Assembly (NCBI GenBank): GCA_030154445.1
Contig: JAGUQW010000003.1
Span: 1 to 62,205 of the forward strand
Direction of reading: 5' to 3'
Origin: Spirochaetota bacterium
Lineage (GTDB): Bacteria > Spirochaetota > Brevinematia > Brevinematales > Brevinemataceae
Length of the DNA: 62,205 nucleotides
A program made the position numbers and the translations under genes. Numbering within the stretch: position 1 is the stretch's first letter; every line of letters begins with the position of its first letter. Shown here piece by piece: positions 1 to 62,205 of the stretch. The notes under the pieces are model-generated. The model was not told the origin of the DNA and made no database searches. It saw only the letters and a list, made by a program, of their open reading frames with translations.

Positions 1-141
1 AGTATTATCAATAGTATCGTTGATAATAATATCGTCAACAGTGACTTCGTCTAGGATCTCAGTATTATCAATAGTATCGTTGATAATAATATCGTCAACA
101 GTGACTTCGTCTAGGATCTCAGTATTATCAATAGTATCGTT
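1..141. repeat. Exact 60-bp tandem repeat inside a coding region
   Basis: Positions 1-60 and 61-120 are identical, and the first 21 bases of a third copy follow at 121-141. The unit length is a multiple of three and encodes 20 acidic residues per copy on the minus strand. The array continues beyond the left edge, so the copy number is unknown. Base-for-base identity points to recent expansion or ongoing homogenisation. Confidence 0.95.
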
Positions 142-696
142 AGTAGGCACTGTTAAATAGGACTGTTTTATAAAATCTGAAAAATTAACTATTTGATCTA
201 AATTATTATTATTATCAGTAATTTTTACTATAGGTGATACTGGTTCATCTTCAAAAAAATCTATAAATAAAGGGTCTACATTATCATCTTCTATATACTC
301 AGAAATAATATCTGTAGGTGCTAGAAATGATGTGTGTTGAAAATCATGAGATTGTGATAGAGAGGGTGCTTGAGTTACTTCTTCTTTATCCAAAGAAGGA
401 ACATCTTTTAGAATTTTAGAAACTTCTTTATCAAAATCTGCAAATATTTTATCCAAATCATTATGAAATTCTGGAGTCTTTGAGTTTTTTGGGCTAGAAA
501 AATTAATGTTATCTATAGATAGGGGTGAAAAATCATCATCTACTAAGATTGGCTTTATTTCAAAAGGATCATTTTGTTCTAGAGTAGCTAAGGTATGTTG
601 TTTAAGAAATTCGAATTTGGTTGATTGAAACTCATTATTATCAAGAGAAAAAACTTCTACTTGTATTTGATGTGGATCTGACATATATGACTCCAT
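1..696 (-). CDS. Acidic repeat protein, last visible gene of the fliS operon (partial)
   Basis: An open frame on the minus strand runs off the left edge with no stop; 232 codons are visible. The protein is rich in Asp, Glu, Ser and Asn, has no signal peptide or membrane segment, and looks largely disordered. Its visible C-terminal part contains a 20-residue repeat rich in Asp, Ile and Thr, encoded by an exact 60-bp tandem repeat. Two starts are possible: ATG at 696 (AGGA five bases upstream) or ATG at 684 (GGAG six bases upstream). It begins two bases after the fliS stop, so it is probably co-transcribed with fliS and may be flagellar or cell-envelope related. I do not recognise the family. 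Confidence 0.75.
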   Translation of the reverse strand, partial: MESYMSDPHQIQVEVFSLDNNEFQSTKFEFLKQHTLATLEQNDPFEIKPILVDDDFSPLSIDNINFSSPKNSKTPEFHNDLDKIFADFDKEVSKILKDVPSLDKEEVTQAPSLSQSHDFQHTSFLAPTDIISEYIEDDNVDPLFIDFFEDEPVSPIVKITDNNNNLDQIVNFSDFIKQSYLTVPTNDTIDNTEILDEVTVDDIIINDTIDNTEILDEVTVDDIIINDTIDNT

Positions 697-698
697 TT

Positions 699-1103
699 TT
701 ATCCTGAAATATTAATATTACTGGTATTTTTAGCATTAGTATTCTCTTTTGCTAGAAGATCATCCCAACCATTTTTTAGATTAGTTATAAGAGTAATGCT
801 TTCTTTTATAGGAGCTGTGTTTTTTTGAATATTAGCTTCAACTAATAAACGATGTATATATATGTATAATCCAGAGAGATCTTCTGCAATACTACCTGCT
901 TTAAAATCTAAAGACGATAATAATTCACTTATAATATTTTGAGTTTTAATGATATTATTATTTGCAGATTCAATATTTTTATTTTCAATTGCTTCGATTG
1001 CTAAGTGAGCAAATTTTATTGCTCCAGAATATAGCATTACTATAAGCTTTAATTGACTAGCAGTTTCGATATCATTTGTTTTATAAGTTTCATATCCATA
1101 CAT
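699..1103 (-). CDS. fliS: Flagellin-specific export chaperone FliS
   Basis: This 134-residue, all-helical protein matches FliS in size and layout: a YGYETYKTNDIETAS start, a conserved LKLIVMLYSGAIKF segment at about residues 19-32, and helices ending near NGWDDLLAKE. FliS binds the C-terminal helices of flagellin in the cytosol, prevents premature polymerisation and hands flagellin to the flagellar type III exporter. The start is set by a GAGGAG sequence just upstream of the ATG. It lies between pdxA (45-bp gap) and the acidic repeat protein. FliD, often beside FliS in other bacteria, is about 56 kb away here. Confidence 0.93.
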   Translation of the reverse strand: MYGYETYKTNDIETASQLKLIVMLYSGAIKFAHLAIEAIENKNIESANNNIIKTQNIISELLSSLDFKAGSIAEDLSGLYIYIHRLLVEANIQKNTAPIKESITLITNLKNGWDDLLAKENTNAKNTSNINISG

Positions 1104-1148
1104 AAAAAAATCTCCTCAGATTAATCTATAATATTTATCGGTTGCATA

Positions 1149-2069
1149 TTATACTTGGTTGAGAGCTTTCAAGATAAAATTTAAGGCACTTATCATACTT
1201 TGAGGATTAGCCTTGTTTTGATTTACTATATCAAAAGCTGTTCCATGATCTGGAGAAGTACGAATAAATGGTAATCCTAAGGTAACATTTACCCCATCAT
1301 TAAAATGAAGTAATTTGAAAGGAATTAAAGCTTGATCATGATAGCAAGCTATCAACATAGTATATTTATTATTTTCAGCATCTTGAAAAATAGTATCAGA
1401 AGAATAAGGTCCAGAGATAGGGTATTTAAGAGCTAATTCCTTAATAATAGGTGTGAAGATAGTAAGCTCTGTATCTCCTATGATACCATTTTCACTTGCG
1501 TGAGGATTCAAACCACATACTGCAATTTCACCTTTAAGATATTTTTGATTAAATTCAATAGCTAATTTGAATATATGGTAACACCTTTCTTTTGTAATAT
1601 AACTAAAAACATCTTTAAGAGGAATATGAGAACTCAATAAAATAACAGACCATTTAGGACTCCAAAATAACATCTCTGATTGACAATTAAAAGCTTGACC
1701 TAAATACTCTGTATGTCCCACAAAGTTGGTTATACCACTTAAGTAAATAGCTTCTTTAGAAATAGGAGCTGTCAATAGTCCATGGTAGTACTTTGATTTA
1801 ATCAGTTCAATAGCTCGATCTAGGCTTTTAATGGCAACTCGTCCTGCATGAGGACTAATAATACCATATTCAGGAATATAATCATCTTTTATAGGATAAA
1901 AAGTAATATTATTATACTTACTAGCATATAAGTTCCAAATATGTTCTAAACCAATAATAGAGATATTTTTGTGTTTATCTATAGATAAGTTATCCAAACA
2001 TTTTAAAGTTATTTCAAGACCAATACCATTAGGATCACCTAAAGTTATTAAAATACGCTTAGAAGACAT
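1149..2069 (-). CDS. pdxA: 4-hydroxythreonine-4-phosphate dehydrogenase
   Basis: PdxA oxidises 4-phosphohydroxy-L-threonine in the deoxyxylulose-5-phosphate-dependent route to pyridoxal phosphate. The 306-residue protein shows the family signatures: TLGDPNGIGLEI at the N-terminus, VGHTEYL, a GLNPHASENG segment, GPYSSDTIF, ACYHDQALIPFK and a C-terminal TSPDHGTAFDI. The conserved histidines of the metal site are present. It is slightly shorter than the E. coli enzyme. It starts three bases after the bactofilin stop, so translation is probably coupled. No other pyridoxal-phosphate gene is nearby; its place among flagellar and cytoskeletal genes looks like operon packing rather than shared function. 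Confidence 0.95.
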   Translation of the reverse strand: MSSKRILITLGDPNGIGLEITLKCLDNLSIDKHKNISIIGLEHIWNLYASKYNNITFYPIKDDYIPEYGIISPHAGRVAIKSLDRAIELIKSKYYHGLLTAPISKEAIYLSGITNFVGHTEYLGQAFNCQSEMLFWSPKWSVILLSSHIPLKDVFSYITKERCYHIFKLAIEFNQKYLKGEIAVCGLNPHASENGIIGDTELTIFTPIIKELALKYPISGPYSSDTIFQDAENNKYTMLIACYHDQALIPFKLLHFNDGVNVTLGLPFIRTSPDHGTAFDIVNQNKANPQSMISALNFILKALNQV

Positions 2070-2072
2070 AAA

Positions 2073-2453
2073 TTATTCATTAAAAGAATCAATAATAATT
2101 TGTGATATATCATTATTATCACTATTACTAATAAGACAATGTCCATCCCAAATCACACCATTTTGAATAATAAGTTCTGGTGTAGAAATATTACCTAATA
2201 TTTTAGCTGTAGGAAGTAACATTGTACGAGTTGTAGAATTAATATTACCTAATACAGTACCTTCAATAACGATAGAATGGCTTTTAATTTGAGATTTTAC
2301 TTTTCCTGTTTTACCAATAGTTATATGTTCTATATTAAGTTCTTCTCCACTGAAAGTTCCATCAATGCGTAGAGCTCCAGAAAGTGTCAAACTTCCTTCA
2401 AAAATAGAATTTTCACCAATGATATTCTCTGTATTTTTTATACGATGAGGCAT
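2073..2453 (-). CDS. Bactofilin (polymer-forming cytoskeletal protein)
   Basis: The 126-residue protein has the bactofilin (DUF583) beta-helix: repeating short strands with regularly spaced Gly and hydrophobic residues, such as GALRIDGTFSG, IGKTGKVKSQI and VIEGTVLGNI, flanked by short unstructured ends. Bactofilins polymerise without nucleotide into membrane-associated filaments and influence cell shape, wall synthesis or flagellar placement. It sits downstream of fapA and a hypothetical gene and upstream of pdxA in the same operon. A role in shape or in placing periplasmic flagella is an inference from these neighbours. Confidence 0.92.
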   Translation of the reverse strand: MPHRIKNTENIIGENSIFEGSLTLSGALRIDGTFSGEELNIEHITIGKTGKVKSQIKSHSIVIEGTVLGNINSTTRTMLLPTAKILGNISTPELIIQNGVIWDGHCLISNSDNNDISQIIIDSFNE

Positions 2454-2498
2454 AGAGCTCTCCTAGATATTTTCTTGTAAATTAAATATATAAATTGT

Positions 2499-3311
2499 TT
2501 ATGATTTTTTATCTAAAAATAAATGATCAAAAAGATCTTTATTTTTTATATTCAAATATTGTAAAGCTTCTGAAATAAAAATATTACACTCATCTAAAGC
2601 AATACTAAGTGGCAAGCCATAAATTGATATATCTTTATCTGTAGATGTAATAGTTTGAAGAAAATCTTCATTTGAAAAATTAGGATCATTAGTTATTATA
2701 TCTATATAATTTTGTATATTTACAAAAAATGAATAAATGTTTTTAATTAATTGTACATATTCTTTTTTAATTAATTGTTCATGCTGATTAGAATTTGATG
2801 AAATAGTAAGAAAATCAATATAGCTATGAAAAATATGTAAAATATCTTGATATTGTGTATAAAAATTTTCTCTAAGATAATTACTTTTAGATGCTGATAT
2901 TAGAATTTTTTGAGTAAATATAGTTTGATAATTATCATTAATATACTCGAGTATAGAATATAAAATATTAATAAAATCCAAATCTATATAATGTACATTA
3001 TTGGAAATAATATATTTTATAGGAATTTCAGATAATAAAATAAAATCACTAAATTCTACAGGAATATTATTTTCTATAGTAGTTGTATAGGTTAAAATAT
3101 GAGCACGAGTAATACCTATAGTTTCAAGATCTTGCCAAGTCAAACTATTATGCTCTAATTTGTTTATTATTTCTTGAATAATACAAATATTTTTATTAAT
3201 CTCTAATAATCTTTCAGGATTTTTATTACTCTGATGAGCTAAAGTGAATTTTTTCTTTAAAATTTGTAATTTAGATAATATAGTAGATTTATGAGTATTT
3301 ATTTGATGCAT
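2499..3311 (-). CDS. Hypothetical helical protein of the fapA-bactofilin operon
   Basis: I do not recognise this 270-residue protein. It is rich in Ile, Asn, Leu and Lys, predicted to be mostly helical, and has no signal peptide or transmembrane segment, so it should be cytosolic. The first 60 residues look amphipathic and could form a coiled coil. It is separated by 22 bp from fapA and 45 bp from the bactofilin gene, all minus strand, so it is part of the rpoN-to-fliS operon. An AGGAG-like sequence precedes the ATG. A flagellar or cytoskeletal accessory role is guessed from position only. Confidence 0.8.
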   Translation of the reverse strand: MHQINTHKSTILSKLQILKKKFTLAHQSNKNPERLLEINKNICIIQEIINKLEHNSLTWQDLETIGITRAHILTYTTTIENNIPVEFSDFILLSEIPIKYIISNNVHYIDLDFINILYSILEYINDNYQTIFTQKILISASKSNYLRENFYTQYQDILHIFHSYIDFLTISSNSNQHEQLIKKEYVQLIKNIYSFFVNIQNYIDIITNDPNFSNEDFLQTITSTDKDISIYGLPLSIALDECNIFISEALQYLNIKNKDLFDHLFLDKKS

Positions 3312-3333
3312 ATTAAGTTACTCCTATAATTAA

Positions 3334-5268
3334 TTATCTTTTTTTAGTATCTGTTGCTAATTCTTGCATAAATTTAGATGGGCTATATGCTTCTATATTA
3401 ATTTGACGAGAATCATTATTTTGTAAGGTTCCAGAACTTTGAGTTGATGTTATATCCAAATTAGTATCGCCAATTTTTATTTTTACACCTGGCATAAATG
3501 CTTTGGAAGCAGATATAGATGCTGTTCCTCTTAATTCATGTAAATCATCTTTAGTCTTTTCAAGTAATACTAAAGTCTTATCTCTTTGATTTTTTAAACT
3601 AGAAATATTTTTTTGTACATTCTTTGCTTTAGGAGAATTCTCTACTAACATAGTTAATTGAGTAGATACGTCTTCTATTTGAGATTCTAAAGATATTATA
3701 GATTGATTCAAACTTTTAATTTTATTTAATGCAGTTTGAGAATAACCTACTTCAATTTTAGTATCAATATACGATTCTGCTCCTATTATTGTAGCAACAA
3801 TTTCATGTTGAGCTTTAATATCTCCACCAGCAATAATAGATTTTTTATCGCCTGTAACATAAACTCCTTTATCCCCAATAACTTTACTATGTAGTAATGC
3901 CTTAGTCACAATGAGATTACCGCCAACAAAAACTGTTGTTCTTTCAATAAAACGAGCAAATAAATTACCCTTACAGGTTATTTTAGCTTCATCTTTTCCT
4001 TGAATACCTTGGTGTGCTACAATATCACCTTCTGCTTGCATAATACACTTTCCAATATGTCCATAAACCTCTATATTACCACCAGATATAACACTGAAAC
4101 CATCGTCAATATTACCTTTGATGATGATATTACCAAGAAAATCAATATTACCAACACTCAAATCTACATTAGATGAAATTTCTAATGCTGGATCAACACA
4201 AATTTGCTTATTTTTTAGATAGACTTGACCTGTTTTATCAGCAAGAACTTCTAGGTTATTTGGTGACAAATAAACATTAGATCCAAGATTCCATTCAACT
4301 GGAGTTCCATCAATTTTTGGTAATTCACTGCCTGTAACAGTATATCCAACCTGCCCTTGTGTTGCAGGTATCATTGTTGCTAACACACTGTTTTTAGTAA
4401 CATTATGAATAATATTTAGTTCTTTGAAATCAACACTACCATCAGATCTAACAGCATGTTTGAATACTTCACTTCCAGTTGGAAATGTATATTCAATATA
4501 AGCATTTGTACCATCTATAGAAGAAACACCTTGAGCAATTACAATAGGGATATTATATAATTCATTATCAAGAGCTTCTGTTATATATTTATTATTAATT
4601 CCAAAAATAACATCTTGTTTTTTTAATGCGTGAAGAATTTCATCTACTTCTGGAATTCTACCATTATCTATAGGTTTAGAAAAACTTAACATAGCTTCCA
4701 TTTTATCTTTAGAAACAGTAATATAAAATTCAGAGTCATTATTTAATGATCTTACAAAAGGTGCTACAATAACAGGTTTAAAAGTTATTAGAGCTTTCAC
4801 TATTAATTCATCATTAACAGAGGTGTAACCACGATTAGCTAATGCTTGTAAAATATTTTCTTTTGTAAGAGATCGTCCTACTCCCTCAGGTTTAAATACT
4901 TGCAAAAACAAACCCTTTTTTTTCATCAACAAACGAAAAGATCCATCTTTATTTTGAGCTAAATCATTATATTGATTATAATCAATATTGACTACAAATA
5001 AATGTCTGAATTCTTTTTTTACAGAAAAAATATAGCTACATGGAGTTTTAATAAAACCAAACAAAGAATTTTTACCTTGAACAACAAGAGAAAAAGATAG
5101 GTATTCTTTAGGAGTGTTGAAAATATCAATAGCTTTTTTGATAGCTTCTTTTTCAGAAAAAGCAAGAATTTCTATTTCTGAATCTATTGATTGTTTATAA
5201 AGATCTTGAGCTCCTGTAAGAAGTTCAGACCATTGATCTCTCTCTATTAATTGTTGTAATCGTTCCAT
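3334..5268 (-). CDS. fapA: Flagellar assembly protein A-like protein (FapA, DUF342)
   Basis: This 644-residue protein has the FapA/DUF342 layout: an N-terminal domain to about residue 130 with a KEAIKKAIDIFNTPKEYLSF segment like the Jag N-domain, a central beta-helical polymerisation region at about 250-500 with repeated GNI, GGNIEVYGHIGK and GGDIKA turns, and a coiled coil at about 510-580. FapA proteins assemble on membranes and are linked to polar flagellar assembly and septum-site functions in other bacteria. It lies directly after rpoN (25-bp gap) with a GAGGA ribosome binding site. Its beta-helix resembles bactofilin, encoded two genes downstream. Confidence 0.88.
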   Translation of the reverse strand: MERLQQLIERDQWSELLTGAQDLYKQSIDSEIEILAFSEKEAIKKAIDIFNTPKEYLSFSLVVQGKNSLFGFIKTPCSYIFSVKKEFRHLFVVNIDYNQYNDLAQNKDGSFRLLMKKKGLFLQVFKPEGVGRSLTKENILQALANRGYTSVNDELIVKALITFKPVIVAPFVRSLNNDSEFYITVSKDKMEAMLSFSKPIDNGRIPEVDEILHALKKQDVIFGINNKYITEALDNELYNIPIVIAQGVSSIDGTNAYIEYTFPTGSEVFKHAVRSDGSVDFKELNIIHNVTKNSVLATMIPATQGQVGYTVTGSELPKIDGTPVEWNLGSNVYLSPNNLEVLADKTGQVYLKNKQICVDPALEISSNVDLSVGNIDFLGNIIIKGNIDDGFSVISGGNIEVYGHIGKCIMQAEGDIVAHQGIQGKDEAKITCKGNLFARFIERTTVFVGGNLIVTKALLHSKVIGDKGVYVTGDKKSIIAGGDIKAQHEIVATIIGAESYIDTKIEVGYSQTALNKIKSLNQSIISLESQIEDVSTQLTMLVENSPKAKNVQKNISSLKNQRDKTLVLLEKTKDDLHELRGTASISASKAFMPGVKIKIGDTNLDITSTQSSGTLQNNDSRQINIEAYSPSKFMQELATDTKKR

Positions 5269-5293
5269 AAAATCCTCATATATAAGACATATA

Positions 5294-6541
5294 CTATCGT
5301 TGGTATGATGAGTTTATCTTAAGCTCTTGTCTATACTTATTAACAGTTCGTCTTGCTATTTTTATTCCTTTTTTATATAGAATATCAGTAATCATTGTGT
5401 CTGACAAAGGGGTAGTGTTGTTTTCATTTTCAATTATTTTTTTTATAATATTTTTAACGGTATAGGTATCAGCAATGCCTATTTTACGATTCCATAATAT
5501 TGAGAAAGGAAAAATTTGTTCATTAAAAATAAAATATCTATCTTTTAAAGCTCTTGAAACGGTAGATATATGCCTTCCTGTAATTTTTGCAATATCTTTT
5601 AATTTGACTTCTTTATTATATTCGTCATTTTGATGATTTTTTTCAAGAAAAAAATCACTTCTCGCTAATATAAGTGCTTCTGCATGCCTTTGTAAAGATT
5701 CCATTCTTAAATGAAGTGCTTCTTTGATAGTATTAGCTTCTTTTAAGAATAATTTTAATTCTTTGATAGTATAGCTATTTTCTTGATAATCTTTTATTGA
5801 TAAAGATGGCGTTAAAAAAGATGAAGGAGTTATTATAAGCTTATTATCTTGAACTGTAATTAGAAAATCTGGGTAAATAGGCTTAATATTGTTTTCAACT
5901 AAAGGACTTTTTGCTATTTTTTTAATATTTTGTAAGGCTTCTTGTAAAAGTATTTTATCAACATCTATGTGTTTTGCTAATTTATCTATTGTTATATTTT
6001 TATTAGAATATTTGGTTAACACTTCGGATACTCTATATTCTAAGCTATCTACAGTATAAAAATATCGCGTCATAAATAATAAATACTCAGCACTATCTAA
6101 AGATGCCAATCCTAAATAGGAGCTATTCATTATGAGTAGTCTTATTTTTTCTACTCTTTCTACATCAAAATTAATACCTTGACATAATTTTTGAGAAGAT
6201 GTAATTAAAAATCCATTAGGAGATAAATTGCCAATTAAAAGATACAAAGCAGGGTAGTCAGATTCATCTAACTCTAATAGTAACTCTTCTCGAAGATTGT
6301 CAAATAGTTTTTTTTCTGTAGCTATAACATCTTCAAAAATATTAGATGTTTTTGTTGTAAAATGATCTTTCCACGGAATATAAATATTATCTACAGCTAC
6401 TATTGGATTTTTGTCTGTTAATTCAGATAATAAAATATTAAGATTGACTTTATTCATTTTTAAAATAGATAAATTTAATGCCATTGTTTGAGAAAATATA
6501 GGGTTTTGTACCTGTTGAGTGTATAGCAAATAATACTCCAT
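5294..6541 (-). CDS. rpoN: RNA polymerase sigma-54 factor
   Basis: Sigma-54 directs RNA polymerase to -24/-12 promoters and needs an AAA+ activator. The 415-residue protein has the family end signature, the RpoN box ARRTVNKYR at residues 396-404, preceded by the core-binding and helix-turn-helix region with GRHISTVSRALKDRY. The N-terminal activator-interaction region is recognisable (QTMALNLSILKM followed by LLSELTDKNP) but diverged and short of Gln. At 415 residues it is shorter than the usual 430-500. As first gene of the flagellar/cytoskeletal operon it may control flagellar genes, as in several other bacteria; no convincing -24/-12 promoter was found here. Confidence 0.93.
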   Translation of the reverse strand: MEYYLLYTQQVQNPIFSQTMALNLSILKMNKVNLNILLSELTDKNPIVAVDNIYIPWKDHFTTKTSNIFEDVIATEKKLFDNLREELLLELDESDYPALYLLIGNLSPNGFLITSSQKLCQGINFDVERVEKIRLLIMNSSYLGLASLDSAEYLLFMTRYFYTVDSLEYRVSEVLTKYSNKNITIDKLAKHIDVDKILLQEALQNIKKIAKSPLVENNIKPIYPDFLITVQDNKLIITPSSFLTPSLSIKDYQENSYTIKELKLFLKEANTIKEALHLRMESLQRHAEALILARSDFFLEKNHQNDEYNKEVKLKDIAKITGRHISTVSRALKDRYFIFNEQIFPFSILWNRKIGIADTYTVKNIIKKIIENENNTTPLSDTMITDILYKKGIKIARRTVNKYRQELKINSSYQR

Positions 6542-6568
6542 ATAAACAAAATAAGATAAGTATTCTAT

Positions 6569-6597
6569 AATATATCATATCTCTAAAAAAAATGCAA
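6569..6597 (-). promoter_or_regulatory. Candidate sigma-70-type promoter of the rpoN operon
   Basis: On the minus strand a TTGCAT (-35, 6592-6597) and TATATT (-10, 6569-6574) are separated by 17 bp and lie about 30 bp upstream of the rpoN start. No competing promoter is obvious between the upstream terminator and rpoN. Confidence 0.5.
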
Positions 6598-6608
6598 AAT
6601 AAACATAT

Positions 6609-6644
6609 AAAAAAACAACCCTTTGGTATAAGAGTTGTTTTTTT
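6609..6644 (-). terminator. Rho-independent terminator of the 6654-9257 gene pair
   Basis: An inverted repeat followed by a T tract lies just downstream of the stop at 6654. The stem is fully paired only on the minus strand, where the mismatch becomes a G-U pair, so it most likely ends the minus-strand transcript and insulates rpoN from it. Confidence 0.75.
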
Positions 6645-6653
6645 TTATTAAAA

Positions 6654-8354
6654 TTATTTATCTGAGCTAGATGTTATATTTGAAATCATAGATTCTTGTT
6701 GTTTTATTTTTTCTTCAAAGGTGCTAATATTATCAATAAGTAATTGTACATTTATTTGATCTCTATCAATTTTAGAGCTATCTTTATACATTCTTTCATA
6801 AATGCCTAATAAGATATTATATTGTTTATTAATATCTAGAATATTTTTTTCTAGATCAAATATTTCTTGAATTAATACTTGTTCTGTTTCTATCATTTTA
6901 ATAATTTGTTTGTTCTCAATACTGTTGTTTTTTTGCAAATAATTATATATTTTAGAAAGACTAGTATTATTTTTTCCAGAAGTATCACCAGGATTAAACT
7001 GAGATAAAGTAAGGGTATTATTTTGTTTTGAAATAGGAGTGAGTTGTTGTATAGTTTTTTTAGTTTGATCAATAGTATCTAACAAATTCTTGTTATTATT
7101 ATTTTCAAATTGATCATCGATATTTATGATAATAGGGACATTGAATTGAGAGGTAACAACTCCATTTTGATAACCTTTCACATCTATTAATATATCGTAA
7201 GAATCACCTTTTTGTTCTTTCGGAGAGATACTCCAACTAATAGGCTTTTTATTTCTATAGCCAATTGCTGTAATTTTTTTAATGATAGGATCAAAAATAT
7301 CTAGTGTTGGAGGGGCTTTTATTTCTAATGTTACTTCATCAAAAACTGCAACATTAGTATTTTGTAACCATAGATCTATAGATAAAGGAGTAGTTTTTTG
7401 ACTAGTAAAAGAACTTGTTCGAACTTCTAATCCATTATTTCCAAAAACATCAATCAAAGTAGGCAGTCCAATCATAGTAGAAGCGATCCTAATAGAAGAA
7501 TTTGGAGCAACAGATTGAGGATCAAAAAATAATACAACAGCATTATCTTTGTTATTAATTTTTGAATATTTTGAATATTTATATTCCCAAATATCACGGA
7601 GTGCCTGATCTATAGTAGTAAGATATATTCTACTAGGTTTAATGGGGTGTTGATTTTGTAAAAATCCTTTCAAGGATGATGAAGACAACTCACCGGTTTG
7701 ATCAGATGTGAGCCAATATTCAGGTAATGATTCTAAAGTTGCCGTATATTCTGTATTGATAGTTTCATAATTAGGGAGAAAAAAAGCATTATTTTGATCA
7801 TCTCCAAGAGTAGGATCTAAAATTAGCCTTGCAGCAACTTTTCTGGATTTTGTAGTATCTTTATTAATAATATCGTATGTTATTTGGACAGCATCGGGGA
7901 ATAAAGTCTCAGTATTTGTAACAATAGCAATAGTCTGTATAATTTCTAAGCCACCAATAGCCCATCCATAAATAATAATATTATTCTGTATTACAGGAGG
8001 ACTAATCCACCTACCATTTTCAGATCCAAAAACAACAGGCGTTTCATCAATAGATATTGTGGTAACATTTAAAGCATTTGTTGAAGAACCTAGAAATGGT
8101 GATAAGTTTTTATCATTAGGGGGAATAGGGGAAGTATATTTGAGAAAGGAATTAGGAAAAAATGAAGTCTCAATATTAATTGGAGTATCATTTTTAACAG
8201 CATCGTACACAATATATCTACCTGTTTTAATATCCATACTTATACTTATATATTGATTTGATATACTAACCCATTCTTTAGATTGGGTATAAATATGAGA
8301 ATTTGACAATGTTAGAATAATAAAAAAGAATAGAAATCTGAATTTGTAGTTCAT
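6654..8354 (-). CDS. Secreted beta-rich protein with C-terminal coiled coil, unknown function
   Basis: I do not recognise this 566-residue protein. It begins with a Sec signal peptide (charged start, FFFIILTL core, cleavage probably near YTQS at residues 22-25). Residues 30-420 are beta-rich with Ig-like stretches such as TPLSIDLWLQNTNVAVFDEVTLEIKAPP, typical of periplasmic or surface proteins. Residues 470-560 form a helical, probably coiled-coil, tail. An AGGAG lies upstream of the ATG. It follows a TPR-like exported protein by 45 bp and probably shares its transcript. An envelope role is inferred. Confidence 0.85.
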   Translation of the reverse strand: MNYKFRFLFFFIILTLSNSHIYTQSKEWVSISNQYISISMDIKTGRYIVYDAVKNDTPINIETSFFPNSFLKYTSPIPPNDKNLSPFLGSSTNALNVTTISIDETPVVFGSENGRWISPPVIQNNIIIYGWAIGGLEIIQTIAIVTNTETLFPDAVQITYDIINKDTTKSRKVAARLILDPTLGDDQNNAFFLPNYETINTEYTATLESLPEYWLTSDQTGELSSSSLKGFLQNQHPIKPSRIYLTTIDQALRDIWEYKYSKYSKINNKDNAVVLFFDPQSVAPNSSIRIASTMIGLPTLIDVFGNNGLEVRTSSFTSQKTTPLSIDLWLQNTNVAVFDEVTLEIKAPPTLDIFDPIIKKITAIGYRNKKPISWSISPKEQKGDSYDILIDVKGYQNGVVTSQFNVPIIINIDDQFENNNNKNLLDTIDQTKKTIQQLTPISKQNNTLTLSQFNPGDTSGKNNTSLSKIYNYLQKNNSIENKQIIKMIETEQVLIQEIFDLEKNILDINKQYNILLGIYERMYKDSSKIDRDQINVQLLIDNISTFEEKIKQQESMISNITSSSDK

Positions 8355-8399
8355 AAATTCTCCTAGTTATTTGTAATATAAAGATGTGTAAGTACTGTG

Positions 8400-9257
8400 T
8401 TATTTTTTAGTATTTATATTTTTTTCTTTAAGAGCTTTGACTCTTGTTTGGGCAACGGATTCTAATAAATTTAACTTTCTTTCTTTTAAATGTAATAGTT
8501 GTTCTTTTATCGTTAAAACTTGTTTCATTCTATCGACAAGTTCTTTTTCTTCCGTAATATTATCCATAATTTTACGACTACTATCAATATTATTTTGAAT
8601 GCTTTGTTTCAAATTCTGAGATATAGGACTAGCACTAGGTGTCGTTTCTAACTTAGAAATCAAAATTCTAATATCATAAGCCATTCCTGAGTTAGGAAAA
8701 TCTCTTAAAATTTGATGTAGTATTTGAAGAGCTGCGTTATAATTCTCAAGGCTTATGTACCCTTGAGCAATCCAATAAAGAGTATTGTCAGCATTTAAAT
8801 CTTTAGTACCATAATTATAATTATAATCTTTTAATACATCTATTCCTTCTAATTCTTTATTATTTAAAATCAAACTTCTTCCTAATTTATAGAGAGCATA
8901 AGAATATTCTTCAATTTCTGCATATTCTTGTACTATTTGTTGATAATTAAAAGAAGCTTTATCATATTTTTTTTGAATAAAATAAATATCTCCTAAATAA
9001 AAATGTGCTTTTGCTTTGTAATAACGAGTTGTTCGCCAATCTTTATTCCTGAAAGGAAAAGCAATAATACTTCTAAAAGAAATCTCAGCTTGAGTTAATT
9101 CATTATTGTTTAGATATTGTAAACCTACAATATAAAGACGATTCAGTGTGTCAGAAGAATAAGCTGTATCATTATTAAGAGGATTACTGGTTTGAGTATT
9201 TAATGATACAGCTGTGAAAACAATAAAAAAGACAAATAAAATAAACCGTTTTGTCAT
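8400..9257 (-). CDS. Exported TPR-repeat protein
   Basis: The protein has a signal peptide (MTKRFILFVFFIVFTAVSL) followed by tetratricopeptide-like helix pairs at about residues 40-190, for example AKAHFYLGDIYFIQKKYDKASFNY (given in outline), and a Lys/Glu-rich coiled-coil tail from about 215. The layout resembles YbgF/BamD-type periplasmic scaffolds. I chose the ATG at 9257, preceded by GAGG at six bases, over the TTG at 9269, because the TTG overlaps that ribosome binding site. It is first in a two-gene unit with the secreted protein downstream; the two may work together in the periplasm. Confidence 0.85.
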   Translation of the reverse strand: MTKRFILFVFFIVFTAVSLNTQTSNPLNNDTAYSSDTLNRLYIVGLQYLNNNELTQAEISFRSIIAFPFRNKDWRTTRYYKAKAHFYLGDIYFIQKKYDKASFNYQQIVQEYAEIEEYSYALYKLGRSLILNNKELEGIDVLKDYNYNYGTKDLNADNTLYWIAQGYISLENYNAALQILHQILRDFPNSGMAYDIRILISKLETTPSASPISQNLKQSIQNNIDSSRKIMDNITEEKELVDRMKQVLTIKEQLLHLKERKLNLLESVAQTRVKALKEKNINTKK

Positions 9258-9382
9258 ATCTTGCCTCAACTTTTAAATTTTACTCTAATAACATCGGAAA
9301 GTTGATATTCATATCTAAAATTTTTAATAGATTAATTTTGATTTTATCCTTTGTATAATATATATTACAATTAAGATAAAAC

Positions 9383-9411
9383 TTGATTATAATTTTTAAA
9401 TACATTATAAT
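9383..9411 (+). promoter_or_regulatory. Promoter of the M24 peptidase gene
   Basis: TTGATT (9383-9388) and TATAAT (9406-9411) are separated by exactly 17 bp. An imperfect hairpin (about 9417-9452) lies between the -10 and the AAGGAG ribosome binding site. Confidence 0.65.
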
Positions 9412-9463
9412 ATTATGATATATCTCTTAATTATAATAAGATTATATCGATAAGGAGTTCTAA

Positions 9464-10555
9464 GTGTTTAAAAAAATAATAAAAAAACCTTTTTTTGAAA
9501 AAAGAATAATTCAATTACAAACATTATTAGATATTAATACAGCATTTTTAACAGTAAATCCTGCAGATGTATATTATTTAACAGGTTGTACAGGTAGTAA
9601 TAATCATCTTTTAATTTGTTCAGAAGTTGTTTATTTATTTACTGATGGACGATACTTAACCCAAATAGGAGAGCAAGCACAGATTTCACTTTCAGTAGAA
9701 GAAATTAGTGTAACTGTTTCTTTTGAATCAACTCTTAAAAAAATTTTAATTCAAGAAAATATCAAATATTTAAAATTTTCTCCAGATCATATGTCTTATC
9801 TTATTGGTAAATCTATGGTTTCAGCATTACCAAAAGAAACTCAAGCTATACAAGATCTTAGTTTATTTAATCTAAGGAGTATCAAAGATAATATTGAAAT
9901 TGCAATAATCAAACAAAATTTACTGATCACACAAGCAGCTTTTATATATATTCAAAGTATTTTAAAGGCAGGATTGACAGAATTAGAAGTAGCAGCAGAA
10001 TTAGAATTCTATTGTAAAAAGCAAGGTGCCGAAGGAATGGCATTTAGTACTATTATAGCTTCTGGTGAAAGATCTGCTTTACCTCATGGTATAGCAAGTA
10101 ATAAAATTATTAATGATGGAGATTTGGTACAATTTGATTTTGGAATTGTTAAAGATCACTATTGTTCGGATTTCAGTCGTGTACTTCAAGTGGGAAATAT
10201 TGATCCTAAATTAGCTGAAATTAGAGAAATTGTAGAAGATACTACAAGATTAGTAGAAGAAAATGCTTGTTGTGGAATGACTGGGAAAGAAATCGATGCG
10301 ATTGCTCGAAATTATATAACACAGAAAGGTTATGGTGAATATTTTGGGCATGGATTAGGGCATTCTTTGGGGATAGAAGTACATGAAAATCCTAGATTAA
10401 ATACAGTTTGGGATAAACCTATTCTTGAAAATATGGTTCTTACTATTGAACCTGGGATTTATTTGCCTGGATTGGGTGGAATTAGACTAGAAGATATTGT
10501 TGTAATGAGACAGGATAAATTTGAAGTGCTTACTGAATGTAAGTATGATTTTTAA
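9464..10555 (+). CDS. M24-family Xaa-Pro aminopeptidase
   Basis: This 363-residue enzyme should remove N-terminal residues that precede proline. It has a creatinase-type N-terminal domain (to about residue 130) and a pita-bread catalytic domain. The five metal ligands are visible: Asp in QFDFG, Asp in DFSR, His in FGHGLGHSLG, Glu in TIEPGIY and Glu in RLEDIV. The start is GTG, supported by AAGGAG six bases upstream; no better ATG exists. It is followed, with a one-base overlap, by two small membrane protein genes and then efp. The pairing of peptidase and efp is common in bacteria. Confidence 0.93.
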   Translation: MFKKIIKKPFFEKRIIQLQTLLDINTAFLTVNPADVYYLTGCTGSNNHLLICSEVVYLFTDGRYLTQIGEQAQISLSVEEISVTVSFESTLKKILIQENIKYLKFSPDHMSYLIGKSMVSALPKETQAIQDLSLFNLRSIKDNIEIAIIKQNLLITQAAFIYIQSILKAGLTELEVAAELEFYCKKQGAEGMAFSTIIASGERSALPHGIASNKIINDGDLVQFDFGIVKDHYCSDFSRVLQVGNIDPKLAEIREIVEDTTRLVEENACCGMTGKEIDAIARNYITQKGYGEYFGHGLGHSLGIEVHENPRLNTVWDKPILENMVLTIEPGIYLPGLGGIRLEDIVVMRQDKFEVLTECKYDF

Positions 10556-11136
10556 TGAAAAAAATATATAGATTTTTTCTTTTTCTTATTATTTTATTAT
10601 TGATCTATGAAGGATTTAAATTTATTTACTTTTCAATAGCTTATATTAGTGAAACAGTAACAAAAAAATTCTATAAGTACACTTTAATTAATACTTATAT
10701 GTCTTTTAAGGCTCGTATAGAGCACATCTTTACATATACTATACCTATATTTTCCTTATGTTCAGGTATATTTACAGGAATAATTTACACTACTTGGAAG
10801 TCTAAAATATCTGATGGTACTTTAGACTATATGTATTTTATTAAAATACAAAGTAGTAAGTATATAAAATTATTAATAAAATGGATTTTAATAATTTGTT
10901 TTTTACAATCAATAAATTATATGATTATTAATGCATACCAAATAAATATAGATTATTTATTTATGCTTCAAATATATCAGCAAGGGTTGATATATTTCTA
11001 TATAATTGGTATACAAATATTTATGTTATCGATGACAACATATTTATTAATCATATATTCAACATATATACTTTTTATTATGATACATGTTATTATTAAA
11101 CAGAAAAAAATAGAAGTGAGTAGAGAGAGTTATTAA
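10555..11136 (+). CDS. Small polytopic membrane protein, unknown
   Basis: The 193-residue protein has about four hydrophobic segments (near residues 5-25, 58-78, 103-128 and 145-180) and a basic C-terminus, so it is an inner-membrane protein. I recognise no family. Its ATG overlaps the peptidase stop by one base (TAATG) and its own stop overlaps the next ATG in the same way, which indicates translational coupling in a four-gene unit ending in efp. Confidence 0.8.
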   Translation: MKKIYRFFLFLIILLLIYEGFKFIYFSIAYISETVTKKFYKYTLINTYMSFKARIEHIFTYTIPIFSLCSGIFTGIIYTTWKSKISDGTLDYMYFIKIQSSKYIKLLIKWILIICFLQSINYMIINAYQINIDYLFMLQIYQQGLIYFYIIGIQIFMLSMTTYLLIIYSTYILFIMIHVIIKQKKIEVSRESY

Positions 11137-11450
11137 TGAAAAAAATATTTACATCTATTTTTTTAAATTCTTGGTCAAAAACATTTTTTTTTATATGTTT
11201 ATGTGTACTATCTACATATTTTGTTATCAACAATTTTACAGAACAATTAACTAATATAGATAATTGGAAAAAAAAAGAAACTTGGATTATGTTATCTCTT
11301 ATAATTCCAACATTGTTTCTATTGCCTAATTTTTTAAATACTTTTTTGTTTTTTAAGATAATTCAAATAGAAGATAACACCAAACAACAAAATATTTTAT
11401 TAAAAAAACAAAACGCTTTATTACAACAAATATTAGAAAATAAAAAATAA
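11136..11450 (+). CDS. Small two-helix membrane protein, unknown
   Basis: This 104-residue protein has two predicted membrane helices (about residues 13-32 and 50-72) and a polar, Gln/Lys/Asn-rich C-terminal tail likely to form a short coiled coil. No family is recognised. It overlaps the preceding membrane protein gene by one base and ends 22 bp before efp. The two small membrane proteins may act as a pair. Confidence 0.78.
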   Translation: MKKIFTSIFLNSWSKTFFFICLCVLSTYFVINNFTEQLTNIDNWKKKETWIMLSLIIPTLFLLPNFLNTFLFFKIIQIEDNTKQQNILLKKQNALLQQILENKK

Positions 11451-11472
11451 TAATATATAGTGAGAGGGTAGG

Positions 11473-12033
11473 ATGAATTACGACGATATTAAAAAAGGAA
11501 TGATTTTAAATTTTGAAAATCAATTATGGTATGTAACTTGGTGTCAACATCACAAGCCTGGTAAAGGTGGAGCTGTGATGAGAACAAAACTTAGAAATAT
11601 TATTAAAGGGAATATACTTGATAGAGTGTTTCGTGGTGGTGATTCTGTAGAACAAGCTCGTGTTGATAATAGAGAAGCTCAGTATCTTTATAAAGAAGGC
11701 TCTGATTTTATTTTTATGGATCAAGAAACTTATGATCAATATTCAGTACCGAAGAATATTGTTAACGATATTATTTTGTATTTAAAAGAACAAGGTCTGG
11801 TTGATCTTAAAATTTATCAAGATGAAGTAATTGCTGTTGATATTCCAATGTTTGTGGAATTACAAATTACAGAAACAGATCCTGGTCTTAAGGGAGATAC
11901 TGTTAGTGGTGGTTCAAAACCAGCAACTTTAGAAACTGGTGCAGTGGTACAAGTTCCTTTGTTTGTTAATGTTGGGGAAATAATTAAAGTTGATACAAGA
12001 GATGATCGTTATATTGAACGAGTAAAAGGATAA
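11473..12033 (+). CDS. efp: Translation elongation factor P
   Basis: EF-P relieves ribosomes stalled at polyproline. The 186-residue protein has the usual three beta domains: the N-terminal KOW-like domain with the tip loop HHKPGKGGA (Lys31 aligns with the lysine modified in many species), a central OB domain, and the C-terminal signature around GLKGDTVSGGSKPATLETGA. A GAGAGGG ribosome binding site precedes the ATG. It ends the M24 peptidase transcript and is followed by a strong hairpin terminator. No EpmA/EpmB-type modification gene is in the window. Confidence 0.96.
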   Translation: MNYDDIKKGMILNFENQLWYVTWCQHHKPGKGGAVMRTKLRNIIKGNILDRVFRGGDSVEQARVDNREAQYLYKEGSDFIFMDQETYDQYSVPKNIVNDIILYLKEQGLVDLKIYQDEVIAVDIPMFVELQITETDPGLKGDTVSGGSKPATLETGAVVQVPLFVNVGEIIKVDTRDDRYIERVKG

Positions 12034-12039
12034 AAATTT

Positions 12040-12083
12040 AATCAAAAAAAATCTAAATAGTTATATTTAGATTTTTTTTGATT
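12040..12083 (+). terminator. Terminator after efp
   Basis: A perfect 20-bp inverted repeat (12040-12059 and 12064-12083, four-base loop) with an A8/T8 tract in the stem, followed by more T residues, starts seven bases after the efp stop. Confidence 0.85.
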
Positions 12084-12114
12084 TTTTACTATATTTATCA
12101 AAAGAGGTTTTTAA

Positions 12115-13800
12115 ATGAAAATTTTAACAATATTTTTGTCTGTAATACTGTTAGTATCTTGTAGTGATAGCTCTAAAGCAGAATCAATATACTATAATGG
12201 TACGATTATTACAATGAATGATGCTATGCCTATAGCACAATCCATAGCTGTAACTAAAGGTAAAATTTTGGCAGTGGGGTCTTTGGATGAAATTTATAAT
12301 TATACAAATAAGCGTACTAAATTTGTTAATCTTAGTAACAAAACACTATTACCAGGTTTTATCGATCCTCATAGTCATATTTTTGGGATATCTATGCAAT
12401 CTGTAGCTGCTAATTTATATCCTGCTCCAGACGGTGTTGTGAATAGTATTGATGATCTTTTATTAGAATTGAAAAAATATTATGAAACAAATCCTGATCT
12501 TTATAAAGAAATAGGATTTGTTATTGGTTTTGGTTATGATAATTCTCAATTAAAAGAACAAAGACATCCAACAAAATTTGATCTTGACAAATATTTTCCA
12601 GATATTCCAGCATATATTATGCATCAATCTGGGCATATAGGTGTTGCAAATAGCAAAGCTTTGGAATTTTTAGCAATAGATTCTAATACGGTAGATCCAA
12701 TTGGAGGAGTTATTCAGAGGGTTATGAATACACAAGAACCAAATGGTATCTTAGATGAGAATATACATATAGATTCTTTTTATAAAATTGCTAAATTTTC
12801 TCCACTTTTTGCTGCAAAAATGTTTTTGAATGGTATTGATATAATGAAATCACTTGGATATACAACGGTTCAAGAGGGTAGATCTAGTGAAGATCAGATA
12901 GTTATTATGAAGTTATTAGGATTTTTAAGATTGTTACCTATAGATATTGTTGCTTATCCAGATATATTTAAAGCTCCTAAGGCTGTTATGACTGCTAGTA
13001 AAAAATATAAAGGACGCTTTCGTGTTGGAGGAATGAAAATTAGCTTGGATGGATCACCTCAAGGTAAGACTGCATGGCGAGATAGACCATATGTGATTCC
13101 ACCTCATGGATACGATACTAATTATGTAGGATATCCTTCTGTTGAGCGAGATCTTGTTTTTGAAAAAATAGAAATGGCGTATGCAAGTAATATACAAGTT
13201 TTAGGACATGCTAATGGAGAAGCAGCTATTGATTTGTTTATAGATGCGGTAGCAAATGCTGACAAAAAATATGGCAATAAGGATCAAAGACCTGTATTAA
13301 TACACGGTCAGTTCACAAGAAAAGATCAAATAAATAAAATCAAAAACTTAGGAATATTTCCTTCTTTATTTCCTTTACATACTTATTATTGGGGAGATTG
13401 GCATAGGGAACAAACTATAGGTAAGCCTAGGTATAATGATATTTCACCTACAAAATGGTTTGAAGATGCTGGTATGATGTTTACTTCACATCATGATGCC
13501 CCTATTGCTGTTCCAAATAATATGAGAGTATTATGGGCTACAGTAAATCGAATTTCAAGAACAGGTGAACAAATAGGTCCAGAACAAAGAGTATCTGTAA
13601 TGACTGCACTCAAATCACTTACACTATGGAGTGCTTATCAACATTTTGAAGAGAATACAAAGGGATCTTTAGAAGTTGGTAAATTAGCAGATATGATCAT
13701 ACTATCAGATAATCCCTTGACAATAAATCCTATGGAAATTAATGATATTCAGATTATTTCTACTATAAAAAACGGTAATGTAATATTTCATAAAAAATAA
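12115..13800 (+). CDS. YtcJ-like amidohydrolase lipoprotein
   Basis: The 561-residue protein belongs to the amidohydrolase-3 family of metal-dependent hydrolases (YtcJ type), which cleave amide or ester bonds in small molecules. The substrate is unknown. It has a lipoprotein signal peptide (LLVSC, Cys16), the metal motif FIDPHSHIF near residue 87, a GHANGEAAIDLF segment and a C-terminal LADMIILSDNPL. It should be anchored in the envelope, unlike its paralogue at 32270-33925, which lacks a signal peptide. It lies between the efp terminator and the promoter of the next lipoprotein gene, so it is probably a single-gene unit. Confidence 0.88.
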   Translation: MKILTIFLSVILLVSCSDSSKAESIYYNGTIITMNDAMPIAQSIAVTKGKILAVGSLDEIYNYTNKRTKFVNLSNKTLLPGFIDPHSHIFGISMQSVAANLYPAPDGVVNSIDDLLLELKKYYETNPDLYKEIGFVIGFGYDNSQLKEQRHPTKFDLDKYFPDIPAYIMHQSGHIGVANSKALEFLAIDSNTVDPIGGVIQRVMNTQEPNGILDENIHIDSFYKIAKFSPLFAAKMFLNGIDIMKSLGYTTVQEGRSSEDQIVIMKLLGFLRLLPIDIVAYPDIFKAPKAVMTASKKYKGRFRVGGMKISLDGSPQGKTAWRDRPYVIPPHGYDTNYVGYPSVERDLVFEKIEMAYASNIQVLGHANGEAAIDLFIDAVANADKKYGNKDQRPVLIHGQFTRKDQINKIKNLGIFPSLFPLHTYYWGDWHREQTIGKPRYNDISPTKWFEDAGMMFTSHHDAPIAVPNNMRVLWATVNRISRTGEQIGPEQRVSVMTALKSLTLWSAYQHFEENTKGSLEVGKLADMIILSDNPLTINPMEINDIQIISTIKNGNVIFHKK

Positions 13801-13802
13801 AT

Positions 13803-13831
13803 TTGACATTTTTTTTAATATATGTCATTAT
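13803..13831 (+). promoter_or_regulatory. Promoter of the first paralogous lipoprotein
   Basis: TTGACA (13803-13808), a 17-bp spacer starting with an eight-T run, and CATTAT (13826-13831). The promoter, leader and AAAGGAGGATAT ribosome binding site closely match those at 15643-15701 upstream of the paralogue. Confidence 0.7.
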
Positions 13832-13861
13832 AAGATATATTAATTTTAAAGGAGGATATAA

Positions 13862-14521
13862 ATGAAAAAAAGTTTATTTATATTACTTACTATCGTATTA
13901 GCAGGTTGTACTGTTACTAACGATAAAACCCAAGAATTGGGTGTTGATGGATTTCCTGTAACATCTGGATCCGGAATGAGTCTAGCTGCAGAATCTAGAC
14001 TTATGACTCAGAATACTCAGAATGCACAAGGAGTCCTAGATAGATTTTTGGATCAAATGAGAGGTAGTGATCTTGTTACTACTACTCTTGAAACACCTAT
14101 CGCTGTTCTATTCTTTACTCGTGGTGGACAGTATGGTTCTCAAACTTATGAAGGTCGTATAGAACTACACAATCCAACAGGCACAATGGAAGGCTTCCAA
14201 TATATAACATCAGATCCTAAAGATTCTAGAGGCCGTCTTTCAGCACCTATAGTTTCATTTGTTGCTGACAAAGTGAAATTGGATTTTGGATCAATTGATG
14301 GTGATTTTTATTTTGGTGACGAACGTGGTGAGCCTTTAGTATTTTACATAGGTGATGATTTAACAGGTAGTAATCCAAAGGATTTCCTTGGATATAGAGC
14401 TAATTTAGATGGTGCTACAGTAACACCATCTACTGATGGTTCAGGAACACTTTATGTTTCAGGTGGTTATAGTAGTCCACTTATTATAGTTGCAGATAAA
14501 AAAGATAACTGGAACTTTTAA
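13862..14521 (+). CDS. Paralogous surface lipoprotein, copy 1
   Basis: This 219-residue lipoprotein has a signal peptide ending in VLAGC (Cys16). It is a paralogue of the gene at 15702: the first 16 residues are nearly identical, and both share DKVKLDFG, a FLGYR-xx-LDGAT segment and a similar Gly-rich end. The mature part is predicted beta-rich with a Ser/Gly/Thr-rich linker after the Cys. No known domain is recognised. A very strong AAGGAGG ribosome binding site suggests high expression. An outer-surface role is inferred. Confidence 0.87.
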   Translation: MKKSLFILLTIVLAGCTVTNDKTQELGVDGFPVTSGSGMSLAAESRLMTQNTQNAQGVLDRFLDQMRGSDLVTTTLETPIAVLFFTRGGQYGSQTYEGRIELHNPTGTMEGFQYITSDPKDSRGRLSAPIVSFVADKVKLDFGSIDGDFYFGDERGEPLVFYIGDDLTGSNPKDFLGYRANLDGATVTPSTDGSGTLYVSGGYSSPLIIVADKKDNWNF

Positions 14522-14560
14522 TTCGTTTTCTCTAATTATAAAAAATTAATTAAATGACAA

Positions 14561-14594
14561 ATAAAAAACACCCTATTTATAGGGTGTTTTTTAT
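14561..14594. terminator. Bidirectional terminator
   Basis: A perfect stem (AAAAAACACCCT with AGGGTGTTTTTT, six-base loop) lies between convergent genes ending at 14521 (+) and 14591 (-), with A and T tracts suited to terminate both strands. Confidence 0.88.
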
Positions 14595-15460
14595 TTGAAT
14601 TTATATTTAATCCCAGTTTCTAATTGAATAACAAATAAATTTTGTAAGTATTGATCTTTGACCCATGTTCCAATTTGAACTCTAGTATAAGGAATTAAAT
14701 TAGGATACTTAGATGATATTTTTTCATACGCTATAGCGCCAAATACACCTGCCCTGAAAACACCAGAAATTGATTGTATATGTTGGATACTTGATGAAAA
14801 ACCAAGTGTTAGTCCTAGATTAAGCATAGAATAGCCAAAAAGAAAATTATGACGCCATAGGATATCGTTTTTCTTAATAACAATAGAATCTCGTGAAAAA
14901 TATTTATATTGAGCTTCTTTCATATTAGAACTATAAAAAAAGCTCATATAGGGAGTATACAAAAATACCAACGCTCCATTGCCAACTTTACCACCAAGAG
15001 TTAATGTTGGTGCAAACTCAATTTCTAAAATAGCAGTATTAATTTTATCACTAGTAATATTGTTAGGATTCAATCCTGTAAAACTGAGATATCCATGATT
15101 ATAAGATCCATTAGGACCATCAACCAAAGATTCTCCTAAAAGATCTTTGTAATACCCAACTCTCATATTAAATTTTAATGGAAGAATAGGTTGCCAAACA
15201 ACAAAAGCTGTAGCTTTTACAAAAGGAGCTAATCCAAGCTCTACACCTGTTTCTAAATAAGAATTTTGAAACATAATATTTTGTTTATCTCTTGATAATA
15301 CTTTTCTGTAGTAGACTTTATTTCTATAGCAAACACCTGCAAAATTCCAAGCAACTCTAAATGCTGAATCTACATACCAACCTTGATCAAGTATAGAATT
15401 TTTTTGTTGGGCAAAACTACTATTCGTTATCCATAATAATATCAATAATAATTTAATCAT
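14591..15460 (-). CDS. Secreted, barrel-like outer-membrane protein candidate
   Basis: The 289-residue protein starts with a Sec signal peptide (LLLILLWITNSSFAQQ; cleavage likely after SFA, residue 17). The remainder has many short alternating hydrophobic strands with aromatic ends (for example YMSFFYSS, FLFGYSMLNLGLTLGF) and ends in GIKYKFK, with a terminal Phe two from the end, which is typical of outer-membrane beta barrels. No specific family is recognised. It is transcribed against the first paralogous lipoprotein and lies between the two lipoprotein copies. Confidence 0.8.
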   Translation of the reverse strand: MIKLLLILLWITNSSFAQQKNSILDQGWYVDSAFRVAWNFAGVCYRNKVYYRKVLSRDKQNIMFQNSYLETGVELGLAPFVKATAFVVWQPILPLKFNMRVGYYKDLLGESLVDGPNGSYNHGYLSFTGLNPNNITSDKINTAILEIEFAPTLTLGGKVGNGALVFLYTPYMSFFYSSNMKEAQYKYFSRDSIVIKKNDILWRHNFLFGYSMLNLGLTLGFSSSIQHIQSISGVFRAGVFGAIAYEKISSKYPNLIPYTRVQIGTWVKDQYLQNLFVIQLETGIKYKFK

Positions 15461-15642
15461 TCTATTGATCCTCCTTAATGATATTTTACTAAAATAGTAT
15501 ACCTTATATTTCTTTAATAATCAATAAGATATGAAAAATTTACTAAAATAATTTAAAAGTGTTTTTTATCTCTTGATAGTTATTTTTTTGTATCTTATAT
15601 ATTTAAGCGAGAAACTAAGTATTAGTATGATATCAAATAAAG

Positions 15643-15671
15643 TTGACATTTTTTTTAAATCATGCTATTAT
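15643..15671 (+). promoter_or_regulatory. Promoter of the second paralogous lipoprotein
   Basis: TTGACA (15643-15648), a 17-bp spacer beginning with eight T residues, and TATTAT (15666-15671). It is a near copy of the promoter at 13803-13831, followed by the same AAAGGAGGATAT leader. Confidence 0.75.
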
Positions 15672-15701
15672 AAGTAATATTCCTTTTAAAGGAGGATATG
15701 A

Positions 15702-16304
15702 ATGAAAAATAATTTATTTATATTGCTTACTATCGTATTAGCAGGTTGTGCTGTTGTTCATAATATTGATAAGAAGGGTCAAGAGTCTAATGATGGATCT
15801 AGTTCAGAATTGAACCCAGTAGAAAAAGAAGAAGCTATACTAATAGCTAGTAATAATAAGAAAGCACAAGAAGTCCTAGACAAATTGATGAGTCAAATTA
15901 AAGTTGTAAATGGAAGAAAACAGATGGTTGTTCCATATTTTCAGCGTAGTGGTAATACAATAAGTATATACCTACATAATTCAACAAGTAAGATGGATAA
16001 TTTTACATATGACTTATATACACTTAATATATTTGATAAAGTGCTTCCAAAACCTAAGATTACATTTTTTGCTGATAAAGTTAAATTGGACTTTGGTTTA
16101 CTTCCTGATAACAGGTTCTTTAATAAACCTGGTGATGAGTTCGTCTTTTATGTAGGTGAAGATGTAACAGTTGCTAATCCAAACAATTTTCTTGGATACA
16201 GAGTTGATTTAGACGGAGCTACTATAGTAATATCTAATGATGGTAAAAACATTCTTAGTATAACTGGTGGTACTAGTTTACCACTTACTTGGGTAGTTTT
16301 GTGA
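15702..16304 (+). CDS. Paralogous surface lipoprotein, copy 2
   Basis: This 200-residue lipoprotein (VLAGC, Cys16) is a diverged paralogue of the gene at 13862. The signal peptide, DKVKLDFG, FLGYR-V-DLDGAT and the closing SITGGTSLPL are shared, while the region after the Cys and the central part differ. The C-terminus is shorter. It has a strong ribosome binding site and its own promoter and terminator, so it is a single-gene unit. Conserved control and diverged mature parts suggest duplication followed by change in the exposed region. No domain is recognised. Confidence 0.85.
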   Translation: MKNNLFILLTIVLAGCAVVHNIDKKGQESNDGSSSELNPVEKEEAILIASNNKKAQEVLDKLMSQIKVVNGRKQMVVPYFQRSGNTISIYLHNSTSKMDNFTYDLYTLNIFDKVLPKPKITFFADKVKLDFGLLPDNRFFNKPGDEFVFYVGEDVTVANPNNFLGYRVDLDGATIVISNDGKNILSITGGTSLPLTWVVL

Positions 16305-16356
16305 TTAAGTAAATAATTGGGATTCTAATTCACTCTCTAAATTATAAAAAATTAAT

Positions 16357-16387
16357 AAAAAAATACCCTATAAAAGGGTATTTTTTT
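16357..16387. terminator. Bidirectional terminator between lipoprotein copy 2 and gmd
   Basis: The stem AAAAAAATACCCT pairs with AGGGTATTTTTTT around a short loop, with T tracts on both strands. It lies between convergent genes. Confidence 0.85.
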
Positions 16388-16395
16388 CTTGATAA

Positions 16396-17448
16396 TTATT
16401 TTTTTTGTTTAGATATTTCAATATCATTTAATGTCATTCGTTTAACAAGTTCATTAAAGCTAGTCTGTGTAGGATTCCATTTGAGCTTTTTAATAGCTTT
16501 GGAAGGATCTCCCAATAATTGATCAACTTCAGTAGGACGAAAATATTTTGGATTAATATCAATCAATAAACGATTACTATTACTACAATATGCTTTTTCA
16601 TCTATACCAGAACCTTCCCAACGGAGAGTTATACCAGCGACAGAAAAAGCTTTGGTACAAAATTCTCGAACACTATGTTTTTCTCCTGTTGCGAGAACAA
16701 AATCATCAGCTTGATCTAATTGAAGTATTTGATACATTCCTTCTGTATAATCAGGAGCATAGCCCCAATCTCGTTCAGCATCAATATTACCTAAAGAAAT
16801 TTTGTCTGCAATTCCAGCAAGAATATCACCAATACCTATAGTTATTTTTCTAGTAACAAATGTTTCTCCACGGCGTTCGCTTTCATGATTGAATAGAATC
16901 CCATTAGAAATAAACATTCCATAAGATTCACGAAAATTTTTCGCAATCCAATAAGCATATAATTTGGCAACACCATAAGGAGAACGAGGATAGAAAGGAG
17001 TTGTTTCTGATTGTGGAACTTCTTGAACTTTACCATATAATTCTGAAGTAACAGCGTTATAAATTTTGATGTCTTTTTCTTTTTTGAGAGCACGAACTGC
17101 TTCTAATAAACGAAGAGTTCCCAAAGCTATACTATCTGCAGTGTATTCAGGCATTTCAAAAGATACTTGAACATGTGATTGTGCACCAAGATGATAAATT
17201 TCATTAGGTTGAATTTCATTAAGTATAAAGAAAATACTAGTAAAATCAGTAAGATCTCCATAATGTAGTTTGAAATTGCTTGATTGATGTTTTCGTAATT
17301 TTTCTATATATAGATGTTCAATTCTTTGAGTATTAAAACTTGAGGATCGTCTGATCATACCATGAACACTATATCCTTTATCTAATAATTGTTCTGCAAG
17401 GTAAGAGCCATCTTGTCCTGTAATACCTGTAATAAATGCTACTTTCAT
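16396..17448 (-). CDS. gmd: GDP-mannose 4,6-dehydratase
   Basis: Gmd converts GDP-D-mannose to GDP-4-keto-6-deoxy-D-mannose, the first step to GDP-L-fucose. The 350-residue SDR enzyme shows the NADP-binding GITGQDGSYLAEQL start, the YGDLTD segment, Thr/Ser and the catalytic YGVAK (Tyr-x3-Lys), FNHESERRGETFVTRKI, and a C-terminal RPTEVDQLLGDPSKA. The last enzyme, Fcl, is encoded on the plus strand at 20138. An AGGA ribosome binding site precedes the ATG. It follows a GT2 gene and a membrane protein gene, with gaps of 16 and 23 bp, in a glycan operon. Confidence 0.97.
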   Translation of the reverse strand: MKVAFITGITGQDGSYLAEQLLDKGYSVHGMIRRSSSFNTQRIEHLYIEKLRKHQSSNFKLHYGDLTDFTSIFFILNEIQPNEIYHLGAQSHVQVSFEMPEYTADSIALGTLRLLEAVRALKKEKDIKIYNAVTSELYGKVQEVPQSETTPFYPRSPYGVAKLYAYWIAKNFRESYGMFISNGILFNHESERRGETFVTRKITIGIGDILAGIADKISLGNIDAERDWGYAPDYTEGMYQILQLDQADDFVLATGEKHSVREFCTKAFSVAGITLRWEGSGIDEKAYCSNSNRLLIDINPKYFRPTEVDQLLGDPSKAIKKLKWNPTQTSFNELVKRMTLNDIEISKQKK

Positions 17449-17464
17449 ATGTTTATTCCTATTT

Positions 17465-18241
17465 TTATTTGGGATTATAATAACCTACAGCAACTTTTAA
17501 AAGTTGCAAAATAATTCTGAAATTACCCATCCAATTAATTTTAGTAGGAATAGGTCCTGAAGCTGGATAAACTCGGGATTGTGGGATTTCTATAATTTTG
17601 TATCCTAATTTTGGTACGCGTGATGCAATATACCATTGTAATTCCCATGTTTGAAAAATATTTCTGAAAATTTGTAATCGATCATCTGTTAACATCTTTA
17701 CATTAAAGCCTCTATAGGCAGACATTGTTTCCGTATATTTAAATCCAGAAACAAAAGACAATAAAGGATTTGAAAAATATTTGATAGCTAATTCACGCAT
17801 TTTTGGGGTATTTTCGTGATGACCACCTTTTAAAAATCGAGATCCTTGTACAAAATCATATCCTTGTTCTAAAAGTTTTATAAAATCAGGTATTTGTTCA
17901 ACACTATCTTTATTGTTTCCATCTACAGTAATACAATATTGATAATCTTCATCAATAACTTTTGAGAATCCTACACGATAAGCATATCCTTGTCCTTTTG
18001 TAGAAATAGTTAATATCCCACGAATACCCATACTAGTTACAAATTTTTCATTTAAGGATCCGTCTGTAGTTTCACCATCAAGAAGAAAAATATCTACTTT
18101 AGAATTAATATTGTTGTCTTTAATACGTTGTAGTTCTTTTTGAATACGCTCTCCTTCATTCCATGTTGGAATAAGTAGAGCTATATGAGATTTTTTAGCA
18201 AAATATTCTTTGTATTCAAAAGAAGGTAATTCTTTAATCAT
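17465..18241 (-). CDS. Family 2 glycosyltransferase
   Basis: The 258-residue protein has a GT-A fold of the DPM1/DolP-mannosyltransferase type: LLIPTWNEGERI near residue 22, a DGETTDGS motif, a YCITVDGNNKDSVEQIP segment replacing the usual DxD region, and FVQGSRFLKGG. No long membrane helices are present, so it is probably a membrane-associated cytosolic enzyme transferring a sugar from a nucleotide donor to a lipid or glycan. Its position between the DUF6020-like membrane protein and gmd suggests assembly of a fucose- or mannose-containing surface glycan. Confidence 0.88.
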   Translation of the reverse strand: MIKELPSFEYKEYFAKKSHIALLIPTWNEGERIQKELQRIKDNNINSKVDIFLLDGETTDGSLNEKFVTSMGIRGILTISTKGQGYAYRVGFSKVIDEDYQYCITVDGNNKDSVEQIPDFIKLLEQGYDFVQGSRFLKGGHHENTPKMRELAIKYFSNPLLSFVSGFKYTETMSAYRGFNVKMLTDDRLQIFRNIFQTWELQWYIASRVPKLGYKIIEIPQSRVYPASGPIPTKINWMGNFRIILQLLKVAVGYYNPK

Positions 18242-18264
18242 GTTCTATCCTTTTTTATATCATA

Positions 18265-19884
18265 TTAAATTTCGGTATTTTCTGAATTTTTAAATGAAAC
18301 AGGTAATAAGAATAAAGCTAATAAACTAAGCCAATTTGCTATGGCAAAATAACGCCAATCTGTCGCTTGAGAAACAAAAAATAAAACTGCTAAATTCATA
18401 ATCCATGGAAATAAGATAATAAGATTAATTATTTTTTTATAAAGGAAACAGTATACTCCATAAAATAAAAGTATAAGAGTTGTAAGCCATAATGGAATCA
18501 GAAAATATGATTTATCTCCTAAAGAATTCATTGTTATACTTGTTGGTGATACATGTGCATTCCACGATATACCGATAAAATTAAGTCTTGTTCGTAAATG
18601 AATAAAAGGACTTCCTATCCAAGTATAAAAATAGTAAGATAATAAAGTTTTATTATCTTTAGTAATATTATCAGCAATATTATAAAAATCTTTAGTGTTT
18701 TGCTCATTAGTATTTGCCCAAAACATTGCTGTCACATAATTATATTGAGCAGCCATCCATATATTTCTATCAACAGACTTGGTAAGTTTTAAAATTTCAG
18801 GATGTAAGGATTCTTCTTGTTTGTATAAATAAGCTGTATTTATTGGATTAAATACTAAACTCGATTTGTGTATAGTTAATGTTTGACTAAAAGATAATAC
18901 ATTAAATAACATTATATTCACAATCAAGATACAAGATAAACTGCTTAAAAAAGGAATAAAAAATATTTTCCAATTTTTATGTTGAATAGCATATATGAAT
19001 AATAGCAGGAGTCCACAAAAAAGTATTCCTATACCATTGAAGCGTATCATCCCTACAAAACTCAAAATCATTCCTAACATGATAAGAAATATATTTTTTT
19101 TAGTATATTTAGAATTAATATAAAATTGTAAAAAAAGATATGCTAGTAATAGTATACCTTGAACATAATAAATATCTTTCCATAAGATAATCATAAACAA
19201 AGCATTAACAGGAATAATCTGAAATAATCCAAATACAATAAGAAGAATTTTTTTTGAGAAACCATATTGGTAAAAAAAAGTACACCAAAGACTATAAATT
19301 AAAGAAAAAGTTGTTACTTGAACAAGTGTTAAAAATCCTACTCCTATATTATAATCAGTACTAAAAATCGTAATAATAGACCATAACAATTTTATAAAAG
19401 AAGCATAGAGAATAGTGTGATGCGTATTAAAATCATTGTTTTGAACCATATATAAAACTTGATAAGAATCATTACTTAGAAAACCTGGGAAATATATAAT
19501 CCAATAAATCAATCCTATTCCAAAAAACAAGCAAAAACTTTGCCAATAAAATAATTGTATATTATTTTGTACTGTATACTGTTTATTAGATTTTGTTTGA
19601 AGCCATTCTATAAGTAATATATAATTAAAAAATATCACTATACTTAGTAGTAAGTACAGTATAAATTCATAAGTTTTAAATTGCCACAAAATTCTTTCTG
19701 GTAAGAAAAATATACCACCAGTTAATGAAAAAGAAGTATAAAGAGATAGTAATAATACAAGCCAAAAATGAAGATGCTTTATGCTATATAATAATAATAA
19801 TTTTTGTTTGTTTTTTATTAAATATGTTGAATAGGAAAGAAGAATTCCTAATAAAACACCAATAATTATTCCTAAATTTAACAT
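18265..19884 (-). CDS. Polytopic membrane protein, DUF6020/GT-C-like
   Basis: The 539-residue protein has roughly 12-13 hydrophobic segments and a loop with YFPGFLSNDSYQVLYM after the fourth or so helix, which resembles DUF6020-family proteins and the acidic first-loop pattern of GT-C glycosyltransferases. A large non-membrane loop lies at about residues 340-420. It is first in the minus-strand glycan operon and is followed by GT2 and gmd. A function as lipid-linked sugar transferase or glycan-modifying enzyme is inferred, not shown. An AGGAA ribosome binding site is upstream. Confidence 0.75.
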   Translation of the reverse strand: MLNLGIIIGVLLGILLSYSTYLIKNKQKLLLLYSIKHLHFWLVLLLSLYTSFSLTGGIFFLPERILWQFKTYEFILYLLLSIVIFFNYILLIEWLQTKSNKQYTVQNNIQLFYWQSFCLFFGIGLIYWIIYFPGFLSNDSYQVLYMVQNNDFNTHHTILYASFIKLLWSIITIFSTDYNIGVGFLTLVQVTTFSLIYSLWCTFFYQYGFSKKILLIVFGLFQIIPVNALFMIILWKDIYYVQGILLLAYLFLQFYINSKYTKKNIFLIMLGMILSFVGMIRFNGIGILFCGLLLLFIYAIQHKNWKIFFIPFLSSLSCILIVNIMLFNVLSFSQTLTIHKSSLVFNPINTAYLYKQEESLHPEILKLTKSVDRNIWMAAQYNYVTAMFWANTNEQNTKDFYNIADNITKDNKTLLSYYFYTWIGSPFIHLRTRLNFIGISWNAHVSPTSITMNSLGDKSYFLIPLWLTTLILLFYGVYCFLYKKIINLIILFPWIMNLAVLFFVSQATDWRYFAIANWLSLLALFLLPVSFKNSENTEI

Positions 19885-20053
19885 TTGAATTTCCTAATAA
19901 ATATATATATATAATATTATATATATATATTTATATTTGTCAATAGTTTTTGTATAGAATACTAATTTTATCATAATGTTGTTTTTTTATGATTTTATAA
20001 GTTATTATATTTAATACATTTATCTCAATTATTAAATAAATGAAAATAGAATC

Positions 20054-20082
20054 TTGACAAATAATACTAAAAACGATACAAT
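20054..20082 (+). promoter_or_regulatory. Promoter of fcl
   Basis: TTGACA (20054-20059), 17-bp spacer, TACAAT (20077-20082). An 18-bp AT palindrome (20099-20116) follows in the leader before the GAGG ribosome binding site. Confidence 0.72.
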
Positions 20083-20137
20083 ATACTATATATCAAAATA
20101 TTTTTAATTAAAAATAGATAATTTATAGAGGATTTAA

Positions 20138-21100
20138 ATGAATAAAGATTCAAAAATTTATATTACAGGACATAGAGGATTAGCTGGGTCTGCTATTGTT
20201 CGTGAATTACAAAAACAAGGATACACAAATTTATTACTAAAAACTTCAAATGAAGTCAATCTTTTAGATGCTGTTGCAACTGATAAATTATTTGTTGATG
20301 AAAAACCTGAATATGTCTTTATGTGTGCTGGTACTGTTGGTGGTATTATTGCAAATAAAACCTATCCTGTAGAATTTACCCAAAATAATACTTTAATGGC
20401 TATTAATATTTTGTCTTCTGCTCATAAGCATCATGTCAAAAAACTTGTATATTTAGGAAGTTCTTGTATTTATCCTAAAGAGTCTATGCAACCAATTAAA
20501 GAAGAGTATCTATTAACAGGATCTCTAGAACCAACAAATGAAGGTTATGCTCTTGCTAAGATTATGGGTATTAAACTTTGTGAATATTATCGTAGAGAAT
20601 ATAATAAAGATTTTATTTCTGTAATGCCTTCAAATCTTTACGGTACTAATGATAATTATGATCCTGAAAATTCTCATGTAATTGCTGGTTTATTGTATCG
20701 TTTTCACGAAGCAAAAGAGCAAAATTTATCCGAAGTAATTGCTTGGGGTACAGGTACACCAAAACGAGAATTTATTTATACAGATGATTTCGCACGAGGA
20801 ACAATTTTTGCGATGAAAAATTATTCAGATAACATACATCTTAATATAGGGTCTGGACAAGAAACTTCTATCAAAGAATTAACAGAATTAGTTGCTGAAA
20901 CAATAGGTTTTACAGGAAAGATAATTTTTGATTCATCAAAACCTGATGGTACAATGCGTAAAATAATGGATAATACTAGAATACTAGCAATGGGATGGAA
21001 ATCAGAAACAAGTCTTAAAGAAGGGTTAAAATTAGCTTATCAAGATTATCTTCTTGCTCTTAAAGAAAACAAAGTACATGTTAGAAAAGTTAAAATTTAA
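20138..21100 (+). CDS. fcl: GDP-L-fucose synthase
   Basis: Fcl epimerises and reduces the Gmd product to GDP-L-fucose. The 320-residue SDR enzyme has YITGHRGLAGSAIVREL at the N-terminus, CAGTVGGIIANKTYP, the catalytic Ser and Cys in YLGSSCIYPKE, the Tyr-x3-Lys in EGYALAKIMG, and GTPKREFIYTDDFA. Gmd is encoded divergently about 2.7 kb away, so both enzymes of the pathway are present. It has its own strong promoter. The gap of 74 bp to the KDPG aldolase gene shows no terminator, so read-through is possible. Confidence 0.96.
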   Translation: MNKDSKIYITGHRGLAGSAIVRELQKQGYTNLLLKTSNEVNLLDAVATDKLFVDEKPEYVFMCAGTVGGIIANKTYPVEFTQNNTLMAINILSSAHKHHVKKLVYLGSSCIYPKESMQPIKEEYLLTGSLEPTNEGYALAKIMGIKLCEYYRREYNKDFISVMPSNLYGTNDNYDPENSHVIAGLLYRFHEAKEQNLSEVIAWGTGTPKREFIYTDDFARGTIFAMKNYSDNIHLNIGSGQETSIKELTELVAETIGFTGKIIFDSSKPDGTMRKIMDNTRILAMGWKSETSLKEGLKLAYQDYLLALKENKVHVRKVKI

Positions 21101-21174
21101 ATCTAATACTCTATGATCACATATTTTTAAGTATTAGATATATTTTAAATATATCAAATTTTGAGAGGGTAAAT

Positions 21175-21804
21175 ATGTTTGAAAAATATATTAGTGTACC
21201 GATTATTCCTGTTGCTGTTGTAGAAACAGAAGAGGAAATTAGAAATATTGCAGAATGTGCATTAGAATTTTTGCCTGCATTAGAATTGACCATGAGAACA
21301 GAATATGCCTACAAAGCTTTAGAAATCTTAGCCAAACATTATCCTCAATTACCAAGAGCTGCAGCAACAGTATTGACCGTAGAACAAGCTGAGCGTATTA
21401 TTAATTTAGGTACAAATATTATTATTAGTCCTGGTTTTCAACCATGTTTATTAGAACATGCCAAACAAAAAAATTATCATTATATTCCTGGAGCTGTCAG
21501 TCCTGCAGAAATTGAACAATGTCTTGCTTATGGACATAAATATATTAAATTTTTTCCAGCATCTGTTTTTGGGGGAACGAAATGGCTTCAAGCTGTTGCG
21601 CCTGTATATTCCCATATGGATGTTAAATTTATGCCTTTAGGTGGAATAAAATTAGAAAATGTACAAGAATATTTAAAAGAATCTAATGTGTTTGCTTGTG
21701 GAGGTTCATGGCTTTGTCCTCGAAATGTTCTTGAACAAAAAGACTGGAAAGAGTTACGTAGACGATTCCAAGAAGCACATAATTTATTAAAGGAGATCAA
21801 ATAA
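21175..21804 (+). CDS. eda: 2-keto-3-deoxy-6-phosphogluconate aldolase
   Basis: The 209-residue class I aldolase splits KDPG into pyruvate and glyceraldehyde 3-phosphate. Family residues are present: Glu37 and Arg41 in LELTMRTE, AAATVLT, SPGFQP, the Schiff-base Lys125 in YIKFFPAS, and the phosphate-binding PLGGI and CGGSWL. It overlaps the KDG kinase start by one base, which gives a two-gene KDG-to-pyruvate module. No Edd dehydratase is nearby, so the source may be hexuronates or other aldonate routes rather than the Entner-Doudoroff pathway. An AGAGGG site precedes the ATG. Confidence 0.94.
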   Translation: MFEKYISVPIIPVAVVETEEEIRNIAECALEFLPALELTMRTEYAYKALEILAKHYPQLPRAAATVLTVEQAERIINLGTNIIISPGFQPCLLEHAKQKNYHYIPGAVSPAEIEQCLAYGHKYIKFFPASVFGGTKWLQAVAPVYSHMDVKFMPLGGIKLENVQEYLKESNVFACGGSWLCPRNVLEQKDWKELRRRFQEAHNLLKEIK

Positions 21805-22835
21805 TGTCTTATATTGTTGGTTTTGGAGAAATTATGTTGCGTCTTTCTGCTCCTGGAAATGAAAGATTATTACAAAGTCCTATCTTAGAAACAGTAATAG
21901 GTGGTGGAGAAGCTAATGTTTGCGTATCTTGTTCAAGATTTGGTTTACCATCTCGCTATTTAACAGCATTGCCAAAAAATGCTTTGGGTGAAAAAACTGA
22001 AGAATTACTTAATGGTCAAAAAGTGGATACATCAGCTATAGCTTGGTGTGGAGAGCGTTTAGGGATTTATTTTGTAGAAAAAGGATCAAATCAAAGAGGA
22101 TCAACTGTACTTTATGACAGAGCTAATTCATCTATTGCAGAAGCTAAAACAAGTGATTTTAATTGGAAAGATGCGTTTGATAATGCTCATTGGTTACATA
22201 TTTCTGGTATTACACCTGCGTTAACTCAGAGTGCTGCAGATCTTACTTTAGAAGTCGTAAAGCAAGCTAAAAAATATGGTCTTAAAATTTCTTGTGATCT
22301 TAATTTTCGTAAAAAACTTTGGAATTATGGAAAAAAATCTTCAGAAATTATGCCTGAAATTGTAAAATATGTAGATGTTCTTATAGCAAATGAAGAAGAT
22401 ATTCAATTATCTTTAGGTATTCCTCTCAGTACAGATGTTACAAAAGGGCATCTAAAAGCAGAAGACTATATACCTTTATTAAAAACAGTAATGGAAAAAT
22501 ATCCTCACTTAGAAGGAATTGCTACAACATTAAGAGAAAGTATTAGTGCTAATCACAACGATTGGTCGGCTCTTTATTATGCTAAAGAAACATTATATGT
22601 TTCTAAAAAATATGAAATTACAGACATTGTAGATCGAGTTGGTGGTGGAGATTCTTTTGCGGCGGGATTAATCTCAGGCTTACATTTTTTTCCTGAATCT
22701 TTACAACAAAGTTTAGAATTTGCTGTAGCATCATCTTGTCTTAAACATACAATTCCTGGGGATTGGAATCTTATTTCTAAAAAAGAAGTTATGAATCTTA
22801 TGAGTGGTGATGGTTCTGGTCGTGTACAACGATAA
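21804..22835 (+). CDS. kdgK: 2-keto-3-deoxygluconate kinase (PfkB family)
   Basis: This 343-residue PfkB-family sugar kinase should phosphorylate KDG to KDPG for the aldolase encoded just upstream. Evidence includes FGEIMLRLSAPGNERLLQ at the start, GGGEANVCVSCSRFG, a conserved Arg-rich sugar-binding strand, and the anion-hole/catalytic signature DRVGGGDSFAAG near residue 283. KdgK is preferred over fructokinase because of the eda neighbour. AGGAG lies within the end of eda. A terminator follows 22 bp after the stop. Confidence 0.92.
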   Translation: MSYIVGFGEIMLRLSAPGNERLLQSPILETVIGGGEANVCVSCSRFGLPSRYLTALPKNALGEKTEELLNGQKVDTSAIAWCGERLGIYFVEKGSNQRGSTVLYDRANSSIAEAKTSDFNWKDAFDNAHWLHISGITPALTQSAADLTLEVVKQAKKYGLKISCDLNFRKKLWNYGKKSSEIMPEIVKYVDVLIANEEDIQLSLGIPLSTDVTKGHLKAEDYIPLLKTVMEKYPHLEGIATTLRESISANHNDWSALYYAKETLYVSKKYEITDIVDRVGGGDSFAAGLISGLHFFPESLQQSLEFAVASSCLKHTIPGDWNLISKKEVMNLMSGDGSGRVQR

Positions 22836-22856
22836 TTTATAATACTATAAAATTTT

Positions 22857-22890
22857 AAAAACCTCAGTATATTATGTATTGAGGTTTTTT
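22857..22890 (+). terminator. Terminator after kdgK
   Basis: The stem AAAACCTCA pairs with TGAGGTTTT around an AT-rich loop, followed by T residues. Confidence 0.85.
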
Positions 22891-22914
22891 ATTTGTCTAA
22901 AGCATAAAAATTTA

Positions 22915-22972
22915 AATAAAAAAATGCCCAGCAAGGATACTGAGCTTTTTATGGTAGTATTGAACTAACTAC
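22915..22972 (-). ncRNA. Candidate short minus-strand RNA with own promoter and terminator
   Basis: On the minus strand TTGACA (23002-23007), 17 bp and TATCAT (22979-22984) are followed about 55 bases later by a GC-rich hairpin (GCTCAG / CTGGGC, 22926-22945) and a run of seven T residues. The hairpin is fully paired only on the minus strand (G-U in place of a C-A mismatch). No ORF fits. A transcript of roughly 50-60 nt from about 22972 is predicted. This is inference from signals only. Confidence 0.4.
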
Positions 22973-23099
22973 AATTATATGATAACATAATATATAAACT
23001 TTGTCAATCTTTTTTGTTTTTATTATTTAATGATAAATATTGAATTTTTATAAAATTATTGTTATAATATAAAAAGTTTTATTTTAGAGGTCTTATATT

Positions 23100-23807
23100 A
23101 TGGGGATTCGTTATAGTCGATTAATTAATAATCATAATAATAGAGAAGTTGTACTTCTTAAAGGATATCCTTGTAAATACGGTAAATGTAAGTTCTGTAA
23201 TTATATAGAAGATAATTCCACAAATGATGGCGTAATATCAAATATTAATAGTGCCGTATTATCAGAAATTACAGGAGAATTTCAAATTTTAGAAGTCTTA
23301 AATTCTGGATCTGTATTTGAAATACCACAATTTAGCTTAGATAAAATAAAAAAAATTGTCCAAGAGAAACAAATAAAGATCTTATATTTTGAAATTTATT
23401 ATGGATATATCAAAAGAATAAATGAAATTAGAAATATGTATCCTAATCAAGAAATACGCTTTAAAATGGGTTTAGAGACTTTTGATAATGATTTTCGTAA
23501 ACACACTTATGGAAAGAATTTTTCATTGACGCATGAAGATTATATAACATTAGGAAAAGAAATCTATTCTATTTGTCTTTTGGTCTGTACCAAAGGTCAA
23601 ACAAAAGATATGATTACTAATGATATAGAACTAGGACTAAAATATTTTCAACACATTACCATTAATATCTTCGTAGATAATGGGACAGTCGTAAAGAGAG
23701 ATAATGAGTTAGTTGAATGGTTTATTAGTAAATATTCTCATTTACAACAAGATCCCCGAATAGAATTATTAATAGATAACAAAGACCTCGGTGTTTTTGA
23801 ACAATAA
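23100..23807 (+). CDS. Radical-SAM-like protein with CX4CX2C cluster motif
   Basis: This 235-residue protein has a cysteine motif PCKYGKCKFCNY with Cys25, Cys30 and Cys33. The spacing CX4CX2C departs from the usual CX3CX2C but the CNY end and early position fit an iron-sulfur cluster of a radical SAM enzyme. Later segments (ILYFEIYYGYIKRINEI, RFKMGLETFDNDFRK) look like the barrel strands of the Elp3/COG1244-type radical SAM proteins. It is short, lacks an obvious second domain, and its substrate is unknown. It has an AGAGG site and its own terminator, so it is a single-gene unit. Confidence 0.72.
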   Translation: MGIRYSRLINNHNNREVVLLKGYPCKYGKCKFCNYIEDNSTNDGVISNINSAVLSEITGEFQILEVLNSGSVFEIPQFSLDKIKKIVQEKQIKILYFEIYYGYIKRINEIRNMYPNQEIRFKMGLETFDNDFRKHTYGKNFSLTHEDYITLGKEIYSICLLVCTKGQTKDMITNDIELGLKYFQHITINIFVDNGTVVKRDNELVEWFISKYSHLQQDPRIELLIDNKDLGVFEQ

Positions 23808-23816
23808 AATCTAACT

Positions 23817-23852
23817 AAAAAACACCCTAACATAAGTTAGGGTGTTTTTTTT
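23817..23852. terminator. Bidirectional terminator
   Basis: The stem AAAAAACACCCTAAC pairs with GTTAGGGTGTTTTTT around ATAA, between the radical-SAM-like gene (+) and the GmrSD-like gene (-), and overlaps the stop of the latter. Confidence 0.88.
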
Positions 23853-25522
23853 ATAACACAATATCAATAGCTTTACATAATATGGAGATAAGTTCATCAG
23901 AGCGTGTATCTATACTTTTATCTGACCATAGATTTTCTTTTGATAGAGTTGGGGTGAAAGCATATAAAACTTTCTCATATTCTTTTGATTTTTTATCAAA
24001 ATCAGTCCCAACACTACTATTTTTAATACTATGAAGAATAGTAAGATTCCCAATCATATGTTTTTTATTATCAGAACATTGTATCCATTTTTTATCTGAT
24101 GAATTTTGCGGTCCAATATGTTCAATAGTATCATTTTTTGTAAGAGCTTTGAATTTAAAAGCTTGTTCTTGGTTATCATGTTTTAAAATTTGTAAATTAT
24201 GTAAAAAGTATAAAAGAGGTCGTCCCCATTTACAGTTATGATAAATATCTGATTCTTTGAGAATTGAGTGAAATTCATTCACTAACCTTTCTTCAGTATA
24301 TTCACTATCAGATACAATTTTAGGTTTGATTTTTAGGATATCCTCCACAGAATTTTTCTCATTAACAGCCTTAATTAAAGAAAAATCAAATGATTTTATT
24401 TTTTCAACTGTCCATCCATGAACTAGATGAATCCAATGCCATCTTGCAATAAACTTAGCAATTGTACAAATATCTTGGTTTGAATATTCTTGATATTTCA
24501 TTGTTACTAACACAGGAATCCATGTGTAAGCATTTTTTCCTAAAACAAGAAGATGTCTTAAACACCAAATATAAGGATCATTCATATCCCATATATCTTG
24601 TAAACATTGTGTAAATTTCTCAAAATCTTGTAGTGCTAGCAATTTATCTTGTTTGAATGATCCCGTATTCCAAATCTCTTTAATATTCTCGTTATATGTT
24701 TTTTTAATAGATGATGGACGGTACATATTGATATAGTATCTAAAAATGGTTTCAAGCGAAATTTCAAGAAAATTTGCTTGTTTTTCTAATTTTTTCCATT
24801 TTGAGCTGAATTCATTATATGTAATAGGATCGTTTTTTAAATTAGCCATCGCTTCGGCTTTAATAATATCTGTTGAATCTAAATCTAGTCCTCTAGTATT
24901 TAATACAGAAAATATCTTGAGTGCAGCTTCTCTAGAATTAGTATCAACTTGTACAAACTCTAGATGATCAAAACAAAATTTAATAAAATCAACTAATTGA
25001 AAATTATCTCGAGCTTTAAAGTGATCATGATATTCTTTTTGTAGTTCTTTTTAATTTCCATACATATTGTATTATATCAGTAATATCAGATTGCATATCA
25101 ACTGGAGATGCTGATTTTAAAATTTCTTGAAAAATTTTAGAGTCTTGATGATTGTTTTTTAATTTTTGAATTGGTTTTCCTAGCTCTTTTGTGGAAATAT
25201 ATTCATTAAAGTCATCTTTTAGGATTTCATTATGGTCTACACAAGCTTTCAGAAAAACCATAATAGTAGTTAACCTTTGTTGTCCATCAATAATAGAGAA
25301 TCTATTTACTCGCCCTAGTCGTCCTTGGTCTACGATTTTTAGAATAATAGAGCCTATAAACACACTAGATTCTTCATCTTGATTTTGAAGATCTAGTAAA
25401 GTATCTATCCAAGCATCCCAATTAGGTTTGTCCCATACATAAGAACGTTGAAAATAAGGAACTTCATATACATCTTTTCCAGAAGATAAAATCTTTTTAA
25501 CTCGTACTTTTTTTACTTCCAC
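23851..25522 (-). pseudogene. GmrSD-type (DUF262-DUF1524) restriction protein, frameshifted
   Basis: Two frames together encode one protein of about 556 residues. The N-part (25522 to about 25050) has DUF262/GmrS signatures VPYFQRSYVW, FIGSIILKI and FSIIDGQQRLTTI. The C-part (about 25050 to 23851) continues with KIFSVLNTRGLDLDSTDII and ends with DUF1524/GmrD, the HNH-like IEHIGPQ and IGNLTIL. Such proteins are type IV restriction enzymes cutting modified DNA. The frames join at an A5 run (minus strand, 25048-25052): removing one A restores LKELQKEYHD. So there is one extra base: a decay mutation, slippage switch or sequencing error. No methylase or mobile element is adjacent. Confidence 0.85.
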
Positions 25523-25627
25523 TATATAAACTTCAAAAAATATAATTCCCCAATTCTACGCTAATATTATATCATACAATATTTTAAAAAACAATCCTAA
25601 AATTATATATATTAAGGTTTTTTCATA

Positions 25628-26221
25628 TTACACAAACTTTATAAATAAAGGTAAATACCTATTAAGTTGTTTTGAAATTTCATCAACTAAAGAATATTTA
25701 TTACGAGAGAGACCCCATTCATATAAAAATCCTCGAAAAAAAACAATAAGCGTATTTGCTATTTCTTGTTCCGATTCTTGTACTAGTAATAAATCTTGTA
25801 TCTTCAATTCTTTAATACACTTATAAACTTCTTGGTATAGATTTCTATCTTGGGAAAGAAGAAAATTATCATGAAGTATAATATTATGGATAAAAATTTC
25901 TAAAATAAGATCTGGCCCCAAAGATTCTGCAATATAACAAAATTCTAAAAAAATAAATACTATTTTTTCTTGAGAGTAAGCTAAGGTGTTTTCATTGATA
26001 TTTTTTACAAATTGTTCTGAATATAAATCTAAAATTTTAACAATAATAGCTTGCTTATTGTCAAAATAATGATAGAAAGTACCTATAGAAATATCAGCTT
26101 GAACACAAATATCTTTAATGTGCAGTTTCTGAAAAGGTTTGATATTTATTAATTGTAAAGTTGATTGGATAATTTTTTGCTCTGTTTGTATCGCTTGTTC
26201 TTTTCTTGATAATTTTACCAT
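25628..26221 (-). CDS. TetR/AcrR-family transcriptional regulator
   Basis: The 197-residue protein has a classic TetR N-terminal helix-turn-helix (IKDICVQADISIGTFYHYFDNKQ, about residues 40-62, given in outline) and a helical ligand-binding domain. It is divergent from the alkylsulfatase-like gene at 26335, so it most likely represses that gene and itself; a candidate operator lies at 26295-26318. The inducer is unknown; a sulfated or hydrophobic compound would fit the neighbour. Confidence 0.92.
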   Translation of the reverse strand: MVKLSRKEQAIQTEQKIIQSTLQLINIKPFQKLHIKDICVQADISIGTFYHYFDNKQAIIVKILDLYSEQFVKNINENTLAYSQEKIVFIFLEFCYIAESLGPDLILEIFIHNIILHDNFLLSQDRNLYQEVYKCIKELKIQDLLLVQESEQEIANTLIVFFRGFLYEWGLSRNKYSLVDEISKQLNRYLPLFIKFV

Positions 26222-26263
26222 ACATTTTCCCTCTATCTAATAATTTTTATTATAATAAAAATA

Positions 26264-26292
26264 TTGACAAATTGCAATAAACATAATAGAAT
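26264..26292 (+). promoter_or_regulatory. Promoter of the alkylsulfatase-like gene
   Basis: TTGACA (26264-26269), 17-bp spacer, TAGAAT (26287-26292), in the divergent region with the TetR gene. Confidence 0.75.
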
Positions 26293-26294
26293 AC

Positions 26295-26318
26295 ATTCAT
26301 AGAATATATTTTATGAAT
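26295..26318. promoter_or_regulatory. Candidate TetR operator / leader inverted repeat
   Basis: ATTCATA (26295-26301) and TATGAAT (26312-26318) form an inverted repeat around the predicted transcription start, just before the AAAGGAGG ribosome binding site. Length and location fit a TetR-family operator; a leader hairpin is the alternative. Confidence 0.5.
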
Positions 26319-26334
26319 ATTAAAGGAGGTTAAA

Positions 26335-28254
26335 ATGACCTATAATCATTTTCAAAAATTAACTTTATTACTTGTACTGACAACGATATCTTGTTCAAAA
26401 GATACAGGAAATATACAAAAAGAAGCGAGTGCTATTACTAAAAAAGTGAATTCTACATTGGCACAATATTTACCTTTTGAGAATACAGAAGATTTTGATG
26501 CTGCTCAAAAAGGATTTATTGCTAATTCTGAAGGAAATATGAGTTTTACTTTTATTTCCAATCAAACAGCACCGAGTACTGTAAATCCTTCTCTTTGGAG
26601 ACAATCTCAACTAAATAACATCTCTGGATTATTTGAAGTTATTCCTGGTATTTATCAAGTTAGAGGATTTGATCTTGCTAATATTACTTTTATTAAAGGT
26701 AACACAGGTTGGATCGTTGTTGACCCTCTAACAACTACTGAATCTGCTCAAAAAGCTTTGGCTCTATTTAGGGCACATAAAGGAAAGGCTCCTATAACAG
26801 GTGTGATTTTTACCCATTCTCACATTGATCATTTTGGTGGGGTTAAAGGGATTCTTTCAGAAAAAGATATAAAAAATGGTGTGCCTATCGTTGCTCCTCA
26901 ACATTTCTTTGAAGAAGCTGTATCCGAAAATCTTTTAGCTGGTAATGTTATGGGAAGAAGATCTTCTTATATGTACGGAAACCTACTTCCAAAAGATGAA
27001 AAAGGAAGTGTTGATGCAGGATTAAGTAAAGCAGTTGCTGTTGGAACAACAGCTCTTATAGAACCAACAAAAACTATTTCTAAAACTGGAGAAAAATATT
27101 CTATAGATGGTGTTGAGTTTGAATTTTTAATGGCTCAAAATACAGAAGCTCCTGCTGAGTTTATGTTCTATATGCCAAAATATAAAGCTGCTTCCAGTGC
27201 AGAAGTAATCAATCACACCTTGCATAATTTTTCTACCTTAAGAGGAGCAAAAACAAGAAACTCTTTATTATGGGCTGAAGCAATTCAGACTTCTAAAAAA
27301 TTTTTAGCAAATAGAACTGATATCTTATTTGGATCTCACCATTGGCCAACTTGGGGACAAGACAAGATCAATACTTTTTTAACAAAACATGGAGACTTGT
27401 ACAAATTTATCCATGATCAAACATTAAGACTTGCAAATATGGGATATACTTACCTAGAAATAGCAGAAGCTATTGTTCTTCCTGACAGCCTAGCAAAAGA
27501 GTTTTATAATAGAGGATATTATGGAACAATCAATCATAATTCAAAAGCTGTTTATGACTTTTATTTTGGTGCTTGGTGGGATGGAAATCCTGCTAATTTA
27601 TATAAGTTACCTCCTGTTGATGTAGCTAATAAATATGTCAAATTCATGGGTGGAGAAGATAAAGCAATCACTATGGCTCATGACTCTTTCCAAAAAGGTG
27701 AATATAGATGGGTTGTTGAAGTTATGAATCATGTGATCTTTGCAAATCCAAATAATCAAAAAGCTAAAAATTTGAGTGCTGATGCTATGGAACAGTTAGC
27801 TTACCAATCTGAATCAGCGGTTTGGAGAGCTTATTTCTTAACAGGATCTTTAGAGTTAAGAAATGGTGTGCCAGTAGGGCATCCTACTCCTCAACTAGGT
27901 TCTCCTGATATGATTAAAGCTTTACCTTTTAGTACTTTCTTAGATTACTTGGCTGTTCGTTTGAATCCTGAAAAATCAATAGGTGTGAATTTATCAGTAG
28001 CTACTACCGTAGGTGTAAACAAATATACAATTATTATTGAAAATTCTGTGCTAAAATATCAAAAAGGATTACATTCTGATGCTGATTTATATGTGACTAT
28101 GTCAAAGGATACCTTTGAACAATTACTTTTAAAACAAATAAGCCTTACTGATCTAGAAAGTAAAGGAGCTTCTGTTTCTGATAAAGAAAAATTCAACAAA
28201 CTGATGGCTCTCTTTGACGATTTTGAATTTTGGTTTAATATTGTAACCCCTTAA
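26335..28254 (+). CDS. Alkylsulfatase-like metallo-beta-lactamase lipoprotein (SdsA1/YjcS type)
   Basis: The 639-residue protein matches SdsA1-type alkylsulfatases, which release sulfate from primary alkyl sulfates. It has a signal peptide with a relaxed lipobox (TTISC, Cys20), the zinc motif THSHIDHFGG (residues 160-169), further SHHWPTWG, a helical dimerisation domain at about 390-500 with GAWWDGNPANL, and a C-terminal SCP2-like hydrophobic-binding domain from about 525. Family length is matched. It is envelope-anchored and divergent from a TetR regulator. Sulfated detergents, bile or mucin-derived lipids are possible substrates; that part is inference. Confidence 0.9.
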   Translation: MTYNHFQKLTLLLVLTTISCSKDTGNIQKEASAITKKVNSTLAQYLPFENTEDFDAAQKGFIANSEGNMSFTFISNQTAPSTVNPSLWRQSQLNNISGLFEVIPGIYQVRGFDLANITFIKGNTGWIVVDPLTTTESAQKALALFRAHKGKAPITGVIFTHSHIDHFGGVKGILSEKDIKNGVPIVAPQHFFEEAVSENLLAGNVMGRRSSYMYGNLLPKDEKGSVDAGLSKAVAVGTTALIEPTKTISKTGEKYSIDGVEFEFLMAQNTEAPAEFMFYMPKYKAASSAEVINHTLHNFSTLRGAKTRNSLLWAEAIQTSKKFLANRTDILFGSHHWPTWGQDKINTFLTKHGDLYKFIHDQTLRLANMGYTYLEIAEAIVLPDSLAKEFYNRGYYGTINHNSKAVYDFYFGAWWDGNPANLYKLPPVDVANKYVKFMGGEDKAITMAHDSFQKGEYRWVVEVMNHVIFANPNNQKAKNLSADAMEQLAYQSESAVWRAYFLTGSLELRNGVPVGHPTPQLGSPDMIKALPFSTFLDYLAVRLNPEKSIGVNLSVATTVGVNKYTIIIENSVLKYQKGLHSDADLYVTMSKDTFEQLLLKQISLTDLESKGASVSDKEKFNKLMALFDDFEFWFNIVTP

Positions 28255-28423
28255 TAAATTTATTAATAAATAATGTCATACGATGCGATTATTATCACTA
28301 GAAATACAATTGAAATTTTTAAAAGGGAAATAGCTTCCAGAGTGGAGAACTCATAAATTAAGAAAATGTAAGACGCGTAGTTTTCAGAAACAATTTGAAA
28401 TTCTAACTCAATAATATAACGAT

Positions 28424-28459
28424 AAAAATAAAAGCCACCCTAATCGGTGGCTTTTATTT
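28424..28459. terminator. Terminator downstream of the alkylsulfatase-like gene
   Basis: The stem AAAATAAAAGCCACC pairs with GGTGGCTTTTATTTT around CTAATC. Although 170 bp from the stop, it is the first hairpin terminator after that gene. Confidence 0.85.
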
Positions 28460-28633
28460 TGTATATTTATTTATATAAATTTTGTACCTATATCAATTAG
28501 TATTTCGTATAAAAATATATATATAAATAATACACCTCAACACAGGGGGGGATTTTAGTGTTGATAATATAGGATGTGGAAGAAAGTTTTAAATACTTTG
28601 AAATATCCAATAAAATTAGTCCAGTAGAGTTTT

Positions 28634-28662
28634 TTGATATTCTAATGTTTGTAGTGTATAAT
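28634..28662 (+). promoter_or_regulatory. Promoter of the NERD-domain gene
   Basis: TTGATA (28634-28639), 17-bp spacer, TATAAT (28657-28662), about 30 bp before the start codon. Confidence 0.65.
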
Positions 28663-28693
28663 ATTAAGATATTTTTATATAGGTGAGGATAGT

Positions 28694-29353
28694 ATGATCG
28701 CTTTCATTTTATTAATTATGATTTTATTTTATTTTAGTAGTAGTAAGCAATTTTATCAATTTGAATCTCCTCACAAAAAGGGAGAAAAGGCTGAAAACGC
28801 TTTAGTATCTAGATTGTTACAATTAGGAATACAAGAAGAAGATATTTTCTATAATTTATATGTAGAAAAATCTAATGGTCAGTTTTCACAAATTGATTTA
28901 GTTATTTTAACAAAAGTTGGGGTAATTGTTATTGAAGTTAAAAACTATAGTGGTTGGATCTATGGAAATGGAAATCAACGACAGTGGACAAAAGTATTAG
29001 CCTATGGAAAAGAAAAGTATCGTTTCTACAATCCTATCATGCAAAATAAGAGTCATATTTTGGCATTAAGAAAAAAATTCAGACAATTCCAAAATGTACC
29101 TTTTTATTCACTCATTGTTTTTTATGGTAATTGCGAGTTAAAAGCTATCAATTTTATTCCTAAGGAAGTATTTATTGTAAAATCATCAAAAATATCAAAT
29201 GTTATTAAGAATATTATAAATAATAATAAAGTGATTGAATTTAATAAAAAACAAGTAATTCAACTACTAAGACAATATATGGGAAATGGTGCAAATAAAG
29301 AAATTCAACATCAACATATTAAGAATATAAGGTTATTATTAGAGAAAAAATAA
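28694..29353 (+). CDS. Membrane-anchored NERD-domain (nuclease-related) protein
   Basis: The 219-residue protein has one N-terminal membrane helix (MIAFILLIMILFYF) and then a NERD domain at about residues 28-150: KKGEKAENALVSRLL, QIDLVILTKVGVIVIEVKNYSGWI and NPIMQNKSHILALRK. The Asp and Glu-Val-Lys pattern matches the predicted PD-(D/E)XK-like nuclease core. The protein should face the cytosol from the inner membrane. It sits in a region with a broken restriction gene, a UDG-like gene and decayed pieces. A role in handling foreign DNA is possible but not shown. GAGGA precedes the ATG. Confidence 0.85.
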   Translation: MIAFILLIMILFYFSSSKQFYQFESPHKKGEKAENALVSRLLQLGIQEEDIFYNLYVEKSNGQFSQIDLVILTKVGVIVIEVKNYSGWIYGNGNQRQWTKVLAYGKEKYRFYNPIMQNKSHILALRKKFRQFQNVPFYSLIVFYGNCELKAINFIPKEVFIVKSSKISNVIKNIINNNKVIEFNKKQVIQLLRQYMGNGANKEIQHQHIKNIRLLLEKK

Positions 29354-29497
29354 TACCACTCAATAACCCAGAACAATTATCCAAACTAGTAAAACTATTT
29401 AAAGGGAAATATTGATTTAAGTATTACTTTTTTTTTATTTATGATATAATACATATTGTAATGAATAGGGTAATTTATTATTAAATAGGAGGTAGGT

Positions 29498-30103
29498 ATG
29501 AAAAATGTTTATTTCAAACCGTTTGTTGGTAAAAATTACAAAAATAACATACAAAAAATAATGATGTTAGGAGAATCTCATTATTTATGGGAAGAAGATC
29601 AAACTCCCGAAAATAGCTATGAATGGGGACAAACATTAACGAATGATGTTATGAGTGGAGTACTTGAAGGTACACATAATAGCCAACAAACATTTAATAA
29701 TTCTAAAGCTGTTATTACAGGGGATTATAAGAGTAATAATAAAGAATTTTGGAATAATATGATTTTTTATAACTATATACAAGGTTTCGTAGGAAATTCA
29801 GCTTTATATGGAGTCCATGATAAACACTATTTGAATGAAGAAATGGTTGAACAATCAAAAAAAGCACTATTTGAAATAATGAATGAATATACTCCCAATT
29901 TAGTAATTGTTTGGGGAAAAGATTGGAGAAAAATGCTTTCTTGGATGCCTGAAAATGATTGGAATTGGATTGATAAAGATCTTTTTCTATGGAAATATGA
30001 TGAATATCCAAATGTATTATTTTGGAATATACAACATCCATCAACACCATTTTGTTATGATGAATATCATCAAAAATTTCAAAAAGTAAAATCTTATTTA
30101 TAA
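29498..30103 (+). CDS. Uracil-DNA-glycosylase-like fold protein (inferred)
   Basis: This 201-residue soluble protein shows a pattern reminiscent of the UDG superfamily: an early MLGESHY after a beta strand (like motif 1), a LVIVWGK strand near residue 136, and a late NIQHPSTPF (like the HPS motif). The middle is rich in Trp, Asn and Tyr. Family assignment is by pattern only; an unrelated alpha/beta hydrolase-like fold is possible. A TATAAT (29445-29450) and GGAGG precede it, and a terminator follows, so it may be a single-gene unit. Two helper genes are not evident. Confidence 0.6.
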   Translation: MKNVYFKPFVGKNYKNNIQKIMMLGESHYLWEEDQTPENSYEWGQTLTNDVMSGVLEGTHNSQQTFNNSKAVITGDYKSNNKEFWNNMIFYNYIQGFVGNSALYGVHDKHYLNEEMVEQSKKALFEIMNEYTPNLVIVWGKDWRKMLSWMPENDWNWIDKDLFLWKYDEYPNVLFWNIQHPSTPFCYDEYHQKFQKVKSYL

Positions 30104-30512
30104 TCAAAATATCTGAAAATATAAAAAAATAGAATATTAGAAATAGTATTCTATTTTTTTTATTGTTAGTAATACCTTGAAAAAAATATAGATCAAAGTA
30201 TTCTTAAATTTTTCCATAGTATTTTTCATAAGAAAATAGCTATTTTTCGCTTATCTCCACAACACAATGGTAACAAAAGCGAATATGAATGTTTACAAAG
30301 TAGGTTAGGGCAATCGACATTACGAATTATATACAAATAAATCCAACACTATAAAGTCTAATTTCTATAAAATCTCCTAATTAAGATTTTATCTGTTGTA
30401 TCCACTCATCAATATTACTTTTGAATTCATTAAATTTATTTTTATCTTCTATGTGTATAGGTTAGATTTTCTGCCTCTTTAGCACTACTTTGAAATTTTA
30501 AATTTAATTAGC
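30104..30512. other. Intergenic region with two gene remnants
   Basis: Beyond the terminator, the plus strand at about 30176-30340 keeps a 50-60-codon open frame without a start (including KIAIFRLSPQHNGNKSEYE and LGQSTLRIIYK before the stop). On the minus strand at about 30382-30506 two frames read KFQSSAKEAENL and, after a shift, EDKNKFNEFKSNIDEWIQQ before a stop. Both look like ends of decayed genes. No family could be named. Confidence 0.45.
30123..30160 (+). terminator. Terminator after the UDG-like gene
   Basis: The stem AAAAAAATAGAATA pairs with TATTCTATTTTTTT around a short loop, 20 bp after the stop. Confidence 0.8.
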
Positions 30513-31052
30513 TTAAGAGAGTTTGTTTCTAATTAAAGAAATAATAACTTTCTGCCTTGTTTCGGGGCGTTTTTTGTCATGTAATTGCATAAGAATAGCT
30601 GTTTTTTGTGAGTTTGTTAAGCTATTAAATTTTTCTTGAAGATGATGAATTGTGAGCATCGTTTTAAGATCTGGAGGGATAATATGATTATAACAATCAT
30701 CTAAAATTGTCCAAGAGCCATTTTGTTTTGCAAGATGAACCCTTTCATACCCATGTTCTGTCATTAATCCTTGTTGTGCCAATTTAGTAATGAGCTCTTT
30801 ATTTATTTTGCTCCAAGTACTTTTATCTTTTCGTCGAGTAAATAATTGCTGATAATGAAAGTTATCGATCTTCTTTTTGGTGCTATCAATCCAACCAAAG
30901 CAAAGAGCTTCTTCGACGGCTTCTTGCCAAGAAATAGAGGGAATACCAGAGCTTTTTTTGTGGTAGATAAGATAAATACTAGTTTGAGATATTGAATTTT
31001 GTTCTAGCCAATCTCGCCAATCTTGACGAGAGTAGGGAGTAAATTCATTCAT
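30513..31052 (-). CDS. YdeI/OmdA-family protein
   Basis: The 179-residue cytosolic protein matches the YdeI/OmpD-associated (OmdA) family: RQDWRDWLEQN, the conserved SISWQEAVEEALCFGWIDS core, TRRKDKSTWSKIN, and a helical C-terminus around ANAL-like HDKKRPETRQK. The family has been associated with bacteriocin or antimicrobial resistance in some bacteria, but its biochemical role is unclear. A GAGG site precedes the ATG. It stands alone on the minus strand, next to decayed sequence on one side and the repeat-bracketed potD2 block on the other. Confidence 0.85.
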   Translation of the reverse strand: MNEFTPYSRQDWRDWLEQNSISQTSIYLIYHKKSSGIPSISWQEAVEEALCFGWIDSTKKKIDNFHYQQLFTRRKDKSTWSKINKELITKLAQQGLMTEHGYERVHLAKQNGSWTILDDCYNHIIPPDLKTMLTIHHLQEKFNSLTNSQKTAILMQLHDKKRPETRQKVIISLIRNKLS

Positions 31053-31090
31053 ATTGACCTCGTAATTGTTATTTGGACATCTACGAAAAT

Positions 31091-31172
31091 GTCCATGCGG
31101 ACAGAAATTATATCTATATGATACTTTTCTAAAAAGAAAAGGAACGGATACTTGCCAAATTACGGAGTATAA
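31091..31172. repeat. Direct repeat pair, left copy
   Basis: Contains GTCCATGCGGAC (31091-31102) and AAATTACGGAGTATAA (31157-31172), followed by a terminator hairpin. The same two words in the same order and orientation recur at 33993-34004 and 34076-34091. The intervening sequence differs in length and content. Confidence 0.6.
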
Positions 31173-31173
31173 T

Positions 31174-31204
31174 AAAGAATAGCACTACTAAAAAATAGTG
31201 CTAC
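31174..31204 (-). terminator. Terminator of the potD2-amidohydrolase unit
   Basis: The stem TAGCACTA / TAGTGCTA with an A-rich loop lies about 20 bases downstream of the potD2 stop on the minus strand. Confidence 0.7.
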
Positions 31205-31222
31205 TTGGATTCGTTATGTTAA

Positions 31223-32242
31223 TTATTGAGCTTGAATGTTTTCCCAAATACGAGAATGAATTTCTAAAGTTTCATTCTCAAGAGCCTTGAGAACTTCTAA
31301 GCGTCCTAATTCTTCATAAGAAATAGGAGACTCTGTTGTAATATATTCTCGTGCAGGAATATTAAGAGATATAGATTGAAGATAGTTAATAATACGTGCA
31401 TAAATTTCAGGTCGATGAATAAAATTAATAAACTTCATTGCGGCTTCTTTATTAGGAGCATCTTTCAATATAACAAGATTATCTACCCACATCATACCTC
31501 CTTTATTAGGAGTGACGAAAACAGTATTAGATAATTTTTCTTGACTAAGAGAGGGAATAATTGCTCCAGGATAACCATGAACAATATCAATTTCTTCATT
31601 AGCATAAGCAAGTGGATAGGAATCAGCATCAAAACGTAGAATATTTTGTTTCCAAGCATTTAGTAAATTTTCTACGTCTTGAAGTGCTTGTGTATTTGTT
31701 TCATCAACTTTGTATCCTAATATTAAAAACGCTGATCCCATTACTTCACGCATATCATTAAGTAAAGACATTTTACCTTTATAAGCAGAATTTGTAAAAA
31801 TTTCATAACCTCGAATATCATTACTGACTTTTGTTTTATCATAGGCAATAAGAGTTGGCCCAAAAGTAAAGGGAATAATATATTCTCCTGTTGGATCTAC
31901 AGAAATAATGCACTTTATAATATTTGAGTCAACATTTGTAACATTAGGTACTTTTGTTTTATCAATAACCGCAAGTAATTCTTCTTTCATCATGATTTCT
32001 GCATAGTCAAAGGACGGTGTTACAATATCATAGCTAGCTGGATTAACTTTTACTTTCACATAAGCTTCTTCATTGGATGCCATCGCGTCTTCAATGATTT
32101 TAATACCTGTTTCTTTCGTAAAATCATCATAGACATCTTGTGGGATGTTGCCTGTCCACATAAAAATTTTTAATGTTTCTTTAGAACTACCACAAGAAAC
32201 AATTGAAAACACTAATAAAATTAATGATAATATATTTTTCAT
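31223..32242 (-). CDS. Orphan spermidine/putrescine-binding lipoprotein, PotD paralogue
   Basis: The 339-residue protein is a periplasmic polyamine-type binding lipoprotein (IVSCGSS, Cys17) closely similar along its whole length to PotD of the potABCD operon at 40834 (shared IFMWT, ETGIKIIEDA, YDIVTPS, LLNDMREVMG, ILRFDADS and GGMMWVD). It has no own ATPase or permease here and so may feed the PotABC transporter. Its neighbour is a YtcJ-like amidohydrolase 27 bp upstream. A linked job, taking up an N-acyl polyamine or related compound that the amidohydrolase opens, is an inference. A strong AAGGAG site is present. Confidence 0.9.
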   Translation of the reverse strand: MKNILSLILLVFSIVSCGSSKETLKIFMWTGNIPQDVYDDFTKETGIKIIEDAMASNEEAYVKVKVNPASYDIVTPSFDYAEIMMKEELLAVIDKTKVPNVTNVDSNIIKCIISVDPTGEYIIPFTFGPTLIAYDKTKVSNDIRGYEIFTNSAYKGKMSLLNDMREVMGSAFLILGYKVDETNTQALQDVENLLNAWKQNILRFDADSYPLAYANEEIDIVHGYPGAIIPSLSQEKLSNTVFVTPNKGGMMWVDNLVILKDAPNKEAAMKFINFIHRPEIYARIINYLQSISLNIPAREYITTESPISYEELGRLEVLKALENETLEIHSRIWENIQAQ

Positions 32243-32269
32243 TAATACTCCTTCTTAGTTTTTAATCTA

Positions 32270-33925
32270 TTACCGTTTGTAGAGTATTTTCCCATCAAAT
32301 ACCGTTAATATAACATGATTATTATGAATTTCATCTATCTCTTGTTCAAATATGTTCTTTTCTAAAACAATAAAATCAGCATATTTTCCTTTTTCAATAC
32401 TACCTATTTTATCTTGCATAGATACTTGGTGTGCTGCATTAAGAGTATATCCTTTAATAAGATCTTCAAGAGATAATTTCTCACTTTCTTTTGGTAAGGA
32501 TTCTTGTTTCTTTGGAAATTTCCTCGTGTGTCCTGCTTGTATATTATAAAATACATTCATTGCGAGTGTTCCTAATCCAGTAGGATAATCACTACCAAAT
32601 GTTGTTAATACTCCCTTCTTAATTAAGGAATTAAAGGGATATAAATTTTGATAACGTTCATTCCCTAATGTATGTCTAGAATCTTCTGATGCTACATGCC
32701 ATAGTGGAGTTGTATTTGCAATAACACCACTATCAGTAAAATAATGTAGTGTGTCTTTATTAAAGACTTCGTTATGTGCAATAGTATAGGTTGATGACGA
32801 TAATGGAAATTTTTTTTTTGAATTTTTACAAATCTCTAACGCTGTATTGATTGTTTTATCTCCAATTGCATGAAGATGAATATTTAGTCCATTTGCAGAG
32901 GCCTTATTAATTACTTGTTGTAATTCTTTGGTGCTATAAAATATACTACCACGTTGATCGCTATTTTCATAAGGCTCACTCAAAGCTGCGTTTCTTGCTT
33001 CTACAGTACCATCAAGCCAAATTTTCAATGTGTTCATACGAGTATAGTCGGATTGAAAACGAATATTTAATGTATTCAAAATATCAACAGGATCATCTTT
33101 TGGATTTTCATGATTGTTATAACTGTAACTTGTAAAAAATCTGAGTGTGGATTTTCCTTCAAGAGCTAGATTTTCCATATAATTAATGGTAGATACGCTG
33201 TTATCATTGAAAAAAAACTCAGATGCATTAAATACAGATGTGATTCCATACGATGAAAACAAATGAAACATGGAACTTAAATCTTTTTTAAGAATTTTTT
33301 CAAGAAGTCCTAATTTTTTAATAATAGGTTGCATCGATTGAGATTCTACAATCCAACCTGTTGGATTACCGTCTTTATCTCTTTTATAGTAGTCTGAATA
33401 AGGAATAGGATCCTTAGTTTCTTTAGTGATATTTGCTATTTCTAGGGCTTTAGAATTAACCCACATAGAATGACAACCCTCATCAATAAATATAGCAGGT
33501 TTGGTCAATATAATAGCATCTAATTCCTCAGCGGTAGCCTCATCTTTGTCAAAAATATCTGCTGCAAACCCACTTCCAAAAATAAATTCAGTATTAGGAT
33601 TATTTGTTGAGTATTGTTGTATCGCCATTAAAAGTTCTTGTTTTGTGTTTGATGGATCAAAACGTATTCCAAGATTTAGAATTTCACCTAAAAATATATG
33701 AGTATGGGCATCAATAAATCCTGGAAGTACTAATTTATTATCTAGGTCAATAATATGAGTCATAGTATCACTTAATTCAAGAGCTTCTTTTGTTTCACCA
33801 ACATAAATAATTTTATTATCCTCAACTAAAATAGCTGAAGCCCATGGATATTGTTTATTGACAGTATAAATTTTACCGTTGATGAAAGCATATTTACTAT
33901 TATTTTTTGATAATATTTTTATCAA
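32270..33925 (-). CDS. YtcJ-like amidohydrolase, cytosolic
   Basis: The 551-residue amidohydrolase-3 family protein has the metal motif LPGFIDAHTHIFLG near residue 65, LHAIGDKTINTAL, AHNEVF, FGSDYPTG and a C-terminal KYADFIVLEKN. Unlike the 12115 paralogue it has no signal peptide. The start is TTG (33925) with AGGAG six bases upstream; no closer ATG fits the conserved N-terminus KYAFINGKIYTVN. It is co-transcribed with potD2. The substrate is unknown; family members act on N-substituted amides and on formamides. Confidence 0.88.
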   Translation of the reverse strand: MIKILSKNNSKYAFINGKIYTVNKQYPWASAILVEDNKIIYVGETKEALELSDTMTHIIDLDNKLVLPGFIDAHTHIFLGEILNLGIRFDPSNTKQELLMAIQQYSTNNPNTEFIFGSGFAADIFDKDEATAEELDAIILTKPAIFIDEGCHSMWVNSKALEIANITKETKDPIPYSDYYKRDKDGNPTGWIVESQSMQPIIKKLGLLEKILKKDLSSMFHLFSSYGITSVFNASEFFFNDNSVSTINYMENLALEGKSTLRFFTSYSYNNHENPKDDPVDILNTLNIRFQSDYTRMNTLKIWLDGTVEARNAALSEPYENSDQRGSIFYSTKELQQVINKASANGLNIHLHAIGDKTINTALEICKNSKKKFPLSSSTYTIAHNEVFNKDTLHYFTDSGVIANTTPLWHVASEDSRHTLGNERYQNLYPFNSLIKKGVLTTFGSDYPTGLGTLAMNVFYNIQAGHTRKFPKKQESLPKESEKLSLEDLIKGYTLNAAHQVSMQDKIGSIEKGKYADFIVLEKNIFEQEIDEIHNNHVILTVFDGKILYKR

Positions 33926-33992
33926 TTTATCTCCTAAGATTATTTATCTTTAGAGCTATTATATCATATTTTATTTTGTTTTGTCAACTGAC

Positions 33993-34091
33993 GTCCATGC
34001 GGACGGCAACTAATATTCTTAGATGAGAGTTCTTAGGAGGTGTCTGAGAAGAAATAAGATAAGTAGAATACTACTAAATTACGGAGTATAA
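33993..34091. repeat. Direct repeat pair, right copy
   Basis: GTCCATGCGGAC (33993-34004) and AAATTACGGAGTATAA (34076-34091) repeat the words at 31091-31172, again followed by a terminator hairpin. The copy lies between the amidohydrolase and the tRNA genes. Confidence 0.6.
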
Positions 34092-34121
34092 AAAAAAGTA
34101 CCACTCGAAAGTAGTACTTTT
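34090..34121 (-). terminator. Terminator of the tRNA cluster
   Basis: The stem AAAGTAC-x-ACT / AGT-x-GTACTTT is fully paired on the minus strand (G-U at the mismatch) and is followed there by T residues. It lies 23 bases beyond the tRNA-Asp end. Confidence 0.7.
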
Positions 34122-34143
34122 TGTAACTCGCCCAACTGGACAT

Positions 34144-34218
34144 CGGAGGAGACGGGACTTGAACCCGCGGCTTTCGGCGTGACAGGCCGATACTCTAACC
34201 AAACTGAGTTACACCTCC
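34144..34218 (-). tRNA. tRNA-Asp (GTC)
   Basis: The minus strand folds as a 75-nt cloverleaf: acceptor GGAGGTG / CTCCTCC (one U-U mismatch), D-arm with GTTTGGTTAGAG, anticodon loop CTGTCAC with GTC, T-arm GCGGGTTCAAGTCCCGT, discriminator G. CCA is not encoded. Confidence 0.95.
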
Positions 34219-34248
34219 AATTTTATTATTAATAAAATTATAATAATT

Positions 34249-34321
34249 TGACGGGAGAGGGACTTGAACCCCCGACCAAGAGATTATGATTCTCCTGCTC
34301 TACCGACTGAGCTATCCCGCC
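34249..34321 (-). tRNA. tRNA-Met elongator (CAT)
   Basis: A 73-nt cloverleaf on the minus strand: acceptor GGCGGGA / TCCCGTC, anticodon stem GGAGA / TCTCT with loop ATCATAA (anticodon CAT), T-arm GGGGGTTCAAGTCCCTC. The absence of three G-C pairs at the anticodon stem base marks it as elongator Met; a lysidine-modified Ile tRNA is less likely given the loop and acceptor. Confidence 0.88.
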
Positions 34322-34359
34322 TCAATGGCAAAGATATAACATTTAACCATTCTGATTCT

Positions 34360-34431
<72 letters not shown>

Positions 34432-34443
34432 ATGTGTATATAT

Positions 34444-34472
34444 ATTATATGTTATTTCTTTTTAAAATGCAA
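34444..34472 (-). promoter_or_regulatory. Promoter of the tRNA cluster
   Basis: TTGCAT (34467-34472), 17-bp spacer, TATAAT (34444-34449) on the minus strand, about 12 bases before the initiator tRNA. Confidence 0.75.
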
Positions 34473-34491
34473 GCTTTTTTGTAATTTTTTT

Positions 34492-35238
34492 TTATTTATT
34501 TTTATTTACACTAAACCATGTGTTTTTATTTGTTGAATTTGTTGGTGGTGTAGGGCTTCTTTCTATTGTTTTGTTCATAATTCTATTTTTTTTATTTTGT
34601 AAATCTTTAAAATCAACTTGAATTTTTTGAAGTAATAATTTTTCATTTATAATATCTTCAGTATTATTAGTTAATATTCTCCCAACATGTTTAAAATATA
34701 TAATACCATCTGGAAGAGGGGATAATTTTATATATCTTGTTTGAATTTTAGTAAAAAATGCTGTTGCCAACTGTAAGGCAAGATAAGAGTCTTTAGTACT
34801 ACATATTTCTAAACAAATAATATTTAAAAAATTATATAATTGAGTTCTAACATTAGTTTTTTCAATAGTTGAATTAGCATTATTTAACTCAGAAAGTAAC
34901 AAACGATATTCAATAACTTGTTGTTGAGAATATAAAGATACTGTAATATCCTTTGCTGCCATTATTAATTTTTGTAAACGCTTTGCAAATAAAAATAAAG
35001 CTAAAGAAAAAATTAAAGCAACTGCTGATAAAATAATATAACCACTAGACTCTAATTTTTCAGGAAATATAGAAATAATATTATCCGTCTTTTCTTGAAT
35101 AAAATCTAATGTTCTTTGTATTGTTTTTTCTTGAGGTACTATTATTGGTACTACTATATCATTTGTTTCAGATATTATATTATCTGTTGGAAAGGGAAAG
35201 GGAGCTGTAGTAATATTAGTATCAGTATTTGTTGGCAT
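34492..35238 (-). CDS. Single-pass membrane protein, unknown
   Basis: The 248-residue protein has a Pro/Thr/Asn-rich N-terminal 60 residues, one membrane helix at about residues 67-87 (YIILSAVALIFSLALFLF), a helical domain at 90-215 with LLSELNNANSTIEKTNVRTQ, and a disordered basic tail. No signal peptide precedes the helix. No family is recognised. It lies 22 bp after lnt in a three-gene minus-strand unit (YcxB-like, lnt, this gene). GGAG precedes the ATG. Confidence 0.78.
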   Translation of the reverse strand: MPTNTDTNITTAPFPFPTDNIISETNDIVVPIIVPQEKTIQRTLDFIQEKTDNIISIFPEKLESSGYIILSAVALIFSLALFLFAKRLQKLIMAAKDITVSLYSQQQVIEYRLLLSELNNANSTIEKTNVRTQLYNFLNIICLEICSTKDSYLALQLATAFFTKIQTRYIKLSPLPDGIIYFKHVGRILTNNTEDIINEKLLLQKIQVDFKDLQNKKNRIMNKTIERSPTPPTNSTNKNTWFSVNKNK

Positions 35239-35260
35239 AGTTTACTCCAAGTATTGTTTA

Positions 35261-36880
35261 TTATTCAACAATAATACTTTTTAATAATTTTGAATTTTTA
35301 TCTGTCCAGATAGTAATTAATATGAGAATAATAGCTAAAAAGAAAATAATATATTGAATAGCCCAACCACCACGAACATACAAACTTTTATAAGTTATAG
35401 GCATGACAGGTACTTCTGCAACATAAATACCTTCTTCATATTCTTTAATAGGAGCAATATCCATACGTCCCATAGGATCAACAACTGCAGAAATACCTGT
35501 ATTAACAGAACGAGCAATAGATCTTCGTAAAGAAATAGCATTATGAGTAGTATTAGCTAAATGTTGCCATAAAGGTGCTTTTGATCCAAGTTTCCATTTA
35601 TATGCCCATCCATCATTTGTTGGATTGACAAAATATTGAACTCCTTTATCAACAAAAAGTCGCCCTAATATTGCATAAATATCTTCAAAACAAATTAATA
35701 CTGCAATTTTTATTCCATTTTTGCCAGTAAAGATAGTCAAGTCTTCTCCTGGTGATGCCCAAGCAGCTCCTAAAGATGATAATAAATTATCTAACCAAAG
35801 CCAATTTTGTGATCCTGGTATCCATTCACCAAAAGGAACAATATGTATTTTTCTATACATATTTGTTACCATTATATTATTAGTATATTTAATAAAAGTA
35901 GCACTGTTATAGGATTTTCTTGTTTTTTGATCAGCAGAAAAATGGGTAATTACTACAGGGGTATTAATTTCTTTTGATAATTCAATAAATTGTTTTTGAT
36001 ACTTATTTTCTGGACTATCTATTCCTAAAACATCTATATTTTCCCAAAAATAAGAAGATAGCATAATTTCAGTTTGTAATATTAAATCGGGATTTTGATT
36101 AGTAACAGATTTTATCATGGTTAGATATTTTTGAGATAATTCATCTCTATCTTTAGTCCATGAACTATGACCTGGTCTATTAGGTTGCATTAAAGCAACT
36201 CTTTCTCTAAAAAGTTTGGTATCAATAATTTTTTTCCAGTGATTTGTGGAAGAAACGCCATAAGCTAAATTACATAAAAATATAAACATGGTAATATAGA
36301 GAGGTATCACTACTTTTTTAAGAGAAAGGATGATATCTTTATGTTTTTCCCAACTTAATACTAATTCTGCTAAAGCAGAATTAGTTAATAAAATAATAAA
36401 GCTAACTCCCCACGCTCCAATAATATCAGCTGATTGAAGAAATACTAAATATTTCCATAAAGCATCTGCTGGTGTATTCCATCTAAAACCAAGAAAACCC
36501 ACAGAACGAAGAATCTCGAAACAAAGCCATACCAAAGGAAATATTACAAATCTTATTGCTGGAAATTTAACAGAAACATATTTAGTTAAAATCATTGCCA
36601 TCATCGCATATAATGAATAAAGAGGAAATACAAAAAATGCACTAATTTCATGAAAAGCAATAAGCCAGTATAAAGTACAAAAATAATATAAATAACTAAA
36701 CAAAAATCCATATTTAGCAAGTTGTATTATTGGTAATTTCTGAATAATATATATTAATGGAACATAGGAAACCCATATCAATGGAAGATCAAACATAGAA
36801 AAAGAGAGTGTACTTAAGATAACCCAAGTAAAAAAACAAAGAAAAGTAGATTGGCGTATAGAAATCCTAAAATTTGGCAT
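35261..36880 (-). CDS. lnt: Apolipoprotein N-acyltransferase
   Basis: Lnt adds the third acyl chain to the N-terminal Cys of lipoproteins in the inner membrane. The 539-residue protein has six or so N-terminal membrane helices, a periplasmic nitrilase-like domain and a C-terminal membrane helix. The catalytic triad is recognisable: Glu in LILQTEIMLS, Lys in YRKIHIVPFGEWIPG, and Cys in VLICFEDIY. GFRWNTPA and YFVNPTNDGWAYK are also family patterns. Its presence agrees with the many lipoproteins encoded in the window. An AAGGAA site precedes the ATG. Confidence 0.95.
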   Translation of the reverse strand: MPNFRISIRQSTFLCFFTWVILSTLSFSMFDLPLIWVSYVPLIYIIQKLPIIQLAKYGFLFSYLYYFCTLYWLIAFHEISAFFVFPLYSLYAMMAMILTKYVSVKFPAIRFVIFPLVWLCFEILRSVGFLGFRWNTPADALWKYLVFLQSADIIGAWGVSFIILLTNSALAELVLSWEKHKDIILSLKKVVIPLYITMFIFLCNLAYGVSSTNHWKKIIDTKLFRERVALMQPNRPGHSSWTKDRDELSQKYLTMIKSVTNQNPDLILQTEIMLSSYFWENIDVLGIDSPENKYQKQFIELSKEINTPVVITHFSADQKTRKSYNSATFIKYTNNIMVTNMYRKIHIVPFGEWIPGSQNWLWLDNLLSSLGAAWASPGEDLTIFTGKNGIKIAVLICFEDIYAILGRLFVDKGVQYFVNPTNDGWAYKWKLGSKAPLWQHLANTTHNAISLRRSIARSVNTGISAVVDPMGRMDIAPIKEYEEGIYVAEVPVMPITYKSLYVRGGWAIQYIIFFLAIILILITIWTDKNSKLLKSIIVE

Positions 36881-36889
36881 TTGTATTCC

Positions 36890-37417
36890 TTATTTTAAAT
36901 ACTTATAATAATAAGTAATATTGAATTTTTTGTGATATACTAATTTTATTATTTTAATTATTTGATCCCACTGAGATAAAGATATATTGTGATATGGTAT
37001 AGGGAGTATTTGATAAGGACTAAAAGCAAGAATTAAAGCTGTTTTAGTAGTGTTAATTTGATACATATTAGATAATTTAGTTTGTTGAACTCCATTAGAT
37101 GTAGTCCAGATTATGGTATCTTCTAAAAATTCAAAGTACATTTCGTTTTGTAAAAATAGAGTGTTTTTATAAATAATATTAGCTCTTTTTTTTATAATAT
37201 GTGGAATAAGAATTCTGTAAAAGATCCACAAAATAAACCAGACAATAATAATTTTCATTTCTAAAATATTAGAATAGATGATACTAATAATAACAGATAC
37301 AATAATAAAACATACAAGACTATTTGATATTATTTTAAAAAATATTCTGTTTATAAAAAAAAGTAGTAGATTATCGGAATACTCTTGCTCCGATAATTTG
37401 ACAACAATTTTAATCAT
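36890..37417 (-). CDS. YcxB-like membrane protein
   Basis: The 175-residue protein has two membrane helices at about residues 37-75 and a C-terminal domain with the YcxB-like pattern FEFLEDTIIWTTSNGVQQTKLSNMYQI. Such proteins are common but uncharacterised. It ends 10 bp before lnt and is the first gene of that unit. AAGG lies seven bases before the ATG. The 270 bp between it and glnQ hold no gene that I can see. Confidence 0.75.
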   Translation of the reverse strand: MIKIVVKLSEQEYSDNLLLFFINRIFFKIISNSLVCFIIVSVIISIIYSNILEMKIIIVWFILWIFYRILIPHIIKKRANIIYKNTLFLQNEMYFEFLEDTIIWTTSNGVQQTKLSNMYQINTTKTALILAFSPYQILPIPYHNISLSQWDQIIKIIKLVYHKKFNITYYYKYLK

Positions 37418-37687
37418 TTTTCTACCTTCTTAATATAAATACAATATTATTATATTAGTAATAGATATTTTCTAATTATATCAACTCTGTTTTATTATGT
37501 CAATGTAAAAAGAAAATTAATTTTTATATTTAATATTGTAATTAATATGATATCAATATAATTTAGTAGAGTTTGAAAATATAAAAAGTATTATATTTTT
37601 TTGTTTACATAATAGCTATTATCGATAATTAAAAACACCAATAATATTTTTTAATTGGAAGAAAATTATATTCAATAATGATATAAA

Positions 37688-38416
37688 TTAATGATTTAAG
37701 ACTTTATCTAAAAATTCTTTAGTACGCTTTTCTTTAGGATTTAGAAATAAATCTTGTGAAGATGTATCTTCTAGTATATTTCCCTCATCCATAAACAAAG
37801 TGCGTGATGATATATTAGCAGCAAATCCCATCTCATGAGTTACTACAAGCATAGTCATACCATCTTTAGCAAGATCTCTCATCACATCTAATACTTCTTT
37901 GACCATTTCTGGATCTAATGCTGAAGTAGGTTCATCAAACAAGATCACATTAGGCTCCATGGCCAAAGCTCTAGCAATAGCAATACGCTGTTTTTGTCCA
38001 CCAGAAAGTTTGTTGGGGTAGTCATTAATTTTATCACTAAGCCCTACTCTTTCTAAGAGAATTTCTGATTTTTTTAAGATTTCTTTATTAGATATATTTT
38101 TTACCAAACGAGGAGCTAAAGCTAGATTTTCTAATACTGTTTTATGCGGAAATAAATTAAAATGTTGAAATACCATTCCAACATTTTTACGAATTTCATT
38201 AATATCAACAGTTGGATCGCTAATATCTATATTATCAATATAAATATGTCCTTGTTGAAATTCTTCAAGTTTGTTGATACAGCGTAATAATGTAGATTTT
38301 CCACTTCCGGAAGGCCCTATAATAGATACCACTTCCCCTTTGGCAATACATGTAGAAACATCTTTTAAAACAACTAAATCACCATAGCTTTTATATAAAT
38401 TTTTTATTTTAATCAC
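37688..38416 (-). CDS. glnQ: Polar amino acid ABC transporter ATPase (GlnQ type)
   Basis: This ATPase powers amino-acid import with the permease encoded just upstream. It shows Walker [11 protein letters not shown]-loop, signature LSGGQKQR, Walker [13 protein letters not shown] and the H-loop VTHEMGFA. I prefer the GTG at 38416, which overlaps the permease stop by eight bases (GTGATTAA), yields the standard start [14 protein letters not shown] and a 242-residue protein of normal family length. A TTG at 38437 would add seven atypical residues. The binding specificity within polar amino acids cannot be read from the ATPase. Confidence 0.93.
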
Positions 38417-39104
38417 TGGCTTTAAAACTCTCTTCAATTTTTCTCATAAATTTAGTAAATGTTGCTATCAAAATTAAGTAAATAATCCCTACTAATAATA
38501 ATGGTTCTATTCCTCTATATGTCTGACTAGTAATAATATTTGCAGACCGTAATAAATCCACACCTCCGATAAAACCTACAACAGAAGTTTCTTTGATGAG
38601 CGTGATAAATTCATTCACTAAAGTTGGTAATATTTTTTTGATTACTTGAGGCATAATTACCTCTCTCATTGCTACTGAATAAGTCATTCCCAAAGCTCTT
38701 GCAGCGTCCATTTGTCCTTTGTCTAGATTATTTACACCTGATCGGATAATTTCAGCAACATAAGCTCCTGAATTCAATCCAAATGTTATCCCAGCTATAA
38801 AAAATATAGGAACATCTTTTAGTACTCCTACAAATACTAGATTGGCTAGTATCATTAATTGGACTACTACGGGTGTTCCTCTAAACAGATCAATATAAAC
38901 TGTTGCAAATACATTAAAAGGATTGATATTTGTGTTTGGTACTGTAACAGTTGAAAGTCTCATGAAAGCCAATAAAATTCCCAATAATACCCCTAATACT
39001 GTTGAAAAACATGTAACCCCTAGAGAAAAGGACAATCCTTGTATAATATAATAATACCTATTTCCGTCTATAAAAACATGTTTTAGTGTTGCTAAATATT
39101 CCAT
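38409..39104 (-). CDS. Polar amino acid ABC transporter permease
   Basis: The 231-residue GlnP/HisM-type permease has about five membrane helices and the EAA loop [21 protein letters not shown] that contacts the ATPase. AAGGA precedes the ATG. It is followed by the overlapping glnQ gene. No binding protein lies on either side, and a single permease gene is present, which suggests a homodimer. The upstream region (39105-39568) contains only decayed sequence, so the binding protein gene may have been lost or lies elsewhere. Confidence 0.92.
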
Positions 39105-39568
39105 GATATTCCTTATTTTCGATACATATTAAATTATAACTAATATAATTATTTTAGTATTATTTATAAGAATATGTCAATATAATATATTTATATATTT
39201 TCAGGACAGTATATAAATTTTCTAGCGATAGTTATCTAGTTTACGCAGACCTTAAGATTAATTTGATAAAATTTCCAAATCAACAAAATCCTATCAGGAG
39301 GAAAATCTTAGATCCAAATCTCAGAACCCCTATCACTTCACAATCACAGTTCAAATAGCTAATAAAATCCGTACCATTATTTCTACTACCACATACAAAC
39401 AATAAAAAACATCAATAATATCTTGATAAAAATAAAAGTATATTATACCTCCTTATTATATTTTAGGCGGTATAATAAGAAAATTATTTGTATTTGGTAC
39501 AAGTATTTATGATTTAAAGAATGCTTTTAACACTCTTCAATCCTATTTACACTAGAAGGATATATTAA
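39105..39568. other. Intergenic region with decayed coding pieces
   Basis: No intact gene. On the plus strand one stretch at about 39267-39402 stays open for over 40 codons (ending NPYHFTITVQIANKIRTI and then a stop), and another at about 39450-39554 reads YYILGGIIRKLFVFGTS and ends in a stop 12 bases before the next ORF start. Both lack starts. They look like fragments of a lost gene cluster. Confidence 0.45.
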
Positions 39569-39870
39569 ATGAGCAAATTTACACTTACTGAAGTTGTTGA
39601 ATCTTTAGAAATAATAATAAAATCAATCTAGGACAAAAATCATCTATTCTCACCATACAAGCTCAAAAAAATATTTTAGAATATACCAAACTAGGCAATA
39701 GTATCGATAATAAGGGTTTTTATTTAATTGTTACTAGAAAGCGTAGTATTTTTTTTGATACGGATATGAGGGCTAAGATGATGAAAATAATAACATTACC
39801 AAAATTAATAGTTGGAGATATTGTTATTATTTTACAACTTATTACAATTATATTTGTACAGAAGTTTTGA
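39569..39870 (+). pseudogene. Small hypothetical gene with single-base frameshift
   Basis: An ATG at 39569 opens MSKFTLTEVVESLE and then hits a stop; shifting by one base at the A-run near 39608 continues as NNNKINLGQKSSILTIQAQ and on through a C-terminal hydrophobic helix to a stop at 39870, about 100 residues in all. One missing A in that run explains the break. The product would be a small protein with one membrane helix at its C-terminus. No family is recognised. Neighbouring remnants suggest decay of a larger foreign or lost cluster. Confidence 0.55.
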
Positions 39871-39942
39871 TTATCTAAGGGAGTTACTTATGTAAGTTTG
39901 GTGGAATATTGATAATATAGAAATACTTATAGAATATAAATT

Positions 39943-39971
39943 AAAAACACCCCATTTTAGGGGTGTTTTTT
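39943..39971. terminator. Bidirectional terminator
   Basis: The stem AAAAACACCCC pairs with GGGGTGTTTTT around ATTTTA, just downstream of the minus-strand lipoprotein stop at 39989. Confidence 0.88.
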
Positions 39972-39988
39972 CAATTAATTATATAGTA

Positions 39989-40669
39989 CTATTTTTTTGT
40001 ATAATTTATAGCCGTACTTATAGCTGTTGCCATATCAACTTCTCTAAATCTATATCCACCAGTAGGATTTTTATTAACTTCTATTGTACTTAATGTTGTG
40101 TCAGTTTTTTTAACAATATAATATGTTTCAAAGATATTACCATTTTCCCATTTTCCTAAACCACCTGTACTGATTGATCTCCAAACAACACTTTTTTGGC
40201 TAGGAGTTTGCTTATATAAAGTTGTATAACCTTCTTTATCTTTAATTAAAATAGCACCATTATTAGCATATAAAGGAAAATTATCACTAATAGTCAAAGT
40301 CCCTTCTTTAGCAATTTTACTCACTATTTCATTATCAAAAATTGTGCCAGGATGAATACTTGTACTACCATCATATAAAATTACAGAAGTTTCTTTGAAT
40401 TTATCTGAAGAAAAATATATATTGTCTATAGAGTTATAATTAAAACCTGGTTCAGATATTTCCTTTTTAAAATAAGACCACACATCCATTCCATCTACAG
40501 GTCCTAATTGATCAAGTGTATCTCCCAAACCGGCATCGATAGTAGGATCTCCCATACCGCTACCAATACTATCATTAGTATCATTAGTTTCTTTATTACC
40601 ACTAGCGGAACAAGATCCTAGTATAAAAAATATGCTTAATAATACTATATTTAAAATAGATCTTTTCAT
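39989..40669 (-). CDS. Lipoprotein, unknown function
   Basis: The 226-residue lipoprotein has a signal peptide ending ILGSC (Cys20), then a Ser/Asn/Thr/Gly/Asp-rich linker of about 45 residues and a mature domain with mixed strands and helices (DVWSYFKKEISEPGF, GTLTISDNFPLYANNGAIL, PTGGYRFREVDMATAIS). I do not recognise the domain; it is unlike the paralogous lipoprotein pair at 13862/15702 except for the overall design. The long flexible linker after the Cys is typical of surface-exposed spirochaetal lipoproteins. It has its own ribosome binding site and terminator. Confidence 0.82.
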   Translation of the reverse strand: MKRSILNIVLLSIFFILGSCSASGNKETNDTNDSIGSGMGDPTIDAGLGDTLDQLGPVDGMDVWSYFKKEISEPGFNYNSIDNIYFSSDKFKETSVILYDGSTSIHPGTIFDNEIVSKIAKEGTLTISDNFPLYANNGAILIKDKEGYTTLYKQTPSQKSVVWRSISTGGLGKWENGNIFETYYIVKKTDTTLSTIEVNKNPTGGYRFREVDMATAISTAINYTKK

Positions 40670-40768
40670 TTTAAAATTCTCCTACAAATTTTTATTTTTT
40701 ATTTTTTATCGGTAATATTAATTACAACACAATACAACTTGATTATATTAATTTAAATGATCGTATTT

Positions 40769-40833
40769 TTTCTAGTTATAATCACAAAAAAAACCTACTA
40801 AATGTAGGTTTTTTTTGTGATTATAACTAGAAA
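40769..40833. terminator. Long perfect hairpin abutting the potD stop codon
   Basis: A perfect 30-bp inverted repeat (40769-40798 and 40804-40833, loop TAAAT) includes A8/T8 tracts and ends directly at the potD stop codon (40834). It can act as a terminator, but is much longer than needed and may also block 3' exonucleases. Confidence 0.85.
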
Positions 40834-41859
40834 TTATTGTGCTTGAATATTTTCCCATACACGAGCTTGAATAGCCATTGCTTCTGAACTAATCGCTGTT
40901 AACATAGTTGAACGACTTAGATCTTCATAGTTAATACGAGCTTCTGTAGTAATTAATTTTCTTGCAGGAACATTAATAGATAAGGATTCAATATGATCCA
41001 TAATTCTAGCATAAACTTCAGGTCTATGAATATAATTAATAAATTTCACAGCAGCTTCTTTGTTTGGGGCATCTTTTAATACCAAGAAACTATCCAACCA
41101 CATCATTCCACCTTTTAATGGAATAATAAATTTTGTATTATTTTTTTTCTCTTCTGTTAAATTTGGAATAATAGTATCAGAATATCCTTGAACAATATCA
41201 ACTTCACCATTAGCATAAGCCAACTGAAAAGAATCCGAGTCAAAACGAAGAATATTTTGTTTCCATGTCATGAGCAATGATGTAACTTCTTGCATAGCTA
41301 TAGCATTAGTTTCATCAATACCATATCCTAAATAAATAAGAGCTGCCCCCATTACTTCACGCATATCATTCAATAATAACATACGCCCTGTATAAGCTGA
41401 GTTTGAAAAAATATCAAATCCTGTAATATCATTCGTAACCAATGTAGTATCATAAGCAATGACAGTAGGACCAAAAGCAAAAGGCATAATGTATTGATGA
41501 TTACTATCTATTGCTAAGATATGTTTCATAATATTAGGATCTATATTTGTAAGATTTGGCATTTGATTGGTATCAAGAATTGCTAACAATCCCTCTTGCA
41601 TCATAATAGTCGCATAATCTAAGGATGGAGTTACAATATCATAACCACCACCACTAGTTTTGACTTTGGCATAGATCTCTTCATTAGAAGAAATCGCATC
41701 TTCTATTATTTTGATTCCTGTTTCTGTTTCAAAATCTTTATATACATCTACGGGAATATTATCTGTCCACATAAAAATTCTTAAAGATTCTTGTTTTTCT
41801 CCGCAAGATACTAAGCTCAAAAAAAGCACAGGTAGTATAAATCTATATATATTATTCAT
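40834..41859 (-). CDS. potD: Spermidine/putrescine-binding lipoprotein
   Basis: The 341-residue polyamine-binding protein delivers spermidine or putrescine to PotABC. It has a lipoprotein signal (LVSCG, Cys19) and the PotD-type sequence IFMWTDNIPVDVYKDF, TGIKIIEDA, GGYDIVTPS, FAFGPTVIAYD and GGMMWLDSF. Lipid anchoring fits spirochaetal binding proteins. It is the last gene of potABCD, 32 bp after potC, and ends in a long hairpin. A close paralogue lies at 31223. Confidence 0.94.
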   Translation of the reverse strand: MNNIYRFILPVLFLSLVSCGEKQESLRIFMWTDNIPVDVYKDFETETGIKIIEDAISSNEEIYAKVKTSGGGYDIVTPSLDYATIMMQEGLLAILDTNQMPNLTNIDPNIMKHILAIDSNHQYIMPFAFGPTVIAYDTTLVTNDITGFDIFSNSAYTGRMLLLNDMREVMGAALIYLGYGIDETNAIAMQEVTSLLMTWKQNILRFDSDSFQLAYANGEVDIVQGYSDTIIPNLTEEKKNNTKFIIPLKGGMMWLDSFLVLKDAPNKEAAVKFINYIHRPEVYARIMDHIESLSINVPARKLITTEARINYEDLSRSTMLTAISSEAMAIQARVWENIQAQ

Positions 41860-41891
41860 AAGTATAAGTCTCCTATTTTAATAATTTTTAA

Positions 41892-42668
41892 CTATTTGAA
41901 TGCTATTTTCATGTAATGTTTATTAAGTGTAAATAAAATAATAGATCCCCCTATTATTAAAGTTGATAGCGCATTAATAGTGGGTGATAATCCAAAACGA
42001 ATGGCTGAAAACATATAGAGTGGTAGAGTTGTTGATCCTGGGCCAGATACAAAAAAAGTAATAGCAAAATCATCAAGAGATAGTGTTAATGTTAATAAAA
42101 ATGATGCTATTAATCCTGGATAAATAATAGGTAAAATTACTTTTAACCAAATCTGTAATTCATTTGCTCCAAGATCTTTAGCTGCTTCAATAACAGATAA
42201 ATCACTATCTTCTAATACTGATAATATCAATAATAAGGCAAAGGGAATATTCATCGTTGTATGAGCAATAAAGATAGAACCAAGTCCCAAAGGTAATGCC
42301 ATCACAACAAAGAGTGTTAAGAGTGAAATACCTATAATCAAATCAGGTAACATTAGTGGTAAATAAGATAATGTTAATAAAAATGTTCTTAATTTATTGT
42401 TTTTATGCCAAATAGCCCATGCTCCACAACCCCCTAAAAAAGTCGACATTAGAGCAGAACCTATACCTATAAGGAAACTCATTTTTAGAGCATCCCATAA
42501 ACGTGCCGAATTAGTAAATAATTCTATATACCATTTTATACTAAATCCTTCCCAACTAGTAGCTTTACTAATATTAAAAGAATAAAAAACAATCAAAAAT
42601 ATAGGTATATAAAAAATTAATAGTGTAATACTGAAAATAATAAAATTAAATAGTTTTTGTGTTTTCAT
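41892..42668 (-). CDS. potC: Spermidine/putrescine ABC permease PotC
   Basis: The 258-residue permease has about six membrane helices, with the EAA loop EAAKDLGANELQIWLKVILP and LSLDDFAITFFVSGPGSTTLP, typical of PotC. Its ATG overlaps the potB stop by one base, consistent with coupled synthesis of the permease pair. Confidence 0.94.
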   Translation of the reverse strand: MKTQKLFNFIIFSITLLIFYIPIFLIVFYSFNISKATSWEGFSIKWYIELFTNSARLWDALKMSFLIGIGSALMSTFLGGCGAWAIWHKNNKLRTFLLTLSYLPLMLPDLIIGISLLTLFVVMALPLGLGSIFIAHTTMNIPFALLLILSVLEDSDLSVIEAAKDLGANELQIWLKVILPIIYPGLIASFLLTLTLSLDDFAITFFVSGPGSTTLPLYMFSAIRFGLSPTINALSTLIIGGSIILFTLNKHYMKIAFK

Positions 42669-43579
42669 TATGTATTTCCTTTTAATTCTTTAGGGTAATT
42701 ACAAAGCATTAATAATAAAGCAATCGAACATATCACCGTCGATATAGCTGCTGCAAGGGGCATATTTCGTCCAACAGTAGCATTATGTACAACTAAGCTC
42801 CCCAAAACATAAGAGCTTTGACCACCAACTAATTTTGCTACAGCATAATTTCCAAAGGTATTAATAAAAGCAAAAATAAAAGCTGAAATCACTCCATTCT
42901 TGATACTAGGTAAGTATACATAAAAAAAACTTTGCCACGGTTTTGCACCAAGATCATCGGACACTTCCCACAAAGAAAAATCAAATTTTTCAATAGCGGA
43001 AAATATCGGAATAATCGCAAAAGGTAAACATATATAAATAGATAGAAGAGTAACAGCAAAATTATTATACAAAAGCGGTAACGGTTTGCTAATAATATAT
43101 AAATGTTGCAAAAAATTATTAAGCATACCATTATTTCCTAATATTTTAATCCATATAAAAATACGAATTAAAAAATTAGTCCAAAATGGTAAAATTAATA
43201 ACATTAACCAAGTGTTTTTTTGAGATGATCGTGAAATATAATGAGCTGTCGGTATAGAAAGTACCATACAGACAATAGCAGATATTAATGAAATTACAAA
43301 AGTTCTAAAAATAGTTACTGTAACACGAGGTTCTAATAATTCTCTATAAGCATCAAAAGTAAAGGTGAGCACTACCTGCTCCCCTACTTTTTGTAATGCT
43401 ACAAATAACCCGTCTGTTTTAATATTAGGGTGGAAATTTCTAATTACTGTAATAATAGTATCCCAAGAAGACTGATCAATAAAAGATACAATAACAACTA
43501 ATAATGTTGGTATTACAAAAAAAAGACTCATCCATATCAAATATGGAGCAATATAAAAATAAAGTTTGTTATTATTCAT
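42668..43579 (-). CDS. potB: Spermidine/putrescine ABC permease PotB
   Basis: The 303-residue permease has an N-terminal helix, a periplasmic stretch of about 60 residues and about five further helices with an EAA loop EVSDDLGAKPWQSFFYVYLP. The order potA-potB-potC-potD identifies it. It overlaps potA by eight bases (ATGAATAA) and potC by one base. Confidence 0.94.
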   Translation of the reverse strand: MNNNKLYFYIAPYLIWMSLFFVIPTLLVVIVSFIDQSSWDTIITVIRNFHPNIKTDGLFVALQKVGEQVVLTFTFDAYRELLEPRVTVTIFRTFVISLISAIVCMVLSIPTAHYISRSSQKNTWLMLLILPFWTNFLIRIFIWIKILGNNGMLNNFLQHLYIISKPLPLLYNNFAVTLLSIYICLPFAIIPIFSAIEKFDFSLWEVSDDLGAKPWQSFFYVYLPSIKNGVISAFIFAFINTFGNYAVAKLVGGQSSYVLGSLVVHNATVGRNMPLAAAISTVICSIALLLMLCNYPKELKGNT

Positions 43580-44699
43580 TAGGCATCACCTCTACAATAT
43601 AAGAATCATCAGAATCCCATAAATACCAAGCTTCATCACCCCAATGTACAACTTCTGTTCCATCTTCAAAGAATATATCATGTTGTTCAAATGCTTTGAT
43701 ATAATCTGTATGATTTGGAATTTCTAAAAAGTATTTACTTTGAAATCCAGCATAAATAACATCGTATACTTTACCTTTAATCAGATTATGCCATTCATTA
43801 GGTAAGATTGGTTTATTTTTGAGTACTTCAATTTTTTCAGGACGAATAGAGACTTTCACTTTGTTTCCTAAGGACACTTCTTTGTCTAATTCAACAATAA
43901 TTTCACCAAGAGAGCACTCTATCAATGCATGTGTAGCATCTAGTATTTTAATGATAATTCCATTAATAAAATTGTTTTCTCCAATAAAATCTGCAACAAA
44001 AGGTGTTGCTGGAGTTTCGTATAATTCTACTGGAGTTCCTATTTGAAGTATTTCCCCTTCATTCATTACGGCAATTCGGTCAGAAACACTCAACGCTTCT
44101 TCTTGATCGTGCGTGACTAAAATAAAAGTAATACCTACTTCATCATGAATACGATCTAATTCTAATAACATATGTTGTCTTAATTTTGCATCCAAAGCAG
44201 ATAATGGCTCATCTAATAATAATACTTTAGGTTCATTAGCCAAAGCTCTTGCAATAGCAACTCTTTGTTGTTGTCCCCCTGAAAGTTGAGAAGGGTATTT
44301 GTTAATATGTGATTGTAATCTTCCAAGTTCTATATACGATAATACTTTATTATGAAATATATCTTTTTTAATACCTTTAACTTTAAAAGAAAAGGCTATA
44401 TTTTCATAAACTGTCAAATGAGGGAATAGAGCATATTTTTGAAAAACAGTATTGATAGGTCTTTCATTCGCTGGAATCATAGTTATATCTTTATTTCCAA
44501 GATATACAAGACCTTCATTAGGCGCTAAAAATCCACCTATAATTCTTAATAAGGTTGTCTTACCACATCCTGAAGGTCCTAATAAAGAAAAAAATTCGCC
44601 AGAATTAATTTCTAATGATATATTTTTTAGTATTTGATTAGATTCATAAAAATGACTGATATTTTTAATAGAAATAGAATTATTTATAATTTGTTTCAT
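43572..44699 (-). CDS. potA: Spermidine/putrescine ABC ATPase
   Basis: The 375-residue ATPase has Walker A GPSGCGKTT, signature LSGGQQQR, Walker B VLLLDEPLSALD, the H-loop VTHDQEEAL and a C-terminal TOBE-type regulatory domain from about residue 245 (VADFIGENNFINGI to the end). It energises PotBC. AAGGA lies eight bases before the ATG, and a 25-bp palindrome lies in the leader. Confidence 0.95.
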   Translation of the reverse strand: MKQIINNSISIKNISHFYESNQILKNISLEINSGEFFSLLGPSGCGKTTLLRIIGGFLAPNEGLVYLGNKDITMIPANERPINTVFQKYALFPHLTVYENIAFSFKVKGIKKDIFHNKVLSYIELGRLQSHINKYPSQLSGGQQQRVAIARALANEPKVLLLDEPLSALDAKLRQHMLLELDRIHDEVGITFILVTHDQEEALSVSDRIAVMNEGEILQIGTPVELYETPATPFVADFIGENNFINGIIIKILDATHALIECSLGEIIVELDKEVSLGNKVKVSIRPEKIEVLKNKPILPNEWHNLIKGKVYDVIYAGFQSKYFLEIPNHTDYIKAFEQHDIFFEDGTEVVHWGDEAWYLWDSDDSYIVEVMPNE

Positions 44700-44722
44700 T
44701 GCAGTTTTTCCTTAATATATAA

Positions 44723-44747
44723 TGATATATCTAATTTAGATATATCA
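44723..44747. promoter_or_regulatory. Palindrome in the potA leader
   Basis: Perfect 12-bp arms (TGATATATCTAA / TTAGATATATCA) with a one-base centre lie 24 bp before the potA start. A TACAAT (44758-44763, minus strand) places the predicted transcript start just before the palindrome. It may be an operator or a 5' hairpin. Confidence 0.55.
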
Positions 44748-45045
44748 AAAAATGCATATTGTATGATAAATTAAAATGGACAATAAGTAGTAAAAAAAAA
44801 TAAGATAAAAAAAAGGAAATCAAATTTGGATTGATATTTTTAACATGAAAAAGACATGAAAATGTAACAGTTGTGTGAGATATTGGAATGCCGTATCAAC
44901 AGGTAGTATAAAAAAATATAGAGTGGTCATATGCCCCCCCATTGTGAAAATTGTTTCATATATAATAAAACAGTTGTGATATTATATTGTATATAATATT
45001 TTTTGTCAATAATATGCAAATTATATATTGATTTTAATAAAGATA
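44748..45045. other. Divergent intergenic region potA / LTA-synthase-like gene
   Basis: No gene is seen. Notable contents are a possible potA -10 (44758-44763), A-rich runs, and seven C residues at 44934-44940, rare in this AT-rich DNA. Several AT-rich -10-like words precede the plus-strand gene but no single promoter stands out. Confidence 0.5.
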
Positions 45046-45082
45046 TAATTTATAATATTATCATTGATAATATTATAAATTA
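45046..45082. promoter_or_regulatory. Perfect palindrome before the LTA-synthase-like gene
   Basis: Eighteen-base arms (45046-45063 and 45065-45082) around a single base end directly at the GGAG ribosome binding site. TTGATT (45029-45034) and TATAAT (45051-45056) with a 16-bp spacer overlap it, so it may be an operator; in RNA it would form a hairpin beside the ribosome binding site. Confidence 0.55.
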
Positions 45083-45092
45083 GGAGTATGCT

Positions 45093-46898
45093 GTGATATC
45101 TATAAAACAATATTTTTCAACTATAAATTATAAAAAAATATTAAAAACTTGTTTGTTTGTAATTTTGTCATCACAATCACTTTATTTAATCATTCACCTT
45201 CAATTTTTATTGGGAATGCCTCAAGCAAGTCTTTCTATTAATGATAGTTTGTATTTTCTAGCAATAGGTATAGGATTATATATTATATCCAAAGGAAATA
45301 AAATTCAATATTGGACAGGGTATGCTATCATTCTTTGGCCAACAGTTATTTTACAATATTTCTTTATTAAAATATTTAACAAACCCTTCTTATTATCAGA
45401 ATTACATAATTTTGGAACTTTATTAAAAGTCTCAATGTTACCAGTAAAAATTTTATATATTAGTTTGTTTATATTATGGTTGTATGGGCTTTTTTATTTA
45501 ATATTTAATTTTATTAAGAACTGGTTCACAATAAATCTTATATCAAAATGTATTCCAATATTGATCGTATTATTTTATATTAAAATATTTATGAGTCCTA
45601 TCTCACCTTCATTTTGGCAAAGAAATCCTGCGCAAGTATTTTTTTTTAGTGGAATTATTCAAACTATTCGATCTCGTATAGAAGAATTTAATATTACAGT
45701 ATCTCCAGAAACAGTAAAAAGTAGCGTGGCATTATTAAAACAATATGAAGCAAAAAGAAAAGTTTATTCTATAAAGGATTCGCCTCAGACTATTCCTCAA
45801 AAGAAAAGACCCATTGTAATAATTGTATTTGAATCATTCTATGATTACAAACATTTTATCCCCCTCTTTGATGAAGATCCTTTTCCACAAGAATACAGAA
45901 AATTGATGAATAATAATACCTATACAGGACCAAATCAAACTTATGGTAGTTTTCCAGCAAGATTCGTATCTTTAACAAGTACTATTCCTATAGAACCTCC
46001 ATCTAGTCATACTAACATTAATTACCCAACTTTACCACGAATATTATCACAATATGGCTACACTCCTATTGCTTTAGAAGCTGTAACTCCTACATATGGT
46101 TTGCAAGACTATTATAAAATATGGCAATTTCATACTATTGATTTTCATATGTTTGGTAATGATTGGAGTGGAAAGAGGGTACCCTATGATACTTTTGAAA
46201 AAAATATTACTCAAATTATTCTAAATACTCCAGATAATATTACTCCTTTTTATTTTGGATTCTCTTTCTTAGGGCATAGTGGCACCTTGGCTTTTACAGA
46301 CAAATTGAAAGATCCTACAACTGATATTTCTAGTTTTTTAGCTTTATCACAAGACAAAACTATGGCTAAGAGATTACTTAAAGCTAATATTTTTAATGCT
46401 GAAAGATTGCTTTCTATCAAAAAGATGATTTTACAAAAATATCCCGATGCATTAATTGTACTTAAATCAGATCACTATAGTACCGATTTGAATCAATTTT
46501 TGAATAACAATAATACTATTCCTCAGCAATATAAAGATTCCTTTTACAATGATCCCGCCCCTTTACCATTTGTAGTAATAAATGGTACTAACGGTATCTT
46601 ATCTTTAGAAAAAGGATTTTCACCTGCTAATATCCCATTAATGATTCTAGCTGAGAGTAAATTACCTTATAAAGGAACTATTCTTTCTTTATTATACAGA
46701 AATACTCCTAAAAACATGATGAATATTTATAATAAATGGTATCAAAAAGACGGCAATGAGTACATACTCATAGATTTAGAAATTTCTAACAATCAACAAT
46801 ACAAAGAATATAGTAAAGCTATCAACACGGTATCATTAGATTTATACAAAAATACTTTACCACCTGTTACACTAGATTTATATAATAACTTTGAATAA
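45093..46898 (+). CDS. LTA-synthase/MdoB-like sulfatase-fold membrane enzyme
   Basis: The 601-residue protein has five or so N-terminal membrane helices (to about residue 175) and a periplasmic alkaline-phosphatase-fold domain. Shared features with LtaS/MdoB phosphoglycerol transferases are VIIVFESFYDY (metal Glu), a segment YGSFPARFVSLTS where the nucleophile Thr is normally found, FLGHSG and VLKSDHYS (metal Asp-His). The nucleophile position seems to hold Ser, and the usual acidic residue nearby is Arg, so activity may differ. GTG start, supported by GGAG six bases upstream. A role in decorating surface glycans or lipids is inferred. Confidence 0.82.
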   Translation: MISIKQYFSTINYKKILKTCLFVILSSQSLYLIIHLQFLLGMPQASLSINDSLYFLAIGIGLYIISKGNKIQYWTGYAIILWPTVILQYFFIKIFNKPFLLSELHNFGTLLKVSMLPVKILYISLFILWLYGLFYLIFNFIKNWFTINLISKCIPILIVLFYIKIFMSPISPSFWQRNPAQVFFFSGIIQTIRSRIEEFNITVSPETVKSSVALLKQYEAKRKVYSIKDSPQTIPQKKRPIVIIVFESFYDYKHFIPLFDEDPFPQEYRKLMNNNTYTGPNQTYGSFPARFVSLTSTIPIEPPSSHTNINYPTLPRILSQYGYTPIALEAVTPTYGLQDYYKIWQFHTIDFHMFGNDWSGKRVPYDTFEKNITQIILNTPDNITPFYFGFSFLGHSGTLAFTDKLKDPTTDISSFLALSQDKTMAKRLLKANIFNAERLLSIKKMILQKYPDALIVLKSDHYSTDLNQFLNNNNTIPQQYKDSFYNDPAPLPFVVINGTNGILSLEKGFSPANIPLMILAESKLPYKGTILSLLYRNTPKNMMNIYNKWYQKDGNEYILIDLEISNNQQYKEYSKAINTVSLDLYKNTLPPVTLDLYNNFE

Positions 46899-46969
46899 TA
46901 TATAAATTGACTTTTTATATTTGATAAACTATCTTTCTAAATATAACATATTTATTTAGGAGTTTATAT

Positions 46970-47404
46970 ATGAAAATTTTGATATTATTATTTTTGATAC
47001 TATTAAATTCTTCTCTTTTTTCAAATACTTATTATAAAAAATCGGATTTCGATTATAAAACAACAGTTCAAAAAATAAAAAAAATTATAGTAGATAATAA
47101 TTTAGAAATCCTTATAAATATAGATCATAGTAAATCTGCTAAAATTAATAAATTATATATGCCGCCCTCCGTAATTATAATATTTGGTAATGCACAATTA
47201 AATACCTCTCTCATGCAAGAAAATCCTGCCTGGAGTATTCATTTACCATTTGCAGTGTCTGTATATAATGATTCTCAAGGAGATACATGGATAGCGATGC
47301 CTGATATGAAATATTATGAAAAGAAACTCAAACCATCTCCTATTCAAAAAAAGAAATTATCTTTTATCCAAGTAACATTAAATAAAATTCTAAATTTAAA
47401 TTAA
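46970..47404 (+). CDS. Exported DUF302-domain protein
   Basis: The 144-residue protein has a Sec signal peptide (LILLFLILLNSSLFS) and a DUF302 domain: the TTVQKIKKII start, an ILINIDHSKSA segment, PSVIIIFGNAQLNTSLM and the conserved LPFAVSVYNDSQGDTWIAM. DUF302 proteins are small, secreted or cytosolic, and of unknown function. It follows the LTA-synthase-like gene by 71 bp; GGAG precedes the ATG. It ends in a palindrome shared with the convergent gene. Confidence 0.88.
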   Translation: MKILILLFLILLNSSLFSNTYYKKSDFDYKTTVQKIKKIIVDNNLEILINIDHSKSAKINKLYMPPSVIIIFGNAQLNTSLMQENPAWSIHLPFAVSVYNDSQGDTWIAMPDMKYYEKKLKPSPIQKKKLSFIQVTLNKILNLN

Positions 47405-47458
47405 ATATTTATAAAAAAAAAGAGAGTATATACTCTCTTTTTTTTATAAATATTTAAC
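47401..47458. terminator. Bidirectional terminator overlapping both stop codons
   Basis: An inverted repeat of nearly 28 bp per arm (one bulged A) spans the stops of the convergent genes ending at 47404 (+) and 47454 (-). It contains A9/T8 tracts and a GAGAG/CTCTC core. Confidence 0.88.
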
Positions 47459-47771
47459 CTAGAATATCAATAGTATTTCCATTATCATCATCTAATAGAG
47501 ACTTTTCAGGAATATATCTTTCATCTTTTTCATCTTTTTCTTCTTGATGATGATGGAACGATGAATTATCCATCCCATGTTTAATAGTATCCATAACTTC
47601 TGTATGATTTTCATCATCAGGTATTCGTATTACAGATTCTTTATTTTTTAAATTTTGTTCTAAAATTATTTCTGCATGTTGAGCATGTTTAATATTATAA
47701 TCAGAATCTAAAGGTTTAAGTGTTTGAGATTGAGTAATAGTCATCATCATATCAATAGGTTTAATACTCAT
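47454..47771 (-). CDS. Small acidic His/Asp-rich protein, unknown
   Basis: The start is placed at the ATG at 47771, preceded by GGAGA at six bases, giving 105 residues beginning MSIKPIDMMMTITQSQ. A longer frame to 47912 exists but its extra 47 codons lie inside the RNase P RNA gene and are not coding. The protein is hydrophilic, rich in Asp, Glu and His (FHHHQEEKDEKDE), has no membrane segment, and is probably disordered. No family is recognised. It follows rnpB directly on the minus strand. Confidence 0.65.
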   Translation of the reverse strand: MSIKPIDMMMTITQSQTLKPLDSDYNIKHAQHAEIILEQNLKNKESVIRIPDDENHTEVMDTIKHGMDNSSFHHHQEEKDEKDERYIPEKSLLDDDNGNTIDILG

Positions 47772-47795
47772 ATAATGTCTCCAATTTAAAAAAAA

Positions 47796-48156
47796 TACCA
47801 ATAGTTGTAAGCCGGATTCTGTTTTTAAGAAAACATCTGTCTTATTATTATTATTACTAATAAAATTTTTGCGATCTACCCGTATGAAATCATAAAACCA
47901 ATGAAAATACATACTGCTTAATCTTGCCTTAAGAAGGGTTTTTCATGCCTCTTCTTTTATAAGAAGAGCGGTAGGCTCTTACCCCACCTTTTCACCATTG
48001 TGATCTTAATTAAGATTTCACTGTTTATTTTCTGTGACACTTTCCCTCATATAATATATATTATATGGACGGCTCTTAACCGTTTCTTGGTTTTTTAAGG
48101 TCCGGACTTTCCTCTCGCATCTATAATATAGAGTATGAGCGTTTTCCCTATTGGTA
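47796..48156 (-). ncRNA. rnpB: RNase P RNA
   Basis: The minus strand shows the invariant bacterial RNase P RNA elements: GAGGAAAGTCCGGAC near the 5' end (48095-48120 region), a GGTAAGAGCC-type central segment, and ACAGAATCCGGCTTAC near the 3' end, whose pairing forms P4. The outermost helix P1 is TACCAATAG / CTATTGGTA (47796-47804 with 48148-48156). After P1 the minus strand continues as a run of T residues, so P1 may also act as terminator. Length about 361 nt. A possible promoter (TTGGCT at 48179-48184 and TATATA at 48157-48162) lies at the end of the LysM gene. Confidence 0.94.
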
Positions 48157-48163
48157 TATATAT

Positions 48164-49732
48164 TTATTTTTGTTTTTTAGCCAATTCTTTATAAGAATAT
48201 AGTACATTCACTACTTTTTCTTTATCTCTCATTTCTAAATATAATTTATGAGTATTATCTATATTGTTCATGCCTATAGATCCTATAGGATGTCCTTTAG
48301 ATATATTTTGTCCTGTTTTCACATTCAATCTATCCATACCAGCGTATACAATTGTTCTATTATTAGAAATTTTTAATATTACTACATTTTGTAATGTATT
48401 AATATAGCCAGCATATTGAACTGTTGCTTTTATCGGAGCTTCTATTGTAGATTTTGATTTTAATATTATATTAATACCTCGTCCAGAAGGAGTAGTTGAT
48501 ACAACTTGGGATAATTTGATAGGTAAAGGAATATTTTCAAATTTAGTAGTTCTTATACCTGTTCCAGATTTACTCTTAATATACTCGGCTTTTTTACTAC
48601 TTTTTGATCCTGTAGATTTTGGTACACTTTTGTCAGTAATATATATTTTTAACACTTCACCTATATAAATACGAGTATTTTTTTTATTATTCCAAGATAA
48701 CAATTGAGATCGAGAAATATTATATTTGATAGAAATATCATCTAAAGTATCACCTCTTCTTACTTTATATTGAATCAATTTTTTATTTGAAATTATATCT
48801 TTCTTTGTAGAATTTTGTTCTAAATTTTTAGTAACTTTCACAGAAATATTTAAAATTTCTCCTACTAATAATTTATCATTATTTTTATTATTATTTGTTT
48901 TAATTTGAAATGGGCTTGTACCAAATTTTGCTGCAATATAAGATAAGTTTTCCCCATTTCTTACTGTATATTTAATATTTTTATACTTAGATAAATTAGA
49001 ATTTTTAGGTTCGCTAATGTTTTTAGAGTAAATAGTCAATATTTCATTAATATAAATACTAGATTTTGTTTTATTATTCCAATCCAATATATCTCGTAAT
49101 GACACTTTGTAATTAATAGCTATTTGTCCTAATGTTTCACCGATTTTAACTTTATGAATTGTTTTTTGTATAGTATTTTTTTGAGGAATAACTTTATTAC
49201 CTACAATTAACTGCTCACCAATATAAATAGAACTAGAATTTTTTTGATTTAATTTTTTTAATGCAGCAATAGATGTTCTGTATTTTAAAGCGACATCACT
49301 TAGTGTATCACCCTTTTTTACTTTGTAAGTAATAGGCTGTGTTTTTATGATTTGTGAATCTATTTTTGTTAATGTTATAGGATCATTTTTTGTTATAGGA
49401 ATTTTTAATACTTGACCTTCAATTACATGATTTTCAGAAAGATTATTTAATGTAATGATATGTTTGATTTGTGTATCAAAAAATTTTGCTATACTTTGAA
49501 AAGAATCTTCTGTTTTCACAGTATAATTAGAAATATACGATGGTACGTATATTTTTTGACCAATTAACACATTATCACTATATAAATCATTCAATTTTCT
49601 TAGATCAGATAAAGTAATATTTTTTTTGTTAGCTATTTCCCATAAAGATTCATTCCTTTGAATCGTATAATTATTAGAATAAATATTAGTAGTTGATAAA
49701 AATAGAGATATTATAAAAATAATAAATAACAT
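48164..49732 (-). CDS. Exported six-LysM protein with degenerate M23 domain
   Basis: The 522-residue protein has a signal peptide, six LysM peptidoglycan-binding modules (about residues 20-65, 70-115, 135-178, 192-235, 252-297 and 322-367) and a C-terminal M23/LytM-like domain from about 410. The catalytic motifs are altered: the usual YxHL reads YAGMDRL, and the final HLHFE reads HKLYLEMRD. It therefore probably binds peptidoglycan and, like EnvC/NlpD, activates another hydrolase rather than cutting itself. Its stop is eight bases from the start of rnpB. Confidence 0.9.
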   Translation of the reverse strand: MLFIIFIISLFLSTTNIYSNNYTIQRNESLWEIANKKNITLSDLRKLNDLYSDNVLIGQKIYVPSYISNYTVKTEDSFQSIAKFFDTQIKHIITLNNLSENHVIEGQVLKIPITKNDPITLTKIDSQIIKTQPITYKVKKGDTLSDVALKYRTSIAALKKLNQKNSSSIYIGEQLIVGNKVIPQKNTIQKTIHKVKIGETLGQIAINYKVSLRDILDWNNKTKSSIYINEILTIYSKNISEPKNSNLSKYKNIKYTVRNGENLSYIAAKFGTSPFQIKTNNNKNNDKLLVGEILNISVKVTKNLEQNSTKKDIISNKKLIQYKVRRGDTLDDISIKYNISRSQLLSWNNKKNTRIYIGEVLKIYITDKSVPKSTGSKSSKKAEYIKSKSGTGIRTTKFENIPLPIKLSQVVSTTPSGRGINIILKSKSTIEAPIKATVQYAGYINTLQNVVILKISNNRTIVYAGMDRLNVKTGQNISKGHPIGSIGMNNIDNTHKLYLEMRDKEKVVNVLYSYKELAKKQK

Positions 49733-49816
49733 GACTCTTCCTCCATATATGTAGAATTATCTCATAGTGTGTATCGGCACCAATTAGAGATTATATAGCA
49801 ATTATCTTATATATTC

Positions 49817-49845
49817 TTGCTTTTCAAATATAATTATATTATACT
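49817..49845 (+). promoter_or_regulatory. Promoter of the NAMPT gene
   Basis: TTGCTT (49817-49822), 17-bp spacer, TATACT (49840-49845), about 38 bp before the start codon. Confidence 0.6.
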
Positions 49846-49883
49846 ATATTATAATTATATTAACAACTTAAGGATAGATTTAT

Positions 49884-51287
49884 ATGTTACAATTTTGTTC
49901 TAACATTTTAAGAAGTTTTGCAACAGATGCTTATAAAGTAAGTCATTTTTTACAATTACCAAAAAACACTCAAGCTGTTCGTTTTTACATTGCACCAAGA
50001 CATGCTCTAAGACCTGAAAATAATAATTATATTGTTTTTGGAATTAGATATTTTATTGAGAAATACCTAAAAATACCTATTTCCTATCAAGATATTGAAG
50101 AAACTAAAAAAATATGGGAATCTTTTAATCTAGGAGGTATCTCATCTACATTTCCAGAAAAAGAATTTAAAAAAATAATATCTAAGTATAAAGGCTTTCT
50201 TCCTATAAAAATAGTCGGGGTCAAAGAAGGTACTATTTTAAATAAATATAATATACCTATTTTTATTATTTCTGTTGATGATCCGGATTTAGTTTGGTTA
50301 CCAGGATTTATTGAAACGGCACTTCAACGATCAATATGGTATCCTTCCACGGTAGCTACAATATCATATAATGTAAAACAAGAATTATTAAAAGCTTATA
50401 AAATAAGTGTTTCTACAAATAATTATGAAAATATTAAATACCAATTACATGATTTTGGTGCAAGAGGTGCATCTTCAGGAGAAAGTGCTGGTATAGGTGG
50501 TTTGGCACATCTTTTAAATTTTATGGGAACAGATACTATGGAAGCCGTATATTTAGGAAATAAATTATATCAAATTCCTATTAAAGAACTCGCTTGTTCC
50601 ATTATTGCATCAGAACATAGTACTGTTACAAGTTGGGGTAATAAACATATTGGAGAAAGAGAGTCTTTACTTAATATAATAGATATTTGTAAACAACATG
50701 GAGATCGTATATTTGCATTTGTTTCTGATTCTTATGATTATTTTTATACTGTTGATAAAATTTGGGGAGATCCTGAAATTATTAAAGCTATCCAAGATGC
50801 AAATCTCTCTCCTATTGTTCGTCCAGATTCTGGAGATCCTGTAGAAGTTGTCCTTTATGCTTTAGATTCTCTTTCTAAATCTTGGGGATATACAACAAAT
50901 AATAAGGGATATAAAGTATTAAATACTATTAGAATTATACAGGGTGATGGCATGAACATAGATCGTATAACAACATTAATTAATAAAATTATTGAACATA
51001 AATATTCTGTAGAAAATGTTTCTTTTGGTATGGGAGGAGGATTACTACAAAATTTAAATAGAGACTCTATGAGTTGGTCTATGAAAATGTATAAACTCAA
51101 GCAAAATGATGAATGGAGAGATATTCGAAAAAATCCTCTAACTCAGCAAGAAAAAGCTTCTTATAATCCTCAAAATATTGTAGATAACTCAGAATGGGTA
51201 ACTCATTACCAATGGAATGATATGTTACTAGAACCAATTATTTATATAGAAAATTTCCAAGATATTCGAAAAAGAACACAAATATAA
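49884..51287 (+). CDS. nadV: Nicotinamide phosphoribosyltransferase
   Basis: NAMPT/NadV joins nicotinamide to PRPP to form NMN, giving an NAD salvage route without nicotinamidase. The 467-residue protein matches the NAMPT family: FATDAYKVSHF, the LHDFGARGASSGESAGIGG loop, ASEHSTVTSWG with the catalytic His, FVSDSYDYF, RPDSGDP and IQGDGMNIDRI, then SFGMGGGLLQ. It is clearly NAMPT rather than nicotinate PRTase. It is a single-gene unit with its own promoter; no NMN adenylyltransferase is beside it. Confidence 0.93.
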   Translation: MLQFCSNILRSFATDAYKVSHFLQLPKNTQAVRFYIAPRHALRPENNNYIVFGIRYFIEKYLKIPISYQDIEETKKIWESFNLGGISSTFPEKEFKKIISKYKGFLPIKIVGVKEGTILNKYNIPIFIISVDDPDLVWLPGFIETALQRSIWYPSTVATISYNVKQELLKAYKISVSTNNYENIKYQLHDFGARGASSGESAGIGGLAHLLNFMGTDTMEAVYLGNKLYQIPIKELACSIIASEHSTVTSWGNKHIGERESLLNIIDICKQHGDRIFAFVSDSYDYFYTVDKIWGDPEIIKAIQDANLSPIVRPDSGDPVEVVLYALDSLSKSWGYTTNNKGYKVLNTIRIIQGDGMNIDRITTLINKIIEHKYSVENVSFGMGGGLLQNLNRDSMSWSMKMYKLKQNDEWRDIRKNPLTQQEKASYNPQNIVDNSEWVTHYQWNDMLLEPIIYIENFQDIRKRTQI

Positions 51288-51289
51288 TA

Positions 51290-51928
51290 TTAATTTAATG
51301 CGTACAATTGTTCCAATTTTTTCCAATTCGTATTTGTAATTAATAAATTTATTATACTACTAATATCTTCATTGTGTTTATTGTTTTTTTGAAATTGTAT
51401 TTTTAATAACAATCCTGGGATAATATTTATCGATTCTTTTAAATTTTGTTTATTTGGAGTAAAAGAATATACATAATATGCTGTTGACTCATCAATATCC
51501 CACAAATAAAATCCTTGAGTTGTTTTTTTTAATGGGAATGTAGAAAAACTATTACTAATAGTAGAATATTTTGCATTATCAATATACATTTGATAATAAC
51601 TAACTTCTTCAGATGCATAAACTAATGATATTTTTAATTTTTTTTTAGAATCATAATCAAAAATATACTCTAATTCTATATTGTAATTGATATGATTTTT
51701 TTGCATGTCAAATGAGTATGTATAATTACTTGATATCATTTGCCGTGAAAAAGGAAGTTCTTGATAACTTTCAGAAAGTATTGTGTTAAATGTTTTTTTT
51801 AATAATAATGAGCTTTCTTTTAATACAGCACCGTATTTTTTTTGTTGATATAAATTATCTACATTACTAAAAGTAACTATAGTTAATAAAAAAATATAAC
51901 AAAATATTAATAAATTATATCTATACAA
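51290..51928 (-). CDS. Exported protein, unknown
   Basis: The 212-residue protein has a signal peptide (LLIFCYIFLLTIVTFS) and a beta-rich body (YTYSFDMQKNHINYNIELEYIF, in outline) that is somewhat reminiscent of LolA/outer-membrane-lipoprotein sorting or START-like sheets, but no family can be assigned. The start is TTG, with GAGG five bases upstream. It is convergent with the NAMPT gene (stops only two bases apart) and lies 19 bp after the ABC exporter ATPase gene, likely in the same transcript. Confidence 0.78.
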   Translation of the reverse strand: MYRYNLLIFCYIFLLTIVTFSNVDNLYQQKKYGAVLKESSLLLKKTFNTILSESYQELPFSRQMISSNYTYSFDMQKNHINYNIELEYIFDYDSKKKLKISLVYASEEVSYYQMYIDNAKYSTISNSFSTFPLKKTTQGFYLWDIDESTAYYVYSFTPNKQNLKESINIIPGLLLKIQFQKNNKHNEDISSIINLLITNTNWKKLEQLYALN

Positions 51929-51947
51929 AATAACCTCTTTTATTTAT

Positions 51948-52679
51948 TTATTTTGTGAATTCTAGATATTCTTTCATAACATCTTTGGATGTTCCAGTCA
52001 TTTTCACTTCGCCTTTATGAAGCCATAAAGAATTTTCACAATGCTCTTCAATCGCTTTTGTATCATGGGAAATCATGACAACAGAATTATCAGAGTTAAT
52101 CATTTGTTTGATACGCTCTGTACTTTTAGCTTTAAAATGTGCATCGCCTACACTAAATACTTCATCTAAAAGAAGTAAACTTGGTCGAATGCAAGCTGAT
52201 ACTGAAAATGTGAGACGAGATCTCATTCCACTTGAATAAGTATACATAGGTAAATCAATAAATTTTTCTAATTCTGAAAACTCTATAATTTCTTCAGCTA
52301 ATCCATTATCAAGATCTTTCTTAGGGATACCTAATAACAAAGCATTTAAGTATAAGTTATCTCTACCAGTTAAATCTTCAATAAATCCAGCTCCCAAAGT
52401 AAGCAATTGTATTTTTTTAGCATCAATTGTCAAAGATCCTGTATCAGGGGCAAATGTTTTTGATAGGATTTTCAATAAAGTAGATTTACCAGAACCATTT
52501 GTCCCAATAATACCTAAATTTTTACTTTTTTCTAAGTTAAAAGATATTCCTTTTAGCGCTTCAATTTTATTAATTGTAGAATCTAACTCTGTTTTTGTAA
52601 ATATTTTTTTTAAACTAAAACTACTACGAATTGTGTAGGTTAATGTAATATTTTTAGCTTCAATTATATTTTTATTCAT
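51948..52679 (-). CDS. Polysaccharide/teichoic-acid ABC exporter ATPase (Wzt/TagH type)
   Basis: The 243-residue ATPase has Walker A GTNGSGKST, the signature YSSGMRSRL typical of polysaccharide exporters, Walker B LLLDEVFSVGD and VMISHDTKAIEEHC. It lacks the C-terminal glycan-binding domain of longer Wzt proteins. It pairs with the ABC-2 permease 14 bp upstream to flip a lipid-linked polysaccharide across the inner membrane. The glycan genes at 16-20 kb may supply the substrate. Confidence 0.92.
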   Translation of the reverse strand: MNKNIIEAKNITLTYTIRSSFSLKKIFTKTELDSTINKIEALKGISFNLEKSKNLGIIGTNGSGKSTLLKILSKTFAPDTGSLTIDAKKIQLLTLGAGFIEDLTGRDNLYLNALLLGIPKKDLDNGLAEEIIEFSELEKFIDLPMYTYSSGMRSRLTFSVSACIRPSLLLLDEVFSVGDAHFKAKSTERIKQMINSDNSVVMISHDTKAIEEHCENSLWLHKGEVKMTGTSKDVMKEYLEFTK

Positions 52680-52693
52680 ATTCTACTCTCCAC

Positions 52694-53494
52694 TTATCGT
52701 GCATTAATTCTATTATAAATTTGATCATTTTTATATAAAATATAGATACCTAACATAATAAAGAAAATAGTAATAAATATTAAATATAATACTCTCATGG
52801 TAGGAGGAGCTTGTCCGTAAGTAAAAATATCTCGAAAACTTGTTGTCAATATTCCTACTGGATTTAATTTCATAAAAAATATGTATTTTTGAGGGATTTT
52901 ATCTATATTATAAAATATAGGAGTTGCAAACATTCCTATCATAATAATATGAGGTAAAATATTAGAAAAATCATTCATAAAGACATTAATATGAGCCACC
53001 ATCATAGAACAAGCCCAAGTAAGTAAAAACAATGCAACTATTAAAAGAGGTAAGTATAGCATATATACAGTAAACGGTAAGCCATACACCACCATCAATA
53101 TTCCTAAAAAACCTAAAGAAAATAAAAACGGAGTTAGTGATGATATACAAACCGCTAGAGGGAAAATAAATTTAGGAACATAATTGTCTCGACATAAAGA
53201 CAAATTTGATGTTATGCTGGATACAGATTGTTGAACAGACATAGAAAAATAACGCCAAACTAACATAGCTGAAAAAAAGAATACTGGATAATAAGGATCT
53301 TTTTGTGAAAAAGCTACTCTCACAAGAATAATATAAATTCCCATATTTAATAAAGGATCTAAAAACCACCATAAATAACCTAGAGCTGTAGTAGACACTT
53401 TGGCTTTTTCCAGTGCTTTTACATAATAAATAATGTAATCTATATTACTTAACAATTCTCTATAAAAACGTTTCATTGCCGAAAAAAAAGTCAT
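52694..53494 (-). CDS. Polysaccharide ABC-2 exporter permease (Wzm/TagG type)
   Basis: The 266-residue protein has about six membrane helices and ABC-2-family patterns: LGYLWWFLDPLLNMGIYIILV, YPVFFFSAMLVWRYF and MIGMFATPIFYNIDKIP, followed by LNPVGILTTSFRDIF. AGAGGA precedes the ATG. It forms the channel for the ATPase encoded next. Confidence 0.92.
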   Translation of the reverse strand: MTFFSAMKRFYRELLSNIDYIIYYVKALEKAKVSTTALGYLWWFLDPLLNMGIYIILVRVAFSQKDPYYPVFFFSAMLVWRYFSMSVQQSVSSITSNLSLCRDNYVPKFIFPLAVCISSLTPFLFSLGFLGILMVVYGLPFTVYMLYLPLLIVALFLLTWACSMMVAHINVFMNDFSNILPHIIMIGMFATPIFYNIDKIPQKYIFFMKLNPVGILTTSFRDIFTYGQAPPTMRVLYLIFITIFFIMLGIYILYKNDQIYNRINAR

Positions 53495-53580
53495 TTATTA
53501 TATCCTCTAAAATAATTAAAATATATTTTATATATTATATCTTTTTTTTTAATTTAATACAAGTCTACATGTCCATTTAA

Positions 53581-54966
53581 TTAAATTATTTTATATAAGA
53601 TATTAGAGATATCTTTTTTTATAAGATCACAATTATTACTTTTTTTTAATAATTCTAAAACTACATTTTCTGCATATTCTTTAAATACACCTTTACTAAC
53701 TAAAAAAGTCCAATCTGAAGCTTGTGCAAGAAAAGTATGATATATTTTATCTTGAGAAATAACTTGTTTATGTTTTAATAACATCTCTAACTCATATAAA
53801 GAAGGTATTAATTTACTCCAAATTTTGTTAGTTTTTATATTGATCCATGACTCCGCATTATAATTTGTACCCCATGTAGATAATAAAGGTTCTTGTATAG
53901 GATACAACACATTTAAAAAATCATCTTTTATTAAAATATTATTATCCTGTAATTTTTGTATTAATATATCTAAAAAGTATATCCCCTCTTTCCACCAATG
54001 TCCAAATAATTCCATATCAAAAAAAACAGAAATATTATCATTGTTTTGATAATTACCATGCAATGATTTAATATAATCTTCAACATCTACATATATTTGA
54101 TCCTGTGCTTCCTCTTCATTATATAGATTCTTTATAGACTTATTTTTGTCTGTTATTGCGTATAATGATACACCTGATAAAGGTATATCATTTTCTTGAA
54201 GCAGTTGATTTATTTCTCTACTGTCATCTTTTAAATCTCTATGAAATTCTCTATATACAGAATTTCCAGGATAACCTGTAGATGCATCCCATATTTTTGA
54301 TGTGCATTCATAATTTCTACAAATATAATTAATATGATTGGAAGTATAACGAGAGTGATTAACACTGGAAGAAGGATCTGCAAATGTATATTTCACTCCA
54401 TACTGAGATAGATGCTTACTTAATTCTGGAAATATAGCACACTCAGGACTCCAAAAACCATTAATATTAGTAAAAAATAATTCAGATATTTGTTTACCCA
54501 ACTTAATTTGAAGATCTAATACATGAGGAAAAGATCGTAAGCTGGGTAAAAAAGCATGCGTAACGGAGCTAGTCAAAATATTCAAAATACCTATTTTAGA
54601 ATAATATTGGAAAATTTTAATTATATCAAAATCCCAATTTTTATATAATATTTCTAATTCTAATATTTTTTGTAAATCTTTTTTTACAATTAAATTTTCA
54701 TTATTATTTTTTAAATTGACCGAAAGTATTTTTTTTCTTACTTCTAAATATTTCATAAAATTATCTTTAAAATTTGTAGAAGATAATTGTACTAATAATA
54801 TAGGAGATAAATTAATAGAAATACAAATATTCTTACTCTTATAAGATTCTAAAATATTCAAAAATGGTAAGTAAGAATGTAGAACAACTTCATGTAACCA
54901 ATATTCCACTTCTGTATCTAATACATAGGGAATATGTGCGTGTAATATTATATTAAATTTTTTCAC
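53581..54966 (-). CDS. Glycoside hydrolase family 57 protein
   Basis: The 461-residue protein has the GH57 N-terminal motif LHAHIPYV, a GFWSPECA segment holding the expected nucleophile Glu, and FDMELFGHWWKEG with the acid Asp, as in GH57 glucan branching enzymes. At 461 residues it is shorter than typical 520-560-residue branching enzymes, mainly at the C-terminus. The likely role is alpha-glucan branching or transglycosylation in glycogen metabolism, in the cytosol. The start is GTG with AAGGAA six bases upstream. Confidence 0.85.
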   Translation of the reverse strand: MKKFNIILHAHIPYVLDTEVEYWLHEVVLHSYLPFLNILESYKSKNICISINLSPILLVQLSSTNFKDNFMKYLEVRKKILSVNLKNNNENLIVKKDLQKILELEILYKNWDFDIIKIFQYYSKIGILNILTSSVTHAFLPSLRSFPHVLDLQIKLGKQISELFFTNINGFWSPECAIFPELSKHLSQYGVKYTFADPSSSVNHSRYTSNHINYICRNYECTSKIWDASTGYPGNSVYREFHRDLKDDSREINQLLQENDIPLSGVSLYAITDKNKSIKNLYNEEEAQDQIYVDVEDYIKSLHGNYQNNDNISVFFDMELFGHWWKEGIYFLDILIQKLQDNNILIKDDFLNVLYPIQEPLLSTWGTNYNAESWINIKTNKIWSKLIPSLYELEMLLKHKQVISQDKIYHTFLAQASDWTFLVSKGVFKEYAENVVLELLKKSNNCDLIKKDISNILYKII

Positions 54967-55003
54967 TATTGATTCCTTTGAATTGATTTTTTAATATAAA
55001 AAC

Positions 55004-55032
55004 TTGTAATAACAAAAATTATTTGGTATAAT
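55004..55032 (+). promoter_or_regulatory. Promoter of the rhodanese-rpiB unit
   Basis: TTGTAA (55004-55009), 17-bp spacer, TATAAT (55027-55032). A short inverted repeat (AATATC / GATATT, 55036-55061) precedes the AAGGAAG ribosome binding site. Confidence 0.65.
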
Positions 55033-55075
55033 GAAAATATCTCATCTGTAAATAGGATATTAAAGGAAGTTCATT

Positions 55076-55393
55076 ATGACTATCCCTCATATACATAATA
55101 TATCTGAAGAACAAATAAATAATCTCCAAAAAAATTCCTTTATTGTAATTGATGTAAGAACTATAGAAGAATATGAAGACGGGCATATAGACTCAGCTGT
55201 ACATATTCCTGTAGATAATATGGTAGATAATCTTGATAACATACCTCAGGATAAAATTATTTTACTGTATTGTCGAAGTGGTACTAGATCACAACATGCC
55301 ACAGAATATCTTAAAAATAATAATTATCAAGCTTTCAATATAGGTAGTTTTTTTCACCTAACTGATAATATTATAAAAAAATTAAATGGATAA
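55076..55393 (+). CDS. Single-domain rhodanese, first of a tandem pair
   Basis: The 105-residue protein is a rhodanese domain with FIVIDVRTIEEYEDGHIDSA and the active-site loop LLYCRSGTRS containing the catalytic Cys near residue 69. Such proteins carry persulfide sulfur. It is cytosolic and starts a unit of rhodanese-rhodanese-rpiB-SRPBCC-like genes with gaps of 1-11 bp. Confidence 0.9.
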   Translation: MTIPHIHNISEEQINNLQKNSFIVIDVRTIEEYEDGHIDSAVHIPVDNMVDNLDNIPQDKIILLYCRSGTRSQHATEYLKNNNYQAFNIGSFFHLTDNIIKKLNG

Positions 55394-55398
55394 TACAT

Positions 55399-55743
55399 AT
55401 GATTAATAATATACTACACCAAGATCATAATCGACAAATATCCGAACGAGATTTTTTACTACTAAATATGGATGATGTTTATATTATTGATGTTAGAAAT
55501 TCATTTGAACTTAGTAGTGGTTTCTTGAAATGTGCTCAAAATATACCGTTTTCAGAAGTATTAACTTTTCCTTTTTATATACCAAAAGATAAAATTATTC
55601 TTACTTATTGTAATTATGGTAATAGAGCAGGTAAAGTTGCTTTAGCATTATTTGAAGCAGGGTATAATGCTTATTCTTTAGGTGGATATTCTCTCTTTTC
55701 CCAAAAGATTAAATCTAAGTGTAATTATCAATCAAATAAATAA
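55399..55743 (+). CDS. Single-domain rhodanese, second of a tandem pair
   Basis: The 114-residue rhodanese has VYIIDVRNSFELSSGFLKCA and the loop LTYCNYGNRAGKVA with the catalytic Cys retained. The loop differs from the first copy (CNYGNR against CRSGTR), suggesting different partners. The gap to the first copy is five bases; together they resemble a split tandem rhodanese. Confidence 0.88.
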   Translation: MINNILHQDHNRQISERDFLLLNMDDVYIIDVRNSFELSSGFLKCAQNIPFSEVLTFPFYIPKDKIILTYCNYGNRAGKVALALFEAGYNAYSLGGYSLFSQKIKSKCNYQSNK

Positions 55744-55754
55744 GAGGTTATAAA

Positions 55755-56234
55755 ATGAAGTGTAAAATAGCTTTAGGTTCAGATCATGCTGGCTATCTCT
55801 TAAAAGAAGCTATCAAAACATGGTTAGAAAACAATCAATATGAAGTTATTGATTTTGGAACAAACTCTGAAGATAGTGTTGATTATATTGATTTTGTATA
55901 TCCTGCAGCAAAAAGTGTTGTAAAAAAAGAAGCTGATTTTGCCATAGTATTATGTGGAACAGGTCTTGGTGCATCTTATGTTGCAAATAAAGTACATGGT
56001 ATTAGAGCAGCTCTTTGTCAAGATGAATTTTCTACTGAATTATCCAAATTACATAATAATGCAAATGTTCTTGTCTTAGGGGGGCGAGTCCTAGCTCCTC
56101 AAAGAGCAATTAATCTCATGAAAACATGGTTAAAAACAGAATTTGAAGGCGTTCGTCATCAAAAAAGAATTGATAGAATTCATGAGATAGAACTTCTTGA
56201 AAGTAATACTCATAAGAATGATTTAGAGGTATAA
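55755..56234 (+). CDS. rpiB: Ribose-5-phosphate isomerase B
   Basis: RpiB interconverts ribose 5-phosphate and ribulose 5-phosphate. The 159-residue protein has GSDHAGYLLKE (Asp10, His11), the catalytic Cys67 in VLCGTGLGAS, and NVLVLGGRVL. A GAGG site precedes the ATG. It lies in the rhodanese unit and is followed one base after its stop by a SRPBCC-like gene. Confidence 0.95.
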   Translation: MKCKIALGSDHAGYLLKEAIKTWLENNQYEVIDFGTNSEDSVDYIDFVYPAAKSVVKKEADFAIVLCGTGLGASYVANKVHGIRAALCQDEFSTELSKLHNNANVLVLGGRVLAPQRAINLMKTWLKTEFEGVRHQKRIDRIHEIELLESNTHKNDLEV

Positions 56235-56235
56235 T

Positions 56236-56640
56236 ATGCAAAAAATAGAAAATCTTAATATTTATTTAGAACAAATTATTCTTAATGAGGATAGAGATTT
56301 TATATGGAATAAATTTATTACTGCTAAAGAGTTTCAAGCGTTGTTCGCCGAAGAAAAAAAACAATTTAAACAAGGTGACGCAGGAGTTTTAAATTGGACA
56401 TATTTACTATGCTTTAAAATGAGTGGTAATTATGAAATTGAATCTTATCAAGAAAACATGCATTTACTTATGAAAATATCATCTCCAAATTGTTCTTCAT
56501 TATTATTAATAACAATGGAGGAAAATAGAAATGGTGTTTTATTAAGAATAGATCATAGAAGTTTTTTTGGGCCAAAAAAAATACAATATAGATCTTTTTT
56601 TCTTAGACATTGGGAAAAATTCTTAAAAAATTTTTCTTAA
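56236..56640 (+). CDS. SRPBCC/AHSA1-like small protein
   Basis: The 134-residue protein has the pattern of the SRPBCC superfamily: an N-terminal strand, FIWNKFITAKEFQALF, a run of beta strands and a long C-terminal helix WEKFLKNF. These form a hydrophobic pocket but the ligand here is unknown. It is the last gene of the rhodanese-rpiB unit. Assignment is by pattern only. Confidence 0.65.
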   Translation: MQKIENLNIYLEQIILNEDRDFIWNKFITAKEFQALFAEEKKQFKQGDAGVLNWTYLLCFKMSGNYEIESYQENMHLLMKISSPNCSSLLLITMEENRNGVLLRIDHRSFFGPKKIQYRSFFLRHWEKFLKNFS

Positions 56641-56697
56641 AAAATAAAAAATATATATTATTTTAATAATTTACATTTTAATAAAAATCATAAAAAA

Positions 56698-56707
56698 CCG
56701 ATATAAT
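56698..56707 (+). promoter_or_regulatory. Candidate promoter element of fliD
   Basis: CCGATAT (56698-56704) resembles a flagellar sigma-28 -10 element, and overlaps a TATAAT (56702-56707). No good -35 accompanies either (TTAA at 56678-56681 is the best sigma-28 match), so the sigma factor is uncertain. Confidence 0.35.
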
Positions 56708-56744
56708 ATATAGAGATATTTTATTATCAACAAGGAAGGGGTCT

Positions 56745-58739
56745 ATGCACTTCATATTGTTCTTAATTATTTTTATAATGATACCAAATATATCTATAGC
56801 TCAAAGAGTTCAAATATCTGGAATACCTGGTCAAGACAGTGATATGAATATTACAGATATGTTAGATCAAATTATGGCACCATATTACAGTGAATTAACA
56901 AATCTTAATAATAATAAAATTGATAAAGAAATTGAATTTGAATTATGGCAAGATTTCAAACAACAAATCAAAGAATTTGAGCAAGTTAATAACTATATTA
57001 TGGGATACGAATCCGCATTCCGATCATTAACTAATACTATTTCAGATCCAACAGCAATACAAGCACAAGTCGCCAGAACAGCCAAATATGGTGAATATCG
57101 TGCAATTATCAATACATTAGCAAGTCCTCATTCTTTTGCATCAGCACCTATTTCTATAGACAAAACTATTGTAAAAGGTGATTTTTCTATAATCATTAAC
57201 ACAAACACTAATTCTATACAATTTTCCGGTGGAGATATAACAAGCCTCTTTAATTTGTTACGATCAACTCTATCAAACAATATAGACGTCAAACTTCTAA
57301 ACGCATCCGATACAAAAAAAATTATTGCTCTTGTCGGTAAAAAAGAAGGAGCTATTAATAAAATTCAATTTGATGGAGATCTAGCACCTTTATTAGATAC
57401 TAGGATTCTTACAACTGGAGAGCAAAGTGAGACTAATATCCAATGGTCTCTATTCAACACTAATTTAATTATTTCTAATTCTAGTATTACAATAGAAACA
57501 TCGTATCCTTTAAAAGATAAAACATTATTATCATTTTCTGCATTATTAACAGATATAATTCTTCTTGTAGAAGATGAAAATACAAATAAAATATCATTAT
57601 CGAACCTTACTCAAAATACAATTGGAGAAATTACTAACTTAAATATTATCTTACCTGGAGCAACACCTATTTTAGAAGATATAGCTTTAGATATTGATAA
57701 TCCAATAATCGTCAAAGAGCCTATACAACAACTTGTATTAATATTTGATGATAATACTATAGAAAATATTCCTCTTAAAAATGAGAAATATTCTATTTCG
57801 TTAGATAAATTTATCGATAAAACTCTAGTATCTATAACAGCAATGGCAGAAAAGAAAATTTTAAATATCTCTGATCTTACTCTAATATCTTCACCTGATG
57901 GAGCATTAAAACCATACAATGAAACTTCTAAAGCACAAGATTCTGTACTTTTATTAGATGGACTAGAAATTACAAGACCTTCAAATATTGTTTCTGATTT
58001 AATTCCAGGGGTAACATTAGAATTATTACAAGAAAAAACTGGTACTATTAGAATTCAAATAAAACCTGATATTGAATTAATTAAAGATACAATTATACAA
58101 TGGGTTGTAAAATATAATAATATTATGGAAGAAATATTTATTTATACAACTATTCCCTTAAATCAAATTGGACGAACAAAACCACTACATATACGAAAAA
58201 AAAATGAAGAAGACTTAAAAGAAGGGACTTTTTATGGAAATACATCGTTAATTGGATTTAAAGATAGAATGCGTCGTTTAGCTGGTTCTCCTCATGGATT
58301 AGATCAAAATTCACTTAGTTTATTAGATCAAATCGGTATTTATACAAGAAGACGAACTTCTTTAAATAATGATCCAGATGCTTTACGCAAAGGTACTTTA
58401 ACCTTAGATGTAAGAGAACTAGAAAAAATATTAAATGAAAAATTTGAAGAAGTAAATAAATTATTTGTTTTAGATACTGATGGAAACAATATTGCTGATA
58501 GAGGTGTTGCAATTTCAGCTACAAGTACTCTTAAAATGATGATAGGTGGGAATGGGTTTTTGGATAAAATAGAACAAGATAATTCTAAAAAAATGAAAGA
58601 TTTAAATGCTCAGATTACAAAAAAAGAAGAAGCTATTGAAGTAACTGATAGAAAAGAAAGACAAGCACTATTGCAAATGAATCAAGCTATTGTAAAAAGT
58701 AAAGCTTTATCTGAATCACTACAACAACGATTAAAATAA
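56745..58739 (+). CDS. fliD: Flagellar filament cap protein FliD with Sec signal peptide
   Basis: FliD caps the filament and guides flagellin assembly. The 664-residue protein has a GIPGQDSDMN-ITDMLDQIM start like FliD N-termini, a D2-D3-type beta region in the middle, and a FliD C-terminus with LAGSPHGLDQNSLSLLDQIGI, GTLTLDVRELEKILNEKFEEV and NKLFV, then a terminal coiled coil. Unusually, it begins with a Sec signal peptide (MHFILFLIIFIMIPNISIAQ, cleavage after SIA). A GGAAGGGG ribosome binding site fixes this start. FliD normally passes through the flagellar exporter; here it may reach the periplasmic filament by Sec. Confidence 0.85.
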   Translation: MHFILFLIIFIMIPNISIAQRVQISGIPGQDSDMNITDMLDQIMAPYYSELTNLNNNKIDKEIEFELWQDFKQQIKEFEQVNNYIMGYESAFRSLTNTISDPTAIQAQVARTAKYGEYRAIINTLASPHSFASAPISIDKTIVKGDFSIIINTNTNSIQFSGGDITSLFNLLRSTLSNNIDVKLLNASDTKKIIALVGKKEGAINKIQFDGDLAPLLDTRILTTGEQSETNIQWSLFNTNLIISNSSITIETSYPLKDKTLLSFSALLTDIILLVEDENTNKISLSNLTQNTIGEITNLNIILPGATPILEDIALDIDNPIIVKEPIQQLVLIFDDNTIENIPLKNEKYSISLDKFIDKTLVSITAMAEKKILNISDLTLISSPDGALKPYNETSKAQDSVLLLDGLEITRPSNIVSDLIPGVTLELLQEKTGTIRIQIKPDIELIKDTIIQWVVKYNNIMEEIFIYTTIPLNQIGRTKPLHIRKKNEEDLKEGTFYGNTSLIGFKDRMRRLAGSPHGLDQNSLSLLDQIGIYTRRRTSLNNDPDALRKGTLTLDVRELEKILNEKFEEVNKLFVLDTDGNNIADRGVAISATSTLKMMIGGNGFLDKIEQDNSKKMKDLNAQITKKEEAIEVTDRKERQALLQMNQAIVKSKALSESLQQRLK

Positions 58740-58747
58740 TAATTGGA

Positions 58748-58795
58748 TTGACAATTATCTTATAAAGAATATATGATATTCTTTATAAGATAATT
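58748..58795 (+). promoter_or_regulatory. Promoter embedded in a perfect inverted repeat before the aldo/keto reductase gene
   Basis: TTGACA (58748-58753) and TATGAT (58772-58777) with an 18-bp spacer; the -10 occupies the seven-base centre of a perfect repeat with 18-bp arms (58753-58770 and 58778-58795). No T tract follows, so a terminator is unlikely. An operator, or an RNA hairpin next to the AGGGG ribosome binding site, is more likely. Confidence 0.6.
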
Positions 58796-58809
58796 TCTAG
58801 GGGATAAAC

Positions 58810-59772
58810 ATGAAATATAGAAAACTTGGAAAAACTGGTTTACAAATAAGTGAAATTAGCTTAGGTGGATGGTTAACATATGGTAATACAACAGAAATTG
58901 AAACAACTACTAATATTATTAATAAAGCCTATGAATTAGGTATTAATATGTTTGATTGTGCTAATGTTTATGCTTATGGAGAATCAGAAAAAGTTATGGG
59001 GAAAATTCTTAGCCAATATAATAGAGAAACTTATATTTTAACAACTAAAGCTTATTGGCCTATGAGTGATATACCTAATGACAAAGGATTATCAAGAAAA
59101 CATCTACATGCACAAATTAACGCTTCATTAAAAAAATTTAATACAGAATATATAGATATTTTTTATTGTCATCGTTTTGATACAGAAGCTGATCTTTATG
59201 AAACAGTTCGTACTTTAGATGATTTTATTAGACAAGGTAAGATATTTTATATTGGTGTCAGTGAATGGACCGCTAGTCAAATTATTGAAGGATTAAAAAT
59301 TCAAGATCAATATTTACTTGATAGATTTGTAGTAAATCAACCATGTTATAATATATTACAACGAAGTGTTGAAAATGAAATTGTACCAACCTGTATAAAT
59401 AATGGTATAGGTATTATACCTTTTTCTCCTCTTGCTCAAGGATTTTTAAGTGGTAAATATAGAAAAGGGAAAGAAATCCCAAAAGATTCAAGAGCAGCAA
59501 ATGATGATATTAATTCTTTTATGCAAAAACATTTAATTCCAGAAAATTTTGATTTGATAGAAAAATTTATTTCTTTTGCAGAGCAAAAAGATTGTACCCC
59601 TTCACAACTTGCTATTTCTTGGTTATTACACAAATCTGGAGTAGTATCTGTTCTCACAGGAGCATCTAGTGTATCCCAAATAGAAGACAATAGTAAAGCC
59701 ATAGAAATTATACTTAATGAAGAAGAACTGTTTAGTTTAGAAAATATTTTTCATAAAAACATTGACAAATAG
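58810..59772 (+). CDS. Aldo/keto reductase
   Basis: The 320-residue TIM-barrel oxidoreductase has MKYRKLGKTGLQISEISLGGW, the catalytic Asp and Tyr in FDCANVYAYGESE, Lys in LTTKAYW and His in FYCHRFD, with NADPH-binding residues in the C-terminal part near VVSVLTGASS. It resembles the potassium-channel beta-subunit/YghZ subgroup. The substrate is unknown. Its stop overlaps the promoter of rimP. Confidence 0.92.
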   Translation: MKYRKLGKTGLQISEISLGGWLTYGNTTEIETTTNIINKAYELGINMFDCANVYAYGESEKVMGKILSQYNRETYILTTKAYWPMSDIPNDKGLSRKHLHAQINASLKKFNTEYIDIFYCHRFDTEADLYETVRTLDDFIRQGKIFYIGVSEWTASQIIEGLKIQDQYLLDRFVVNQPCYNILQRSVENEIVPTCINNGIGIIPFSPLAQGFLSGKYRKGKEIPKDSRAANDDINSFMQKHLIPENFDLIEKFISFAEQKDCTPSQLAISWLLHKSGVVSVLTGASSVSQIEDNSKAIEIILNEEELFSLENIFHKNIDK

Positions 59773-59790
59773 TAATATATAATATATAAT
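59762..59790 (+). promoter_or_regulatory. Consensus promoter of rimP-nusA-infB
   Basis: TTGACA (59762-59767) and TATAAT (59785-59790) are perfect matches with the optimal 17-bp spacer. The start of transcription is predicted at about 59797. The -35 lies inside the end of the aldo/keto reductase gene. Confidence 0.9.
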
Positions 59791-59797
59791 TTGCTTA

Positions 59798-59839
59798 ATA
59801 ATAAATTAAGGAGTCGAGACCGACTCCTTAATTTATTAT
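59798..59839 (+). promoter_or_regulatory. 5'-terminal leader hairpin of the rimP operon
   Basis: A perfect 19-bp stem (59798-59816 with 59821-59839, loop AGAC) begins where transcription is predicted to start and ends two bases before the GAGG ribosome binding site of rimP. No T tract follows. It likely protects the mRNA 5' end and may influence translation of rimP. Confidence 0.65.
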
Positions 59840-59851
59840 ATGAGGACTTAT

Positions 59852-60340
59852 ATGAATAAAGAAGATATATATCAAATCATTGAAGAAAGTGTTACTGCAT
59901 TAAATTTTATACCCTTAGAATCTGTAATAAATTATGGACAACAAAAAGATGTATTAAAAATCATTATACATCATACAGAAAAAAAAATTACATCAGATGA
60001 TTGTTCTTTAGTAGCTAATATTATTTCAAGACGCTTAGATATTGATGATCCTTTTGAAAGACCCTATGATTTAATAGTAGAATCTCCTGGAATTGATCGA
60101 GAACTTAAATCACATACAGAATTTCCTTTTTTTATAGGAAAAGCATTTAAAATTTTTATTATTGAAAATACAGATATTCTTACAAAAGAAGGATTTTTAA
60201 TAGGCACACTTATTTCTGTTGATGAAAAATCTATTACTCTTCAGATAGAAAAAGATAATAATACTATTGTTATCCCATTAGATACTATTAAAAAATCGAA
60301 ATTGTATTGTAATTACACTGAATTATTAAAAAAAAAATAA
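59852..60340 (+). CDS. rimP: Ribosome maturation factor RimP
   Basis: RimP assists 30S subunit maturation. The protein of 162 residues has the expected NTD ending in ISRRLDIDDPFERPYDLIVESPGIDRELK (outlined) and a C-terminal SH3-like domain with GTLISVDEKSITLQ. I chose the ATG at 59852 because GAGG lies six bases upstream; the ATG at 59840 touches the hairpin and has no ribosome binding site. It is first in the canonical rimP-nusA-infB operon. Confidence 0.93.
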   Translation: MNKEDIYQIIEESVTALNFIPLESVINYGQQKDVLKIIIHHTEKKITSDDCSLVANIISRRLDIDDPFERPYDLIVESPGIDRELKSHTEFPFFIGKAFKIFIIENTDILTKEGFLIGTLISVDEKSITLQIEKDNNTIVIPLDTIKKSKLYCNYTELLKKK

Positions 60341-60375
60341 TACACTAAACTATGTAATATATTTTGGAGGAATAC

Positions 60376-61737
60376 ATGGCATTTCCCGATCTGATTGTAG
60401 CTTTTGCTAAAGACCAAGGTATCTCAGAAGAGTTAGCTGAAAACATTTTAAAAGAAACTTTCACAACATTGTACAAAAGAGAATATGGTAGAGAATATGA
60501 AAATGTTAAAATAAATATTAACAAATCTGGTATTACTCTTATTCAACTGAAAACAATAACTCCTGAAGATGATATTGAAGATGATACTACTGAGATAAGT
60601 GCGAAAAATGCAGAAGAATTATTTCCAAATAAAACTTTTGAAAATGGAACAATAATAGAAATAGAACTTCCTTTAGCTAAGTTTGGACGTCAAGCTGCTC
60701 AAATCATGAAACAACTTCTTAAACAAAAAGTAACTGATATTCAAAAGGATATTATTTATGGAGAATTTGTAGATAAAAAAAACACTTTATTTTCAGGATC
60801 TGTTAAATCAAGAACAGAAAGTAAATATGGTGGATATTATATATCTCTTGAACCAAAAGGAACAGAAGCTTTTTTGCCCTATTCTGAAGCATTACCAGAT
60901 GAAGTATTAACATTAGGTGACCCTATTCGTGTTTATTTAAAAGATGTTCTGCAAGTAACTCGTAAAGGTGAAAGTCAACTTATTTTAACTAGAAGTAATC
61001 CTGATATTGTTCAAGAATTATTAAAACTTCATATTCCTGAAATAGCAGATGGGTCTTTTGTTATTAAAGCTGTTTCTAGAAAACCAGGTGAAGTTACCAA
61101 AATAGTTCTTCAATCTCTTGTAGATGGATTAGATCCAATTAGTGTAACAGTTGGTAAAGCTGGAGCTCGTATTAAACCTATTCGTCAAGAACTTGGAAGT
61201 GAAAGAATTGAAATTGTTAGATTTGATGTAGATACTAAGAAACTTATTACTAATGCTATTCAAGCTAGTAGAGTACTAAAAAATCGTATTGCAGAAGTAT
61301 TTAATATTGATTTAAATTATGATACTAATGAAGCAACTGTTGTTGTTCCAGATGAATTTCTAGCACCATTAATTGGTCGTCAAGGATCTCATCAGCGTAT
61401 GTTAGAAGAAATTCTTGATTGGAAAATTAGATTTAATAATTATTCTGATTTTGAAATGATTATTAGAGAAAAACAAAAAGAAGTTGATGATATTTTAGGA
61501 ATTTCAAATACTCAAAGTTTTGAGATTATTGAAGATGAACTTATTTCTTTAGACATGCTTCCATTTACTTCTATACAAATAGAAGTTCTTACAGATGCTG
61601 GATTCAAAAGTGTGACAGAAATTTTAGAACTCACTGTAGAAGATCTTTCAAAAGAAACAGGTCTAAGCTTCAATGAAGCTGTTGAAATTTGGAAAATTAT
61701 TGAAGATAATATTGAAATAGAAGAAGATGACGAATAA
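60376..61737 (+). CDS. nusA: Transcription termination/antitermination factor NusA
   Basis: NusA binds RNA polymerase and modulates pausing, termination and antitermination. The 453-residue protein has the N-terminal polymerase-binding domain, an S1 domain at about residues 130-200 (FSGSVKSRTESKYGGYYIS), and KH1/KH2 domains with EVTKIVLQS, AGARIKPIRQELGSERIEIVR and LIGRQGSHQRML. A single C-terminal helix-hairpin repeat (IEVLTDAGFKSVTEILE) follows. The ATG at 60376 with GGAGG five bases upstream is preferred to a TTG at 60364, which overlaps that site. Confidence 0.95.
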   Translation: MAFPDLIVAFAKDQGISEELAENILKETFTTLYKREYGREYENVKININKSGITLIQLKTITPEDDIEDDTTEISAKNAEELFPNKTFENGTIIEIELPLAKFGRQAAQIMKQLLKQKVTDIQKDIIYGEFVDKKNTLFSGSVKSRTESKYGGYYISLEPKGTEAFLPYSEALPDEVLTLGDPIRVYLKDVLQVTRKGESQLILTRSNPDIVQELLKLHIPEIADGSFVIKAVSRKPGEVTKIVLQSLVDGLDPISVTVGKAGARIKPIRQELGSERIEIVRFDVDTKKLITNAIQASRVLKNRIAEVFNIDLNYDTNEATVVVPDEFLAPLIGRQGSHQRMLEEILDWKIRFNNYSDFEMIIREKQKEVDDILGISNTQSFEIIEDELISLDMLPFTSIQIEVLTDAGFKSVTEILELTVEDLSKETGLSFNEAVEIWKIIEDNIEIEEDDE

Positions 61738-61773
61738 AGATAAATTTGTGCCTACTGATTATAAGGAGTATTT

Positions 61774-62205
61774 ATGCTACAAGACGATAGTAAGAAAAAA
61801 GTATTGAAAATAAAAATGAAAAAACCTCCAATATCTACTAATACAAATGAAACAAAAAATGAAGCACCTTTAATTTCAGAACTAATTTCTCCAAAATTAG
61901 ATATAAATCCAAAAGTTCAACCTGAGATCAAATCTATCCCTCAAAATACTCACTCTGGGCAAAATGATTACAATAGACCTAATAATTCTGAACAGGGTGG
62001 CTACAATAGATCTAATAATTCTGAACAAGGTGGCTACAATAGACCTAATTCTGGTGGACAAGGTGGCTACAATAGATCTAATAATTCTGAACAAGGTGGC
62101 TACAATAGACCTAATTCTGGTGGACAGGGTGGCTACAATAGACCTAATAATTCTGAACAGGGTGGCTATAATAGATCTAATTTTGGTGGACAGGGTGGCT
62201 ACAAT
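61774..62205 (+). CDS. infB: Translation initiation factor IF-2, N-terminal part (partial)
   Basis: The frame runs off the right edge with no stop; 144 residues are visible. Identity rests on position after nusA in the conserved operon and on the lysine-rich start KKKVLKIKMKKPP, followed by a low-complexity region with 11-residue repeats of the type NRSNNSEQGGY, as in the N-terminal regions of spirochaetal IF-2. The GTPase domain lies beyond the window. AAGGAG precedes the ATG. Confidence 0.85.
   Translation, partial: MLQDDSKKKVLKIKMKKPPISTNTNETKNEAPLISELISPKLDINPKVQPEIKSIPQNTHSGQNDYNRPNNSEQGGYNRSNNSEQGGYNRPNSGGQGGYNRSNNSEQGGYNRPNSGGQGGYNRPNNSEQGGYNRSNFGGQGGYN
61966..62205. repeat. 33-bp tandem coding repeats in infB
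   Basis: Seven or more 33-bp units, each encoding eleven residues (NR-P/S-N-NSEQGGY or NR-P/S-N-SGGQGGY types, roughly alternating), run to the right edge. The two types differ at a few positions, indicating expansion of a mixed block. Confidence 0.9.

Follow-up and report, generated by a model that had tools for sequence, protein, structure and literature searches.

The closest described system is the FliD/HAP2 filament cap (PF02465 and PF07195; solved structures 6sih and 9gnz). Canonical FliD/HAP2 starts directly, with nothing in front, and its export runs through the flagellar type III system; in textbook accounts FliD is a type III substrate whose passage through the hook must precede filament growth. 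The FliD described here resembles this cap in its two domains, in the terminal helices forming D0-D1, in being single-copy, and in a CCGATA-type box ahead of its gene, like those of other flagellar genes. It differs in that, throughout its class (Brevinematia), a predicted cleavable Sec-type signal of about 19 residues stands in front of the protein. Lack of a Sec signal together with type III export is a usual, not a defining, property of FliD, and the 16 class FliDs that we found all depart from it by carrying the signal.

Two other systems are comparable in part. The sheath protein FlaA (PF04620), which is Sec-exported in spirochaetes (PMC9254593), shares with the class FliD a Sec-type signal, a periplasmic destination and, as we predict for FliD, joining the filament from outside; the two have no homology, and FlaA coats the sides of the filament, not its tip. 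OrgC of the Salmonella injectisome likewise helps a filament to assemble and is active when provided externally, but it is normally a substrate of its own type III system, has a different fold and acts in initiation only (PMC6066329). Flagella of Brevinematales are hardly studied (PMC10691653), and a search of the open-licence literature returned no paper that mentions a FliD with a Sec signal. By its sequence, the class FliD belongs to a known family, and what is new is its predicted export arrangement.

The fliD gene and its N-terminus

The window (the whole stretch of DNA analysed, 62,205 nucleotides) contains the following features at fliD.

56697-56704, + strand: ACCGATAT, sigma-28-like -10 element (CCGATA type) of a probable flagellar promoter, from its shared motif
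56732-56741, + strand: ribosome binding site AAGGAAGGGG, read directly, ahead of the ATG at 56745
56745-58739, + strand: fliD open reading frame, 664 residues, stop codon 58737-58739, with Pfam FliD_N and FliD_C
56745-56801, + strand: predicted Sec signal peptide MHFILFLIIFIMIPNISIA with putative signal peptidase I cleavage SIA/Q (the slash marks the cut), from its hydrophobic core, small residues at -3/-1 and class-wide conservation
56802-58736, + strand: predicted mature FliD (filament cap), residues 20-664, from Pfam domains and the AlphaFold match to solved caps
56838-57131, + strand: FliD_N domain, residues 32-129, with the long N-terminal helix (residues 36-86), from Pfam and the model
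57933-58700, + strand: FliD_C domain, residues 397-652, with most of the C-terminal helix (residues 605-663), from Pfam and the model

The protein as encoded begins with MHFILFLIIFIMIPNISIA followed by QRVQISGIPG (codons 1-20, by direct reading, are MHFILFLIIFIMIPNISIAQ). Both domains score above their Pfam cut-offs, FliD_N over residues 32-129 (E=1.5e-8, 35.5 bits against 24.8) and FliD_C (E=1.4e-36, 126.5 bits against 25.4), which places the protein in the FliD family. The NCBIfam model NF005188 (FliD) gives it 249 bits, under the equivalog cut-off of 469; query residue 27 is aligned to model position 6, and residues 1-26 lie nearly all outside the model. The AlphaFold model, built with 14 sequences (pLDDT 79), has the cap fold with paired terminal helices: the long N- and C-terminal helices are intact, residues 1-26 are of low confidence, and the top Foldseek matches are FliD caps (E=9.4e-22, probability 1.00), with matches to the solved caps 6sih and 9gnz from Campylobacter and Salmonella.

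The predicted signal has a strongly hydrophobic core (mean 3.78 on the Kyte-Doolittle scale, 9 residues), small residues at -3 and -1, and no lipobox Cys at +1. Its n-region, MHF, has no Lys or Arg, where most relatives do have one, and this is the only sequence feature expected of a Sec/signal peptidase I substrate that is missing. An earlier note, made from the letters alone, had proposed that FliD, from a start with a strong ribosome binding site, carries a textbook Sec signal. Signal, ribosome binding site and FliD domains were all borne out, and a signal was seen in 16 of 16 class members; given the n-region, the word textbook is slightly generous for this species. The mature N-terminus, QRVQISGIPG, lines up with an ordinary FliD start (MSDLSIPGV), so the signal is an added piece. 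Two Brevinema compared over the first 20 residues show 8 amino-acid changes, with hydrophobicity retained.

Could the start codon have been mis-called? No ATG, GTG or TTG was found in frame between the ATG at 56745 and the preceding stop, and the next in-frame Met past the signal is residue 34, which lies within FliD_N and has no real ribosome binding site. Five relatives (L006, L008, L010, L011 and L015) have no ATG, GTG or TTG from the signal to about residue 51, well within the conserved FliD helix, which excludes a downstream translation start in those five. In family f2 the fliD genes have a perfect AAGGAGG ahead of the annotated signal start; the FliD starts of G006 and G015, which lack a good ribosome binding site, are uncertain. 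A mis-called start was ruled out, since these five relatives offer no start codon past the signal and ahead of FliD_N, and many have a good ribosome binding site at the signal start. One f2 gene (L012, G007:C1, near 1806520-1808100, in a one-contig genome) is broken by a frame shift near residue 550, followed by an apparent transposase or insertion element; fliD is intact in its relatives G004 and G010.

The window genome (1.5 Mb), that of a Brevinema-type spirochaete of the Brevinematales, yielded no second FliD, and its flagellar set is otherwise complete. A second, ordinary FliD elsewhere was ruled out for the class as well (one FliD per class genome), so no unsignalled copy is available for the capping job.

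Distribution of the signal among spirochaetes

We compared FliD in 18 genomes (5 families) of the same class. FliD was found in 16, and 16 of 16 begin with a Sec-type signal peptide, though as relatives these are not independent observations. In all of them the start, in most cases with a K or R, leads into a hydrophobic core, and a small-x-small motif comes next; the signals sit ahead of the position where other FliDs begin. The cleavage motifs vary (SIA/Q, IHA/Q, IFS/Q, VHS/Q and GYS/Q), and identity between the FliDs of different families is about 20-30%.

Among 113 other spirochaete genomes of 37 families, no credible FliD signal was found. Core hydrophobicity is 2.2-3.9 in the class FliDs versus a median of 0.59 in these genomes, whose FliDs have ordinary starts (MPVT..GGMASG, MSDxxIPGV and similar) 9-18 residues ahead of FliD_N; Treponema-, Borrelia- and Brachyspira-like families all have FliD without a signal. 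One formal match, in G060, was rejected: it depends on taking an alternative TTG as the start, the n-region is then acidic, and the ATG of that gene yields an ordinary FliD. Our signal scoring is a crude home-made test, not a SignalP-type predictor, and is also passed by 46 of 689 internal Met-started segments and by 43 of 143 open reading frames (180 kb of the window genome). At these rates chance is not negligible for one gene alone; it does not explain a signal that 16 of 16 class members have and that about 0 of the 113 genomes outside have.

The sole further credible case is G030, a lone genome of another class, with the Sec-type signal MVKKTSNKYGLSSAYLVLVLCFVLPVSLLSQ on a fliD that adjoins flagellin genes (G030:C25:7400-9570; L188 / L073). 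In the FliD tree G030 groups, on a long branch, with the signal-less G027, and these two together form the sister group of the class. Its signal is possibly a second origin of the trait, and the switch to a Sec-signalled FliD may have happened twice, in the class and in the G030 lineage.

The predicted signal therefore belongs to one class and one isolated lineage, and a general spirochaete feature was ruled out by its absence from the 37 other families. The earlier note had placed the signal in a spirochaete setting, which stands for these two groups and not for spirochaetes in general. The comparison of N-termini that it called for found the segment on every class FliD, and the idea of a Sec signal on FliD survived it. 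Its suggestion that a Sec-routed cap is plausible gains support from this class-wide segment and from the five relatives without a downstream start.

Export route of the cap

We consider it quite probable, from the sequence comparisons, that Sec exports the class FliD, that signal peptidase I cleaves it and that it docks at the filament tip from the periplasm, with flagellin still travelling through the channel. SecA/SecYEG would move FliD through the inner membrane and signal peptidase I would trim off about 19 residues, leaving an ordinary FliD with the same starting point as other FliDs. Free periplasmic FliD would then assemble on the hook-filament junction (FlgK/FlgL) and would remain outside the filament at its tip. 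Flagellin (FlaB), hook and junction proteins would still pass through the flagellar type III channel. Sec use, cleavage and outside docking are what we infer for FliD, and the route would be workable only thanks to the periplasmic position of the filament, by which Sec would deliver FliD to the compartment of the tip. For docking from outside there is a precedent: in work of Ikeda, Yamaguchi and Hotani (1993, cited in PMC6066329), a Salmonella fliD mutant reportedly grew filaments again when purified HAP2 was supplied externally.

That the class builds one filament by two routes, flagellin via the type III channel and the cap via Sec, is likely. In the window genome no signal was found on FlgE, FlgD, FliK, FlgB, FlgC, FlgF, FlgG, FlgK, FlgL or the three FlaBs, and the axial-protein copies read in other families likewise have their usual N-termini without a signal. 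Only FliD and FlaA, which has a Sec-type signal, carry one among the axial proteins read, and Sec routing of all axial proteins was ruled out. FlhA of the export gate was found in every one of the 18 genomes of the class, and 16 of them have signal peptidase I. The window genome has four FlaA-family genes (C4:73962, C17:16717, C2:194795 and C2:195716), as does most of the class.

FliD might instead still pass through the type III channel, as to our knowledge every other FliD does, with the hydrophobic N-terminus either ignored or avoided by a downstream start, for which Met34 lies in frame shortly past the signal in the genus of the window. We regard this as unlikely. A downstream start would remove the conserved N-terminal helix in the five relatives named above, and both the perfect AAGGAGG ahead of the annotated f2 starts and the want of a real ribosome binding site at Met34 speak against it; an ignored signal is at odds with the normal capture of strong signal peptides by SecA or SRP.

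The class FliD could also have left capping to another protein and now serve, like FlaA, in the periplasm or the sheath. The predicted export route that it has in common with FlaA and the divergence of the class sequences (20-30% between families) fit this, but it is very unlikely: each genome has one FliD that keeps both domains, the predicted structure aligns with solved caps, a sigma-28-like box is common to fliD and flagellar genes, and fliD of G030 adjoins flagellin genes. Most improbable of all is an uncleaved membrane anchor tethering FliD to the inner membrane. The core is hydrophobic enough for one and cleavage is a prediction, but every class FliD has a small-x-small motif after the core, and a tether would forbid the cap from following the tip of the growing filament.

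If FliD is indeed Sec-exported, the cap can do without the channel, filaments that are broken or complete could receive a new one, and the move of the filament into the periplasm would have freed one component from the flagellar exporter. The class-wide switch would then be a clean test of which assembly steps depend on channel delivery and export order. The FliD signal is a simple signature for the class, whose cultivable members include Brevinema andersonii and Thermospira aquatica.

Promoter box and neighbouring genes

The CCGATA box lies 41-48 nt 5' of the fliD start in 4 of 4 family members and also precedes flaB3, flgG, fliK, flgB and fliS. In the window genome the pattern [AT]CCGA[AT]A[AT] is found upstream of flgJ-like and fliM/N-like genes as well, and it is enriched at flagellar genes (Fisher p = 1.5e-4, with a partial flagellar gene list). 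It is likely, judging by the motif, a sigma-28 type promoter element, and since fliD and flagellar genes have it in common, fliD is probably expressed with them.

Elsewhere in the window, FliS, the flagellin chaperone, is encoded at 699-1103 (- strand; PF02561, E=2.6e-37) with a CCGATAA box upstream. Two tandem single-domain rhodanese-like genes (55076-55743, + strand) lie just 5' of an rpiB-like gene and fliD, and a near-perfect palindrome, TTATCGGA...TCCGATAA, at 37371-37396 is perhaps an operator.
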